A stretch of DNA of 64,000 nucleotides, taken from Rhyzopertha dominica (lineage: Eukaryota > Arthropoda > Insecta > Coleoptera > Bostrichidae). Positions 1-64,000 of this stretch are shown here, piece by piece. Position 1 is the first letter of the stretch. Each line of letters begins with the position of its first letter. Below the pieces are notes generated by a model that saw nothing but the letters and a program-made list of their open reading frames with translations, had not been told where the DNA came from and did not search any database. Location of the stretch: positions 24,486,286 to 24,550,285 of the forward strand of contig QCXZ01000064.1 of the NCBI GenBank assembly GCA_025024175.1. Direction: 5' to 3'. Position numbers and translations under genes: made by a program.

Positions 1-1300
1 TTAACAACTGAGAAGAATTTGCTTATTTGTTGTTATAGAAGCCACACTGTTAAAAGTGTGTGAAATATTGACGCACCTGCATTTAGGTTAAATTACTATT
101 GTTTCGGGCTATTCTGTGGCATCTTCACAAATAAATGGCTATTTCTTTGTGGATTAGCATGTTTTTTAACCTTTGGTTTTGGGAAAAGCACAACCCTTTT
201 GCATTTTCTTTGGAGAGCTATTGATAGCAACGGGAAGATCATTGTAACACATACGTTTGCTTTTTTACTGTCAGTTCCCTGTGTAAAATGGGAAAGCTCC
301 TGTATCTGGCAGATATTAGTTTTAATATATTTTTTGTTTTTCTAATTAAAACGCGTACTTTTTTCACATCACAAAATATAAAAAACCTTTATAAAAATCC
401 ACCAAAAAGTATGCCATAGCAAAAAATTACTATTGTCATTTTGGCATATGTTAACGTAAATATAATTTTATACGTCATCAATTGTAACATACTACGATTT
501 ACAAATACAAAGAAAGGGTAGTTCTAAAGTAATGGAAACTAATGCAACCGTATATATTCTTTAGGTCGAAATATTATGATTTAACTATTCTTATCTTGAT
601 CTCAATGTTAATACTAACCAATATACATAGTGTTAAAAGTCGTATTTTTTCCGTATCTCTCAAAATTTTTTAATAAAATTTAGTATTACGTATTTTTTGG
701 ATCAGGCAATTTAGATTCTTCGACAAAATTGCTGCTATTTGTAGATGACGCCATCTACGGTACTTCGTGTTGTTTTACAACATCATAATTCTTTTGTCTC
801 GCAATTTGAATTCCTTTATTATACGATCGTCTAATTTTGTGTAATAAATATTTGTTCCGAAGTGATAGCGCTGAATTCTCTGTCATAAAAGATCTCGTAT
901 CTGTGGCATCAGCATCGACAAGTGAATTCATGTGCCTCTAATACGCAAAAATTCATTGCTTATCTATCCAGAGACTAGGGAACCGGTCTTCAAATGCACT
1001 GAAGCACTATCTTGCATGAATATCATACTCACATTTTGTCTTAGAAACAGCAGGTCACCCAAATAAGAAAGACATTAATTTTTTTAATGTTCTTTCTGTC
1101 CTATAACATAAGTCAGCACCAAACCTTAATTTTGAACTCATGTTGACAGCGTCTTTGCGTAACCATGCGAGGATTTTTTTTGTCCCAATAATGTTTATTG
1201 TGAATATGGGTCCTCGTTTTGACGAACATGACGATAATGGGCGAATTGTAACCTAATGGCAAATAGATCTCTGGGAGATTTTGCCCAGGCGAAAATGGTA
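1..1300. other. AT-rich intergenic DNA
   Basis: No coding region, RNA gene or clear repeat is recognised. The sequence is AT-rich with short homopolymer runs and stops in all frames. Confidence 0.5.
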
Positions 1301-1640
1301 AGGACGAAACCTTTTCTGGTGAAGGGTGCTTAAGCTGATGACATGCTTATACTCGACCTTATATCGAAGCGCCTCCAACTTAATTCACTTTATATTGTTA
1401 ATTCAATTGTATATATTTCAGCTCCCACCGAGAATCGAACTCGGGGCCTGCAGATTTAGCCTCTGTTGCTCTGCCACGTAGCTATGGGGGCCGCCTTGGC
1501 TAAATCAGGAGGCCCCGAGTTCGATTCTCGGTACGAGCTGATAATTTTTCTTCTTAAAATTTGCCTCAACGAAATATATACAATTGAATCAATTCAGGAT
1601 TTTTTCGCCACACGCACCAAAACTTTCCCTTCTACTTCTG
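1300..1640. repeat. Head-to-head pair of tRNA-like SINE units
   Basis: Two copies of one tRNA-like unit lie in opposite orientation. Their heads (about 1421-1462 on the minus strand and 1498-1540 on the plus strand) match over about 40 bases around the shared T-arm core GAGTTCGATTCTCGG. The match resumes outside the heads: both arms then carry a GAAATATATACAATTGAAT-like stretch, reading outward at about 1400-1421 and 1575-1590. This arrangement suggests two SINE insertions or an inverted duplication. The exact outer ends are not visible. Confidence 0.55.
1421..1491 (-). tRNA. tRNA-like sequence (tRNA pseudogene or SINE head)
   Basis: On the minus strand a 71-nt stretch folds close to a cloverleaf. 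The acceptor stem GCCCCCA/TGGGAGC pairs at 6 of 7 positions. The D-arm is GCT...AGC. The anticodon arm CAGA/TCTG carries the loop GGCTAAA. The T-arm CCGAG/CTCGG is perfect with loop TTCGATT. The base before the anticodon is G rather than the near-universal U33, and the anticodon stem is short, so I do not regard it as a functional tRNA. The same unit occurs inverted just downstream, which favours a SINE head. Confidence 0.5.
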
Positions 1641-4600
1641 GAGTAATAGTTTTCGGGTGTCCCACAGTATAGCAGCTCTCGATTGGAACGAAAGGAACCA
1701 GTTAATCGCAATCGATTATAAAGATTCTGATAATAATAGTTTTGATCCAACTGCCTCAAGATATCGCTAATGAGCTCAAAGACATATTAAAATATTCTTG
1801 GGCGTATGGGCAAACTACATATCTCACCTCCATGTTCAAGAAAAAATTATGTATTAACATTTTAGAAATTCAAAGAAAACTCCAAAAAAGCATCCCAAAT
1901 TACTAACAATTACAAAGTTTGGAAAACCAATCAAAACGCGTTATTTGCTGTTGTATTGCATTTGAATCAAAGTTAATTAGAAACATTGTATATCTTTTAA
2001 ATATTGGGAACGCAATACATAACTAAAATGTAAACATCTCGAAAAAGGTCAAAGTACGCATTTTTTACAAATAAAAGGTGGAAAAATAGTCGCAATAACA
2101 AAAAAAATAGATACAGGACTAGGCGAGAAAGTTATGACTTTGTAGAGCTAGTAGAAGTATCGTAGATGCAAATAGCAGCGAAGTTGTCGAAATATTTCAA
2201 TTGACTATTTTCCACTAATCGCATAAATCCGCGTAATATTCTCATAAACTACTCAAATAACTTGTGTTTTGTGTTTTTGGTTGTTTGTCTTTGGCACGGG
2301 TAGCTTTTTGATAACTTATTCTCTTATATAATTAGTTACAAAACTACAGAATATCTTGTTACGAAAACAAATACTTCAGTGTGTCAGAAGGGTTGACAGA
2401 TTTGTATGGATGATCGTCTCTAACTAAACTATACTCCCAAAAATGTCGCCAATTACCAAGGCTGCGTCGCTACCATCCTCTACCTTCATAAAAGTACTGG
2501 TATACGTTTGATCAGAAAACTTCGCTAACATCTATTATTTAAAAATGTTTTGCAAGCCGTCTATACAGGGAGACGTTTAAATTATATCTCACTTGATCGA
2601 AACTTTTACGTCAGAGAGATCACGTGACCTAATAGGTGCCGCTGCCGAGCGTACTTTTGGGATAATAGTTACGAAAAGAAAGCAAAAAAGGTTTTTTCTC
2701 TTAAAGTGAACCACGTAGATTACACTTTTAGAACTTTTGGAAAATTGGAAAGCAGCGAATTCCTTGACCCAAAGAAACCCGAAATTCCAAATTTTAATAC
2801 ACTATTTCAAATTTCAACTTAGCACAAATTAACAGGACAAGTTTAGTAAAGTCGTAATATTTCCACCTAAGCAAAAGGACACAGATACATTAGTAACCAT
2901 TCTTATTGATGCACTTGTACAAGGTTGACTACATTTTTTTTATTAACATTTGCTGGAGTGCAAATACCAAACTGAAACACCCCATATATATAATAATATG
3001 TATTATAGTAAAATCTTCGTCTTCGTTGACTATATCAACTCTCTGTACTTCTTTGCCGAATTTTTTTTTACTTGAGAGGACGCATTTGCAATTGGTTCTC
3101 ACTAAAGCCAGATTAATAACTCTTATATTACTCTACACAGTCCAACATAAATAAATACTTATAGGTAATTGTTTTGGGTTAAGTATTGAAAAGCCATTCT
3201 TTTTTCACATTAAACATTTATGTATACAACGTATCAAATTCAATCCCCTTGGTGTACTAATTTTTGCATTTAGTGTTTCTCACGCACCTAACCATCCATG
3301 CATTCAAATAAGTATCATCACGGATCTACACGTAGCCGTCAATTACCCCATGCCGGAGTACCCCACACTTGCCAACTGCATAATTTAAGTATGGCATTGC
3401 GGGAAGATTCCTTCGGCGATTCGCCGTTCTGCAATTACAGAGAGCGAGACTGTGCAATAACAGTTAATGGAGAAGTTACTTCATCATGGGTAACTTTGTT
3501 TTATCGTAACTCATTACAACTAGGGAAAAGTTCATGAGAAACTCATTTAATCCAGGAGATCTCTCTAATAGATAGCAAACAGACCGCGTCTTGCGGTTGG
3601 ATCGTGAATATGAAAGAGTCTGTGCCATGCGACACATGTGAGTAATAGTCTAATGGCGATATACATTTACGAATGTTCCCGATAAGAACAACGCTTGAAG
3701 TAATACAACAATGAGGATATGAGGATAGCTCCAAATTTCCTAATCTATGAAGCGGGATTCCTAAAATATTCAAAACTGTTTTGACCGGTATATTACCACA
3801 GCTAGCATAGAATTAGCTTGATGATCTGCAAGAGTCGTGACAAACTGCTTTAATTGTATGTACAAGTATGACCTAAGTCAAAAAAAATCTGTTTCTTCAT
3901 ATAGTTTTCAGATTGTCTTCTATCCTGCCGGTTGTTTTATCATAAAAGCTTGAAAATATGAGACTACTAAAGTTTTGTGAATAGATTGTGTTCAAAATGA
4001 AGCAGAGAAGGAACAAAAAAAGAAATTCCATAAACGAACTAGATAGATTTCCAAATAAATGCAGGGACATCGTGAAAACATGTATATCACTTTTATGAAC
4101 CGATGCAAGAAGACGCAGTTAAGTATTGTTGCAAAAGCTTTGGTGGTTATACTGTGCAAACAGAAAACAAACTAAAAGTTCCAGAATGTTGAATATCAAT
4201 CCAAAGAACACTAGCAGTTTTACTAAATAACAATTTCCCAGGTATGAACTTAAAACATCAGACGAAGAGTTTCTTGACTTTAACGTAAATTTAGCTATTA
4301 TATCAAATTTTGCGCACTAGATAAATATTGTTTTAATATTTAGATAGGCATGATATTAGAAATATAGGAAGGATATTTGACTGATAAACTGCTTAACATA
4401 GAATGGAGGACGTGGAATAATAATAATAATAATAATAATAATATGACTAATTATCGAAAACTTCCTAAAACAGAGACACTTCATTCAGGACTCATTCGTT
4501 ATAATTAGCGGACCAAATATATATTATTATTTAAATATGCATTTTTCAAGTAGTTCGATTTTTTCTTGGATCATGACGGTATCTATTGTACAGTGAGACA

Positions 4601-6880
4601 TAAATTTGAAATTCTAAAAAAATATACTTACACGGGTCGAAAAAGATCATGAGGAGTTGTTGTCTAAAAATATCGACATTAATATGAGAATCTTTTTTAT
4701 AAATTTCTACAATTTAACATCAATCGTGGCATAACGACTGTTAGTGAGATATTTGTGATGGAATATTTTTTCAATAATTGGTACGTTTTTTGATACTTTT
4801 TTAATAGGATGTTCTGCTTTTTGTGGTCGAAATGCATGCTTCACCGGAAAATAAATATAAAAAGTATATGCAATGTTAAAAAGTTTTTCTGTGCAGCTTC
4901 TAACAATGCATATCTTTTTGAAAAGACATAGATATGTACTTCTATAATACAGTGGTTAATATAGTATATTCGCTCCGTGCGTTTACTTTGTGTCGACCTC
5001 TGGTGGTTAAAAATAAAAATAATGGCGTTCTGATCTTCATAAACACCAAAGAACTGTACCTGTATGTAAAAATATTATTTTTTTAAAATTCGGTGATAGT
5101 TTACTGAAAAATTTGTATTGCATATAGTATTCTTATATCTACGTAATTCATTTTATTGCAAATATTATGGCTATGTCAGAAAATATGCCATAATTTATTC
5201 TTTTTATTATAAGTATTTTATTATTATTGACTGCAAACATAAGTGAAAAATCTTATTCGACTGTAAATGAAGGCTAAACATATAATTCCGCCTCCAATAT
5301 ATTATAATATCCCGATCATTTTATTCAAATTGCATTTTTTCCTTAGTAACCAGTAAAAACAATTTAGCGCCATGAACACAGGTGTGATATATAGCCCTTA
5401 GACACGCGAAAATCGTGTTGCTACTCCAAATAAAACAATAAAAATGTTGAAAAAACGCAAATAAGGAACTGGAAAGCTATATATGACGAGTTCGCAATTT
5501 CTAAAAGTCAAAATATCTAGTAATAGTTTTTGTCTGATGTGATATATGATATATTATATGATATCGAAAATTATAGTAGTATCAGATTTCAAGAATTATA
5601 GCCTACTTTCTTAAAACCTATCGACAAAACAACACTGCAAATCCAAGAATCCATTATTGCAAGCTGTCGTGGACAATTAAATTAAATAACACTCCAAGTA
5701 TGTAAATGAAAATTAAGCACGCTTTAGTTACCTTACCGATTACTTAATCGATAACTCCAACCATGGACCAATATAAAGAAGGCTAATTCTCTTCAGCTAA
5801 AAGTACTACTGACCCAACCTCGAGTTTGGTTTTGTTCTGTTGGATCCACTTCGATCGCTTCCGCAACTAAACTAAATGTTCCCGAGACTAACATCTCCAG
5901 AAATGCTGGACAAGTTGCTACAATCTCTGGTAGCTGGATAATCGATGGCTAGTCACCTTGTGGACATCTACGGATTAAAAAATTGGCATTTGGATTTGAC
6001 AGCGACTTCGCGTAGCTCATCTGAAAGCATAGATTTGGGTGGGAACAGCTGTATTGGTATCCTATTTAAGAGGCTGTTTCTTAACATTTTTAATAGAAAA
6101 AAATATCCTATGTTTTCAAAGGCATCACCTCCCAAGTTTTTTCTTAGTTTTGTTTACTTAGATCATGTGTATTCAGAACTACCCGCATGGAAATGTACGT
6201 TTCCTTTTATTTAAGAAACTTGGATGTTTTGTGATCGATATTGTTCGTTTCGGACTTCAGGGCTATCTTTTCGATTTATCCGGTTCGAAGGAACAAAATA
6301 TGTTAGCAGTTATTGTCTTCTTGCGAGGTCATCTCGACTCTCATGAAGTCTTGTCCTGTTTCGATATGTGAAATAAAGTATGCATTGTTCTTTTCGTGTT
6401 TTAATTAAATTAATGTGACACATTATAATGCCACATCCTTTTTTAAATATTTTCAATTGACTTGTTTCTACCGTGACTATATGCCTTGATATAAAGAATC
6501 TAGAATAGTTATAGTAATAGGAATACTTACTTAAATTGTATATTTGCCTCATGTACAAGATTTTTTAAAAGAGTACCTAAATTGTTTAATATTTTAGTTA
6601 TCGATGAGCATATATCGTATATCGTATACTTTTCTCTTTACTCTGTGAGCTATTTTAAACAAAAGATTACATTTAACAACTAAAAGTTGCTCACACAAGT
6701 TAGAGATAAACGATGACAGCGAGAGGTATCCCATGTCTAATTAGTAATGTATTTTCCATTGACAGATACTAATAAAACAATATGAGCAGAGTTTCCACAT
6801 CACAAAAGTAATTTACAGTATCTGCCCTCCTGTATCGATCGACTGTAACATCAGCACGACGGTGTGCATGTATAATATAA
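1640..6880. other. AT-rich intergenic DNA
   Basis: There is no supported gene. Open frames here are short and of biased composition. A (TAA)n microsatellite lies near 4417-4443. Nothing else is recognised. Confidence 0.45.
4417..4443. repeat. (TAA)n microsatellite
   Basis: About eight uninterrupted AAT/TAA units in an AT-rich context. Confidence 0.85.
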
Positions 6881-6884
6881 CTGT

Positions 6885-7190
6885 AGCGGCAGAAATTAAT
6901 TCCCCAAGTTATGTAGGTTCGCTAGTTATAATTAGGCAGGATGATTGACGCCGTACTCGGAGTTAGCTACGCTGGCGCACCTTTATTTAATTAATCGTGA
7001 CTTATCCGGCCTTTAATTGTTCGACGTCGATCTCGCTGGATGCTCTACGGCTGTTATTGTTCGTCTACGCCTGCAATTTCCTACTAATTTCTTGCCAGAC
7101 GTTGCTTCAACCGGCAATTTAAAATCAAGCTGCTAATTGCTGACTACCAGAGAAGTTTCGCATGGCATTCAAATTAAGTTGGCNGTGAAT
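6885..7190. promoter_or_regulatory. GC-elevated island with homeodomain-type motifs (putative regulatory element)
   Basis: Base composition changes sharply from the flanks. The stretch is low in simple repeats and carries several AT core motifs (TTAATTAATCG, CTTTAATTG, GCTAATTG, AGTTATAATTAGG) among GC-richer spacers. This pattern is common in insect developmental enhancers, where homeodomain proteins bind TAATTA-like cores. The motifs and composition are seen in the sequence; the regulatory role is inferred. There is no coding signal. Confidence 0.3.
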
Positions 7191-8365
7191 GCTTAATCTT
7201 CCAGAATCTCTGCGATAAAGAAAATAAGCAAATGTTCTTCAGGTCTAGAATGGAAGTAATATTTTCAAGTCAGGAAACGGTCTTAAATAAGAAATTAAAA
7301 ACTTTATGTCTAGGCAGGTGTAAACATTGAGATTTTTAGAAGAAATGACTTACTTAATTTACTAATATGCCATACTGCTTGATTCTGTGATGCTAAAACA
7401 CACAAAAACCATTGACTTGCAGTAAATGTTAACATTAAGAAATTCTAGTTCTGAATAATTTACAGACAGCTTCATATACCTATGCGGCGCACAGTGGGCT
7501 GGGATTTAAAATATCTGGACACAAATATGAAGCGCCATTTGGGACAAAAATGACTTAAATAAGTAAAAAAATTTATGTGCCCTTATTCTATATTTTTGCC
7601 ATTTTGTTAAAACTTTTTTTATAAAAATGCTTTTTATATAACTTTTTTTTAATGTAAAAAATTCACTTCTCACTTCATTGAAGTTCTCGTTGTGATTTTT
7701 TAAGTATAATTGCTTAATATAGCAATGGCGTCTATAAAGGCGTCAACTATAAAAACGAAAAGCGACTCAGCTATAAAAGCGCTGCATGTCATTCAATAGC
7801 ATTATGTATACAGGGTGATCAGATACGGCTGGACAGCAACTATATCTCGAAAATTACCCGTGCTATAATCTTGTGGTAAAATTGTTTTGAACACATTTAA
7901 TATGACATGCCAGAAGATCGTTTCTTTGTCCAAAAAGTTGCAATATAATGTTGGTCTGAAATAAAATCATTGTAATCTAGGTTTATTTCTTAACAGATTT
8001 TGTTTGAATTGTTTTTTGTAGTTCCTGTGACAGCAACAACAGAAGAGATAAATATTTCAAATCTTTAAAGTAACATAANCTATATATGGATTAAACGAAC
8101 TCAATGAATAAAGTCTAGTTTCAAGGTGGCTTTTATGGTTTTCAATTTATTCGTATATAACGTATAATTTATTGAAAAAATCTATAGAGTTGCATTTATT
8201 ATTTTAAGATATGTGGGAAAACATAACATTTTTTAAAACAGTATCCCCTACTGACAAATATTCGCAATAAACAGTTGTTTTTATGAATTATTTGTATAAT
8301 AATGTATAACAATTGCGCTATCGGGTATGTAGGCCAATATTTCGAAAAAGTTGTTGGAAGCCGGA
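7190..8365. other. Intergenic DNA with an orphan TIR-like end
   Basis: AT-rich with no gene. At 7811, after TATA, a CAGGGTGATC terminus resembles the CAGGGTGT ends of TIR elements elsewhere in the window. I see no matching inverted end downstream, so this is probably a truncated element. Confidence 0.35.
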
Positions 8366-8368
8366 GTA

Positions 8369-8441
8369 TCCCGGTGGTGTAATTGCTTAGCACGCCAGAC
8401 ATTCGTTCTGGAGGTCTCCGGTTCGACACCAGACCAAGGCG
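8369..8441 (+). tRNA. tRNA-like sequence (SINE head or decayed tRNA)
   Basis: Internal promoter-like boxes are present: GGTGTAATTGCTTAGCACG (A-box-like) and GGTTCGACACC (perfect B-box form GGTTCGANNCC). The D-arm GTGT/GCAC and anticodon arm CCAGA/TCTGG (loop CATTCGT) pair. The T-arm pairs at 4 of 5 positions and the acceptor stem at only about 4 of 7. The anticodon would be TTC, but position 33 is A instead of U. Weak acceptor pairing argues for a SINE head rather than a working tRNA. Confidence 0.5.
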
Positions 8442-8566
8442 AGTAACAACGTTTTCGCATCGAAATTTTGGTCTACATGCCTTATAACACTATTATCCGC
8501 AATAAAACTTTGAAAAACGTTAAAAACCGCTTTAAAATGAGCTATTATTTGTAGAATTTATACATA

Positions 8567-9303
8567 CAGGGTGTTCACGCTAATAGTCTACAATAGCTAA
8601 CTTTAATCGTATCTTAGTGGTTTAAATGGGAAAGTTTCTTGGTTTTTTGTGAAGAATTTGATGGTGTTTACAAAAAAAAACAATTGAACATCATCTGTCA
8701 AAGATAGTTTGTTATTTTAAATAGAACGACGCCACTTTTTCTAGCGCATTCAATTAAGGGCGTCGAATTAAATAAAAAAGTATTAAGGAACCAACACCCT
8801 ATAGTCATTTGTTTTTGAGATATCTCAGGTAATATGATTTGTGTTCAGGAAACAGTACAATAGCTAAGTTTTTTATTTTAAATCGTAGAATGGTGTTGAA
8901 TTGTTTTTTTTAAACACCATCTTTCACTTCTACTTTTACTTTCACTTTTAAACCACTATGCTACGACTTCAAATTAAAAAGTTAGCTATTGTAGAATGTT
9001 TCGTGAATACTAATCATATTACCCGAGATATCTCAAAAACAAATGACTATAAGGTGTTGGTACCTTAATACTTTTTTATTTAATTCGACGCCCTTAATCG
9101 AATGCGCTATAAAAAGTGGGGTCGTTCTATTTAAAATAACAAACTTGTAGTCAATATCTTTGACAGATGATGTTCAATTGTTTTTTTGTAAACACCATCA
9201 AATTCTTCACAAAAAAATCAAGAAGCTTTCCCATTTAAACCACTATCCTACGATTTCAAATAAAAAAAGTTAGCTATTGTAGACTGTTAGAGTGAACACC
9301 CTG
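8567..9303. mobile_element. 737-bp palindromic TIR element (MITE, CAGGGTGTTCAC ends)
   Basis: The element is flanked by TA on both sides, as expected for Tc1/mariner-type insertion. Its ends are CAGGGTGTTCAC... and ...GTGAACACCCTG. The two halves are near-complete inverted repeats. The left arm from 8567 to about 8830 matches the right arm from about 9040 to 9303, including a TTTGTTTTTGAGATATCTC block and its complement. There is no coding capacity. The centre (about 8855-8998) is itself an inverted repeat built from sequence resembling the element's own ends: AATAGCTAA blocks next to ATGGTGTT and AACACCAT. Confidence 0.85.
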
Positions 9304-10429
9304 TATATAAAGCAGTTTACTATGTATATAAAAATAAGAATACGTTTATAGATAACAATCTCAGTCATAAATATAAAACTCGAAATAAGGACCTAAAGAT
9401 ACCTAACAAACGCAGGACTGTTTTTATCAAAAGTTTATATATAATACGTGTTGGCTTTAAATATTTCTGATTATATAAATCTTTTATTTAAATTCGTAAA
9501 ATGGGGAGTTGTAGTGAGAAATGGCAACAACGAACGTGTGGTGCTCAGGTGAGTGACGATCAGATGTCAGGTGGACAAGGTTTTGCAATAAGATATGTGG
9601 AGTTGCCAAATATAATTAAGTAACAAATAGTTATGAAAAATTAACAGAGTTAATATGGTAGAACTAAAATTGTTTCTAGTTCTCTACATAGGTACTACCC
9701 AATATGATTTTTAACATATCTTAAATAATTTTACAGGCGCAAAATAACAAAATTTCTTGGATAATTCTGTATTTTGAATTTTCTTATTGCTATGAGATGT
9801 TATCTTGTAAAATGTTATCTATAGGAACATCTGTAATGTTCTTTGGTAGATAATGCATAAGCAAAATCGTAATGCAATGCAGTCAGGAGCTGCGTGTATC
9901 TAAAGATCTATTAAAGTAATCCAATAGGTTTTAATTTTTTAAGGAAACGTCTTGTCTTTACAAAGTGATTTTGACTTTGATAAATTTTCCATATCAAGGT
10001 TGGGATCTACAAAAATGCGTTTTCTGGATGCTACGTTATATCATAAGATGATAGTAATACAGAATATCATAAAGTACTATGTTCAGATGCAAGGAAATGT
10101 GAGAATTGCTTGCGGATGCTCCGGGTAGAAACATTATAAATCCACCACAAACATCCAGATCCAGGGAGCGTTACTTGATAATGAAAAAAGGACTCAACAT
10201 TCAGAATTTATGATGCGATGCTACCATGGTCTACACATGTAACTATAAAATGGTAACAAGATGTTAACGTATCTTTAAATAATAAAAAACTGAAACATTT
10301 ACAAAAAACAACGGTTGTTTGATTTTCAAATAAAAATTCTCTGCTTATGCCTACAATTGGGCTCAGATGAAAATATTCATTTATCTTTGAATTCAGGAGT
10401 GGGTATTTGTACCAGTTTGCAGTGTAGAA
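9304..10429. other. AT-rich intergenic DNA
   Basis: No gene or recognised repeat is seen. Confidence 0.4.
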
Positions 10430-11779
10430 TAGGGCTGGGCGATACTATTAGACAGGTATCGAAGTATGCAAAGTACCTGAAGTATTTAATGTATCAAAAG
10501 TATCAAAGTATCAAAGTTGCTTCATTATACTCGTATATAGGTGCTATAAATCAGTGGTTAAATTATTGAAATAGGAATAGTTTGGAATATGCTGAGGCGC
10601 ATGTACTATATATTAAATGTTAAATTGGGTTATAAGTATAACTACTAACCATCTACATATTTAATTATCCTAATCTAAAGCTAATCCAAGCAAAATTATC
10701 TATTTTTTATTTATTTTATACTTGTGCTGTATTTTTATGCATTTAATGTGTCCAGTGTCCGCCTACTGTAGATGTAAGTGGTAAGAAATCATAGCATTTA
10801 AAAATAATAACTAGTAAAGGCGTAACAGCTTGCTTTATCAAACACAAAAGTGCTTTATAGTGAAAAACACAAATCAACTTTTTACACATGTCATATATTA
10901 TATTTAAGTATACATATAATAAAACATACTACATCCGTGAACATACTGCATTAAAATAAAGGTCAATCAATAGGAAATTAAACTCAGCAATAAACAGAAT
11001 CGTAATTATGTACATAACTATATACAGGGTGTAAAAAATATGGAGATAGTTTGAAAAAATCTAGTGTGTATTGAACAAAAACGCTTGGACGGATCAGTTT
11101 TTATTTTTTGATGCAGGTTTTATCCAATATTCAGTTGTTCGTAAGATATAATGTAAATAGCGATTCTGCTTTAGCAGCCACAATCTTTTTAGCAGGAATC
11201 GATAGAATTTGCTGTTCTAAATACGATGAAACCTCATACATGGGGTGTTCTATTTGAAAGGAGTACAGCAACGTTTGGTTACGCCTAGAAAAAGTTGGGA
11301 TTCTGTGTGTTCCACAATCTTTATTTATCTTTCAAAATTCTTTATAATAGGAAAGTTAATAGAGCATTTATTACTCTTCATAATTTTTGAATGGTAGATA
11401 GCAGGTTCTATATATGGGTTATCGTAGTATTGAGAAAGTTCTATTCTATCAATTTCTATTGAAAAAAATTGATTACGCCAAATCTCGCAAACAATTCAAT
11501 AAGTGAGTTCTTCTCATGTTAAGTAAATTCCTAATACATAATAATGACTGCAAATGTAAGAGTATAATTTTTTTCAAGTAACTTTTCTGACATTTCAATC
11601 TTTTACTTTTCTACTTGGGGACAATAAACTTTTGGACAAATCTTGCTTTCGATATTTTTAAACACTCTAGATACTTTGATACTTTTGAATACTTCGATAC
11701 CACGACAATGTGGTATCGATACTCCATACCGCCGAAGGTATCGATATTTTGAGTAAGTATCGATACTTTGCCCAGCCCA
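10430..11779. mobile_element. Non-autonomous hAT-like TIR element
   Basis: The ends are TAGGGCTGGGCGATACT on the left and, read inward from the right, TGGGCTGGGCAAAGTATCGATACT. Inside each end are clusters of GTATCGATAC / AAGTATCAAAGTATC motifs (about 10440-10515 and 11665-11765), which could be subterminal transposase-binding repeats. TAGGGCTGGGC-type ends are typical of hAT elements. The candidate 8-bp flanks (GTGTAGAA and ATGGGAAG) match at only 4 of 8 positions, so no clear target duplication is seen. The interior is AT-rich without coding capacity. It contains an orphan CAGGGTGT end at 11025, perhaps part of a nested element. Confidence 0.65.
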
Positions 11780-12600
11780 ATGGGAAGAATATTTAAATAT
11801 ATTAGATCTTACATGAGGAAAGCACTCCGATAATCAAAAAAAATAAGAAAAAGGGGTGGATTTATTCTGCCTCTTAAATATAATATAAGGGAGAAATGTT
11901 TAATAATGCTTTCTTCTCAAATCGAGGCAGCAATACTCCCATATTTTTCAAAAATAGGACACAAGCATATACAGCTCACATCAGTTTAAAGCAGTTTACA
12001 CCCTGGGTGCCTCGGCTGATTATGGATGCCAGACGGCAAGGAGGGAGTAAAGGCAATTTACTGCGAGGTCCAGAGATAGGCGCAATGAATCAGGAATGAA
12101 CGGTAAGGAGCGGAACCGGAAGACGGGCAGCACCAGTGGACACAATTTCCGGTGCCCAGGCCTACATATACAGGACCCTGTCAGGGCAATCTAGGATGAC
12201 CAATGGCCGGCCGAGATCCGGCCGTACCGCACTAATGTGCTTCTCTGGACCTCTTTCAGCAGGCGAGTCGTGTATTCGAACGCCAGTTACATAATAAATT
12301 TTGGCATTATGTGTGTGTAGCAGTGCGGGCTCTTGGAGAGGGTTGAGGCGATTACTACCCTTGTGATGTATGCAGATTTCTAACAAATCTGAATATGTAC
12401 ATAATTTAGTCTGGCTTTTGGCATCGAAATCCTTTCTTTTTATTAACATATTTTCTTTGGCGTTTATGTTGATTTCTATAAGCAGGTAGTTACTAATTAC
12501 TACTACCGCAGAAACTCTCGCGAGGTGTCTTACCATTCAGTAGTACATAGGAAAAATCCAATAAAACACTATCTGTAATAACACGTTCGTTTATTCTAAA
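11780..12600. promoter_or_regulatory. GC-elevated unique island (function unknown)
   Basis: Between about 11990 and 12300 the sequence becomes markedly GC-richer and non-repetitive, including a CCGGCCG-rich core near 12205. A 124-codon open frame runs over it on the minus strand (12536-12162), but it resembles no family I know and has low-complexity, AT-driven codons in its first half. The island could be a conserved regulatory element or an untranslated exon. Neither is shown. Confidence 0.25.
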
Positions 12601-12839
12601 CATCTGTACACTAATGCCACAAAGTATTCTCTTTACATAATCATTACCGAAATCCGTCAAATTACAAACAATCCTAAATCATACGGAGTGTATCCGACAG
12701 AATTCCTTATATCACTATTTTTATTCTATATCCTACATCCCTTCCTTTCGTTTAAATATTTCTAAATTAAGAAGTAATTACAATATGCCATTGATAACGT
12801 CGGAGAAAGGCACTGCTACTGACATTGGCAATTTATACG

Positions 12840-13813
12840 TATATGTCGTAGGCATATTGCAAAAGCAGGCGTTTCATGAAACGCCTAGACTTTTTAAAAA
12901 TGATTAGACTAAATGTAAAATGAAGCAATAAGCAGCATGATTTGACGTTGCGCCTGATACATTTAGGCGTTTTGCCATACGCCTAGAAGTTTTACAAAAA
13001 GTGTATGAGAATTTCGGCGTATTTTAAAACAATACCACTCTCAAGCACTGTTTTACAATGAGCCGACCTTAATCAGTGTTTTATAAAAAGAACGCAAACA
13101 TATCGAAAATTTTTCTGTTGACGTATTTATTTAAAGACACGAAAATACATTATGTGAATGCAATACAGGAAATACGCATTTCCAAAAGATGTCATTCTGA
13201 TAATTAAAATTTGGGCATCTGTTTAGGTACGTACCTATATTTAAGCACAGTAAAAATACATAGGTACTTATATGTAAAAAGATAAAGTATTCTTCTAAAT
13301 AAATGTAAAATGTCACAAACGCGATCAAAAATGTAGGAGTCCGTTTTCATAAGTTTCTATTGAAATATAAAATATCTGTGTCTCAAAAACATGCAAAACG
13401 TAAGGATGGGAACTTCTTCAAGATTTAACACTTGACCGTCAACATTTTCTGGGGTAGATATAGTGACAGTTGAAAGTGTTACGCCGTCAAGTAAAATCAG
13501 ATACATCGAATTCTTCATTCTCTGGTGGAATGTCGTTTGTGTCTATAGCATTATGTTTCTAAATCTTCTTCTCTAATTATATCTTTAATAGAAACTTTCG
13601 GCAACGGAGAGTGGCATTGTTTTAAAATATGCCGAAACACACATACGCGTTTTGTAAAACGCCTAGGCGTATGGGAAAACGCCCAAATGTATCAGGCGCG
13701 ACGTCGAATCATGCTGCTTATTTATTGCTTCATTTTACATTTAGTCCAGTCATTTTCGAAAAGCCTAAGCATTGTATAAAATGCCTACTTTTGCAATATG
13801 CCTACGACATATA
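12840..13813. mobile_element. Non-autonomous TIR element with GGCGT-type subterminal repeats
   Basis: Inverted ends TATATGTCGTAGGCATATTG (about 12840) and their complement (ending about 13813) bound a 974-bp element. Inverted similarity continues for about 200 bp inward on each side (to about 13050 and from about 13600). Both arms contain repeated short palindromes made of AGGCGTTT, ACGCCTAG and GGCGTAT, for example AGGCGTTTCATGAAACGCCT at 12867-12886 and TAGGCGTTTTGCCATACGCC at 12965-12984. The interior shows no transposase. The superfamily is not recognised and no target duplication is evident. Confidence 0.7.
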
Positions 13814-13926
13814 TACCACAAGTATATTAATTAAAGTACAACTTAATCTACAGGCAACAAACTAAACTATTTCAAAAAATTTATCACGTAATTCTGCATT
13901 TACCTTAATTAAAACTGCAACTTAGC

Positions 13927-14106
13927 CTACAACACCCTCATTTCTTGGTTTCCAACGGTTTCAGGAGATTCTGCATCATTACTGAAACCTGGGTTCTTAT
14001 TAGTATTATCTGTTACTTCCCATTGGTTCACAACCTTCTTTAAATGTGTGATATTTCGCCTATATTTCTGTCCAGACCTAGTATCTTTCAGTTGTACGTC
14101 CACTTA
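13927..14106 (-). pseudogene. Gypsy-type retrotransposon pol, C-terminal tail (truncated)
   Basis: An uninterrupted 58-codon minus-strand frame contains the motif GQKYRRNITHLKK and ends at a stop at 13929-13927. The pattern 'Y-R-R-N-x-x-H-L' is the usual C-terminal tail of pol polyproteins in Ty3/Gypsy-type LTR retrotransposons, just after the integrase. The frame is cut abruptly at 14107, exactly where the TA and terminal repeat of a mariner element begin, so the mariner probably inserted into this Gypsy copy. I could not find the rest of the Gypsy body beyond the mariner. Identification rests on a short tail and is moderately secure. Confidence 0.5.
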
Positions 14107-14173
14107 TACGAGGTACATTTGTAAAGTACGAGCCGTTTTATCACTAAAAAAGGATTTGTTAGAAAAATTCTAT

Positions 14174-15700
14174 TCATATTCGTAGTTTTACTTTCCTACA
14201 AACATAATTCATCTTTCGATCGCCGTTCATTTCCAGGTACGTACCGCTAATAAAATAAAAGTTCGCCTGAGCTTTAAACCAGTTCATAAAGACGGTCATA
14301 AGATCCTCGTCGTTCTCGAGGCATTGTCTAGCAAACCACAGTTTAAAGTGTAAGAAAGAAATAGTCGCTAGGTGCAAGGTCAAGACTGCAAGGTGGGTTG
14401 TCAAAAAGTTGATAACGAAAATAGTGAATCTTTTCCTTGGTTGTGGCAGCGGTGTGGAGAGTATTGTTGTGGAGATTCCCGTCGACAGTTTCCCGCGCCT
14501 GCGATTTTGAGTCGACGCACTCGGTATTCTTTGCTCTTTATGTTGGTCCGTAAACATTTTTTATACCCACCTTGCCCCAAATTTGTGATATCCAAGCTTT
14601 TCAGTAACAATCTTAAGAGGGGCGTTTACCTAGAGCAAATCGGGTCATTTTAAGCACCTACCGTTTTACATTTTACCGAGTTATTCGAAACTTTTTCGAA
14701 GTGAAATTTCGACAAGGCAATGAAAAAAGATGTAGCTACAACGTAGAGTTCGAGTTTTTTCTGAATTTGGTACGGTAATGTAAATATTTGTTGTTATATT
14801 TTGCTTAAAAATGCGTATTTTTGGCGAGTTATATCTCGAAAACTAAGGCACATAAACGAAAAATTCGAACTCCACGTTGTAGCTACATATTTCTTTGTAC
14901 ACTACCAAAAACATGAGCACGATAAATAAGTAAAAACATTCAAAAAATCTAAAACCGCAAACCCTTTCGCACGAGTCCGTCAAGAGAGCGGAATGCGAAT
15001 GCCCATCCCCACCAGATCCGTCGCATGGTATCCAGAGAACAGTGAGGCTAAGATGCAAACCTGTCGGGAATGATCGTGCGGTATACGATTTATTCCGATA
15101 TGACCGGATTTCTAAGCTTTTATGTCTAAATACACGTGACAAGTTTAATGTTAAAAGCTCTTTCACATTAATTTACTGTCTGCCGAAGCAATGGGGAGGC
15201 GGAATGAAAATTATTATAAAAGTTCCTCCAAAAATCATAGTCGACATGCAGTTAGAATGAAATGTTATATAGTTCATATTTACAGAAATAAATGGGTTAT
15301 TCCATATTTTGAATAACCTGGTATAATATCATAGTAAGTTACTAATATCATGCTTACTTTTTTATGCACACGCTACAGTCAGCAATTTTCCGAATATTAG
15401 TTTAGCCCGTCTGATCTTTGCGTAATTTCAACCTATCGGCTACCCTCTTACGTCCCATGTCCCGCTGGTAACATGGGTTGCATAGTTTACATTTTGCCCG
15501 ATCGCTCCAAGTAAATGCCCCTCTTAAATATGGTGGCGTGTCCATCAGAGAAAATTTATCAACTAACGCNCNAATTGTCAGTCGTCGCTCAGATCAAGCT
15601 TTTTGTCCACCTGTTGAACGAGTTCATCGGTCTGCACACTTTGCCTTCCACAACACTATTCATCATGCACATTAGTGTGGCTATTCTTAAAATCTCCACT
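14174..15700 (-). pseudogene. Mariner transposase pseudogene, copy A
   Basis: N-terminal HTH sequence is visible on the minus strand at about 15690-15570 (GRQSVQTDELVQQVDKKLD, similar to the mariner pattern GRPSxVTDDLVxKVDEK). Near 14520-14450 TAATTKEKI corresponds to the region after the DNARPH catalytic motif. The C-terminus at 14400-14260 reads LENDEDLMTVFMNWFKAQA, equivalent to the conserved mariner 'FENDEELKxAVxxWFxxQ' segment. The frame is broken several times and split by foreign sequence, so it is inactive. Copy B near 34.3 kb shares the same C-terminal residues, showing that both belong to one family. Confidence 0.65.
14731..14890. repeat. Inverted repeat with 30-nt arms
   Basis: ATGTAGCTACAACGTAGAGT... 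at 14731-14763 is repeated in inverted form at 14857-14890 with one or two mismatches, about 95 nt apart. It lies in the sequence that interrupts the mariner copy and could be the core of a small foldback element. No coding is present. Confidence 0.7.
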
Positions 15701-15929
15701 ACCCTTTCCTTCATTCATTACAGCTGGGATAACTCCTCATGGATTTGAGCTCCCAAAGATCCTTTTGCATACAAAAAAAAACGAAAGACTGCTCCGCCTT
15801 CGCAACTGGCGTGCCGCTTTCGTGCCTTCGCAGACAACCAATAGATGACGCTGTATGCGAACAACTTTGCACACAACAGTTTGTGTTCTCTCGGATACAA
15901 TAAAATAGGTTCTAAAGATGCTCACCACA

Positions 15930-18900
15930 TCATACGAAACGAATAAACACTAATTGTTTTGTTTTTCACTAACCCACAAGCCACCGTCAAAGGTGCCACG
16001 TAAAAATTGAAGCAATATATCGTTTAAAGCACCGATATTGCTATTAAGTTTATATGTGTTTATAAACAAATAAATACTTGCACGCGTGTTAATGGTTTAA
16101 CTCGTGTTCAGTACTTTGAACACTGTATAATATACAAATTATTGTAACGTTTTTCGCGTTGAAAGTCTTGTGAGCTTTGTACTCTTATGTCGCTTGCTGC
16201 ACTGGATGAAACTCTAGGAGGACTGAGAATGTGACTCAAGTACATAATTAAGAGATTTTTACATAATTACTTGTAACATAATTTTTAAGCAGAGATAACA
16301 TTGGTTTAGCTTTAGAGTATTATTTATTGGGACATCCTTTATAAAAAATGATATGCGTTTTTGAGGAAAATAAAATTCCGTTGAGTAGTGTATCCATTAT
16401 GTGAAACTAAGGGAGAATGATGTAACTAACATTTTTAAGATATGTTTACCTGCTTTTAAAGTATACCTTTCCATTAGTATTAGTTACAATAATCAGATTA
16501 AATACCTATGCCAAAAGACAATATTATGTTCTTATAAATAACCCCGGTACGTCAATCTTTGCCTAAATTAATAGTCCTTAGGCTAAGCAAACCTGTTTCC
16601 ACTAGTTGAAGATTGAAAATGGTAACCGCAGTTTTAGGAACCCTAGCCATTAACCAATTGGTCAGGTTTTGTTATGTATCGCATGAGTACATTAAAATAG
16701 GCAAATTGGAGGTTTGGTAGCTAGCATCTGAAAACAAAACCCTCAAAATCGTATATGATGTATCTTTGTAGTAACTAACTAAAAACGTGAGAATAATACC
16801 AAGAGAGAAGAGTTACAAGACACCGCCAAATTTTGCTGATATAGGGCGATTTAATTAAATTAAAAATTTCCAAAAGCAGATTAACTTTTGTTTACAGGGG
16901 ACAACATTTGAAATTACTTTTTAATGGATAGAGCTTATCCTTTTAGCGTTGTATACACACTTTCAAAAGTTTTTAATGGAACTGCCCATCTTATAAAACA
17001 TATTTTTTTTCACATGAAGTCTCACTACGTAATTAGTTTTACTATACTTTACTTAATTATCGGGTAGTATATTGAGAAATACTAGGAAGCCAGTTGCTTC
17101 ATTATTATTGATCATTACAAGGTATTTTTCATTTAACGTTTTAGAAAAAAAATATGTAAAAATATTGTAATGACAAGAAGAATGCAAACAAAGCCAAAGA
17201 AATCCACGACCTTGCAACAGTTTCTTAAGGGGTCATCGCGCCGATACGCTGAAAATAGCATCCGTTCATGGCCGATATCTTAAAATCAAAGAAACATTGG
17301 AAGAAGAAATGTTGTGGAGATGTCATGTAATAAATGTTGCATATTTTGTTTAGTAACATAATAAAAACTAAATATAGGGTAGTATAAACAGGTCTACTTG
17401 AATTGCATTTAGAGTTTTTATGAAAAACAAGTTCGAAATTCTGGTAGAGCACTGCCGTAGATAAGCCCTTCCTTTAAATGAATACAACTTTGTCTTTATT
17501 ATAAACTTATTATTATTATTACCTATATATCGTGGGCGGTGGGATTACGGTATGGTGTGCGTACGCGCAGCGTTGAGGTTGCCTAGCATTTGGCGGTGAC
17601 GTCGCCAGCACATTGGTTGCATTGGTTTTAACGCAGGCGTCAACTTAATTTGTGGAAACATGTTCGGTCGATTTTGTTCCTTTCTTATTGAACAAATTAA
17701 CGACTACAATTTTTCATGCTATAAATAAAATGACTGAAAACACCAAATCTCACGAAGACATTGAAATATTGAATAGTCAACATTGTAAACTATATTTAGT
17801 ATAATTGCATATTTAAAACTTGCAATGCTTTTTTTAGACAGATGTGCCGGTGTCCGTTGGTTTTCTAATTGTAACTACTGTGATTAGAAAATCTTTACAC
17901 CGTTCAATGTCCTTTAATGGAAATTACGTTGCCGCACACATTAAGTTTCTGAGAAGCTTGTGCTTAACCTTCTGGAAAAATATGAGCAGCCATTGCATCC
18001 ATCCTCAGATTTCGACTTATAATCTTTTCTGTCCTAATTTCGAAGAACTGAAGTATTCTGTCGAGTTCCTCGAGAATTTCGTTTCGTATGGATAGGATTT
18101 GTACAGCTTTGTAGCTTTCCTTACAGATGAACAAGAAAATCCAGTGTCTTCGGAAGGAATTAGTTGGATCAGTCTCAAAACGGCCAAGGTATCAACTAAC
18201 CTATTTACGGTCCTTTTTTTATTAATGTAATTTGCATACGAGCTCAAGAATGTAACTAGCTTCCACATTTTTACTAGCGTCACTAGTAAACACAAATGAT
18301 GCATGTCGATAAAAATTGAATTTCCATCTGCTTGAGAAATCTAAATAAATCCTCAACTGCATAAACACGCGAAACCATTTTCTAATTTTATAGATAATCA
18401 ATAAAGATGTTAGTACTAATCACTATATCCATGTCTTGTCACCGCATGATCATGTGACTTGTGACGAGCCGCCACTGCCATATCGCAAATGTGAACCCCA
18501 TTCGCTCAAGTTAAACAGAAGCGAGGACTATGACGCATGAGATTTCCATCCGTGAGCGGTCAGCGTTTCGAGGGGTAGGGGGTGGATTGTTTAATGAACC
18601 TGAAACTACATCGCTCGTTTATATTGCGAACAGGGACCGAGATGAGGACCGTCATCTGGAATGAGTTTTGGTGCTAAAGACCACAAGAACTTTGGGCGCG
18701 TGCTTCCATTTGCCGGTTTGAAAGTTATGTTGTTCATAATGAAGTTTAGAACGAATAGAAATAAAAATTTTACTTTGGATTGGCAACATAAGACCTTTAC
18801 TTAAAAGAGAGTACCTATCCATTACGTTGCAGGTTAACTACTTCAACTTGGGTTTTCGGACGTAACCGGTCCTTTATTTACGAGGAGTAAAACTTTATAC

Positions 18901-20100
18901 ATCCAACAAGAAAATATATGAAACAATAATTTGATATTAATTATACAAATCAGAGAGATTCGTTACGGGGAGCAAAAACTCCAGAAAATAGAACGTACTT
19001 AATTCATCATTACTTGTTGTTATGTAAGTTGCAGATCCTTATACCTACTTAACGTTGTTTTTTATTTTATTTTAGATATGTGAGAGTTGACAATGTGGTG
19101 CGGTATCATAGTTTTGTATCAGGTTCGTTTGTTCTGTGGTGGGTACCACAAGGATCGAACCTGGGACCACCGCTGTTTATAAAGTTCGTAATTGATATAA
19201 TAAAATTGCTAAATGCGAAGTTTTATATTAATGTAGAGTAAAATAAAGGATTATAAATATTAGTATAATTGTGTTTGAAGATGCAATAAGTCAAATTAGT
19301 TTGTTTTAAACATGAAAAATTCGATGTGTTGAGATTGAATAACAAATTAAATACTCTAATTTCTCTTGTCGCGCGTAAAATAACGAGGGCTTACGTATAA
19401 CACCGTACGGAGAAGATCCCATAAAAATACCATTAGATACGCCCCTGAACAGTCCTTTTTCGAAAAGAATCCAGCTCTTTTTGCATTTTCCGCGCCCCGT
19501 TCCTGAATTACGAGTTTCTTTTTTCGCGTGGATCCATAACTCTTCGGGGATCACTCGACAGCTTAGCATTACCTCGTCGAATGGAAGAAAAAAACCTAAT
19601 TGCTCGGAGAGCCTGAAATAACTCAATGGAATAGAGGAGGTTTTAACCTAGCCCAATGCCGGTATTTCGATATTTCGCATTTAAATTTTATTAACTACAG
19701 ACTAACGGGTATTAAGAAACTACACCACGAACCTAACTCCTTAATTCCTATATAGTTTTGCAGGCACACAAAATTTACTGTTTGTTCCCAAAAGTTTTAT
19801 ATGTATAGACAAAATGTAATTGTTAAAAAAAGCCACTATGATAGCAGTCAATACAAATGTGCATATACGACTTAAACGAAACAAACAGTTTAACACTTCA
19901 AAGTCCGTGGAATGATATATAGTTTCTTTGCATATCTCCCAAGCGAAGTAATTGCGCAAATGGGCGATAATGTGCAGCAATGTGTCACACTTAGGGGTTC
20001 TTTCCTTTGCTGATGAATTTTCCAGAATGTTCTAGAATGTTCTATGAATATTTCGGAACGTCGATTTTCGAAATTACCACCGCTAGATGATACTTTTTAA
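15930..20100. other. Intergenic DNA with three GC-elevated islands
   Basis: No gene is supported. Islands of higher GC and low repetition lie at about 17530-17660, 18430-18690 and 19380-19620. The last contains open frames on both strands but no recognisable protein. The remainder is AT-rich. A tRNA-like fragment is at 19138. Confidence 0.35.
19138..19178 (-). repeat. tRNA T-arm-like fragment (SINE remnant)
   Basis: On the minus strand GGTCCCAGGTTCGATCCTTG contains a perfect B-box (GGTTCGATCC), followed by GTGGTACCC. No D or anticodon arm is visible, so this is a fragment only. Confidence 0.4.
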
Positions 20101-20104
20101 TGTA

Positions 20105-20425
20105 ATACTTACGGCACAAGATGTGCCCCAAAATAAGAGAAAAGACGTGTCCACATCAAAAATTGGGTTAACCAAAAAGAAAACCTTGTTTGATCAGGAT
20201 AATGCACCATGCACAAATTTGTTATTGCGATGGCTAACATTAATTATATGGACTTTGAGCTGATATCCCACGCTTCCTACTCACCCGGCTTGGCTCCGCA
20301 GGATATCAACCTATTCACGTTAAAAAGAAATAACAAATCAAATTTTGAAGGAATTTCGCGGTAAATTAGCTATTTTGAAGACTTCAATAATCGGCTTACG
20401 GGAATAGGATAAAGAGAGTGAGATT
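20105..20425 (+). pseudogene. Mariner-type transposase remnant
   Basis: In changing plus-strand frames the sequence gives LFDQDNAPC (the catalytic HxDNAxxH block), then FELISHASYSPGLAPQDINLF (equivalent to the mariner 'PHPPYSPDLAPSDYFLF' block with the third catalytic D), then NFEGISR. Order and spacing are those of the C-terminal half of mariner (DD34D) transposases. Frameshifts and stops show that it is dead. No flanking terminal repeats were seen. It is a different lineage from the 14-kb and 34-kb copies. Confidence 0.6.
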
Positions 20426-21538
20426 ATGTTAAAAAATAAAAAAGGAGTTGAACTCACATGAAATGTTAACATAATCGTAGCGTTTTGAAAAACCACTTCT
20501 CATTTAAAGTACCTGTAAGGTGCATTAAGTACTGAAGCGAAATATCTATTTATCTAATTATCTATTTTCCGACATTACTGATAGTTAGAGCGAAGTACTG
20601 CTGGTGCAGTGCGAATAATCAGCTGAATCAGAGATCATGATGCCATGTCAGATCGTATGGCTCAAAACTTGTACGGAACTTCAGGTACTGAGGACTTACA
20701 TAGTTTTATACAATATCTGTCTTCGTGAGAAGATAGTACGTTATGGCTGAAAATACAAAAGTCAGTCCAAATAGCACGATCAGTGAGTAAAGAAAATAAG
20801 GACCAACCAAATTCGAAGAGTACGGCAAAAATCAGATAGTTGTTTTCTGTGACTGATAGCTAGCTACCAATGGCGCTTATTAGAATGCTTTTATATTAAG
20901 ATGAGCACCTGTGTGTAATTTTCATTTTTAGTTATTGACTTTAGTACAAAGTGTATGTGTTTGTTTGAACAGTAAAAATGTAAAAGATTTATGTTGGACA
21001 AAGAATATAATAGTATTTGACAAACGATAATGCAATCTCTCCTTTTGTTTATGGCTAAGTAATAAAGAAAAAATACATTAAAAAAAATATTTTTTAAAAA
21101 GAATACTTTTATGTTGGCGTCATAAAAAGTAGTAAATAAGAAAAGAATATTAAAAACATATAGGAAATAATAAAAAAATATTTTTGTACAATCAAAGGTA
21201 TTCCCGGGTGTTGACATTTACACCTTGTTAAGTTTTCCTGCCTAAAAATTTCAGTAGTTTGGTGGTATAGATGTCTAGTTAGATTTATTTTTGAGTCGAT
21301 ACACTTATTTTACTGAAATTATACAGATTTTATATTAATCTATGCATTGAAGATTTATCTCCACCAACAATATTTACCGCCAGCTGCCAACCGAAATTGA
21401 AGTAAATAACTGAAGCCAATCACGTTAAACTAAACAGCTAATCTTTTGCCCACCTGTCATGCACATAACTGATTTGAGGTGCTTAACACATTAATAAAAA
21501 GGTTAAATGCAATAAAAGTACGTATGTATGTGTATGTA
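20425..21538. other. AT-rich intergenic DNA
   Basis: No gene or repeat is recognised. Open frames on the minus strand (20.9-21.2 kb) are low-complexity and rich in F, Y, I and N. Confidence 0.4.
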
Positions 21539-21540
21539 TA

Positions 21541-21955
21541 CAGGGTGTCCCTGAACATGTGGGCAATATCTCGGGATCTGATAGCTGAGCTAAAAACATC
21601 ACTATTTTACAGTATAACTTTTTTTGATATATCGTTCGCCTACTGAGATATTCACCCCTAAAGNTCCTTTGGAAAAAGTGGTTTCTCCGAAATATCTTTT
21701 ATACCGCTTGATATAATTTGATGAAATTTTCGCCATTAATATTTAAAATGGAGGCGGTTAGAATAGTGCAGACACAGTTTTTGTAATTGCACGGGGAAGT
21801 TGGGGGTAAACTACCCTTCACCGTTTTTTTCTCTTAATTTTAAGGCGGGTAAGATTTTTTCCCCGAAATAGGCGTTTTTCAATTCTCCCAAACTTAAGAA
21901 TAAAAAAGGTACTCTTTATTCATTACCCTAAAGTTAACCGTTTTCGAGAAAAATG
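21541..21955 (+). repeat. Left TIR of the 2.1-kb element
   Basis: An inverted copy of 23253-23668. It starts CAGGGTGTCCCTGAAC and ends near AACCGTTTTCGAGAAAAATG. It contains one N. Confidence 0.9.
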
Positions 21956-22026
21956 TACTTGAATAACATGGTTATAATTATTGTATTTATTAAATAATTA
22001 CATAAATATAACATTACGAAGAACAC

Positions 22027-23113
22027 TTAAAAACTACATGGAGCTACAAAAAAAATTCTCCAAAACACGGCAGCGTTATTACGTATTTCATCACAGTAAA
22101 ATACTATACGTTCTATTAGATTATCCCTCGTTTCTACAGGAGTAGAGTAAACTAAGTTTTTCAGGTGCCCCCACAAATAGAAATCGAGAGGGTTAAAATC
22201 TGGCGATCGAGGAGGCCAAGCAACAGGTCCTCCTCGACCTATCCATCGATTTGGATACGCATTATTTAAAAATTGTCGCACAGCAATACTAAAGTGGGGT
22301 GGTGCGCCATCATGCATGAACCACATGTTTCTTCTGGTTGCTAATGGAACGTCTTCTAAAAGCTGTTGTAAGTTATTTTGAAGGAACTGCAAATAGAGTT
22401 CCCCATTTAATCTTGGAGGTAGCACATATGGTCCTATTAAATGGTCCCCTATGATTCCCGCCCAAACATTAACAGACTGAAACTGGAACTGGTGTCTTGC
22501 AACCACTGTGGAATTAGGGTTTTCGTCCGCCCAAACATGTAAATTGCGTGAATTTATTACACCGTTTTTCGTGAAACCAGCCTCATCTGAATAAAGAATC
22601 GAACTAATAAAATCCCTGTTATTTGTGTGCTGTTCTAAGACCCAATTTGAAAATTCCACTCTAGCAGGAAAATCTTCATGACTTAAGAGCATGTACCTTT
22701 TGAACATGAAAAGGGTGCAGTAATTGTTCTTGAAAAATTCTGGAAATAGTGTTTTTGGACACATTGTGTTGCACCGCAAGTTTTCTAATACTATTGGTAG
22801 GATCCGCAGCCACGCTATCCAAAACGTTCTCCTCTAGGACCACTGTGCGTACTCTTCTTTGGACGCCACCGTTCAAGCTATCTTTTACAAATTTTCCTAA
22901 TAATTACAAATTGATATAAACATGCCTTTATGGATAATTTTATGTCCCACCTGTCTCCCTTAAACGTCTATCAACCCGTTCAAAAGTTTTCCGATCAGGA
23001 ATCCTACGGTCAGGAAATCGTTCTGCGTACAACCTCACAGCTTCTGTACTATTACCAAGGGCTAGACCATACACTAAATGCATGTCAGCATATTCAGGAA
23101 ATGAATATTCCAT
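22027..23113 (-). pseudogene. DD41D-type mariner-like transposase, two exons, one frameshift
   Basis: This transposase would cut and paste the surrounding element. The ATG at 23113 opens exon 1 (to 22951), which encodes a DUF4817-type helix-turn-helix (EYADMHLVYGLALGNS, then RRLRET). A 54-nt GT-AG intron (22950-22897, phase 1) joins it to exon 2. Exon 2 starts KFVKDSLNGGVQRR, followed by a second HTH (SIRKLAVQHNVSKNTISRI). The DDE domain has YSDEAGF, FMHDGAPPHFS and SPDFNPLDFYLWG. Forty-one residues separate the second D from the D of NPLD, giving DD41D spacing. One single-base frameshift near 22681-22690, between VQKVHAL and SHEDFP, breaks the frame; otherwise the protein of about 344 residues is complete. 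The family assignment is from motifs; DD41D subfamily membership is inferred from spacing. Confidence 0.85.
22897..22950 (-). other. Short intron in the transposase gene
   Basis: GTGGGACATA...TTATTAG, 54 nt, phase 1. Removing it restores RLRETG-KFV, the continuity expected between the DUF4817 domain and the following linker. It also removes the in-frame TAA directly after the donor. Confidence 0.7.
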
Positions 23114-23252
23114 TTTAAAATGATTGTTGGATAACAATCACACCAGGAAAATTAAATGGAGTGACAGCTAATAATATTTTTTTAGCGCCTACTATAAAAA
23201 TTAAATTGCTCGTGTGGACGCAAGTGAAAATGTGAACCATTTAATTCAACAG

Positions 23253-23668
23253 CATTTTTCTCGAAAACGGTTAACATTAGGGTAATGAATAAAGAGTACC
23301 TTTTTTTCTTCTTAAGTTTGATAGAATTGAAGAACGCCTATTTCGGAAAAAAAATCTTACCCGCCTTAAAATTAAGAGAAAAAAACGGTGAAGGGTAGTT
23401 TACCCCCAACTTCCCCGTGCAGTTACAAAAACTGTGTCTGCACTATTCTAACCGCCTGCATTATAAATATTAATGGCGAAAATTTCATCAAATTATATCA
23501 GGCGGTATAAAAGATATTTCGGAGAAACCAATTTTTTCAAAAGAGCTTTAGGGGTGAATATCTCAGTAGGCGGACGTTATATCAAAAAAAGTTATACTGT
23601 AAAATAGTGATGTTTTTAGCTCAGCTATCAGATCCCGAGATATTGCCCACATGTTCAGGGACACCCTG
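23253..23668 (-). repeat. Right TIR of the 2.1-kb element
   Basis: Inverted copy of 21541-21955, ending ...GGGACACCCTG before the TA target site. Confidence 0.9.
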
Positions 23669-23669
23669 T

Positions 23670-26600
23670 ATATAATGTATATATGGTACTTATTTTCTGA
23701 CAGTATCGTATTGTAAGGTATAAAATAAAACCATTATGGCATCGCTAAACAGCACACACTTGCGCCACTGTGGTTTCAAATGATTACAATTAATTCTATA
23801 ATTTCTCCAGTACAAGCCCTGAATACCTGCCACCGCCTACCCTACTCCTCATGAATGCATTCATATGTTATCGTTTACCCTTTAAGGGTTTGTAATCCTT
23901 TTATCTGTCAAACCACAATGTGAGGGGATGAATCTGAGCCCGTTCTAATTTGTTTTCATTTGTAGTACTTAAAGCATTGCCATTTTGCGGTCTGGGTTCA
24001 GTCTTTCCGTTATCCAAAGCAAAACAAAAATTATTTTAGTAAAAATAACTACCACTACCGAAAGAATTGTTTAGGCTTTCTAGTTTATGATATCTTGAAC
24101 ATTCTGTAAAAAAAACAAAAACAGGTGAAACTGATCCTGTAGCAGGACCAAGATTATTTATTAATCGACAACCACAGTAAATAATAAAGTTTTCAAGCTC
24201 AATTAAGAATCCTCAATGCTGTTTTGTTACATCTATTATCGTAAGTCTGCAAAAAGTGCACTCCATTACCATAACGCCTGTATCCAAACTACAGTTCGTC
24301 ACATTCCACAAAATTATTTGAACGTATTAAATTGTGCACTAAACCGCTCGCTGTGACATCACAGTGCATTAAATGGTTATGTGTAGATATGTACCGTTCT
24401 TTTGCATTCAGTCGAGTTACTTTTCTTCTCTTTACGTCACCGCCGTTATTCTTGTAACAAACTGCCACGATTGGTCCAAAATGTCATATTTAGTCGAGTT
24501 ATAAGAAAATCGTGCATTGTGACGTCATGTTTGCACATACCTTCTGAAATGATTTTAAACGAAATGCAAATTCCTTGTTTTATTCTTAGTTAGAAGCCTT
24601 TTTATGTTTATGTGGTAAGACCATGTTTAAATAAGTGAAATAAAGGAAAAAATCTCGTTTTTACTGACATGGTAAAACATTATTAATCTTGTAGCAATGT
24701 GAGAATAGCAAGCTTTAGAACGATTTTCTGTGAAACAGATGATGTTTAAGGGCTGATTTATTTTTCGCCCATTACGTTCATCCTACTCATAACTACCGCA
24801 TGAACAGGTGATCGTTTTCATGACAGCTCAACAGGGCGTCGAACATGTCAATTCTGTTTTACGGGTATAATCGGCAAAACCGGAAGCCTCGCTACGGTCA
24901 CGTACAGCGGTTGCCATGATTGACGCCGACGCTATTTATTATTCATCCGGCGTATCCAGCCAGGAGTAGTACTAATTATTTAATTGGTTAATATTGTCTC
25001 ATGCGAAATTTATGAGTCTTACGGAGGTGCTAATGATCGCATACTAAATAACGTTAAGGAAAGGGAGTTGCAATACATCTTCTTAAGTACATGCGTCAAA
25101 TGATCGTTAATATATCGTAAATAAACAGTAATGTACGGATTAGTTTACCTAAGTTTAGTTGATGTTCTTGTTTTATTACTTAATTATTTAAATAGAACAT
25201 CTTATGTACTATTACTTTTTAAGTATAAATAGAGCTCCATACTCTGGCTACCAAGAAGTTTAAATACAAAAAATAATACTTGTACTGTATGTACATAGAG
25301 TAATTGGTTACATGGCTGGGTATACCTTTTAAAATTTTAGATTTATTACTTTGACTTATATCGTTAGTGATTATGCAATATTGAGATGGAATTCGTATTT
25401 AGCCAAAATGAATTAAAACGTGTGGTCTCCTCACTCTGGTATACCAGAAGTTTGCTGTTCTTATCGTCATCCTTTTATGACTTGCCTTGTAATTTTGCAT
25501 AATAATTAATAAATAAAAATAATAATCTGCAGTACATTTTGTCAAATCTATCATTTGACTAACCACACGTAAAATCAAGCAGCCAAAGTAACTAGATTCA
25601 TAAAGTCTGACTCACACCCAAAACTTACACTTTACACCAGCGAGTGGTTTTTCTATAAAAAATTGGGTATATCGATAACGTCACTATATTAAGCAAACAA
25701 ACATGCACAACCTCGCTTGTTGACAATACACAAATGACAGTTTGGTTTGCTGCACGGCCATTGCGATGTACGTTTATGTCAAAAATTATAACCGGTTTAC
25801 TTGGCCGTTTATTTTCCTTTTTTAATAAGTTCCATTATTTCAAGCTGTATAGACACCTCCACATTTAAATAAAAAAATACAATCGGGCAGGAACTACAAA
25901 TAATTTGGTCTTAAAACTTGATTGCAAGACAATTCAAAATACGTAAATATTCAGGTACTTCATACCCTAGTCCTGAAATTTAATCGCTTTATACATTCCT
26001 TGTATGTAAATAAATAGAATTAGGACGATACATTTATAAAATATAAGAGGTCTTTTCGCAGAACTCTGATGTCACAACAATAAAAAAACACACGTACGGC
26101 CAATTTCAAATTTTTGTATTAATTTTACTGTAGTGATTGATAACCTTGGCACTTACAGCGTTTCTGGACTTTTGTTTAGATTTGTCATTAAACATTACTG
26201 CTAGCAAAAATACACCGGTTGTTGAAGTTCTCGATGAGAATTTCATTGCTGTCGAGTAATATAATACCTACGTATCATATTTACAAGAAAATCAATGGGG
26301 GCGTCCCACAATTTTTTTTTATTTTACATTTAAAATGTACATAAAAATTGAAGCACAGAGACATTTTTTGCGATTTTTTTCCGGTTCTTGTTTACTGAGA
26401 AAAAAAGTGAAAGAGTGGACTTTCAATATCCGTTTCAAAGGCCTAGATATTCATCCACGGCGATGACGTAAAAGGTTCTCAAGGTGACGAAAGCGAGAAA
26501 CACCGATAATAGCCAGTGCTCTAGCGGCATTGCAAGTAATATTGGTTTACATTTTTTTTAGCTGCGTCGCGTTGCCNGTGTGGGCTAATTTTCGCGATAC

Positions 26601-29600
26601 CCTANGGCANGTACTCGTAAACTGGCATTGTAACATTGATACCTAGGCCAACTTAGAGCGTATTTGTGAAAATAACTTAAAGCATCCTTCAGTCAGTTTA
26701 TTCTATAATGAAGAGTTCAATATAATAAGCGCATTCACTGGCTTTTTGTTGAAACACGAAAGCACATTAACCACCGAACCTACTTTTGAACTAATGTTTT
26801 TATTATGAGGAATTAAACGACGCTTGACGCTTGATAATGGTTAAAGTTTGTATACTTATGTATGAGAACAATATGATAAATTTTGAAACTGTCAGGACTG
26901 TCTCTGGCCGTCGCGTCGTTAGGAAGAAAACGGTAAAGTACCACCGACAACATCGCACGTGCTGCATGTGTCCCATGTGCAACGTAAAACGTAATAACCC
27001 TAACCTAACTCTAACCACGCGTTTTTGTTTACATAGTCTGGTCAAACTTTCGAGTTTCGTATTTATCAGATTAATAAATCATGGAGCAAGATGTTGTCGA
27101 AGTATTTGGATAATCTGTTGTTTTTTTTAATGTAAGAATGGCTTACGTTAAGAAGTGTTTTGATAAACAGTTACAGGTTATTCCTATGTTTACATTATAT
27201 AATTGACGTTGATTGTTATACCTTCGGACCTCTCTCTCACTCCTATTGTATTATTGTATTTCTCTGGCTATTTATAAAACTGACAACAGTGAGCACCTTG
27301 TTACCTGGGGAGCTGTTACAGTGCGCATGACGGAAATTAGGAACCTTTTGCGTAGTTGTTGGCGGATTTAAGAAGACTTTTGAAACAGGGTAATTTTGCT
27401 ACCGCCGTTAATTAATCTAAAAGCAAAATAGATGCGTAGCACTAGTATTCATGACGTAAGCAATAAAAGGCATAGGTTGAAACTATCAAATTTTAATGTG
27501 CGGGACGATCCTATTGCACAACGAATTTTCTCGTTTTACTGAGTTCCCCAATAAACAGAAAAAGGACAGGGGTCCCAATATTGAACCTTGAGAAAAACCA
27601 TTGCCTGACAATCGAAGTTGCAATGTGCAATCTGCCATTTTTGTACACGGACGTCTAGGTTTGCGGCCTTTGAAAAGACTATAAGGCTTATTATTGCCTT
27701 ATCTGAAGCTTTTTCTTCAAAATCTAGCTTTAAACTTGATGTGTATACTGCTTTGATGTTCGGATCCCAGAAGTGAACAAATATTTGCAAAGCTAGAAAT
27801 TGGATTCATTTTATAGAATACTCCGTATTGAGTCTTAAATTATCACATTTTTGTTTGTTTCTACTTAGTTAAAATTTGATAAATTTGGAATAGCAAGAAA
27901 TAAAAGGTAGGTAAATGCAAATCTCACTTACCAAAAATGATATACTAAACAGTAAAAATATATGTAACAGGAAACCGTTCAAAAATTCCATCAAACGAAA
28001 GTACTTTAGACAATAGTTATCACAAAGTTGCATAAATTTTCTTTTACTATATGACTGTGACGGAATGACGTCGTCAGCAACTGCTGTTACAACATTTATT
28101 GTTTCAATATTTTTATAGCTTCATAATTTGGTCTATATGTTATTTTTATTTAAGAAAGTACTATATCCTCAAGATTATGAAACCTATACTTTATAATTTA
28201 ATTTAAGTCACTACTTAGAATCACATAAAGATAGAAAAATCAAACGCTAGGTTACAAACCACTAAAATGGACGCATTGAACTGCCGCTACAGAAAAGGTA
28301 TATTACTGTTTTGTGGTAGTAAATTCAGCAATTCTATTCGAATAAAATCTTTTTAAAGCCAGTGAAATGTATAATTCTTTTTTTATGGTTTTATTCCCCT
28401 AATTATACCTACTTGGGTGCAATACAAGAATTGCTTAATAGGTATACATAAATACCCCCTTCTATAGGATACACGGGGGGCTTAATTTTCTTTAAGCTAA
28501 TAGGTAGCACTGATTACCAGAAGATTTGTTACCGCCAAGAGATGGTAACGATCGCATATTAAATAACTTCGTAAGAGTTATGAACATGCGCTACCCTACT
28601 GAGGTGGTTACGCAATGAGAAGTTTCACTTGGGGAACGCGTAAACTTGCCTTATCTACAGTTAATATGCGAATTAGTTTCGAATTTGAATTTGGTAATTT
28701 ACCTGGCGTGTGGGCCGTGCACATGACTAGGTGATTTGATAGCTTCAAAATTAATTAAGGGGACAAAACGGTCTGAAGTATTATTAGTCATGCGTAAAAT
28801 AGGCTCTTGTCTTTGTTTGGGTGACAGATCGGGAGATCATGGTAGTCAAGGCAACGAAAGTTCAAAGTAGCGCTAGTTACATGCGGTCGCGCGTTTTTCT
28901 GTTCGAAAAGTAGATTGGAGAGGGTTCAGACTTCGCTTTTTTGTTTCATATTCTATTTTTAACCCCAATTTTTACGAAAATAAATAACGAAAAATTCAGA
29001 TTGCTTCTAGGTCCAGCACCGGAGATGGAAGGACCTCTGAAGAAGCTTGCCACTCGTGCTAGCGAAACGTTAGGAAGCAATTCTAACCGACGACGGCCTT
29101 TAGACCCGAATCAGGACAACAGCTGATTGCTTTAATTGCTTGCTTTGATTCGTCTATCTATTATAGACCATTTTAGGAAATCAGCACACTGTTGAATGGT
29201 ATGAGGTATTTTGCAAATCAAACAATTTGGAGACGTACTTGCAACAAGAGATCGTGATGATTTTGTACGTTCAACTTGCCGAGTTTTCGAATCTAGCGAT
29301 GATTTTTGTCATTCTTAAGTTTTCTAGAGATCAGCTTTATTTCTTAAGAATTTCATTAAATCCAATAAAGTAGGGTAGTTCATTGTCATGTTTTAGTTGC
29401 TCCCCTTCTCGTAAAGTAATCGGATCCAGTTTTATCGTGATTATACCAATGATTAGAGTTTCTCACGTAGTATCATTCGGCGTCAAAGAATTAATGGCGC
29501 GCAATAAGTGTTCGGTTACAGAATGTATGATATTTCTATTTTTTCAGATGATTCAGTTGAAACAACGTCTAGATTAAATAAAGATCTAATGTAATTGTGA

Positions 29601-31080
29601 ACCAGAACGCGTTTATTATTGTACCTAGCGCACAGTTTCCCAAGTCACCGCATATTTTTTTATAAATAAAAAAATTTATTAAAGCTAATACAAACAAATA
29701 GTGGAAGACGCTTATTGTACTTACGTTATAGGAATGAAATTTATATTTGAAGGCGTATATTCCACGAGAAGGTATAGCTGGTTTCTCCAAAACAGCTGCA
29801 ATGTCTCCTGGGAAAGAAGCGAAATAATATTGTCCTCTCCTTTTTCTTTCCTATACACTTCACAACAAGTTGATCATTATCAACTTCTTGAACTAATCCC
29901 ACACAATATGTGGCGGTTCTCTTTGTATTGAATTAAACTAAAACAAAATGCTTTTTTGTGTTTTCAGAATCTCAATATCTTCTTCACTGTTAATGAAGTC
30001 TTTCTCATCATCAGGAGCTGGGTTTAAAGAATCTATACTTATGTCATATGGTTTTAGATTTTTTTATATTTTTTTGAAGTTTTGGTAATTTCTAACCACG
30101 AAATAGCCTCTTCACAACAAATCGTAGTTTAATATGTTTAAACGTGAGACATCTTTAAGATTTTCTTGCTATCTGTCAAAATATTCAGACAATTGTGTTT
30201 TATTTGTTTCAGCCTCAACTCGCTTTATAATTTTGATGCCGCCCAATAGAGTCAGAAGCCTACTCACTCACTACCTGGCATATTGTTGGAAAAGCATCGA
30301 CAGCACCAGATTTATCAAGATATCTTTTAACCACAACTATAAGATCAAATGAAGTAAGAGAATGTGATGAGAAACGTCTACTATGTCATATGTCTCATAT
30401 CCAACGCTGTAATGGCAATTGGTGTCCCAACCGCCCCTTGGTGCTTATTGAATATATATCTCTTTGGAGTATTGTAAAATTTAAAGGGTCTTTTCATGTC
30501 AGTCTTCTTCGCCTAAAACCTTTGCGGCTTCTTCCAAGGTCTCATCAAAATAATCGTTATATGGTATTCTTTTTAGTCTTAAACTAAACTCGCCCCGTTT
30601 GGCAAGAAATGTTCTAAAAGAATAACTTTTATAATCGGGTGTTTTGTCAAAGTTACTCAGAAGTGGCGCATATTTTTTAATTGATATGACATAAGTGGTA
30701 CCGAGATACCTTGAGGACCACGGATGCTAACTGATTCTTACTAATTTTCAAAATTAGGAAATTATTTATATCGTACACAGGGCACGGGTAGGGACCCAGT
30801 AGTCCAGCCCAGACGCCAGACAAAAACGAAGAAAGACTGCAACGAAAACGGGCCTAGATGATTTTGACATGGGGTTTCTTCGTCGCAGCATTATCAATTC
30901 GTACACTGTGGAATAATAGTTTGTTACAGTCATGGCTGCTTATTGTATTAAAAAATATGCTGAATAATTATTTTATTTATTTCAATAAAATATGCTCATT
31001 TCTAATTTATTAGACACCCATAGTGAAGAGAATCCACCAATAATTTGAGAACAAAAATAATTATACGGGTTCTGAAACTA
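23670..31080. other. Intergenic DNA, mostly unclassified
   Basis: No host gene is supported. A GC-elevated island lies at 24740-25020. A 22-bp motif near 25031 (TAATGATCGCATACTAAATA) recurs with two changes at 28546. Around 26995-27013 there are two CCTAA units. At 29000-29125 is a CTGAAGAAGC...GCGAAACG stretch typical of retroelement-associated sequence. Minus-strand coding-like fragments between 29.7 and 30.6 kb (for example PAPDDEKDFINSEEDIEIL) are not identified. Confidence 0.35.
24740..25020. promoter_or_regulatory. GC-elevated island with TAATTA-type motifs (putative regulatory element)
   Basis: Non-repetitive, GC-richer sequence ending in an ACTAATTATTTAATTGG motif cluster. The composition resembles the islands at 6.9 kb and 32.9 kb. 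Regulatory function is inferred only. Confidence 0.3.
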
Positions 31081-31084
31081 GTAT

Positions 31085-31860
31085 TAGACGAGTCATGAAG
31101 AAAACGTGCTTCCGCTGGTTGAAGACACAAACTAATTGCAAGCTGCTTATGTAATAACCACATATTCAAGAGATGCGTCTTGATTATCTAAGTAGAATAA
31201 AGGAATATAACAGGGCCAAAGGTTAATTATTTTAAACGCAGTGAGCGAAAATGGTTTTATATCAAACGCTTACCTGAGGTTCAACTCGCAAAGTAAAACT
31301 AGTGATTACCACTAAACTAACAAAACAAAAATTGGTGGAACAAAAGTTGTTACCAAATTTGCCACAAAGAAGTTTGCTGGTGATCGATAATGGGTCTTAC
31401 CACAATGTGGAAGTGGAAAAATGCACCAATGTGTGTGCAAAAAATAAAGAAATGACAGAATGGTTGCAAACAAGAAGTATTTAATTTTCACCGAGTATGT
31501 TAAAGGTCGAGTTCTACTATTTGCTTCAAGACAGACATCATCGACAAGTTGCTAAATAACAAGGGCCACGATGATCTCCGACTTCCACCCTATCACCCAG
31601 ACTTGAAGCACTTTGTTGCAGACAAAACAATTTTGGCAGGGTCAAATCGCTATGGGATGAATTCTTCAATACATTTGCTGCACAAGATTTGTAATCATAC
31701 TGCCAACATGCCCAAATAGCTGAAGATTATTTTGCTGCTAAGATACCTTTACTGGACTCTATATGTGACAGTATAATAAGCAGTTTGTACGCTGACAGTG
31801 ACTGTGAAAGTGACTTTGATTTGACTGATTAGGACAGTTCCGATATTGAGCATTATAGGT
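31085..31860 (+). pseudogene. Tc1/IS630-type (DDE superfamily) transposase relic
   Basis: Plus-strand fragments in the right order match insect DDE-superfamily transposases. First comes RRVMKKTCFRWLKTQTN, then IQEMRLDYLSRIKEYNRAKG (end of the HTH region). Next is KLLPNLPQRSLLVIDNGSYHN, carrying the second catalytic D in the form VIDNxxYHN, then LRLPPYHPDL. The block that should follow, NPIE with the catalytic E, is lost. The acidic tail DSDCESDFDLTD is typical of the family's C-terminus. The segment with the first catalytic D is deleted and several stops are present, so it is inactive. No terminal repeats were recognised. Confidence 0.7.
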
Positions 31861-31861
31861 A

Positions 31862-31935
31862 TAAGTATTATTAGCATTATAGGTATGTATGTATAAGTAT
31901 GTGTGTATGTATGTATGTATATATGTATGTACGTC
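31862..31935. repeat. (TATG)n-rich microsatellite
   Basis: Imperfect TATG/TGTA tetranucleotide repeats. Confidence 0.75.
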
Positions 31936-33720
31936 TAATGTTTAATACATTCGGTCTTTTAAAATGTGAACGCCTCATTATGTGTTGAATGGTAATGTCA
32001 GTTAACGCTAAGCCGTCTCTGTACTAAAAACGTTGTTCCGATGCAGCACTATCCTTGTTTATCCGAATGCGTACTCACTGCCTCGTCTACATAGGTATCC
32101 GCATATTTCACCCGCAAAGATATCTGGCGGTACCAATACATCTAAAAGTTTTTGGGCCACAGTTTTGTACTTACAACGTCTCGTTTTCAAAACAAAATTC
32201 TTTAACCCAGAGCTGGACGACGTCGACTGGTCCGTTTGGCACATCTCGAGTGTACCTGTTCACTTTCGTTGTTGCTCTCACTATCGCTGGCTACTGTCGC
32301 CTATCGATATCACTGGTCACCATTCGGCGACATAGTAGGATCAATTTGATCAACAATTTCATGAAAATCTAAAGTATAATCGCCAGCTGTTGCTTCTGTT
32401 GCGGTCTTTTAATGTGGCGTATCACATTGTGAACATAAAATTGTGATCAAGAATGAATTCTCTATGTCAGGAGCTATAATTAGAAAATTACAAAACTTTT
32501 CGCAGTGACTTGTCATTAATAAGCCCTTCAATCGTGGATTGATTATAATTTTAATCCTGTTACATTTTTTGGATCGCTGCCGAAGCTTATTTAAAATATG
32601 TTTAAGAAGTAGTGGAATTTTAATATGTCTGTTGGTATTTACTTGCCATAAGGCAATTAAGTTCGACGCAAACGCATAGTGCATTATTTAACTGAAACAA
32701 ACAAGCATCCAGCCATGCCTTTCTCGTTGGGCAATCTCTCGACGATCTGTGATACAATTCGTTAACATATAATGTTTACGTAACGTCGTTTAAACGCAGA
32801 TGGCGCAATTAGCCGACATAAACAAAGCGACATACCTCTTTAATTACCGAGAAGTGCCCCTTTAATGTAGTCGGTATCTCGAGCGCGCATTAAGGAGCTG
32901 TCAAAAACAGAGAAATTCATTTTTTCGCATTCTTTAATTCCCTTTTTTATCAGTGAGCGGGCATTCAGCCGCCCTGCCTCATCCGATAGCTTCCCCCGGC
33001 GCCACCCCCTTCATTTTTTCGATGCTAATGCCGATTTTGTAATTAAATATGATCGGGCTGCTGAGAGCGACGACGCAAATGGTATCGCTCGGTTTTTTTT
33101 AACTCATTTTCATTCGGAATACGCTTTCCATCTGCAACGGAAGCGAAATCGATTTCAACTTGCCGATATTGTCTTTGTGCTTATGTCGCGCGGAAATAAC
33201 GTAGTAGATGCAGGTATGGTTAATTTATAATTAGCCATATACTTACAAATGAGTCGGTGTATGTACAGGAAGTCCCATTTTCGTTGTAATTGCAGTAATC
33301 GGTAACTAACAATACTAGAGAGTTGCGATCTGCACGTTGATGTTTTACTTTTTTGTTGCGAGTTGAACTGTACCTTGGCTATTTTTCTATCGCAGTAAAT
33401 AATGTTATTTGGGTACTTATCCTTAAACAAACTATGATTTTCATTAGTTTATATGGCATCCTTGATTACAGACAAAAGAACGGCATGAGCGCCTTCACGA
33501 GTCTTAAGATGCTCATAAACCTCGTTCTTTTTACACAGCTTTGTCAGGAGCATAAAAACGTAGGGGTAATATCGTAGCAAAACCAAAGTTTATGAGTGAA
33601 AACCGTCAGCTTCGCTGGCCAAAATATCAGACAGTGGTTGATTTTAATCGACCGTTTTGAAAATGTTCTTGGAAATCTGGCGTATGAATGTGAATATTTA
33701 TATATCTATGCAGTTTTAAT
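31936..33720. other. Intergenic DNA with a GC-elevated island
   Basis: No gene is supported. Overlapping open frames at 32033-32372 lie on both strands and match no known family. About 32740-33130 is a GC-richer island with GCAATTAGC, TTTAATTACC and TGTAATTAAAT motifs, a possible regulatory element by composition only. Confidence 0.35.
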
Positions 33721-33723
33721 CCC

Positions 33724-34020
33724 GTGGCGGTTGGAAGTAGAAGACCTGTGTGTATAGTAATAGAACACCATGGCGGATTTACGAAACCGCAGCAAAGAAT
33801 TCATAATAGATTTTATCCATTTAAGTTAAATCCAGGTAATACAAAGACAGGGATACAACATAAAACACACGATGAATTAATAACTAAATTAAAAGAAGCT
33901 GATGAGAATGCATCCAGAGTGCAAAGAAAAAATGATTTTTTACGTGGATGTTTCCGCAAAGAATTCAAAAAAGTAAATACTAACAGTACGAGGAATTATA
34001 ATTATCAACAAACGTATTAA
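33724..34020 (+). pseudogene. Possible MADF-domain fragment
   Basis: A 98-codon open frame ends in HDELITKLKEADENASRVQRKN followed by DFLRGCFRKEFKKV. This resembles the second half of MADF DNA-binding domains, where a helix with conserved 'L(R)xxFRKELKKV' follows a variable loop. MADF domains occur in insect transcription factors and in transposon-encoded proteins. The first half, with the conserved tryptophan-rich helix, is missing and the frame opens in unrelated sequence, so this is at best a fragment. The neighbouring mariner copy starts 170 bp downstream. Identification is tentative. Confidence 0.35.
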
Positions 34021-34192
34021 TTCAACAAACGTTTTAATGAGCTTATTAGTTTAAAATACTGGCATTAATTTGTTTGTTGAATTAAAATGTTAAATAATAT
34101 TCAGACAACGTTACCCTAAAATTATAACTAATATGAGACAATAATATTTAGGCTACTTGTAACAATTGTTACATGTGTAGTATTTCTTTTTA

Positions 34193-34865
34193 TGATGCGT
34201 ATTCGTAAAATAATGGCTGTTTTGTCGTTAAAAAAGGTATTCCTTAGAAAAATGTTTCATTCCAAGTTTTAGTTTCCTACAAACGTATTTCATTTTTCCA
34301 TATATTTGCCGTTCACCCCTAAGTAATTTCGTAACGCTGCACCAGCTTCTTCAACCCCTTCGAATTAAAGTTCTTCGCCTGGAAATTGAACCAGTTCATA
34401 ACGGCGGTTTTGAGATCCTCGTCGTTCTCGAAGCGTTGTCCAGCAAGCCATTGTATAATGTCGGTTTTCAAAAAGATCCTAATGAAAATCGTGAATTTTC
34501 TCCTTGGTTTTGGCAGCGTTATAGGGACGAGCATTGTCGAGGAGGAGGACTATTTCCGTCCATGAGCCGTCAGTGGTCCTGCCACTCCGCTCTTTGTCTT
34601 GCACATTAGTGGGGCCATTCTTAAATTCACCATTGTCTAACCTTTTCTTCACTCATTACAGCAGCCCATAAACAAGGCATAGCTCATTGCAGATTTGAGC
34701 GCCTGCTGACTGCATTCACTAACTAGCAAACGACAACAACTGAAACAACACAATCACTTTCGTGCCTTCGCAGACAATCTCAACAGATAGTGTACATCTT
34801 TGCTTCGACCCTCCAATATGTACTTAAATATACGCAAATGGCTCTTACTTTAGGAATGTACCTCG
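34193..34865 (-). mobile_element. Mariner element, internally deleted copy B
   Basis: The right end ...CTTTAGGAATGTACCTCG before TA (34866-34867) is the inverse of copy A's end at 14109. The left end near 34193 is diverged but aligns with copy A through GTTTTGTCGTTAAAAAAGG. At about 675 bp it is roughly half a full mariner, with the middle of the transposase deleted. It shares several blocks with copy A at 14.1-15.9 kb, including GCACATTAGTG and TTTCGTGCCTTCGCAGACA. Confidence 0.7.
34319..34645 (-). pseudogene. Mariner transposase pseudogene, copy B
   Basis: The minus strand begins with NVQDKERSGR, the mariner N-terminal '(D/N)VxDxxRSGRPS' block. It jumps by deletion to EIVLLLDNARPYNAAKTKEK, carrying the second catalytic D in DNARP. 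After a frameshift it continues in another frame with FENDEDLKTAVMNWFNFQAK, NFNSKGLKKLVQRYEIT and a stop. First-D and third-D regions are absent. The protein is dead but shows clearly that the family is mariner (DD34D) of the insect type. Confidence 0.75.
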
Positions 34866-35930
34866 TATAATGCTGTCCTTGGAAGTTGTTATGCTTATTA
34901 ATCCATGTTTAAGTAGAAGCTCGATGTTTTATATCCTTTACATCAAGGAACACTACCACTTTTACATTGAAATACCACACTTTACTCACAAATAACAACA
35001 ATATATACGCAATTCAACGTTATCACTGTCAAACAATAATAGTGTTTTGACGTTTACACGGCTGGTTGCAATAATGTCACAGTAGGTTTGCACGATAAGT
35101 ATTTTTCCATTATTGCGCTCGTCTTTGGCGTTCTTCGACCAACAACAAAATGACGTTATTTTATTTTTTCGCTCCCCCTCTTGGAGCATCCGAGCAAATC
35201 AATTTTAATGACAGTTGTAGCGAGCGACAAACCGTCCATTTTATCATCGTGACTACCATTTATTTTAATAAGAGCTTTAGAAAACGCGCATAATAAGCGA
35301 TAGAGACGTATCTGATCCGAGATGTGCGGTAACAATGAGGGGCTGTTCCTTTTTAACATAGCGGAATAATGAGACGCTGATGGGTAATTGGTAGTTGTTT
35401 GTTCATGGAATTTCAGTATCAAACATGTATCTGAATGCGTTTTTAAGTATACACAAATGGATTTAATGGAAGTTATAAGCAAGCTGCAATTTGCAGGACA
35501 TGCATATGAAATAACTCTTCATTGACAAAAGAGCTTTATGGCATTGAAAAAACATCTATTTAAGTTTGAAAGTGTATATGCTTTGTAGCTGCTTTCTATA
35601 TATGCTTGTAATTTTTATTACAGTAGTCGTATTCTGAATTACGCATTCGGCCAGTCTTTTCTTTACTAACCTTAGTTCATTAATTAACAAAGGCTAATTT
35701 GGAAGAATTAATTCATTATTTTGATTTAAAAAAAACGCACAACGATTGAAGAGAAAGCCCATGGTTATCTTCTAATGGTGTTCTTCGTACAACATACACC
35801 ACCAGCATACTCGCAACATCTTGGATATCAAATATTTCCAACAGATACCCCCTTGACATTACAGATATCACCTAATCATAAAATAACGCCTCTCTCAAAT
35901 CATACATATAATCCAAGGTTAGTAAATTTT
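34866..35930. other. Intergenic DNA
   Basis: No gene is recognised. An open frame on the minus strand (35482-35156) matches nothing known. Confidence 0.35.
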
Positions 35931-36200
35931 ATAGGTTGTCTGGTAACTAAGTTCAAATTTTTTGAAATCGGGGGTTTCGCGTCATCGAGGGTGCCAGATG
36001 CCAGACGTCAAAAACTGTCAGTGGTCTGATGCTTGGCGTGCGCTTCTGTTCTTTGTGCTATTTTGCTTGCTAGAGGTCAACAATAACGTTTGTGTCAGAA
36101 TTTGTATGTTGCAAATATCATTTAGGTAAGTTTTTATCATATTTTTTGTGAAATGAGAAGTCAAGTTAAAACTATTATTATAGTTACCTAAATAATAACA

Positions 36201-36430
36201 GATGTGCCTGGTGGAACTGTCTGTAGTGTGGCTGTCTGCAAGAATAATTCGAAAAAGGCTAAGAAAAAAGGAGAAACTAAATGTTTTTACGTTTCCTAAG
36301 GATGTTAAAATTCGAAAGGAATGGGTCAGAAAATGTTATCGTAAAGATATGCACTGTTCATTTTAAGCCATGTGAATTTGAGGATGAAATGCGAGCTATG
36401 TTATTGAATTTACAACCAAGAAAGCTAAAA
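36201..36430 (+). pseudogene. THAP-domain DNA-binding module, frameshifted
   Basis: Three plus-strand frames give the THAP signature in order: GTVCSVAVCKNNSKKAK (first zinc-ligand pair C-x4-C), FTFPKDVKIRKEWVRKCYRKD (the FP...W...C core) and ICTVHFKPCEFEDEM (second pair C-x2-H followed by F). Two frame changes are required, near 36280 and near 36345. The loop between CYRKD and ICTVHF is shortened, so the domain is broken. It would be the N-terminal DNA-binding part of a transposase or a derived protein. No catalytic domain follows within the element. Confidence 0.65.
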
Positions 36431-37199
36431 AAGGATGTTAAAAATGTACAAAGTTATGCTTTTATAAACATTATTTGCAGCAATTTCTTTTCACAGCTAT
36501 TTTTTAAATGATGCATTTATCAGACTTTTTGTTTTCATTTATTTATTTATTACTGCCTTATAAGCAAATAAATCGTACAAATTATTGTTGGTTTTTTTTT
36601 CGATTTTTGTAATTTTTGATGAATATGCAACAGCAGTGAGGCAGAAGTTATAATGCCGATAATGAAATTTACACAACTGTCCAGGGTGTAGAAAAGCAGT
36701 AATAGCATACACAAGAAAATTCCTACTGACGAACGTGACTATAATTTATGTCTTAATCCAAATTATCTGATTATTTATTCTGGTAATGACTATGCAGTCT
36801 CAATGTGTCTTTTGCCATTATCTCCTCTTAATTACATAGTTGTCAATAAATTACATTAATTAGGAATCACACGGTATATGATGAAATGATACATAAATTT
36901 CAAAGTATCATGGCATAACAAAATAAAAAAAATGAAGACCTTAGGTAATAGATATAATGCTTACTAATGCAGCTTAATTGTTACTTTTGTTCATTATTGA
37001 AGTTGAAATTACAGAATACTACCATGCTGAAACTTAATCACATAGTCATATCTTATTTGAATTTATATTGCAGTAATGTTACTTTAACATGATTTGAAAC
37101 TTTGATTATAATATTTCATAAAGGAAACGGAATAATAAACCCAATGCTTCACCTAACTGAAATAACATATAAATACTACTACACTTTCGTGGGCTTATA

Positions 37200-37204
<5 letters not shown>

Positions 37205-37233
<29 letters not shown>
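37205..37233. repeat. (TA)n microsatellite
   Basis: About 14 TA units within the THAP-bearing element. Confidence 0.85.
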
Positions 37234-37237
<4 letters not shown>

Positions 37238-37613
37238 CCTTTATTTTGTGCCCTTCGTCCGATAATGAGGTAATGTTTAACATCAAAACCGATCACCAAT
37301 AAATAAAAGAAAGGAGCTGAAACATTTTATTCCACTTATTTTATTATAGGTTCAAATTTATGTTTTCTTTAACCATGTTAAAAGCTAGTTTTTACATTTT
37401 AAATTTATAGAAGTGTTTATATGAAAATTTGTAAAATACTGCACCATTATTATTATAATACTCTATAGAATTGCAAGAATTTTAGTTACACTTATTATTT
37501 GGCGTATTTAATAAAGGTTTATCGTATTCCAATGCATAAGAATTTGAACCGGCACCCCTGATGACGCGTTAGGTGCCGCGTGCTGATTGGTTAGAAGTTA
37601 CCAGACAACCTAT

Positions 37614-38690
37614 CTATGTCTAGTAACCTTGCATATCATCTAGGCATAACACACGTCGTTCTTGAAATCACAGATGTCATTCAGGTAAATAAATGTCGCT
37701 ATTGACATTACAGAGTTCCATTCTTAGCATCAAGTATGTCATCTAGGCATAGTAGACGTCGCTCTTAACACATAAATGTCTTCGTAGCATAAAAGAGCCA
37801 TTGTTGACATAGTGTTATTTTGAACTACTTGATTGGCCCTATTATTGTCCCGGTGATAATAATAATGATCGTATCGTAATAACGGCACAACCATGAATAT
37901 GGTTTTCAAATTTTTAAAGATTTTTCATCAAAGACAATAACGTCAACATAGAAGGATGTCTAAAAAAGAATAATTTCAGATTATGTGCCCAAGATGGTAT
38001 TGACTACCTAACAAGCTTTTTTGTTCATAATCATTGTTGTTGAATAAACATTCTTAAAAAATAATATTTCTTTTAGATTTTAATTTAATTAAAGCAAATA
38101 ATTGACCTTTATGACAAAATTTACAAGTTGATGGCAGCTCTCTATGTTTTATTATTTTTCCAAGACTATAAACATGTACTTTGGGTCAAATTTTCGATTT
38201 CGTCAGGTTCATTATCATTCATGAAACAACAACAAATAATATACATTCCTAAGAAAAGTGACAAATTGGGATTATATTGTTGTGTTCTATTAATACAAAA
38301 ATTGTATTTTATGCGTTTTAATCTAAACCATATCCAAATGTAATGAGAATAAAGTTTGTGGATTTTCGTAGGACATTTCAAGTTGTGCATGTAACAAAAT
38401 AAATGTGGTATATTAACATTTTCCTGATCTCTTTAAAGCTACCTGAATATGTCTTCTACAAGGTGTCAAAAAGACGCTATTTTTTTAGAGAATGTACAGT
38501 TTCTATTTTTGCACTCTTAGCAGTTGAAAATTTATTGATTGGTTGTCGAAATTTATTTGACTGACAACAACAGGATTATATGATGATAATCATATTTAGT
38601 GTTGAAACAAATTTTTATTTGAACGGTGTTGTTGAAAAACAAAACAGTCTTAACTTTTCTAATGTCGTATCTTACTAGATATCACAAGAG
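37614..38690. other. AT-rich intergenic DNA
   Basis: No gene or repeat is recognised. Confidence 0.4.
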
Positions 38691-38779
38691 GCGCCAAAGA
38701 TACAAAATTTTTGTACGAATTTGATTAATAATTTGACCAAAAGCTTTTCCGTTAGCACATACCGAAATATAGCTTTCAA

Positions 38780-39130
38780 AAAAGAAGACGAAATGTGAAA
38801 GAGTTCGCAAGAAGAACTGCTTTAAAATTCTCCAACATCCTCCGTGCAGCGCTGACATGAGTCCTCCAGATTTCTTTCTGTTCCTCCAGTGAAAAGAAGA
38901 ATTTCGTGAAGTCCGATTTATTGACTTGGATAAAAGCCCTGCAACAGCATATACGTTCCAACTACTGAAACATCTTGACAAAAATGACGTATTTAACGAC
39001 ATTTTATTACTGCCAACGTGATATCAACGTGTTTTGGATATGCAAGGAGATTATATTGAACGACTTTATTGCAATTTAAAAAAATACACGTTTCGTTTGC
39101 GAGAACTGTGTTTCTGTGTGCAGGAATTTT
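38780..39130 (+). pseudogene. Mariner-like transposase C-terminal relic
   Basis: Plus-strand fragments read CSADMSPPDFFLF (like the mariner 'SPDLAPSDYFLF' block). They continue with KEEFREVRFIDLDKSPATA, then LLKHLDKNDVFNDILLLPT and YQRVLDMQGDYIERLYC. The last resembles the 'RWxKCIxxxGDYxE' end of mariner-type proteins. In-frame stops are present and the N-terminal half was not found. It is more diverged than the other mariner traces here, so the assignment is moderate. Confidence 0.45.
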
Positions 39131-40100
39131 GACATGACGCAATGACATTTTCTTATTGAATGTGGAACAATACAGTAAAATGAATTTTTCATTATAAATA
39201 ATAATAAATATTGTTTTCAACTTTGCAATTAACTGAAACACCTTTAAATTACATTTTAATTTAATTTAACTGTCTTTCGTTGTTATCCTCATTGTAAATA
39301 AGTGTGATTTTAAGGCAACCAGAAGTCATCTGCGCTAACTTTTTGATATTTGTAATTAACAGTGTGGGATTATAAGAGAAGACCATTGTCTTGCGTAACC
39401 GCAGTATCGCAAGCAATGGCTATCTTTCCTCTTCAGTGTTATTATTATTGTATATATTATTATATTCTTCTTTAATGTTAATCGTATTAACATATGGCAA
39501 GTTGACGACATTACTGGCTCCATCAACAAACGCGATCAACAGTAACCTCTAACATTTTCATCCACAAAGGGCGATTTTACTCCAGTTCATCAAGACCAAA
39601 GAAAAAGCTCCCATAATGTTAAGCAAGCAAAAAATCAACCAGGGAAGGTTGCAACCCGGCATGACGACGCGCTGGCTTTTTGCGAATTAACTTATAGACA
39701 ATAATCCGATTCGATTTCTTTCCAGGCAGTCTTATTGTGAGCGTTTAGGCCGACCATCCATCTCCGGTTCAGAGCCATTAGCCGATATCGCTTAGCCGCG
39801 CGTAATGGACCGTGCCTTGACTGATGCAACCTCATATGAGTTTCCCCGTAACCCCCACACCCCACACTAGAAGTACTCTTACAAATTTCTGTTTCATATT
39901 AATGAATATGACTTAAATTACCGATGATTCTGAATTTAAATTAATGTTTTATGATAGGCGCAGGCTGGAGGAGGAATAGAAAAGGAAGTCCATTAAAAGC
40001 TTATAATAAATGATGTGTGACAGTGGAGTCGAAATTTGGGAGAACTAGAAAGAGAGCATAAGCCCAAGGAATAAAATCATATAAAAGTTATTTTTTGCGA
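39131..40100. other. Intergenic DNA with a GC-elevated island
   Basis: About 39640-39890 is GC-richer and non-repetitive, with GCGCGTAATGG and GCGAATTAAC motifs. There is no coding signal. The rest is AT-rich. Confidence 0.35.
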
Positions 40101-40109
40101 GTAAATATC

Positions 40110-40228
40110 TATTTATAAAAAAATGTTGCTAACTTTGACTAGGTTTGAACCCGGAACATTTTTATTACTAGTCAGACGTGCTAACCACTGCACCATCGAA
40201 GTTCTATTCAAATTCCAGGTCAAAGTGG
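40110..40228 (-). repeat. tRNA-derived SINE, copy 1
   Basis: On the minus strand GGTGCAGTGGTTAGCACG (A-box region) and CCGGGTTCAAACC (B-box) frame a tRNA-like head. It is followed by GTCAAAGTTAGCAACA and an A/T-rich tail. The anticodon arm is partly decayed. Copy 2 lies 230 bp away in the same orientation. Confidence 0.65.
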
Positions 40229-40339
40229 CATATATACATCAAAGTTTGCGAAATGTAACGCTACTGAACGCCATCTTGCGCTTTTGTAGCTAAGTGGCTC
40301 GTCGCAAGCTTTAGACTATAAGAAAATCTAAATGGGTTT

Positions 40340-40465
40340 TTTGCATGTAAAATATTTATGAAAAAGTATTGCCAGCTTTGAACAGGATTTGACCCCGGAA
40401 CCTTTTGATTACTAGTCAAACGTGCTAACCACTTCACAATCAAAGCCCTATTGAAATTCCAGGTC
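40340..40465 (-). repeat. tRNA-derived SINE, copy 2 (best preserved anticodon arm)
   Basis: The minus strand reads AAGTGGTTAGCACG, then the anticodon arm TTTGA-CTAGTAA-TCAAA. This is a perfect 5-bp stem with a 7-base loop, conserved U33 and anticodon AGT. The B-box GGGGTCAAATCC follows, then TTCAAAGCTGGCAATACTTT. The loop CTAGTAA is that of insect tRNA-Thr(AGT), which makes tRNA-Thr the likely ancestor. Sequence 5' of the head (CTATTNAAATTCCAGGTCA on the plus strand) is shared with copy 1. Confidence 0.7.
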
Positions 40466-41722
40466 AGTTTAGGCTTTGGACTAGAAAGCAATAAACACGT
40501 GTCATATGTTTTTAAGTTCCATCCTTCAGTATGTGAAATGTTAAACATAATGCAAGAATAATAAATTTGTAACGATTGTTTAAAATCAAAACTCCTAACC
40601 TCATTACATAAATTTTCCCATTGAATCATGAAATCGCGCTTCAGTTGTGACAGTGCTGCTCTCATGCTTGGGGTAACTGAGAGGTCTTCTTCTAATCATT
40701 GTCCAGAAAACTCCCTGTTTGGTGGAACCACATTCTATCTTGTATATTAGCAATTTATTCCTGATTTGTTGTAATTAAACCAACGTAAGGCTTGTAAACG
40801 TTCCATTTGTAGCTGTATTTTCTATCGATACATAAATCCTTGATAAAACAAACGCCATCGATCGATATAGTTGTGCCCATCGCAGCGGACTTAGCGCCCT
40901 TTGAATGCGATAAGACTGCAATAGTTGCTCTTAAAGTGCCCGTCATAAAGATGAATGTGCAGCCTTTATTTGATGTGCTATTTAACGCGTGCTGATTGCA
41001 GGATGTTCTTTAGTTCGATGCAAAACCTCTTTCTCAAGACCTACTGCTCGTAGTTCGTGGATTTCCGCTTCCTTCATCTGGTTTAAACTTTTTCTTCTAA
41101 CCGATGAAGGATTAACAAAAATGTTTTTCAGTAAAGGTGTCGGTGATTCGAAAAGCTTTCAGCGTAGACACGTGTCTATTATAGCGCCATAAATAAGATG
41201 CATAATCTTCAAACGTAAATGTCACCAGTTCAGCAGTTTAGGAGTAAAATTTCGTCTCAAAGAAAACGGATGTGAAAAACTAAATTAGATATACTAAATA
41301 TCGCAGTTTTAAGTATGAAAAATATAAACATTACATTGCAGGGCAAATAAAGAGCTCATTTTCAGTTAGGGACTTAAGTATACCACCACATTTTTGGGAC
41401 ACCCATTGTATGTTGGAGGAAGCAAATCTAAAAAATTATCATCTATGTTATTGGCAAATTGATCATACCGTTATATTTTAGTGAAATGTAACATTCAACA
41501 CGAATTTCTGAAATTTTTATTCATATTTAATAGTGTCATTAGGACTTCCGATAAATTTGGTAGAACCGTTAAATTCCTATTTCACCAACAATCGCTTTTT
41601 GGAATATGGAATATAGAGCTGTTTTATCTGTAAGATCCTCCAAATTTCCAGTGACAAGTAAAAACTGTCGTTACCCTTGTGCTGACATTACATGAGTTAA
41701 AGTTTCCACCGTGGAACAAATA
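40466..41722. other. Intergenic DNA
   Basis: No gene is supported. Small open frames on both strands match nothing known. Confidence 0.35.
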
Positions 41723-41724
41723 TA

Positions 41725-43241
41725 CAGGGTGTCTCTAAATTAGATGTCATAATTTCTATTGCGTATTCCTGACGTGAATTTATGACGAAAAGTCTATATA
41801 AACATGTGTCCGAAAATGCTTCATTTTTGATATACAGAGTATTGAAGTTAAATAAAAATTTTCGAATTTTTTTATTTTTTAGAGAACGGTTTTTTGAAAC
41901 TACGAATTTTGGCAGAATGTTATAATAGATCATGGCTAATAATCCGGCATAAAAGATTTTTTCATATCTTTAACAGAGGCGGCGTAGGGGGAGAGGCAGA
42001 GGGATTTTCTCTTTGAAAAAAAGTTGTGTGTGAAATGTCAAAAAGCTCGTTACTGTTTTCAGAAAGAGCAACAAATAAGGTACAAAAAAGGATCTCTTAT
42101 TGCATTTCGCTAGAACGAACCTTTTTCGAGAAAATCGAGACAATATGAATTCCTACAGGTTGGCGCAAATAGACCAAAAATTAACTTTTTTTTATTTTCC
42201 AAAGAAATTAACGTTTATATGGGAACAACTTTTTGAAAGTAATTGAACTATATCATTGCAAATGTTCAGATATAAGGATTACCTCCATATCTAAACAGTG
42301 TCGGCAATTTGGGGAGGGGGAGCAAGAAGTCTTTTTTTATAAAAAGATTGTTTCCACATTTTTAAATTGTTTCAAAAATTATGAGGATCAGTTAAAAATA
42401 TTAAAAGAAGAAAAATTTACATTTTATACTGCTAAGACAATCTATTGTTGTAAAATTAAGAAATTGCATTTTTTTAAGATTTGTAATAACGCCAAATGCA
42501 AGTTGCATATCTGGCTTTAAATAATAATTAGTTTAATTTAATTAATTAATTAATTTAATTTTTCTTTTTTATATTTTACTGGTCTTTATAATTATTGAAA
42601 CGGTTTTAAAAATGTGGAAACAATCTTTTTATAAAAAAGACTTCTTGCCCCCTCCAAATTACCGCCACTGTTTAGATATGATGGTAATCATTGTGTCTGA
42701 CCATTTATCATGATATAGTGCGATTAATTCAAAAAAATTGTTGCCATATAAACGTTAATTTCTTTGGAAAATAAAAGAAATGTTTGGTCTATTTACGCCA
42801 ACCTGTAGGAATTCAGGTTTTGTCGATTTTTTCGAAAGCGGTTTGTTCTAGCGAAATGCAATAAGAGGACCTTTTTTGTACCTTATTTGTTGCACTTTCT
42901 GAAAATAGTGACGAGCTTTTTGACATCTCACACACAACTTTTTTTCAAAGAGAAAACCCTTCTGCCCCTCCCCCTACGCCGCCTCTGTTACACATATCAA
43001 AAAATGTTTTATGCCAGATTATTAGCTGTGATCTATTATTATAACATTCTCCCAAAATTCGTAAAGATTCAAAAAATCGTTCTGTAAAAAATAAAAGAAA
43101 TCGAAATCTTGTTTTTAACTTCAACACTCTGTATATCAAAAATAAAGCATTTTCGGACAGATGTTTATATAGACTTTTCGTCATGATTTCACGTCAGGAA
43201 TACGCACTAGAAATTATGACATCGAATTTAGAGACACCCTG
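41725..43241. mobile_element. 1.5-kb palindromic TIR element without transposase
   Basis: Flanked by TA on both sides, it begins CAGGGTGTCTCTAAATT and ends with the complement. The arms, each about 640-650 bp (41725-42380 and 42590-43241), are nearly complementary along their whole length. They include a GGCGGCGTAGGGGGAGAGGC block at 41977-41996 whose inverse lies at 42963-42982. Only about 200 bp in the centre, with a (TTAA)n tract at 42533-42570, is single copy. Open frames in the arms are mirror images of each other and have no protein similarity I recognise. This looks like a very large MITE or foldback element of the CAGGGTGT group. Confidence 0.9.
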
Positions 43242-43800
43242 TATATGGTGGGCTATCTATGTATGTGTATGGCAAAACCTATTTAGTAAGATAATTCATC
43301 AGCGGTATCCACTTTACCAAAATTGTAAGTAGAATCCAATTGGTGTAAGCTGCTAATTGTTAACTGTTAATGTTAAAACAAGATTTTGAGCTGTCTAGAT
43401 TTAAGAATAAGCAAAACTGCCGTATATGGGGTACCTAAATCGTCGTGTTTTCATTGTTCCGATTTTATTAAGACGATCCTGATGTTGTGATCACTGGTAG
43501 CCATGTCCGGATATGATCCTTGATACTACAAGGTAGTTTTCAAAATTCTTAAAAGCGGTATTTCTTTGGATACAAGAGTAAATTATTTTATTTATCGGCC
43601 ATTGTAAAATTTGCAAGGGTGAACCATCTAAATAACGCTAAACCTATTGCTTTTCAACAACTTCACCATTTTTGTTTACCTTTATTATCTCTATAAAATG
43701 TAATTGCAAATACATCTTAACACAATAATTAATGTACGCCCATGGTAATATGTGTATGTTTATTACTTTTTTTATGTATTTTCGTCGTAGTAAAAATGTA
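43242..43800. other. AT-rich intergenic DNA
   Basis: No gene or repeat is recognised. Confidence 0.4.
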
Positions 43801-43807
43801 TGTATAA

Positions 43808-43895
43808 ACGAAAAAGTGGTTAGAGCGTTTGATTAGTGTTCAAAGGACCTGGGTGCAAATCTCGGGTCAAAGCTGACAATACTATTCATATATAA
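43808..43895 (+). repeat. tRNA-derived SINE, copy 3
   Basis: The plus strand reads AAAGTGGTTAGAGCG, then TTTGATTAGTG, a diverged B-box GGGTGCAAATC and the family tail GGTCAAAGCTGACAATACT. It is the same family as the 40.1-kb and 40.4-kb copies, in the opposite orientation. Confidence 0.6.
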
Positions 43896-46100
43896 GTATG
43901 CCTGTTAACCCATTAACATATCACATATATTCATTAAAATGAATTCAGGCAATAATTATCTTTCAATCAAGTTTAAACTAGGTACATTTTATTTTCGTAA
44001 TAACTTGCTGGTAGGATGTATTGATTCTCATTTCAATATTGTACTTGTTTGTATATCTGCTAATTCCTTAAACATTAGCAAAAGTGTTTCTTTAGTATGT
44101 AAGAGGCCAGAAAATATTCCAGACAAACTCATAGATAGCATACAATCATAAATGCATGCTCTTGTATATCTTATTCCAAACGACATTTGACATTATCTTA
44201 ATTCTTAACTTATTAATGCCTAAATTAATTTTAACGACGCTACTTTTTGAAGCACCTATGTCACTGCATAGGTAACTTACAATATAACGCAATTGCCTCA
44301 GTTTTCAATTTGATGATACATTCTGTGGCAGATATTGTTGGTACCATATAGCTTTCCAAGAATTTACGCAGCTATTATACAGTGTAACCCCAGACTGTAT
44401 ACTGCATTGTTAATATTTACAAAATTATTCGAAAAAAAAAGAAAAANGTCCCAACAGACACTAGGNAGAGAAAAAACACCAAATGTGAGTTATTTCATGT
44501 TTTTTACTGCCGTTGACTCCAATCCGAATTATTAAAACCAGCATACAGGTCCCAGTTTAATCGCCGCGTCGAGCTAAGGAACAGTTCCAGACGTCGTTAA
44601 ACATGCAAAAGTGGTGTTATGCATGCATGACGGGGGTTGTAGTCGCATATAGCGCCGTTATGGTTATATGCGAGGCGGTTTTCATCTTTCACGACTGACT
44701 GACATACTCATTTTTGAGAGTAATTTACTGGCTCGTACGTGCTGTACTACCGCCTTCTACGATTCATTATACATTCATGTTATTGCAAATTATCTATAAA
44801 AATGGCTTAGTATGAGGATCAACAACAATCTGCAGCGCTGGGGCGCGAATAATGCTACGAACGGCAGTTAGTAAAATGCGAAACACGCACTTCCTTCGAA
44901 GTAGCCCAATAAGGATCATTTTTTATAGAGAAGAGTCAAGGGACAAGCCAGTTATAAATTAAAGAAGGACTTTCTCTACTGAACTGATTGCATGAACCGT
45001 AATAAAAGTTTACTATTATTTCGAGGTGTGTGCGTGAGAAATAAAGGAAATCGAGAAGACAGGCTATCATGGAAACGTATAATTTTCCAGTTCCATTCCT
45101 TAATTGTCTGTCTGATGAGACTGATTTATTTAATTTGAAGATTTGTGGACGACAGTCTGTGAACGCACCAAAATGACTATTGTAAAGAAATTTAAATTGT
45201 ATGAGCTGCATAATTTCTTATAACATTAATAATAAATCATTTAATACACCTAAAGAAACCTTTCGACTTATTTGTACACACTTTCTGCACTGATCATATT
45301 TTTACTGGAAAAGTCCAAAATTGTTTCCACTTGTTGATAATCATTTAGTTTGAAATCAAGTTATTTAGATTTTGATAACTTTTATAACATACTTGATAAA
45401 ATAAAACAAAAATTTGTTTAGGCAGTTTTCAAGAATTTACAAAGACTTTACAACGTTCGGTTAACTAAAAAAGGAATTCAAGTTTTGATTGCGGTTGGTC
45501 TTGGTGATAAACCTTGAATCCATTAGGAAGTATGTTTTTAAACAAAAATATCATGATAAACAGATCCATAGTCCACAGTCAGCAAATTAATTTAAAAGTT
45601 TGATGAAATTGTATCTTTAAAATATTTACCATATCAGGCAGACCTCCAAAATTACAAGACGTAAAATTAAATCTGTGACTTATCGTTTTTAGGTTATATA
45701 AAACAGAAGTATATCATCCCAATAAAGTTAAACCAATACATTGTTTAAACAAAGACGATCTCGATCGGCGCCTACGCAAAAGTGTACAGTTTATGTTGCT
45801 CTGTGACCAAAACACAAATTTTTTTAAATAGTTTTTTTTCTGGCTAAGCCACCTTTTGACTTTAAATGTATGGTTAACCGTCACAACCGTCGGTGTTAGA
45901 AAATCTGCATTGGACCCAAAAGGCACACACCCAAAGAAACTGGAAAACAAATGTGTAGGTTGGGATGATTGGGAGTGACTTTTTTTAAGAATACCGAACT
46001 GCCGCTCGCTATTATATTTTTTAAGATTTGAACTAATTGGTAGTTACTTATTTTTCCAAATAACGAAAATTAAGGCCTTCCTCGCGAGGACATTTGTTTC
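43896..46100. other. Intergenic DNA with a GC-elevated island
   Basis: About 44540-44900 is a non-repetitive GC-richer stretch. An open frame at 45950-45714 on the minus strand matches nothing known. Confidence 0.35.
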
Positions 46101-46192
46101 CAGGAAGACGAGGCACCACTCCACTACAGCGTTACGGTTCATGAATACCTTGATGAGGTATTTCCTAATCGTTGGATCATCTCGGTCATAGT
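46100..46192 (+). pseudogene. Mariner-type transposase fragment
   Basis: A 30-codon plus-strand stretch reads EDEAPLHYSVTVHEYLDEVF then PNRWI. It aligns with the FMHDGAPPHFSIAVRQFLNNAYPNRWI region of the DD41D-type transposase at 22-23 kb, which is the second catalytic D and the following helix. The catalytic D position reads D within EDE. The match ends after NRWI. This is an isolated relic of a related family. Confidence 0.5.
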
Positions 46193-46330
46193 AACAGTCT
46201 GCTCTGTTTCAATCGCCTCAAAACAACTCCCGCTTTAAATCTTAAGCTACCTGTTTTTGTATATGGTTTTTCCAATTTTTTCAAAAAACTCTTATCGACA
46301 CTTGATATATGCTGTTTTGGCCTCGAAACA

Positions 46331-46392
46331 GCTTTGGTGGTGTAGTGGCATTGCATTTGAACGGCAATCAAAAGGTCCCGGGGTCAATTATA
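46331..46392 (+). repeat. tRNA-derived SINE, copy 4 (fragment)
   Basis: The plus strand reads GGTGGTGTAGTGGCATTGCA, then GGCAATCAAAAGGTCCCGGGGTCA. It matches the head of the SINE family at 40 kb and is truncated after the B-box region. Confidence 0.5.
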
Positions 46393-46959
46393 CCACTTAG
46401 CTACCTCTTATATTCATTATAAATTAGTGCTGTCAGACTGGAATCCTTGTATTCAATATTCAAATATCGAGTATACGGAATATATTCGTATCCGTTTTAG
46501 TCGAAAACGAATCAAAAAATAAACGAGTTTTTGCATTCGTTTTATTCAAAAACGGATAAACGAATATTCCAACAAAAGCAGCTGTATAAGGGGCCGTTTG
46601 TTTTATTATTAAACACATAAAATATATAAAAAGTGAACAAGAATATAAATATTTTTCATTGCCTATATTTTTTCGCCGCTATATATGGTATTTTTGTAAA
46701 CATATGTAGTTTTTACAAATAAATAATTATCTCTTGTACAACACTTTTATATAATAACAGCTCCAAAAAATTTATATATATTGCTAAAATCTATAAATAT
46801 TTGCAAAGTTGAGTGTTACAAATCATATAGAATTTTCGGCTTATTTAGAACATCACGAGATGGCGCTGATAGCACCGAAACGTTTACGGAAGGGTGTCCT
46901 AGGTCAATAGAACTAGTTCATAGTTCGATCAAAGGGCACTTGTCAATACAAATGTATGA

Positions 46960-46983
46960 TTACGGATTACGGATTACGGATTG
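46960..46983. repeat. (GATTACG)3 tandem repeat at the LINE 5' junction
   Basis: Three 7-bp units, GATTACG GATTACG GATTACG, sit exactly where palindrome sequence gives way to LINE sequence. Confidence 0.7.
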
Positions 46984-49900
46984 TGTCGTTTTTGAAAAAA
47001 AAAGTTCTACATAAAAGTTTCAATTTTATTGCAAGTGTTCTGGATTTCCTGATGGCCGACGTCAGATCTGTAGACAAAGCCCATCCGAGATATTCTACAA
47101 CTGAATTCTCCAATGGACGTCACTTAGAAGACCGTACTCAGCCTACAGGCTGCTCCCGGTCCATTAATATTAACCACAGTCTCCGAATTCTGCAGTTAAA
47201 TATAGAAGGTATATCAAATGATAAATCCGACTACCTTGCAAGAGTTGCTCAAGACAATAAGGTAGACGTGATACTTCTTCAAGAGACTCATGCGATCGAT
47301 GTTCAAGATCTCCGCACACGAGGGACGATCTTGGGATATACCCTAATCGATTCTTTAAATAGCAGTATTCTGCAACTTATGTGAAATCTGATTTAACCAA
47401 CTTCCTGTCAATTAATAAAGAAATTGTAAATGGTGTTGAAATGATCAAAACTAAAGTAGGAGACCTCACCATTTACAACATATATAAGTCGCCGAATACT
47501 GTCTGGCCAGACAACTTCCTTAGACACCACGAACATCCTTGTGTGTATATTGGAGACTTCAACAGCCATCATTACTTATGGCGCTTTTATGGCGGCAAGA
47601 TGGAGGCGTGACTACAATCCGGACCTCTGCATCTCCTCCTGTGATGCTAATTTAATGCCTTTCCGTGTGATACGGCAAGTGTTGAATGACTTTCCACGAA
47701 GCCAACATCGCCCACAATTAGTAGTAGTTGGGATACAGATTAAAAATGTGCCATCACTTGAAACACCACGATGGAACTTTCAAAAAGGGGACTGGTTAGG
47801 ATTTAGGACTCAAATTGACATGAATCTTCGATGGGTCCCAGCAACTCTTGAAAACTACGAAAGATTTGTTGGTGTAATAAAGGCTGCTGCAAAGAGAACA
47901 ATTCCAAGAGGTTTTCGAAAATGCTACGTTCCTTGTTGGAATAAAGAAACTGATGCCTTGTATAGACAGTATCAAGCTCATCCCAGTTATGAAATGGCTG
48001 ACAGGATTCTTGAATCCCTGAATCAATCTCGGAAGAAAAAATGGAATACTCTAATGCAGAGTATGAACTTCACCCACTCCAGTCGCAGCAGTTGGAACCT
48101 GCTGAAAAAATTAGAGCCAAACATTAATGAAACACATAAACCAACATCATTAGTTTCGCCTAATGTTGTAGCTTCTCGACTGGTTAATATCTCAAATTCT
48201 GTTCAAATATCTAAGGAGGAATTAAAAAAGATGAAGCAAAAACTTCGTCAGTTAAGAAAGAGATGCGAAGCTTCAGTAGAGTTGTCACAATATTCTCATT
48301 GGAAGAATTTCGGCAAGCTATTTGTGCTCTGAAAACCCGCAAAGCTGCTGGTTTTGATGGTATTTACCCAGAATTCTTGAAAAACTTGGGACCGAATGGT
48401 TTAATATGGTTGTTATTGTTCTATAATAATATTTTAGATACATAAACTCTTCCAAGTTTGTTTCAGAAGACAAAGGTGATTGCTGTCTTAAAACCTGGGA
48501 AACCTCCAAATGAAGCAGGAAGTTACCGACCCATTGCCCTCCTGAGTGTCTGCTACAAGTTACTAGAGAAACTACTCTACTAGAGAATAGGTCCTATTAT
48601 TGAAGACTCACTCCCGAAGGAACAAGCAGGTTTTAGGAAGAACAGAAGTTGCTGAGACCAAGTCTTGGCTCTAACAACATATACTGAAGTTGGTTTCCAG
48701 AAACGATTGAAAACTGGAGTAGTGTTCATAGACTTATCGGCGGCCTACGATACTGTTTGGAAAGATGGATTGATCCTCAAACTATTTAATACTCTGAAAT
48801 GTGGAAAGATTGTGAAGCTCATCGAACGAATGCTATCCCAACGTCAATTCAGAGTGTTTTTGGGAGAGAAAAGCAGCAAATTCAGGATTTTGAATAATGG
48901 TCTTCCACAAGGATCGGTTCTGTCGCCTATTCTTTTCAACCTTTACATAAGTGACCTTCCAGTAACTCAATCGAGAAAATTTGTGTATGCAGACAACATG
49001 GTATTGGCTTTGCAAAGTAAAGACTTTTCTGTACTTGAACAAAACCTTTCAAGTGACATCGAGATTATGAATTGCTATTTTAAAACCTGGCGCCTGTGCC
49101 CTAATCCATTGTAACACAGACAGACAGAAGTAACTTGCTTTCATCTCAACAATCACCAAAAGAGGAAACAGCTTCAAATTATGTCAAATAACAATTCTTA
49201 AACATAATTTCTCGCCAAAATACCTTGGAGTGACCCTAGATACATCTCTAACGTACAAGAAACATCTAGAAAACGTCAGTAAAAAATTACAGACTAGAAA
49301 TAACATTCTGCATAAGCTTGCTGGTACAAGTTGAGGTGCAAATGCAAATGTACTCCGTACTTCTGCAACTGCCTTGCTTTATAGCACTGCTGAGTACTGC
49401 TGTCCTGTTTGGAAAAACAGTCATCACACAGGAAAAATTGACACTCAGTTAAATACTGCAATGCGACTAATCACTGGAACAATTAAGTCAACTCCATTAA
49501 CTTGGCTTCCGATTCTTTCAAACATTGCTCCTCCGGAGATTCGCAGACAGTTTGTTACATATAAAGCTTGGCAAAAATTACAATCAGCTCCTAATGAGTT
49601 TCTGATTTCCCGAGATCTGCAAGAGCTATCTACAACTGGGCTAACTTCTAGAAAACCTATGTGGACAGAAGATTTCCTTCGTACTCCTTATACCATTGAA
49701 GATGCATGCTGTTCTGTTTAGCAACTTAAGAAACATGATATATTCAATCAGCAGCTTATAGACGATCCTACGGAAGAGGTAGCAAGAACTGACCTCCCAA
49801 GAAGGTCTTGGGACACTCTGAATCGCCTTCGCACTGGTCATTGGAAATGCAAGTTTTTTCTTAATAAATGAGATTCATCTATCAACCCTTCTTGTGAATG

Positions 49901-50220
49901 TGGAGATCCCCTCCAAATAATTGGACATATGGTCAACAGATGCCCCCGTACAGCATGGCCTGGTGATTTTTCGTCTATCCATCGTGTTGATGAAGGTGTT
50001 AAAGACTGGCTTAAGACAATAGAGATCTGATTGGAGTTTTCTGCGGTTTTCTTCAATACTTTATCCAGAATAAATACATGCTTGTTTGTATCTATTATGG
50101 ATAAAGCGCAAATGCGAGATCTCTTATCGTTGAATGAAAATATTTTTTATATTATTATATATATTTAAATTAATAGTACTGTGGAATGTATTAATGATTT
50201 TCATAAAAATATATATATAT
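46965..50220 (+). mobile_element. Non-LTR retrotransposon (LINE), jockey-like superfamily, degenerate
   Basis: A 3.25-kb plus-strand LINE with endonuclease, reverse transcriptase and a C-terminal Cys/His tail. It ends in an A/T-rich run (ATAAAAATATATATATAT) and sits in the left arm of a palindromic element whose right arm preserves the unbroken target. ACG/TACG occurs at both junctions, possibly a short target duplication. A separate upstream ORF1 is not recognisable, so the copy is probably 5'-truncated. Clade placement (jockey, Daphne or CR1-like) cannot be settled by eye. Confidence 0.85.
47052..50030 (+). pseudogene. LINE ORF2: APE endonuclease, reverse transcriptase and zinc-knuckle tail
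   Basis: Endonuclease motifs appear in order: LRILQLNIEG, VILLQETH, IYNIYKSPN, GDFNSHH and SQHRP. A linker with PCWNKETDALYRQY and WNTLMQSMNFTHSSRSSW follows. The reverse transcriptase includes KTRKAAGFDGIYPEFLKNLG, KPGKPPNEAGSYRPIALLS, KEQAGFRKNRSC, VVFIDLSAAYDTVWKDGL, NNGLPQGSVLSPILFNLYIS and FVYADNMVLAL. The catalytic YADD is YADN (GAC AAC at 48992-48997). Then come LYSTAEYCCPVWKNS and the tail CECGDPLQIIGHMVNRCPRT. At least four frame changes (near 47.38, 47.55, 48.3 and 49.1 kb) and several stops show that it is inactive. The final TGA is at 50028-50030. Confidence 0.88.
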
Positions 50221-51666
50221 ACGTACAAATCAGCATTTTTCTTAAAGCACAAGTGGGATGGATGTACAAGAATATTTGTTTGCATTAGTTTGAGACTTTG
50301 AAGGCAGACAGAAGCACTTATTTACAAATGACATAAGGCTTGCTAGCGAGTTAACAATTAAATTGCAAGGTCATTATTTAGTTTTGAATACAACGTGCAA
50401 ATTACTATGAGAAATAATATGTTTATTTAAACTTTTTCCGACTTTAATCTGTATAATGCAGTTCTTGATACTTATATGGCAGAAATACGTGTCTAATGAA
50501 AATCCGCTCGTTTTTAAATATAATAATTGATCTCTTGTTATGGTTGACATTCTAAAACCCTCAACTTTCTGGTGCCTATTTGCATCTGTAACCATGTAAA
50601 TTACAAAATACGTGTCAATAAGCCTGGTACTTACGTAAACCTACTAATCTTCAAGAGATTGTCGCAAACGTGGATATAAAGTTCAATAGTGACAAAAGCA
50701 AATTGTACAATTCATCTATGGTTGTGTTTACAAAAAAAAACTAAACAATGACCCTGCAATTTAATTGCTAACTCGCTACCATTCATTGTAAATAATTGCA
50801 TTTGTAAATAAGTGCCTCTGACTATCTTTAAAGTCTGGAACTAAAGCAAATAAATATTCTTGTACATACATTCCACTTGTGCTCTAAGAAAAATGCTAAT
50901 TTGTACATAATCTTACACCCCGTTTGTGTTGACATGTGCCCTCTGATCGAACTACTAAGTAGTGCTATTGGCCTATACACCATTGCTAGCTCATAGCGTA
51001 AACTTTTCGTTGTCATCAGCGTCATCTAGTAACGTTCTAGATAAGCCCAAAAATCTATATATTTTGGAACACTCAACTTCGCAAATATATATAGAAAAAC
51101 CCGCATATATCGGAGAAAATAAATTATATATAATGAAAAAAATGTATATTCTTGTTCACTTTTTATATGTATATTTTTCGTGTTTAAACTTACAGGTGCT
51201 ACGCAAAATTCTTGTGCAAGCTTCAAACTACATGTATCTATTTATTTCTTGGCTATCAAAATTGTTCGAAAGTGGATATTATTCAACAGAAAATGAATAA
51301 CATTTAAAACTAAATTTTATTCAATGCATTACTATTCGTTTCAGAATAGAACTAATACGGTTACTAGTTTCCGAATATCCGAATGAAATTAATACAAACA
51401 TTTCGTTTTCGCTCGATTATTGGTTTCGGAATAAAACAAGTAGGTTCGTTTATTCGATTCCGAATAAAACGAATGCCAATATACGTCTGTTCGTTTCCGA
51501 ATAAACCGAATACAAAAAATATTCGTATATTCGTTTTTTGTTTACAAATAAAAAATACCAATATTCGTTTATTCCTTTCTGACTAAAATGAATACAAATA
51601 TTCGTTTACTCCTATCGAATATTGTATTCGATTAACGAATATATTCGATACTAGTGGACAGCACTC

Positions 51667-53430
51667 TTATAAGTAATTCAAGCGATAATCGTCTTTGATT
51701 TATTTTTCATTTTCATATGCATGATAGACAATTAAATAGTGAATCTATGATTCTAAATAAATGTAATAAATCATATAAGTACATTTCTTTCAACATCACA
51801 GAGTTGCGCTCAAAATACCTGCAAGGTGTACATGACAAGAAATCCGTATACAATTAAAATATCACGGACATTTATTCGAGCTCAACGTTTATAATTATAA
51901 AAGCAAACATAACCCTACCCGCGGGCTATCCCTTTACATATATAACCCATTTCCCCACAGCCCTTCAACTGTCACATACACTTCTTTGTCGCCGTTTGTC
52001 GTCGGTTAAAGCGTCAGTAGGTGCTGCCGGCCCTGGAAGATGGCGAAACGGCGGATGGGATGAAAATACGGGAAGCTGTTCGCCCGGAAACTTAATTATG
52101 TTGGATATTTCGGGACGGGGAGGGATTTACAATCAAATCTATCAGCTGATCGATGAGCGCGACGACTGGAGTTTGTTCCGCTCTCGGGGAATTCGATTCA
52201 ATGGCATAATGGAAGTTGCATTAAATGAGATGAGATTCTTCATGTTGATTGTTTTAACTTCGAAAAATTTTTGTTAAAGATAATTTTCTTCTTACTCACA
52301 TGCATACCAACAAGCAGAGAAAGAATATGAATCATCTTATGCGAGTTTTGTATTATACAAAAAATGGTGTCTTTTACAATACTGTTTAGTGTTAAAGTTT
52401 CAAAGACTATCGTAATAAAAATTAACACTATTATTTATACCTAATCGTAATGTTGCCAGCAAATTTTTTCAATCTAGCATCGTTTTGTCTCCACTTTTTT
52501 TTAAAAGCAAGGGGAATTTGCCAGAAATTTTCTCCAAGATTCTCGATATCGAACGCAAAACATCGGCTGGCCTATATTCAGCTATTTGATAGTTATGGTA
52601 TGATAACGCAATCATGTTAATAAATCCTCGTGTCTGTCAGATCTTGGTAACATCAGCTTCTTTTCTCCACTTGGACACAGACATTTTATATAGTTTGCGT
52701 GTACTAAATGAGAGTATTCTTTCTTCGAATCATGTCTTACTGATAATAATAATTTTTATAAACAGCTAATTTTTGCAAGCAATTTTTCCATACATTGTCC
52801 CATTCTGGGAGTGAAAATGTTTCTATTTTATGTCCTCTTTCAGTTGTGGATTGAGTTTTTTCTGTCATACTATTACTAGCATTCTTCAGTATTGACGTTA
52901 AGTTTTGATTTACTATTTTTCGACGATACCACTACTATTATTGCCTGATGTCCTATGACCCTTGTTTAGCAGGCTTTCAGACACCGCTGAAGAACCAGAA
53001 TCACTCACTTTTTCTATGTCATCACCTAAAGATGCCCGTTCATGTTGTCCTGTTGTTGAAACTTACCCGTCGTATGTAAGTATATCCTATTCCTCCTATA
53101 TGTTGCACTATCTTCATTTAACATGAAGAAGGTTCAGGTTTCTTCTCTTCTTTCCTGTTATCCACTTTCTTGTGTCTCATTGTATCATTATGTTCAGTCC
53201 CTATACTAATTCTTCGAATTCCTCACCATGTTAATCACAATATGTTTTTAGTCAGTAAAAACTTTTTATTACTACTACCTTGGAAACTTTATACCTAATT
53301 CATCTCAAGAAATAACAATGTTAAGGAAACTACCGAGTAAGAAAATAGGATTTAAAAAATAGAGGAAAGTTTTATGATCCAGTTAATTCTTTTAGTAGAT
53401 ACAACCAGCTATTGATAATAGCTGTTGCAT
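51667..53430. other. Intergenic DNA with a GC-elevated island
   Basis: About 51950-52230 is GC-rich compared with its flanks and holds an open frame (51996-52277) without recognisable similarity. Its sequence (GATGGCGAAACGGCGGATGG, AACTTAATTATG) resembles the other islands. The rest is AT-rich. Confidence 0.35.
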
Positions 53431-53436
53431 ATTATT

Positions 53437-53965
53437 CAACTTCCTTGACAGAGATTCAAAGGATTTACGGACTAATGTCATTTGCAGATGGATTATTGCT
53501 AAGAGAAAATCGAATAATCCCAGAAAAGAAAAAAGACAGTATTAATATAATTAAGATCGCATAAGGTGACAGAATTACCATGTGGCAAAATAGGCATCGA
53601 GTTTTGCATACATCAGTACTAAAAACCATCAAAGCCGACCAGCTCTTACCAGGAGAATTACTGATGGGACGAAGTTTGCTATCAAACATACTGATGAGAA
53701 GAAATTGATAATACCTAAGAAGACGTAACAGGAGCATATCAGAATATCAGGAAGAATGAAGTGAAACTAGCACCACAATAGAACATTCTGATACAACGAG
53801 ATATGACAGGGTCAACCAGGAAGGTTCCTAGAGTCTGAGTCTGAGTCTTCATGACACATAGTGCAAAAGGGAGATGGTGCAACATACAGGAGGAATAGGA
53901 TACACATTCAACCGCTGTCGCTATGTAACATAAACAACAACAACCTACCCTTCTGTTCATAACCC
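53437..53965 (+). pseudogene. Gypsy-type pol fragments (integrase region and C-terminal tail)
   Basis: Plus-strand fragments read GLMSFADGLLLRENRIIPEKK, matching the segment before the integrase zinc finger in Gypsy pol ('xxDGLLxRxxRIVIP'). QLLPGELLMGRSLLSNILMRR follows, matching the 'SPAELLMGRxLRTxLP' block of the integrase C-terminal half. Then come AYQNIRKNEVKLAPQ and ILIQRDMTGSTRKVP, like the segment between the integrase and the tail. The integrase core is deleted and stops are frequent. It lies on the opposite strand to the Gypsy tail at 13.9 kb. No LTRs were identified. Confidence 0.55.
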
Positions 53966-54379
53966 CTGCTACCAACTTTTCAGTATCAACCAACTCCTAC
54001 TTGACTCTTGTCATAGATACCACTGTGATTTCTGACATACGGCTCAAAGGAATTAAGTATACTTTCTGTTAGATAAGATAAGCGTACTCATTTAAACATT
54101 TTTAATGGTTTTTAATAATTTTCCCATCTTTTCCTATATCCGTAACATTAATAAGTTTTGTCGTGTTCTGTATTCAGAAGTTGTACAAAGATTATATTAG
54201 AGATCACCATTATAACAGGATTATGTCGTACTAGAACATTAAAGAAACGTGTTTGGCTGAAAGGATAATGCTCGTGCTTGACTATTTCCATGATTTATCA
54301 GTTTGTTCCGATGTCCACTGGAGCAAATCAACACTCTAAGCTCCAGTCGTACGTACTACATCTCCCAGGAACATCTGGT

Positions 54380-54740
54380 TTTCCACCACGTTCGACTCAC
54401 GATCAGTCAAGTCTAAAATTAAGCGCGCACCCATTCGTGTGCATCTAGGACGTGCTACGCGGGGATGAGCGCCAAAAATGCGACATGCGCGCAGTCATAA
54501 CAGAGGGAGGCCCCGTTTGCGATAACCCGCACGACAATGGACAGGAAATGTTGGTACGGAGTCAAATGACATGTGTATGATGCGATTACAATAATATGAA
54601 TATGTATTATTTCCATAGCTGGGGCCGCTCTGCAGATTAATAACATTCGAGGAGCCGTGTTGAGTGACAGCCAGTCGCTGCGGTGTTATTTTACATCGAT
54701 GTGGGGGAATTTTATGCTTCGAGTGGATAAGCTCTTTTAG
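54380..54740. promoter_or_regulatory. GC-elevated island (putative regulatory element)
   Basis: Non-repetitive, GC-richer than its flanks, with several CG-rich short motifs and a TGATGCGATTACAATAAT stretch near 54578. There is no coding signal that I trust. The role is inferred from composition alone. Confidence 0.25.
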
Positions 54741-54919
54741 AACTATTTTAACTGTGACATTATAATGATGTTGATGGACATTAAATGGCTGTTTGTGGCA
54801 GAAAAAGGGCAATTACATGCAAATAGTCTACCTATTAGGTACGATACGAACATATTAACAGTAGATTTTATGTGTACGTATACTCTCTAATATTGGGGAG
54901 GGGTTCCCTTGAAACTATT

Positions 54920-55240
54920 AGATGATTAAAAATGCATGTCTATGTTATGGTGTCTGCACCGCAACCAACTATAGATATATCTAGTTCGCTGTCATTACAG
55001 CTCATCAGTGTAGTTTAGGTCTAATGCAGACAGCATGGGACAGAACCAAGGGCTTGGTATGTAGACAAAAACTGGTTTTGTGAGTGTCCGTTGTCTATTT
55101 GATGTATGCAGGTGCATGCCGACTTGCCAGATTACAGGTCACTTCCTTTAGGAAGTAGTACCCATTAAGACAACCAGGTGGCTTCGTCATTGTGTCAGAT
55201 CATTGCTAACAGATGGCATTGCCATCTATTTTTCTTTTAA
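54920..55240. repeat. Unclassified repeat family, copy 1
   Basis: It shares two blocks with 58812-59050 and 61800-62220. Block B (54930-55035) contains GCAACCAACT...GATATATCTAGTTCGCT...GTTTAGGTCTAATGCAGACA. Block A (about 55110-55195) contains GGTGCATGCC...CAGATTACAGGTCACTTCC...AAGTAGTACCCATTAA. Inverted GGCTTGGTAT/ATACCAAGC motifs lie inside the copy, suggesting a foldback structure. There is no coding. Confidence 0.6.
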
Positions 55241-56000
55241 CATCATACCAAGCTTTTGGTATATAAGTAAATCATGCAAATCTATGCCAAGCTGTCTACT
55301 ACGGATAACTTCACTTAAAAGAACAACGAATTTTGCTATGTACCATGCTACAAAATGACCATCTTTTAGAAATAGGGCGGTGGAGGGTTCAAACGTCACT
55401 GGTAGATGGCAGCATCTTACAAGTGTAATATTTTTACATTTTTTTATCGTCTTATTCAAAATGAAACACATAATAACGATCGTGCAATAGGAGGACGTGA
55501 CATAGGAATATGTTATATAAACTTTCAATATGCTCCGAACAGTTACACCATGGATAAGGTTAGGTGCTTTGTTTTTTAAGTTAAGTACTGTGTCACAAGT
55601 TTCATTTACTTTTTAAGCGTTTTTGAGCTTATCATAGTTTGAGCCCTGCTAAATTCGTTGCTTAACCTTCGATTTGGCGAAATTTAAGGTCGCTTAGAGC
55701 AGAAAAAAATGAATAATTTATATGCGGTGGTACAAAGCTTCTTAATTGTTAAATTACGATAAACATCGTTATTATACGGTAATTTTATACTTATGGCGAT
55801 AAATCAAATGGTTGGTGTTTGTAGTTGTACAACTTAAAATGAAAATAAAACGTTTAACCAGTAAAAAGGAAATTGTGTCACATTGTGCTTACCTTATGCA
55901 AAAATTAAACACCGACATGGGGCGCCACCCATTGGCAATCCGTAAAAGCCTGCAAAACCAGGGACGCTTCCGAATCGTTTGTTCGGCATCCTGAGTGAAC
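55241..56000. other. Intergenic DNA
   Basis: No gene or recognised repeat. Confidence 0.35.
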
Positions 56001-56010
56001 GTATTCCTAC

Positions 56011-58804
56011 GGAAGTAGGCGAATTGGGTCCCACCCGATGCAGGTATGCTAATCTGCAATGCGAGTTGTATCCCAAACATAGGCGAGTTGGGTGCCAGTA
56101 ACCCGTAGTGTCATAAAAATGATTGTCTTATAAATTCCATAATACGTAGGGGTGTTCCACAAACGCCGATCATTTTGATCGCGGTATTAACCTCGAATCA
56201 AACCTTGGTAACCACAAATTTTAGGCGTTCTTATTGGTTGTTGCCACAGTTTGATCCGAGGATAACAATGGAATCAAAGTGATCCGCGTTTTGCAACCAG
56301 GCCCCTAATATTCCACATAAATTAAAGATCTTCAAAGCATACACATAAATAAGTATAGGTATATTGAAAAACTTATATACATAATAACAATACAACATGT
56401 AGAAATACAATTATTTTGAAATTCGAACATGGTAAGATACCTGTTTTACAAATTCAAATTTTGTTATTAAATTTTTTCTTAAATTATCAATTTGCTTTTC
56501 CAAATACTTTTGTCTATGCAAGGGTTTTATTGAATACAATTTCTTCCACTTTAATGCACTCATCATCTTTATGTAAGTGTCTACCTGCACATTTAGCAAT
56601 TCATTAATAAATAAAAATATTTTCGGATGGCTAGAGTAAAATGACTAATTAAATTTGTGATGGAATGATTCGCAAGCATTTGTCATCCTTTCTAATGACG
56701 ATGAATGCTCAGCCCAAATATGCGGTGGAAACGTGGCATTTTCGGATATATATGTCCGTACTAAATAATCCGCAAATTTTATAATTTTTTCGCATGTTGG
56801 CTGAATTTCAGCCAGATCAATCGCAAAACAATCCCCTACATCGTCAGGGTTTAGTAACGGAAGGCCAAAAATGTAAGACAGATATTTCTTGCTGTTGGAG
56901 TCAACCTTGCTATTGTAAACCGAAGATAAACCAAGTTCCTGAATTTTGCGATACCTGAAATAATAAGTACCATTATTATCAAACTTCATACCATTTTGGA
57001 CTATTCGATTTACCACGATTGTCCCAGATGGAAACGACAGCCTTAAATTAAACAGTCAGGGTATACTACATTGAAAGAGTTGTGGATTACCTACTCAAAG
57101 TCCATAGTAGCAATTTCCGGAGCAAAATGTTTTCCAATTTTCTGACATTCTTGATTTAAGTAACGTACAGCACTTGAATAAGATCCAGTAGCTTTGTTGG
57201 GTAATATAAAATACACTAGTGGGATATAATTTCCATTACACAAACCGTGAATTGTAAATAACTGTGTAAAAAATTTACAACAATAGTCGAAAGTCCCATC
57301 TACATAGATGTGCTTTACGTTCTCGACTAAAAATTCTAAATTTGTCCTACACAACAACATTCTTATATTTCTAGTTCTGTCGTTTATCAGAAGAAAATTT
57401 TCGTTTTTATTTGTAGTCAGCGGATAATTATCTAAATAGTCGTGAACTTCCAATTTAGAGTTTGGGAGAGGGCCTGACATATTGGATCATCGGGCCCAAT
57501 ATATGTTCTTTTTTATGCTGTTTAAGTCTGTAGTTGTAAATTGGTTTTCTGGATGGACCCTTAGTTCTTTGCGCAAAATTTTTGTTGGGCATTCTGTTAT
57601 GTCTTCTATGGCTTTTATTTTTAAGGAATTGCTTAATAATTGCCGCTCCATCAAATTTTCATCAGGGGGGTCATGGTTGTGGATGAGGGATGATTCAACG
57701 ATATTGTCTGTGCTGCCTATAAATAATAAAATAAAAGGTAAGAAAAATCTTTATTGCTACATATCGTTTGTCATAAATGTTAAGCCCTGTTAGCCTACTG
57801 GGTGCCTGACTTTTAAGCTACAATTCTATAATAAGAAAATGTTTCCTTTTTGTTTTGAACGCGCTATAATTTGAAAACCAAACGACTTTATACAAGATGA
57901 CTCAAAATTATGAAACTTATTCAGTAAAAAAATTCAAGTGAATTTTAAGCAAAAACGCTCACACATGTCAATTTTTGGGCTTTTCATGCGCAATAACAAA
58001 ACCCATTTTTCAGCAGAAGTCGATAAAACTTCTTTTACTGGATACTGCGATAACCCATACGTAGAGTCTGCCATCTACTATTCAAAAGTAATGAACATTT
58101 ATATTTCAAAGCACACAGCATAGGTCACTTAATACATATTGTCTACTGTTACTAACAATTCTAAAAAAACTTTAAAGCGTCGTATGATATTGTTTTTTTA
58201 ATGATTTCATGCTATTGAGATTTTTAATAAATTTCGTATTTTTTTTCAATTGTTTACTGAATAGCAAGTAAGCATGTTTGTTATTTAATTCGTAATTTTT
58301 AAATTTTCGAAAATTGGACTCGTATTTTGGGAAAGCAATCGGGAGCAAAACAATATTCATTGTTTTTTACACTGATTTGATATATTACAGCATTAAAAGC
58401 CGAAAGTAGAATTTAAATTTAAATTTGTAAAAAAGATACTTAATAAAACTTACCCTCTGTCTTAATAAATGCCTTGCACAAGGTTTTTTTATTAGTACAA
58501 GTCCACCTTTTCACGGTTTTCTTGTTTATATACTTGTGACAGCCGAACTTGAGCTTATTTAAAACAATAAGTTCTTTGCCTTTTTCACTCACTTCACAAC
58601 TGAAACTTGACATTGTTCTGAACACTACCACACAAATAAAACTAAAATTTATGCACTATCTGTCGTAGCCCAAATATTGCAAATTTTATAAATGGGCGGC
58701 TAAATTGTACACCAATGAATGACAAGATATTAGGAAGAAGGGATTTTGGGGAAAAAAACATCCTGTGTAATTGCTTTTTTGTGGGACCCAACTCGTACCT
58801 TTCC
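56011..58804 (-). mobile_element. Mutator-like element (MULE) with FLYWCH transposase
   Basis: A three-exon transposase gene on the minus strand is flanked by inverted ends GGAAGTAGGCGAATTGGG (56011) and, inverted, GGAAAGGTACGAGTTGGG (58804), each followed by TCCCAC. The ends match at 18 of 24 positions. The 8-mer ATTCCTAC directly abuts both ends (56003-56010 and 58805-58812) and may be the target duplication; MULEs usually make 8-10 bp. A related motif, GGCGAGTTGGGTGCCA, lies inside at 56081. The boundary is plausible rather than proven, because the short 8-mer could match by chance. Confidence 0.6.
56411..58613 (-). pseudogene. FLYWCH-MULE transposase, three exons, two in-frame stops
   Basis: Exon 1 (58613-58454) encodes a FLYWCH zinc finger: EKGKELIVLNKLKFGCHKY, RWTC and LCKAF, with the last two ligands (IHNH) at the start of exon 2. 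A 737-nt GTAAGT...TTATAG intron (58453-57717) follows. Exon 2 (57716-57095) carries NLMERQLLSNSLKIKAIEDI and the MULE core IYVDGTFDYCCKFFTQLFTI, with the first catalytic D, ending at TMDFE with the second D. A 53-nt intron (57094-57042) leads to exon 3 with KIQELGLSSVY and ERMTNACESFHHKFN, carrying the catalytic E. Two premature stops (TGA 57489-57487, TAG 56647-56645) interrupt an otherwise continuous protein of about 470 codons. The usual CxxH after the second D looks degenerate (GTYYFRY). Confidence 0.82.
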
Positions 58805-58811
58805 ATTCCTA

Positions 58812-59050
58812 CTGTCTGCATTAGACCTAAACGACACTGAAGAGCTGTAATGACAGGGAAATAAATTATCTGTAGCTGGTTGCGGTGCAGACAGCATAGC
58901 ACAGACATGTATTTTTATGTATGTCGGTTCTTGCCCGTTGGCAAAAAGTGTCGTGGGGCCTACTGNCAAGTTGNTGTAAGCAGGTGCATGCCNATTTGTC
59001 AGATTACAGGTCACTTTCTTTAAGAGGTAGTACCTATTAAGGCAGTTAGG
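58812..59050. repeat. Unclassified repeat family, copy 2
   Basis: This copy is the inverse of about 61805-62070: TGTCTGCATTAGACCTAAAC, GGTTGCGGTGCAGACAGCA, TATGTCGGTTCTTGCCCG, GCAAAAAGTG, AGGTGCATGCC, then GTAGTACCTATTAAGGCA. It is truncated on its left exactly at the MULE boundary and contains several Ns. A GGTTAGGTTAGGTTA-like stretch follows. Confidence 0.6.
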
Positions 59051-59304
59051 TTAGGTTATCAGGATTATCTAATAAATAACTTAAGATAAAGCATAATAAA
59101 ACAATTGTTTTCATAATATTAAATTAAATCAGCTGTAATTACTAGGCTCCAATTAATAGAACCCCTTGTAAAAAGGAAAAGATGCGATATCATTTTGACT
59201 GCTCAAATTTTAATGAACGATGACTATTAATACAGTACAGCAGATTAACGCGTTAATCCAATTTTTTGCCATGGTTTTTAATGCATACTGCCCTATTTGG
59301 GTGA

Positions 59305-59520
59305 TACCACTGACTTCGCTGCACAAAGCTTAGTTTGAAATGGCGTCAAGCCAGATTAATTGCATTGCAAAGTTGAACTTTATCTGCTTTAGTGATGAGT
59401 TCAGGTGCTAATGATGGATGGAGACGTGTCAAACGGTTTCAGGATGAAAGGCGAAATGTAAAGTTTGCTTTAGAATACCATACAGTAGTATCATTACTAT
59501 CAATGATACAGGGCCCCTAA
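59305..59520 (+). pseudogene. Tc1-like transposase relic
   Basis: Plus-strand fragments read SLKWRQARLI (like 'RLQWCQARxxW') and FICFSDEFR, the first catalytic D block. ANDGWRRVKRFQDERRNVKFALEYHT follows in pieces across 59410-59485, like 'NDGRxRVxRxxGERYNxxFxVERHT' of Tc1-type proteins. Frames change at least twice and the copy is truncated after about 70 residues. No terminal repeats are seen. Confidence 0.5.
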
Positions 59521-60955
59521 CATACAGCGGCCCCGACAAGTGTAACCAAAAGTTCGTAAAATGTAATAATAATCACACTCAAACTCTCTAAGTTCTTCCG
59601 CGAAAAAAGAAATACCTGTTGACTGGTATACGTCGTTGATTATTCCTACTTGATGCAGGTAGAGAGGTTAAGATTTTCTTCGATTTTTAACAAAATGTTT
59701 AAAACAGTGGATCGTGCAATAGGAAGTTTTATATTAAAAAAATAATGGCTTCGGAGCCTATCGCCATAACCAACCATAATTAAAGTTTAGATTTGTTTAA
59801 TCTCAGATAGAAGCATTTAAATTATTACTTGTTTGAGAATTGTCACTGTCAATGTCGTATTTTGTCTGCTTTTGACTACAATGTTGTATTTTTACAATTA
59901 CTTCCGACTGGACTAAGCATTAGTTGAACATCAACAATTCCAAACAATAGCAAAAGCACGACTGGGTATCAGTGGTCAAAAAGTTATTATCTTTCTTAAT
60001 TCTTTCAATTTCAATGGAATCTACAGAATCTATTATTTTTATTATTTTTGGAATTGTCTTCCTTATTTCAAGATATTCAGCAAGTGCTTGCCGCAGCCAG
60101 AAGGGATATAAGGCACCAGGTCGCCTAACCCACGTTACTCCTTCGAACAATTGTTTAACCTATATATTTATTTGTTAATCTGTTTTCTTAGTTTTGTGTT
60201 TACATGTATTCTATCACTACCGACTATGACCAATTATTTTTTTTACTTATTTTATTTTCTTCTTACGAAAAGTTTGGTTTATTAGTATTCTGGAGTAACT
60301 TCTCAGTTCGATAAGTCACTTACTTACTGAAAATATTCCCAATTTCATTTGCTTCGTAATAATAGCAGCAAAAATTATAAGGAAAAGGTACGATACTTTA
60401 CTTGTATTGGGAAAAGCTGCTGCCGCTGCTCGCAGCATTACTTTTTTACGCTCCGCGTACCTTCAGTGATGGGTTTCAAACGGATGTTTTAGGGACATGC
60501 AGGCCGCGTTCTCGTAGTAGGCGGTGGCGGATCCCACCGCATCCTCCTAATACGGCGAAGTGTTTCGGTCTTCCTCCAGGGACCGGGAGAAATGGATTGG
60601 AAAACTTCCATCCATTGATTTGTATTCGCTCTCTGCCGGCGCACTTATGTATTTACTGACTCGATCCGGACCAGATGGAAATACTTTGGCAAATACAGAA
60701 GGTTATAAGTTTTTGTAGGCGAAGGTGTCTCTTCCGCATTGCCTTCGTAAGAAAATCAACATATAGTTCAATTGTCCGTTTTGACAGAAAGGACTTTTAT
60801 TGAGTTATATACGACTAAATATTTATACAAGATTAGTCAAATTTATTAGTGTTAACATGAACTTTGCAGCAAAATGTTTAACAAAAAATTTTTGCTATAA
60901 TAATTTTTCATAACAGCCTACTTTTCGTTTTTCTGTCAAAGTATTATCACTCTGT
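59521..60955. other. Intergenic DNA with a GC-elevated island
   Basis: About 60415-60660 is GC-richer and non-repetitive, with an open frame (60402-60659) that is proline- and arginine-rich but matches no family I know. The rest is AT-rich. Confidence 0.35.
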
Positions 60956-60983
60956 AAGCAAGATGAAATAAATGATCTGCTCT

Positions 60984-61058
60984 GGTCAATCCCTTCTGAC
61001 CCTACGACTAGTTTCGCCCTATTGGGGCTCATCAGGTAGGGTGCAGAGTAAATTGACC
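60984..61058 (-). ncRNA. Type I hammerhead ribozyme, copy 1 (complete)
   Basis: The minus strand from 61042 to 60999 reads stem I strand ACCCTAC, core CTGATGA, stem II GCCC-CAATA-GGGC, core GAAA, minimal stem III (AC-TA-GT), cleavage triplet GTC and stem I partner GTAGGGT. All 7 bp of stem I and 4 bp of stem II pair, and every invariant core base is present. Predicted self-cleavage is after the C at 61006. An outer helix GGTCAAT/ATTGACC (61058-61052 with 60990-60984) extends stem I across an internal loop. The two-base-pair stem III is typical of retrotransposon-associated type I hammerheads, which often need a dimeric form to cleave well. Confidence 0.85.
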
Positions 61059-61249
61059 AAAACAGACCTTCGCCTTTAACCGCGGCGTGCGGACTGGTAT
61101 ATAAAGAGAGCTGATGCCCTCAGTGTCACCTAAGCGGAACTCTATGAACTAGGCGGTCTATAACTCAAAGACATCGACCTAGTTCAGGTTCCTGTCGATA
61201 GAATCGGAGAAGCTACTCCGCCGCGAAGAGGAAATAAATCATCTGCTAT

Positions 61250-61322
61250 GGTCAATTCACTCTGAACCGACTAGTTTCGCCCTACTGGGGCTCATCAGGT
61301 ATCGATAGAGAGTAAATTGACC
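61250..61322 (-). ncRNA. Hammerhead ribozyme, copy 2 (decayed stem I)
   Basis: The core CTGATGA, stem II GCCC-CAGTA-GGGC, GAAAC-TA-GTC and the outer GGTCAAT/ATTGACC helix are kept. Stem I next to the core is broken (GATAC against GGTTC) by a small deletion on one side and changes on the other. It is probably weak or inactive. Confidence 0.7.
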
Positions 61323-61501
61323 AAAACTAACATGCGACATGCGGATGGTGTATAAGAGAGCTGATGCCCTCAGTGCCATCTAAACGGAACTCTGCAAGCT
61401 AGGCGGTCTATAACTGTGACAGATATCGACCTACTGCTGGTTCATATCGATGGCATCAGAGAAGCTATTCCGTCAGCAAGATGAAATAAGTTATCTATTC
61501 T

Positions 61502-61577
61502 GGTCAATCCACTCTGACCCTACCACCAGTTTCGCCCTATTGGGGCTCATCAGTTAGGGGTAAAGAGTAAATTGACC
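61502..61577 (-). ncRNA. Hammerhead ribozyme, copy 3 (cleavage triplet changed)
   Basis: The core CTGATGA, stem II and GAAA are intact. The cleavage triplet is GTG instead of GTC, which violates the NUH rule, and stem I pairs at 5 of 7 positions. It is predicted inactive. The outer helix is conserved. Confidence 0.7.
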
Positions 61578-61799
61578 AAAACAGACCGTCGCCTTTAATC
61601 GCGGCTTGCGGACTGGTGTATAAGAGAGCTAATGCTCTCAGTGCCATATAAGCGGAACCCTGCGAGCTAGATGGAAGTGTCACCACTATAATGGCATTCC
61701 TCAGAGCAAACAATAAGCCTGCGCAAAATTATTATTTATATATTTAGACACTTTTTAAAATAATTTTAACCTTAACTAGAAATTTCTTTTAGCATTACC

Positions 61800-62220
61800 C
61801 TAACATGATGACAAAGCCACCTAGCTTGCCTTAATGGGTGCTACTTCCTAAAAAAAAGTGTCCTGTAGCGTGACAAGTTGGCATGCACCTGCATACATTA
61901 ACTTGACAGCAGGCCCCCTCGGCACTTTTTGCAAGCGGGCAAGAACCGACATACATTAAAATGCATGTCTTTGTTGTGCTGTCTGCATCGCAACCAACTG
62001 CAGATAGATCTATTTCGCTATAATTATAGGTCATCAGTGCAGTTTAGGTCTAGTGCAGACAGCACGGCACAGAACTGGTTTTGCCTATATTCTAAAGGCT
62101 TGGTATGATGTAAGTAGAAATTTAGATGGAAATGCCATCTGTTAGCATTACACTGACATGATGACAAAGCCACCTAGCTGCTTCAATGAGTACTACTTTC
62201 TTTAGGAAGTTTTTTTAAAT
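61800..62220. repeat. Unclassified repeat family, copy 3 (longest)
   Basis: Two direct copies of block A in minus orientation (GATGACAAAGCCACCTAGCT, at about 61808 and 62160) flank block B (about 61955-62065), giving a unit of about 350 bp. Blocks A and B are shared with copies 1 and 2. A hairpin-like AGATGGAAATGCCATCT lies near 62122-62138. An open frame through it on the minus strand is not a recognised protein. Confidence 0.6.
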
Positions 62221-64000
62221 CTTTCTGTAATTAACTAAAAGCTTTGTTTCGACCTTTTTGCCATGGTAGCGATACTGCGAACCAAAATAGTCTCGAAACT
62301 TCTGGATGCTAGACTTTTAGAAGCCTTAAATTTAATAAATAAAGATTAAAATTTACCATAAACTGTTCCAAAATTTATTTATTTGAATAACTGTAAAGGG
62401 CGCCTTTTAAAAGATAACATTATTTCGACGGTTTAAAAAAATATGACGACATATGTTTTATTGCTTTGTTTTGTATGCTATTGCATGCGAAAAACGGTGG
62501 CGAAAATTCGAGGTAGATGCTTGTTACCACAGTGGCACACAGCAAATAACATTTCTGGAAAAAAGTAAATGCAACAACCAGATTAGTATAAACACAGCAC
62601 GTAACCGAGCAACTGAATTTCTGATTTATTCAATAACGGTTCAAATTAATTTGCTTTTCTAATTAGTAATTTAGTGAATACCTTGTAATTTTCTTCACAA
62701 AATGTTACTTTTTTAATGTGTTGGCTCACACATATGCTGAATCGCGTATAAGTCATTTGCAAAAACTTAGGTATGACTTATATCATATTATTGATAGGAA
62801 AATGATTATGATCGTAACCTGAGCTACTGCCATGCAGTGGCTGAATAACAAGATACGAAAATTTTTTTACCTTGCGGATACACGAAGTTTCGTTTGCCAG
62901 TAGCGAAGCGGTAAATAACTGTAATATACGTTACTGGGCCGAAAGTAATTAACACTGGATACTAAAGGTAGATAATTAAATTAAATTTTTTTATGTTATG
63001 TTTGTAGCGCGTACTATTTTAGCAATAACTTCAAAACGAAGAATGCTAGCTGTCTCAAGTTTTACCATTGTTTATCTTGCATAATAGGTAATCTACAAAA
63101 CAGAGTGGAAAAATTATTGTGTTCGGTCATGGCACCCATGAAAAATAATTGTTAATTGTCAAATTATGTATTGACCTGTCAAATTCCTTTTTTAAGTTGT
63201 CTTTTGTAATAAAGCATCTTCAACCGTTCTATTAAGTTTTTTAAATCTAAGAATGTATTTTTTATATGATGCTCTTTATTGCTATTTAAAGAAATTAGTT
63301 TTGTAGCAATTTATGTAAATCTTAATTTCGCTGAAAATTCCTATAATACGTGTCCTAGTTTGTTAAAGTACTTCCACATCCAACGGATAGGAAGTATTGT
63401 ATCACGAAAAAAATTTCAAAATTTTTTATTTGCCCATTCGCTCTAAAATGGTCGAAAACGCAAAAAACAAAATTTGAGCAAAAAAAATTCTTGTCTGTGT
63501 GTATGTGTCTGTGGTTTTGTTTGTGGACACGATAACTTTCGAAAGACTTAATATATGAACTTGAAATTTGGCAAATGCATAAATCACAACTACTCAAAGC
63601 GACTTATTGTTTGTGGGGTAAGTAGGGTATCGGGAGGGGGGCGAAATTGGGGGGTAACTACCCTTTTTGCAAATTTTTATTTTTTTATTTTTTTTTGTTT
63701 TAGTATGTGTATGTATGCGAGTATTATTCGTTCTTATAAATTTTCGGTGCAGCAAACTGTTTAGAAGATATTAGCAAAAAAGCATCACTTAAAGAAAACA
63801 GTTTTTCCTAAATATCTCCGAATATATTTAATATATTCAAAAAATGAAAATACCATCAGTTAGTAAATAAAATTCCTCACAAAAAAATTTGGACATTTTC
63901 GATATATTTCCAAAAAAAAACCTATTTTGAACCCTGCTCGTACGATTTTTTTTTAATTTTGGTATTGTATAGAAAATCAAATTTCTGATCAGAAAGCATT
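62221..64000. other. AT-rich intergenic DNA
   Basis: No gene is recognised. Around 63640-63665 the GGGGGGTAACTACCCTTTTT stretch resembles part of the TIR of the 21.5-kb element (GGGGGTAAACTACCCTT), possibly a diverged relative. Nothing further is supported. Confidence 0.35.

Follow-up and report, generated by a model that had tools for sequence, protein, structure and literature searches.

The question raised by this locus is whether a short run of hammerhead ribozymes in an insect genome is a mobile retrozyme and, if so, which enzyme moves it. The stretch analysed, here called the window, is 64 kb long and carries an array on its minus strand at 60950..61674. The original prediction described three successive units of about 260 bp, each with a minus-strand type I hammerhead. 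Minus-strand tandem copies are borne out by direct repeats spaced 250–268 bp apart, with a mean column identity of 81% in a three-copy alignment, but a full third unit is not; the array has about 2.75 tandem units of 255–263 nt, and copy 3 retains about 150 nt of the unit. All run in a single orientation, unlike most of the young loci described below, which are inverted. No reading frame of 85 aa or more overlaps the array, so it has no protein of its own, and no further copies of the unit were found in the 64-kb window. A target duplication above chance was not found at its borders, 18 of 60 random places being equally good, and a second search gave 5 bp.

Copy 1 (61000..61041, minus strand) has an intact core and passes the covariance-model check, matching Rfam Hammerhead_1 with 35.7 bits against a gathering cut-off of 34 (E = 2.9 × 10−5 for 64 kb and 4227 families). 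C17 is at 61006, and the cut is expected between 61006 and 61005. The predicted core, 4-bp stem II and C17 site are all present. Stem I reads as a 6-bp stem plus an A-U pair, and stem III is not 2 bp but a single pair, A15.1-U16.1, closing a self-complementary CUAG loop. Together stem III and loop give ACUAGU, which reads as able to pair only with a second copy. The outer helix, which takes copy 1 out to about 60986-61057, was said to be conserved and is indeed present in all three copies.

Copies 2 and 3 remain recognisable as type I hammerheads, but only below the cut-off, the HH9 model scoring them at 27.2 and 36.1 bits against a cut-off of 52 (E = 0.014 and 1.9 × 10−5). In copy 2 (61250..61316, minus strand, C17 at 61269), a 3-nt deletion shortens the 3′ arm of stem I, 3 of the 6 pairs remain, and GUC is paired in the best fold. 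In copy 3 (61502..61571, minus strand), G replaces C17 at 61524 and there is an A.G mismatch at the base of stem I. Both are probably inactive, and copy 1 looks to be the only cleavage-competent one. No other hammerhead matches were found in the 64-kb window at E up to 1. Forcing the active fold costs 7.0, 11.3, and 7.8 kcal/mol relative to the best fold in copies 1, 2, and 3. The two full window units, folded as circles, have stability z-scores of −6.8 and −2.5 versus shuffles, with paired fractions of 61% and 68% versus 61% and 62%, so one of them is no more paired than its shuffles. Because release of a unit takes two cuts and only copy 1 looks competent, the window locus is not expected to yield circles, and the suggested release of circular RNAs of about 260 nt is unlikely here.

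The window also holds LINE remains, a DDE transposase frame (22030-22833, minus strand), for which metagenomic data contain a relative at 87% identity, and a fragment of a MULE transposase (57094-57486, minus strand). Those relatives of the LINE frame that are named belong to Tribolium, an aphid, and a butterfly, which makes an insect host likely. About 110 bp past the array (61785-62210) begins another dispersed repeat, built internally of direct and inverted parts; it recurs at 54929-55297 and 58812-59051 with 77–86% identity. Two tRNA-like matches 243 bp apart on the minus strand, at 40131-40202 (49.1 bits) and 40374-40446 (33.2 bits), received no call from ARAGORN, and the pair is possibly a tRNA-derived repeat.

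To place the array, we examine the 479-Mb assembly of 138 contigs that contains the window. With the array as query, at least 69 matches came from the 40 scored of 1356 candidates; these mark 40 places including the window, and the other 39 were retrieved as a first set. With a young unit as query, at least 178 matches came from the 40 scored of 1118 candidates, and 25 further places were retrieved as a second set. The family profile was made strand-aware, the unit being self-complementary. The search finds dispersed relatives with tandem units, intact hammerheads, and target duplications, and these support the retrozyme-like reading originally offered. A tree built from 65 units groups 39 rows in a single young clade (100/100); both full window units fall outside it, at no more than 84% identity to any other row. 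Young units are 276–277 nt long and 93–99% identical across the nine loci compared. Judged by its sequence, then, the window array is an old, decayed, and mostly broken member of a dispersed retrozyme family. Within that family, two loci on one contig (L021 and L022, G000 C47, at about 30 kb and 56 kb) carry one and the same insertion, flanks included, in opposite orientations, which would be either a segmental inverted duplication or an assembly artefact.

The hammerhead is intact as a sequence in most young copies. A core-demanding pattern collects 51 distinct hammerheads with a regular stem II, in which the 15.1-16.1 pair and the first stem II pair were imposed and so are uninformative. Position 17 is C in 48 of the 51, and the stem III loop is CUAG in 41, CCGG in 4, UUAG in 3, CUAU in 2, and CUGG in 1. 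The CCGG version, seen at L009, L029, and L036, is a different palindrome that is again self-complementary, and so fits pairing between two copies. When the 51 are aligned, the stated structure, which includes a 15-bp outer helix, has 93.1% of its cells paired, versus 35–42% for slid versions. Double-sided changes affect 59 cells versus 19.7 in shuffles (0 of 500 as high), an excess that the shuffles overstate by reason of the kinship of the sequences, while pairs with double-sided change (6 versus 4.8) and further pair types (28 versus 27.9) are not unusual. Among the nine young loci searched with Rfam, no hammerhead reaches the cut-off; there are 28 HH9 matches at 28.7–40.8 bits (E = 2.9 × 10−7 to 0.0023). 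The hammerhead core with the CUAG loop has no exact match in viral contigs, and the family core has none in prokaryote genome contigs.

The main point of interest is how the young copies are inserted. We divided 39 young loci into segments according to strand and position in the unit; 14 are from the first set, where L022 was omitted because it duplicates L021, and 25 from the second. At 25 of the 39 the flanks match over 10 bp or more, compared to 20 of 1482 mismatched flank pairs; discounting two as spurious, a simple repeat at L056 and a match inside the element at L069, leaves convincing target duplications of 10–15 bp at 23 of 39. For the first set plus the window, duplications reach 9 bp at 15 of 40 places versus a null of 0.4%, L021 and L022 each being counted. 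By these features of sequence, the younger copies are true insertions.

Inverted arrays make up 29 of the 39, and the other 10 have one orientation. All 29 are head to head with their 3′ ends outward, and plus-then-minus junctions number 0 among the 39. An older locus, L043, has a minus-strand fragment about 1 kb past a plus-strand unit. The outer 3′ ends lie at two places, site A at about nt 42 after the cleavage site and site B at about nt 180. Where duplications fix the ends in the first set, A falls at 39–43 in 9 of 10 young ends (L010 is at 47, and the A end of L018 was not aligned), and B at 177–182 in 8 of 9 (L046 is at 187). In the window array, the base equivalent to site A is near 60964, about 13 nt inside the 3′ end (60950..60966, minus strand).

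Each inverted locus tends to use one of each. One A end (39–49) and one B end (172–187) are found together in 25 of the 29, namely L010, L014, L018, L020, L021, L023, L038, L046, L051, L052, L053, L055-L059, L061-L068, and L072. The others are L016, with ends at A and 12 nt past A; L047, with B and nt 113; L049, with neither A nor B; and L054, with A and a second end outside the retrieved piece. If the ends were independent, the probability of 25 unlike pairs in 26 would be 4 × 10−7. Seven older inverted loci (L009, L017, L024, L025, L034, L039, and L041) likewise each have one A-like and one B-like end. Of the one-orientation young loci, 8 of 10 end at A (L012, L013, L045, L048, L050, L060, L069, and L070), L028 ends at B, and L071 at neither. 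Concerning L049 (G000 C14:24800-27100, on a 60-kb contig), both of its ends are at the hammerhead cleavage site and its flanks are mutually inverted copies, so that it would be part of a larger palindrome or an assembly artefact. Sites A and B are nearly half a unit apart (about 42 and 180 of 277), which may be chance; a half-unit duplication as their source was tried and rejected, scoring 47 against a shuffled mean of 45.6, with 121 of 300 shuffles as good.

The junctions between the two arms have zero gap or overlap in 19 of the 29 inverted loci, a gap of 1–15 nt in 8, and more in 2, at scattered positions. Strand-specific 9-base words show zero discordant cases in 9 of 10 young inverted loci, with 7 of 552 in L046. 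Units diverge by 2.17% within an arm, 2.50% between opposite arms, and 4.29% between loci. Variants shared within an arm and variants private to a unit are both present, which is compatible with either a circular or a linear multimeric template.

Head-to-head insertion leads to the Penelope-like elements, in which this genome is rich, with at least 144 GIY-YIG matches from the 150 scored of 2081 candidates. About 20 neighbouring GIY-YIG pairs within 6 kb are arranged minus then plus, counted by eye among the listed matches. One locus (L080) has a single frame with RT and GIY-YIG domains, for which a search for related solved structures found none. Another (L091), from the Penelope family that was studied, has an 864-aa frame, containing one X, whose sequence shows YVDD and a GIY-YIG-like end; it matches no Pfam family, although the genome search scored GIY-YIG there. 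We retrieved 11 inverted Penelope pairs, picked for shortness. In each of the 11, one 3′ end is short and the other long, the two being 35–42 nt apart, and 10 of 11 have exact duplications of 12–16 bp, compared to a null of 0 of 110 at 10 bp or more. The eleventh, L085, has an imperfect target duplication as judged by eye.

An AT-rich motif containing the 3′ half of a hammerhead (GGUCGAAACGUC) precedes the short end by 75–79 nt and the long end by 113–118 nt at six Penelope loci. No Rfam hammerhead matches were found in ten Penelope loci; five matches to AT-rich miRNA families were obtained, all below the cut-off. Going by its bases, the motif is hammerhead-like only, since its 5′ core departs from the standard one. 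Copies L073, L077, L081, L082, and L084-L090 share it, and in them U and A seem to replace C and G at positions 3 and 8, which is possibly a compensated core pair.

A second comparison is between the target sites themselves. In empty sites reconstructed at 20 retrozyme and 10 Penelope loci, the sequence before the duplicated 13 bp is A-rich and often ends in C, and the sequence after it is T-rich and often begins with G. The motif test excludes the base adjoining each border, which is biased by how the border is set, and control DNA in both directions of the test was taken from retrozyme-locus flanks. When the motif is trained on the 10 Penelope sites and applied to 23 retrozyme sites, the 20 plus three one-orientation loci, these score above all 20000 resamples of flanking DNA, also when the resamples are A+T-matched. 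Trained on retrozyme sites and scored on Penelope sites, the motif is equalled by 0 of 20000 resamples, or 1 of 20000 when A+T-matched. The motif is symmetrical, and in its Penelope version the upstream side (A 29, T 6 of 40) is stronger than the downstream one (T 16, A 10 of 40). The median duplication length is 13 bp in both elements alike, while the A+T content of the duplications is 85% for Penelope and 66% for the retrozyme.

The one-of-each fixed ends, equal duplication length, and target motif shared by both elements are what link Penelope to the retrozyme as its mover. Hence, we think it likely that this is an animal non-LTR retrozyme whose movement is provided in trans by Penelope machinery, priming reverse transcription on both strands of the target. 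The Penelope protein, carrying GIY-YIG and RT domains, would cut the two target strands about 13 bp apart and, with retrozyme RNA as template, start one cDNA at site A and a second at site B, after which the cDNAs would be joined. The hammerhead would cut multimeric transcripts to size, probably working as a dimer held together by its palindromic stem III, and it may also help the Penelope protein to recognise the retrozyme RNA. In vitro, the Penelope protein of Anolis is described as cutting and extending both target strands, unlike R2 and LINE-1, and as beginning inside the RNA at two sites with hammerhead cleavage dispensable (PMC11167929). Penelope inserts in Adineta vaga are described as having inverted terminal repeats, an optional tail at one of them, and duplications of 8–10 bp (PMC3846280). 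The retrozyme inserts agree in kind with both. The Penelope link drawn by the original prediction thus gains support from the way younger copies insert, but not in its other form, that of a Penelope terminal repeat, as no Penelope sequence was found in the 64-kb window. Counting against a Penelope helper, sites A and B have no sequence similarity to the Penelope start sites, the start-site spacing differs (138 nt in the retrozyme and 35–42 nt in Penelope), and the one-orientation quarter of the young loci, 10 of 39, is not inverted.

Other routes to such inserts have to be weighed. A LINE could move the retrozyme, with inverted arrays formed by ordinary twin priming; a LINE with endonuclease and RT domains sits in the window itself, and duplications of 10–15 bp also suit LINEs. 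Twin priming by a LINE, though, leaves one arbitrary end. In the retrozyme neither end is arbitrary, 25 of 29 loci pairing an A with a B end, inverted Penelope copies in the same genome show an equal end pattern, and the symmetrical target motif is common to retrozyme and Penelope in a comparison that covered the sites of those two elements. Duplications of 15 bp that are LINE-like are described in Nematostella (PMC4918200). Snap-back self-priming, in which a single cDNA folds back at a palindrome, is an earlier proposal for Penelope (PMC3846280); it would make head-to-head arrays in place of two-strand target priming, and it draws on the strong self-complementarity of the unit and on the 6 of 29 junctions that lie near the stem I palindrome versus 1.4 expected. 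It also predicts the identical site at both ends, whereas 25 of 29 pairs are unlike, and it leaves 23 of 29 junctions elsewhere than at that palindrome. Since the ends predicted by these two routes, one arbitrary for the LINE and two alike for snap-back, differ from those observed, we disfavour both and regard each as improbable to about the same degree. Still less credible, to the point that we would hardly consider it, is an immobile, simple satellite whose hammerhead is accidental or a relic: the units are tandem and the window copies are decayed, but dispersed inserts with target duplications and fixed ends contradict it, as do hammerhead pairs maintained by double-sided changes.

The closest competitor keeps Penelope as the mover and changes the template, to a linear multimeric transcript with a fixed 5′ end, circles being uninvolved in transposition. 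We give this a little under an even chance. Among first-set one-orientation loci, 16 of 19 have 5′ ends at model positions 128–169 (L019, L031, and L042, being fragmented, were omitted), and this clustering points to either a strong stop or a template RNA whose 5′ end is defined. The clustered ends (L009-L047 and the window) sit just before a perfect hairpin (GAGGGCATCTGCCCTC). The Anolis insertion without hammerhead cleavage (PMC11167929) also favours a linear template, as does within-arm divergence close to that of opposite arms. The 6 second-set one-orientation loci, however, have no common 5′ end (4, 249, 244, 30, 12, and 12), and circles are reported as abundant in three other animals (PMC7229834).

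Retrozymes in animals and Penelope as their suspected helper are already published. Animal non-LTR retrozymes are described as non-coding tandem units of 170–400 nt with type I hammerheads, in dimers upward, with insects among the hosts and circles reported for coral, mussel, and salamander; Penelope was suggested as helper from co-occurrence, tandem form, and shared hammerheads (PMC7229834), a suggestion repeated in PMC7761336 and PMC8969392. The present family is like them in its tandem units, type I hammerheads, lack of a protein, dispersal, and, within the family, duplications longer than 4 bp. The G+C content, given as below 50% for metazoan retrozymes (PMC7229834), is here 54–56% in young units and 46–49% in the window units. 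The retrozymes of axolotl and newt (PMC7229834, PMC6155905) are described with the same one-pair stem III, palindromic tetraloop, and expected action as a dimer, in an unrelated amphibian unit of 330–350 nt. Another insect tandem repeat, the pDo500 satellite of Dolichopoda cave crickets, is described as having a hammerhead that is conserved, shows compensatory changes, and has been proposed to act in a double form, in units of 463–505 bp as opposed to 255–277 nt here (PMC2837043). Canonical GIY-YIG Penelope-like elements share head-to-head copies and target duplications, with a tail at one of two 3′ ends and a hammerhead-like motif before the start sites as comparable features (PMC11167929, PMC3846280); they encode RT and endonuclease, whereas the retrozyme array has no frame of its own.

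What appears new is the insertion signature. The account of metazoan retrozymes in the portions of PMC7229834 used here describes no head-to-head inserts, two fixed 3′ ends, or target motif, all of which are present in this family. In the literature searched, mostly abstracts and passages and including few subscription papers, we found neither retrozyme inserts joined head to head with two fixed ends nor the shared target motif described. A review states, in the passage concerned, that the repeats show no motif revealing which reverse transcriptase mobilises retrozymes (PMC7761336). One-of-each ends, equal duplication length, and a shared motif make the Penelope-helper proposal testable in any genome, and through them a small non-coding RNA becomes a handle on how the Penelope enzyme integrates. 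We would speculate further that the retrozyme RNA parasitises a dimeric Penelope enzyme obliged to begin at A on one strand and at B on the opposite one, one small and perhaps circular RNA templating both from sites about 138 of 277 nt apart; this is a doubtful step beyond the helper reading. If it were true, the one-of-each rule would hold for Penelope integration in general and could be recognised in genome sequences.
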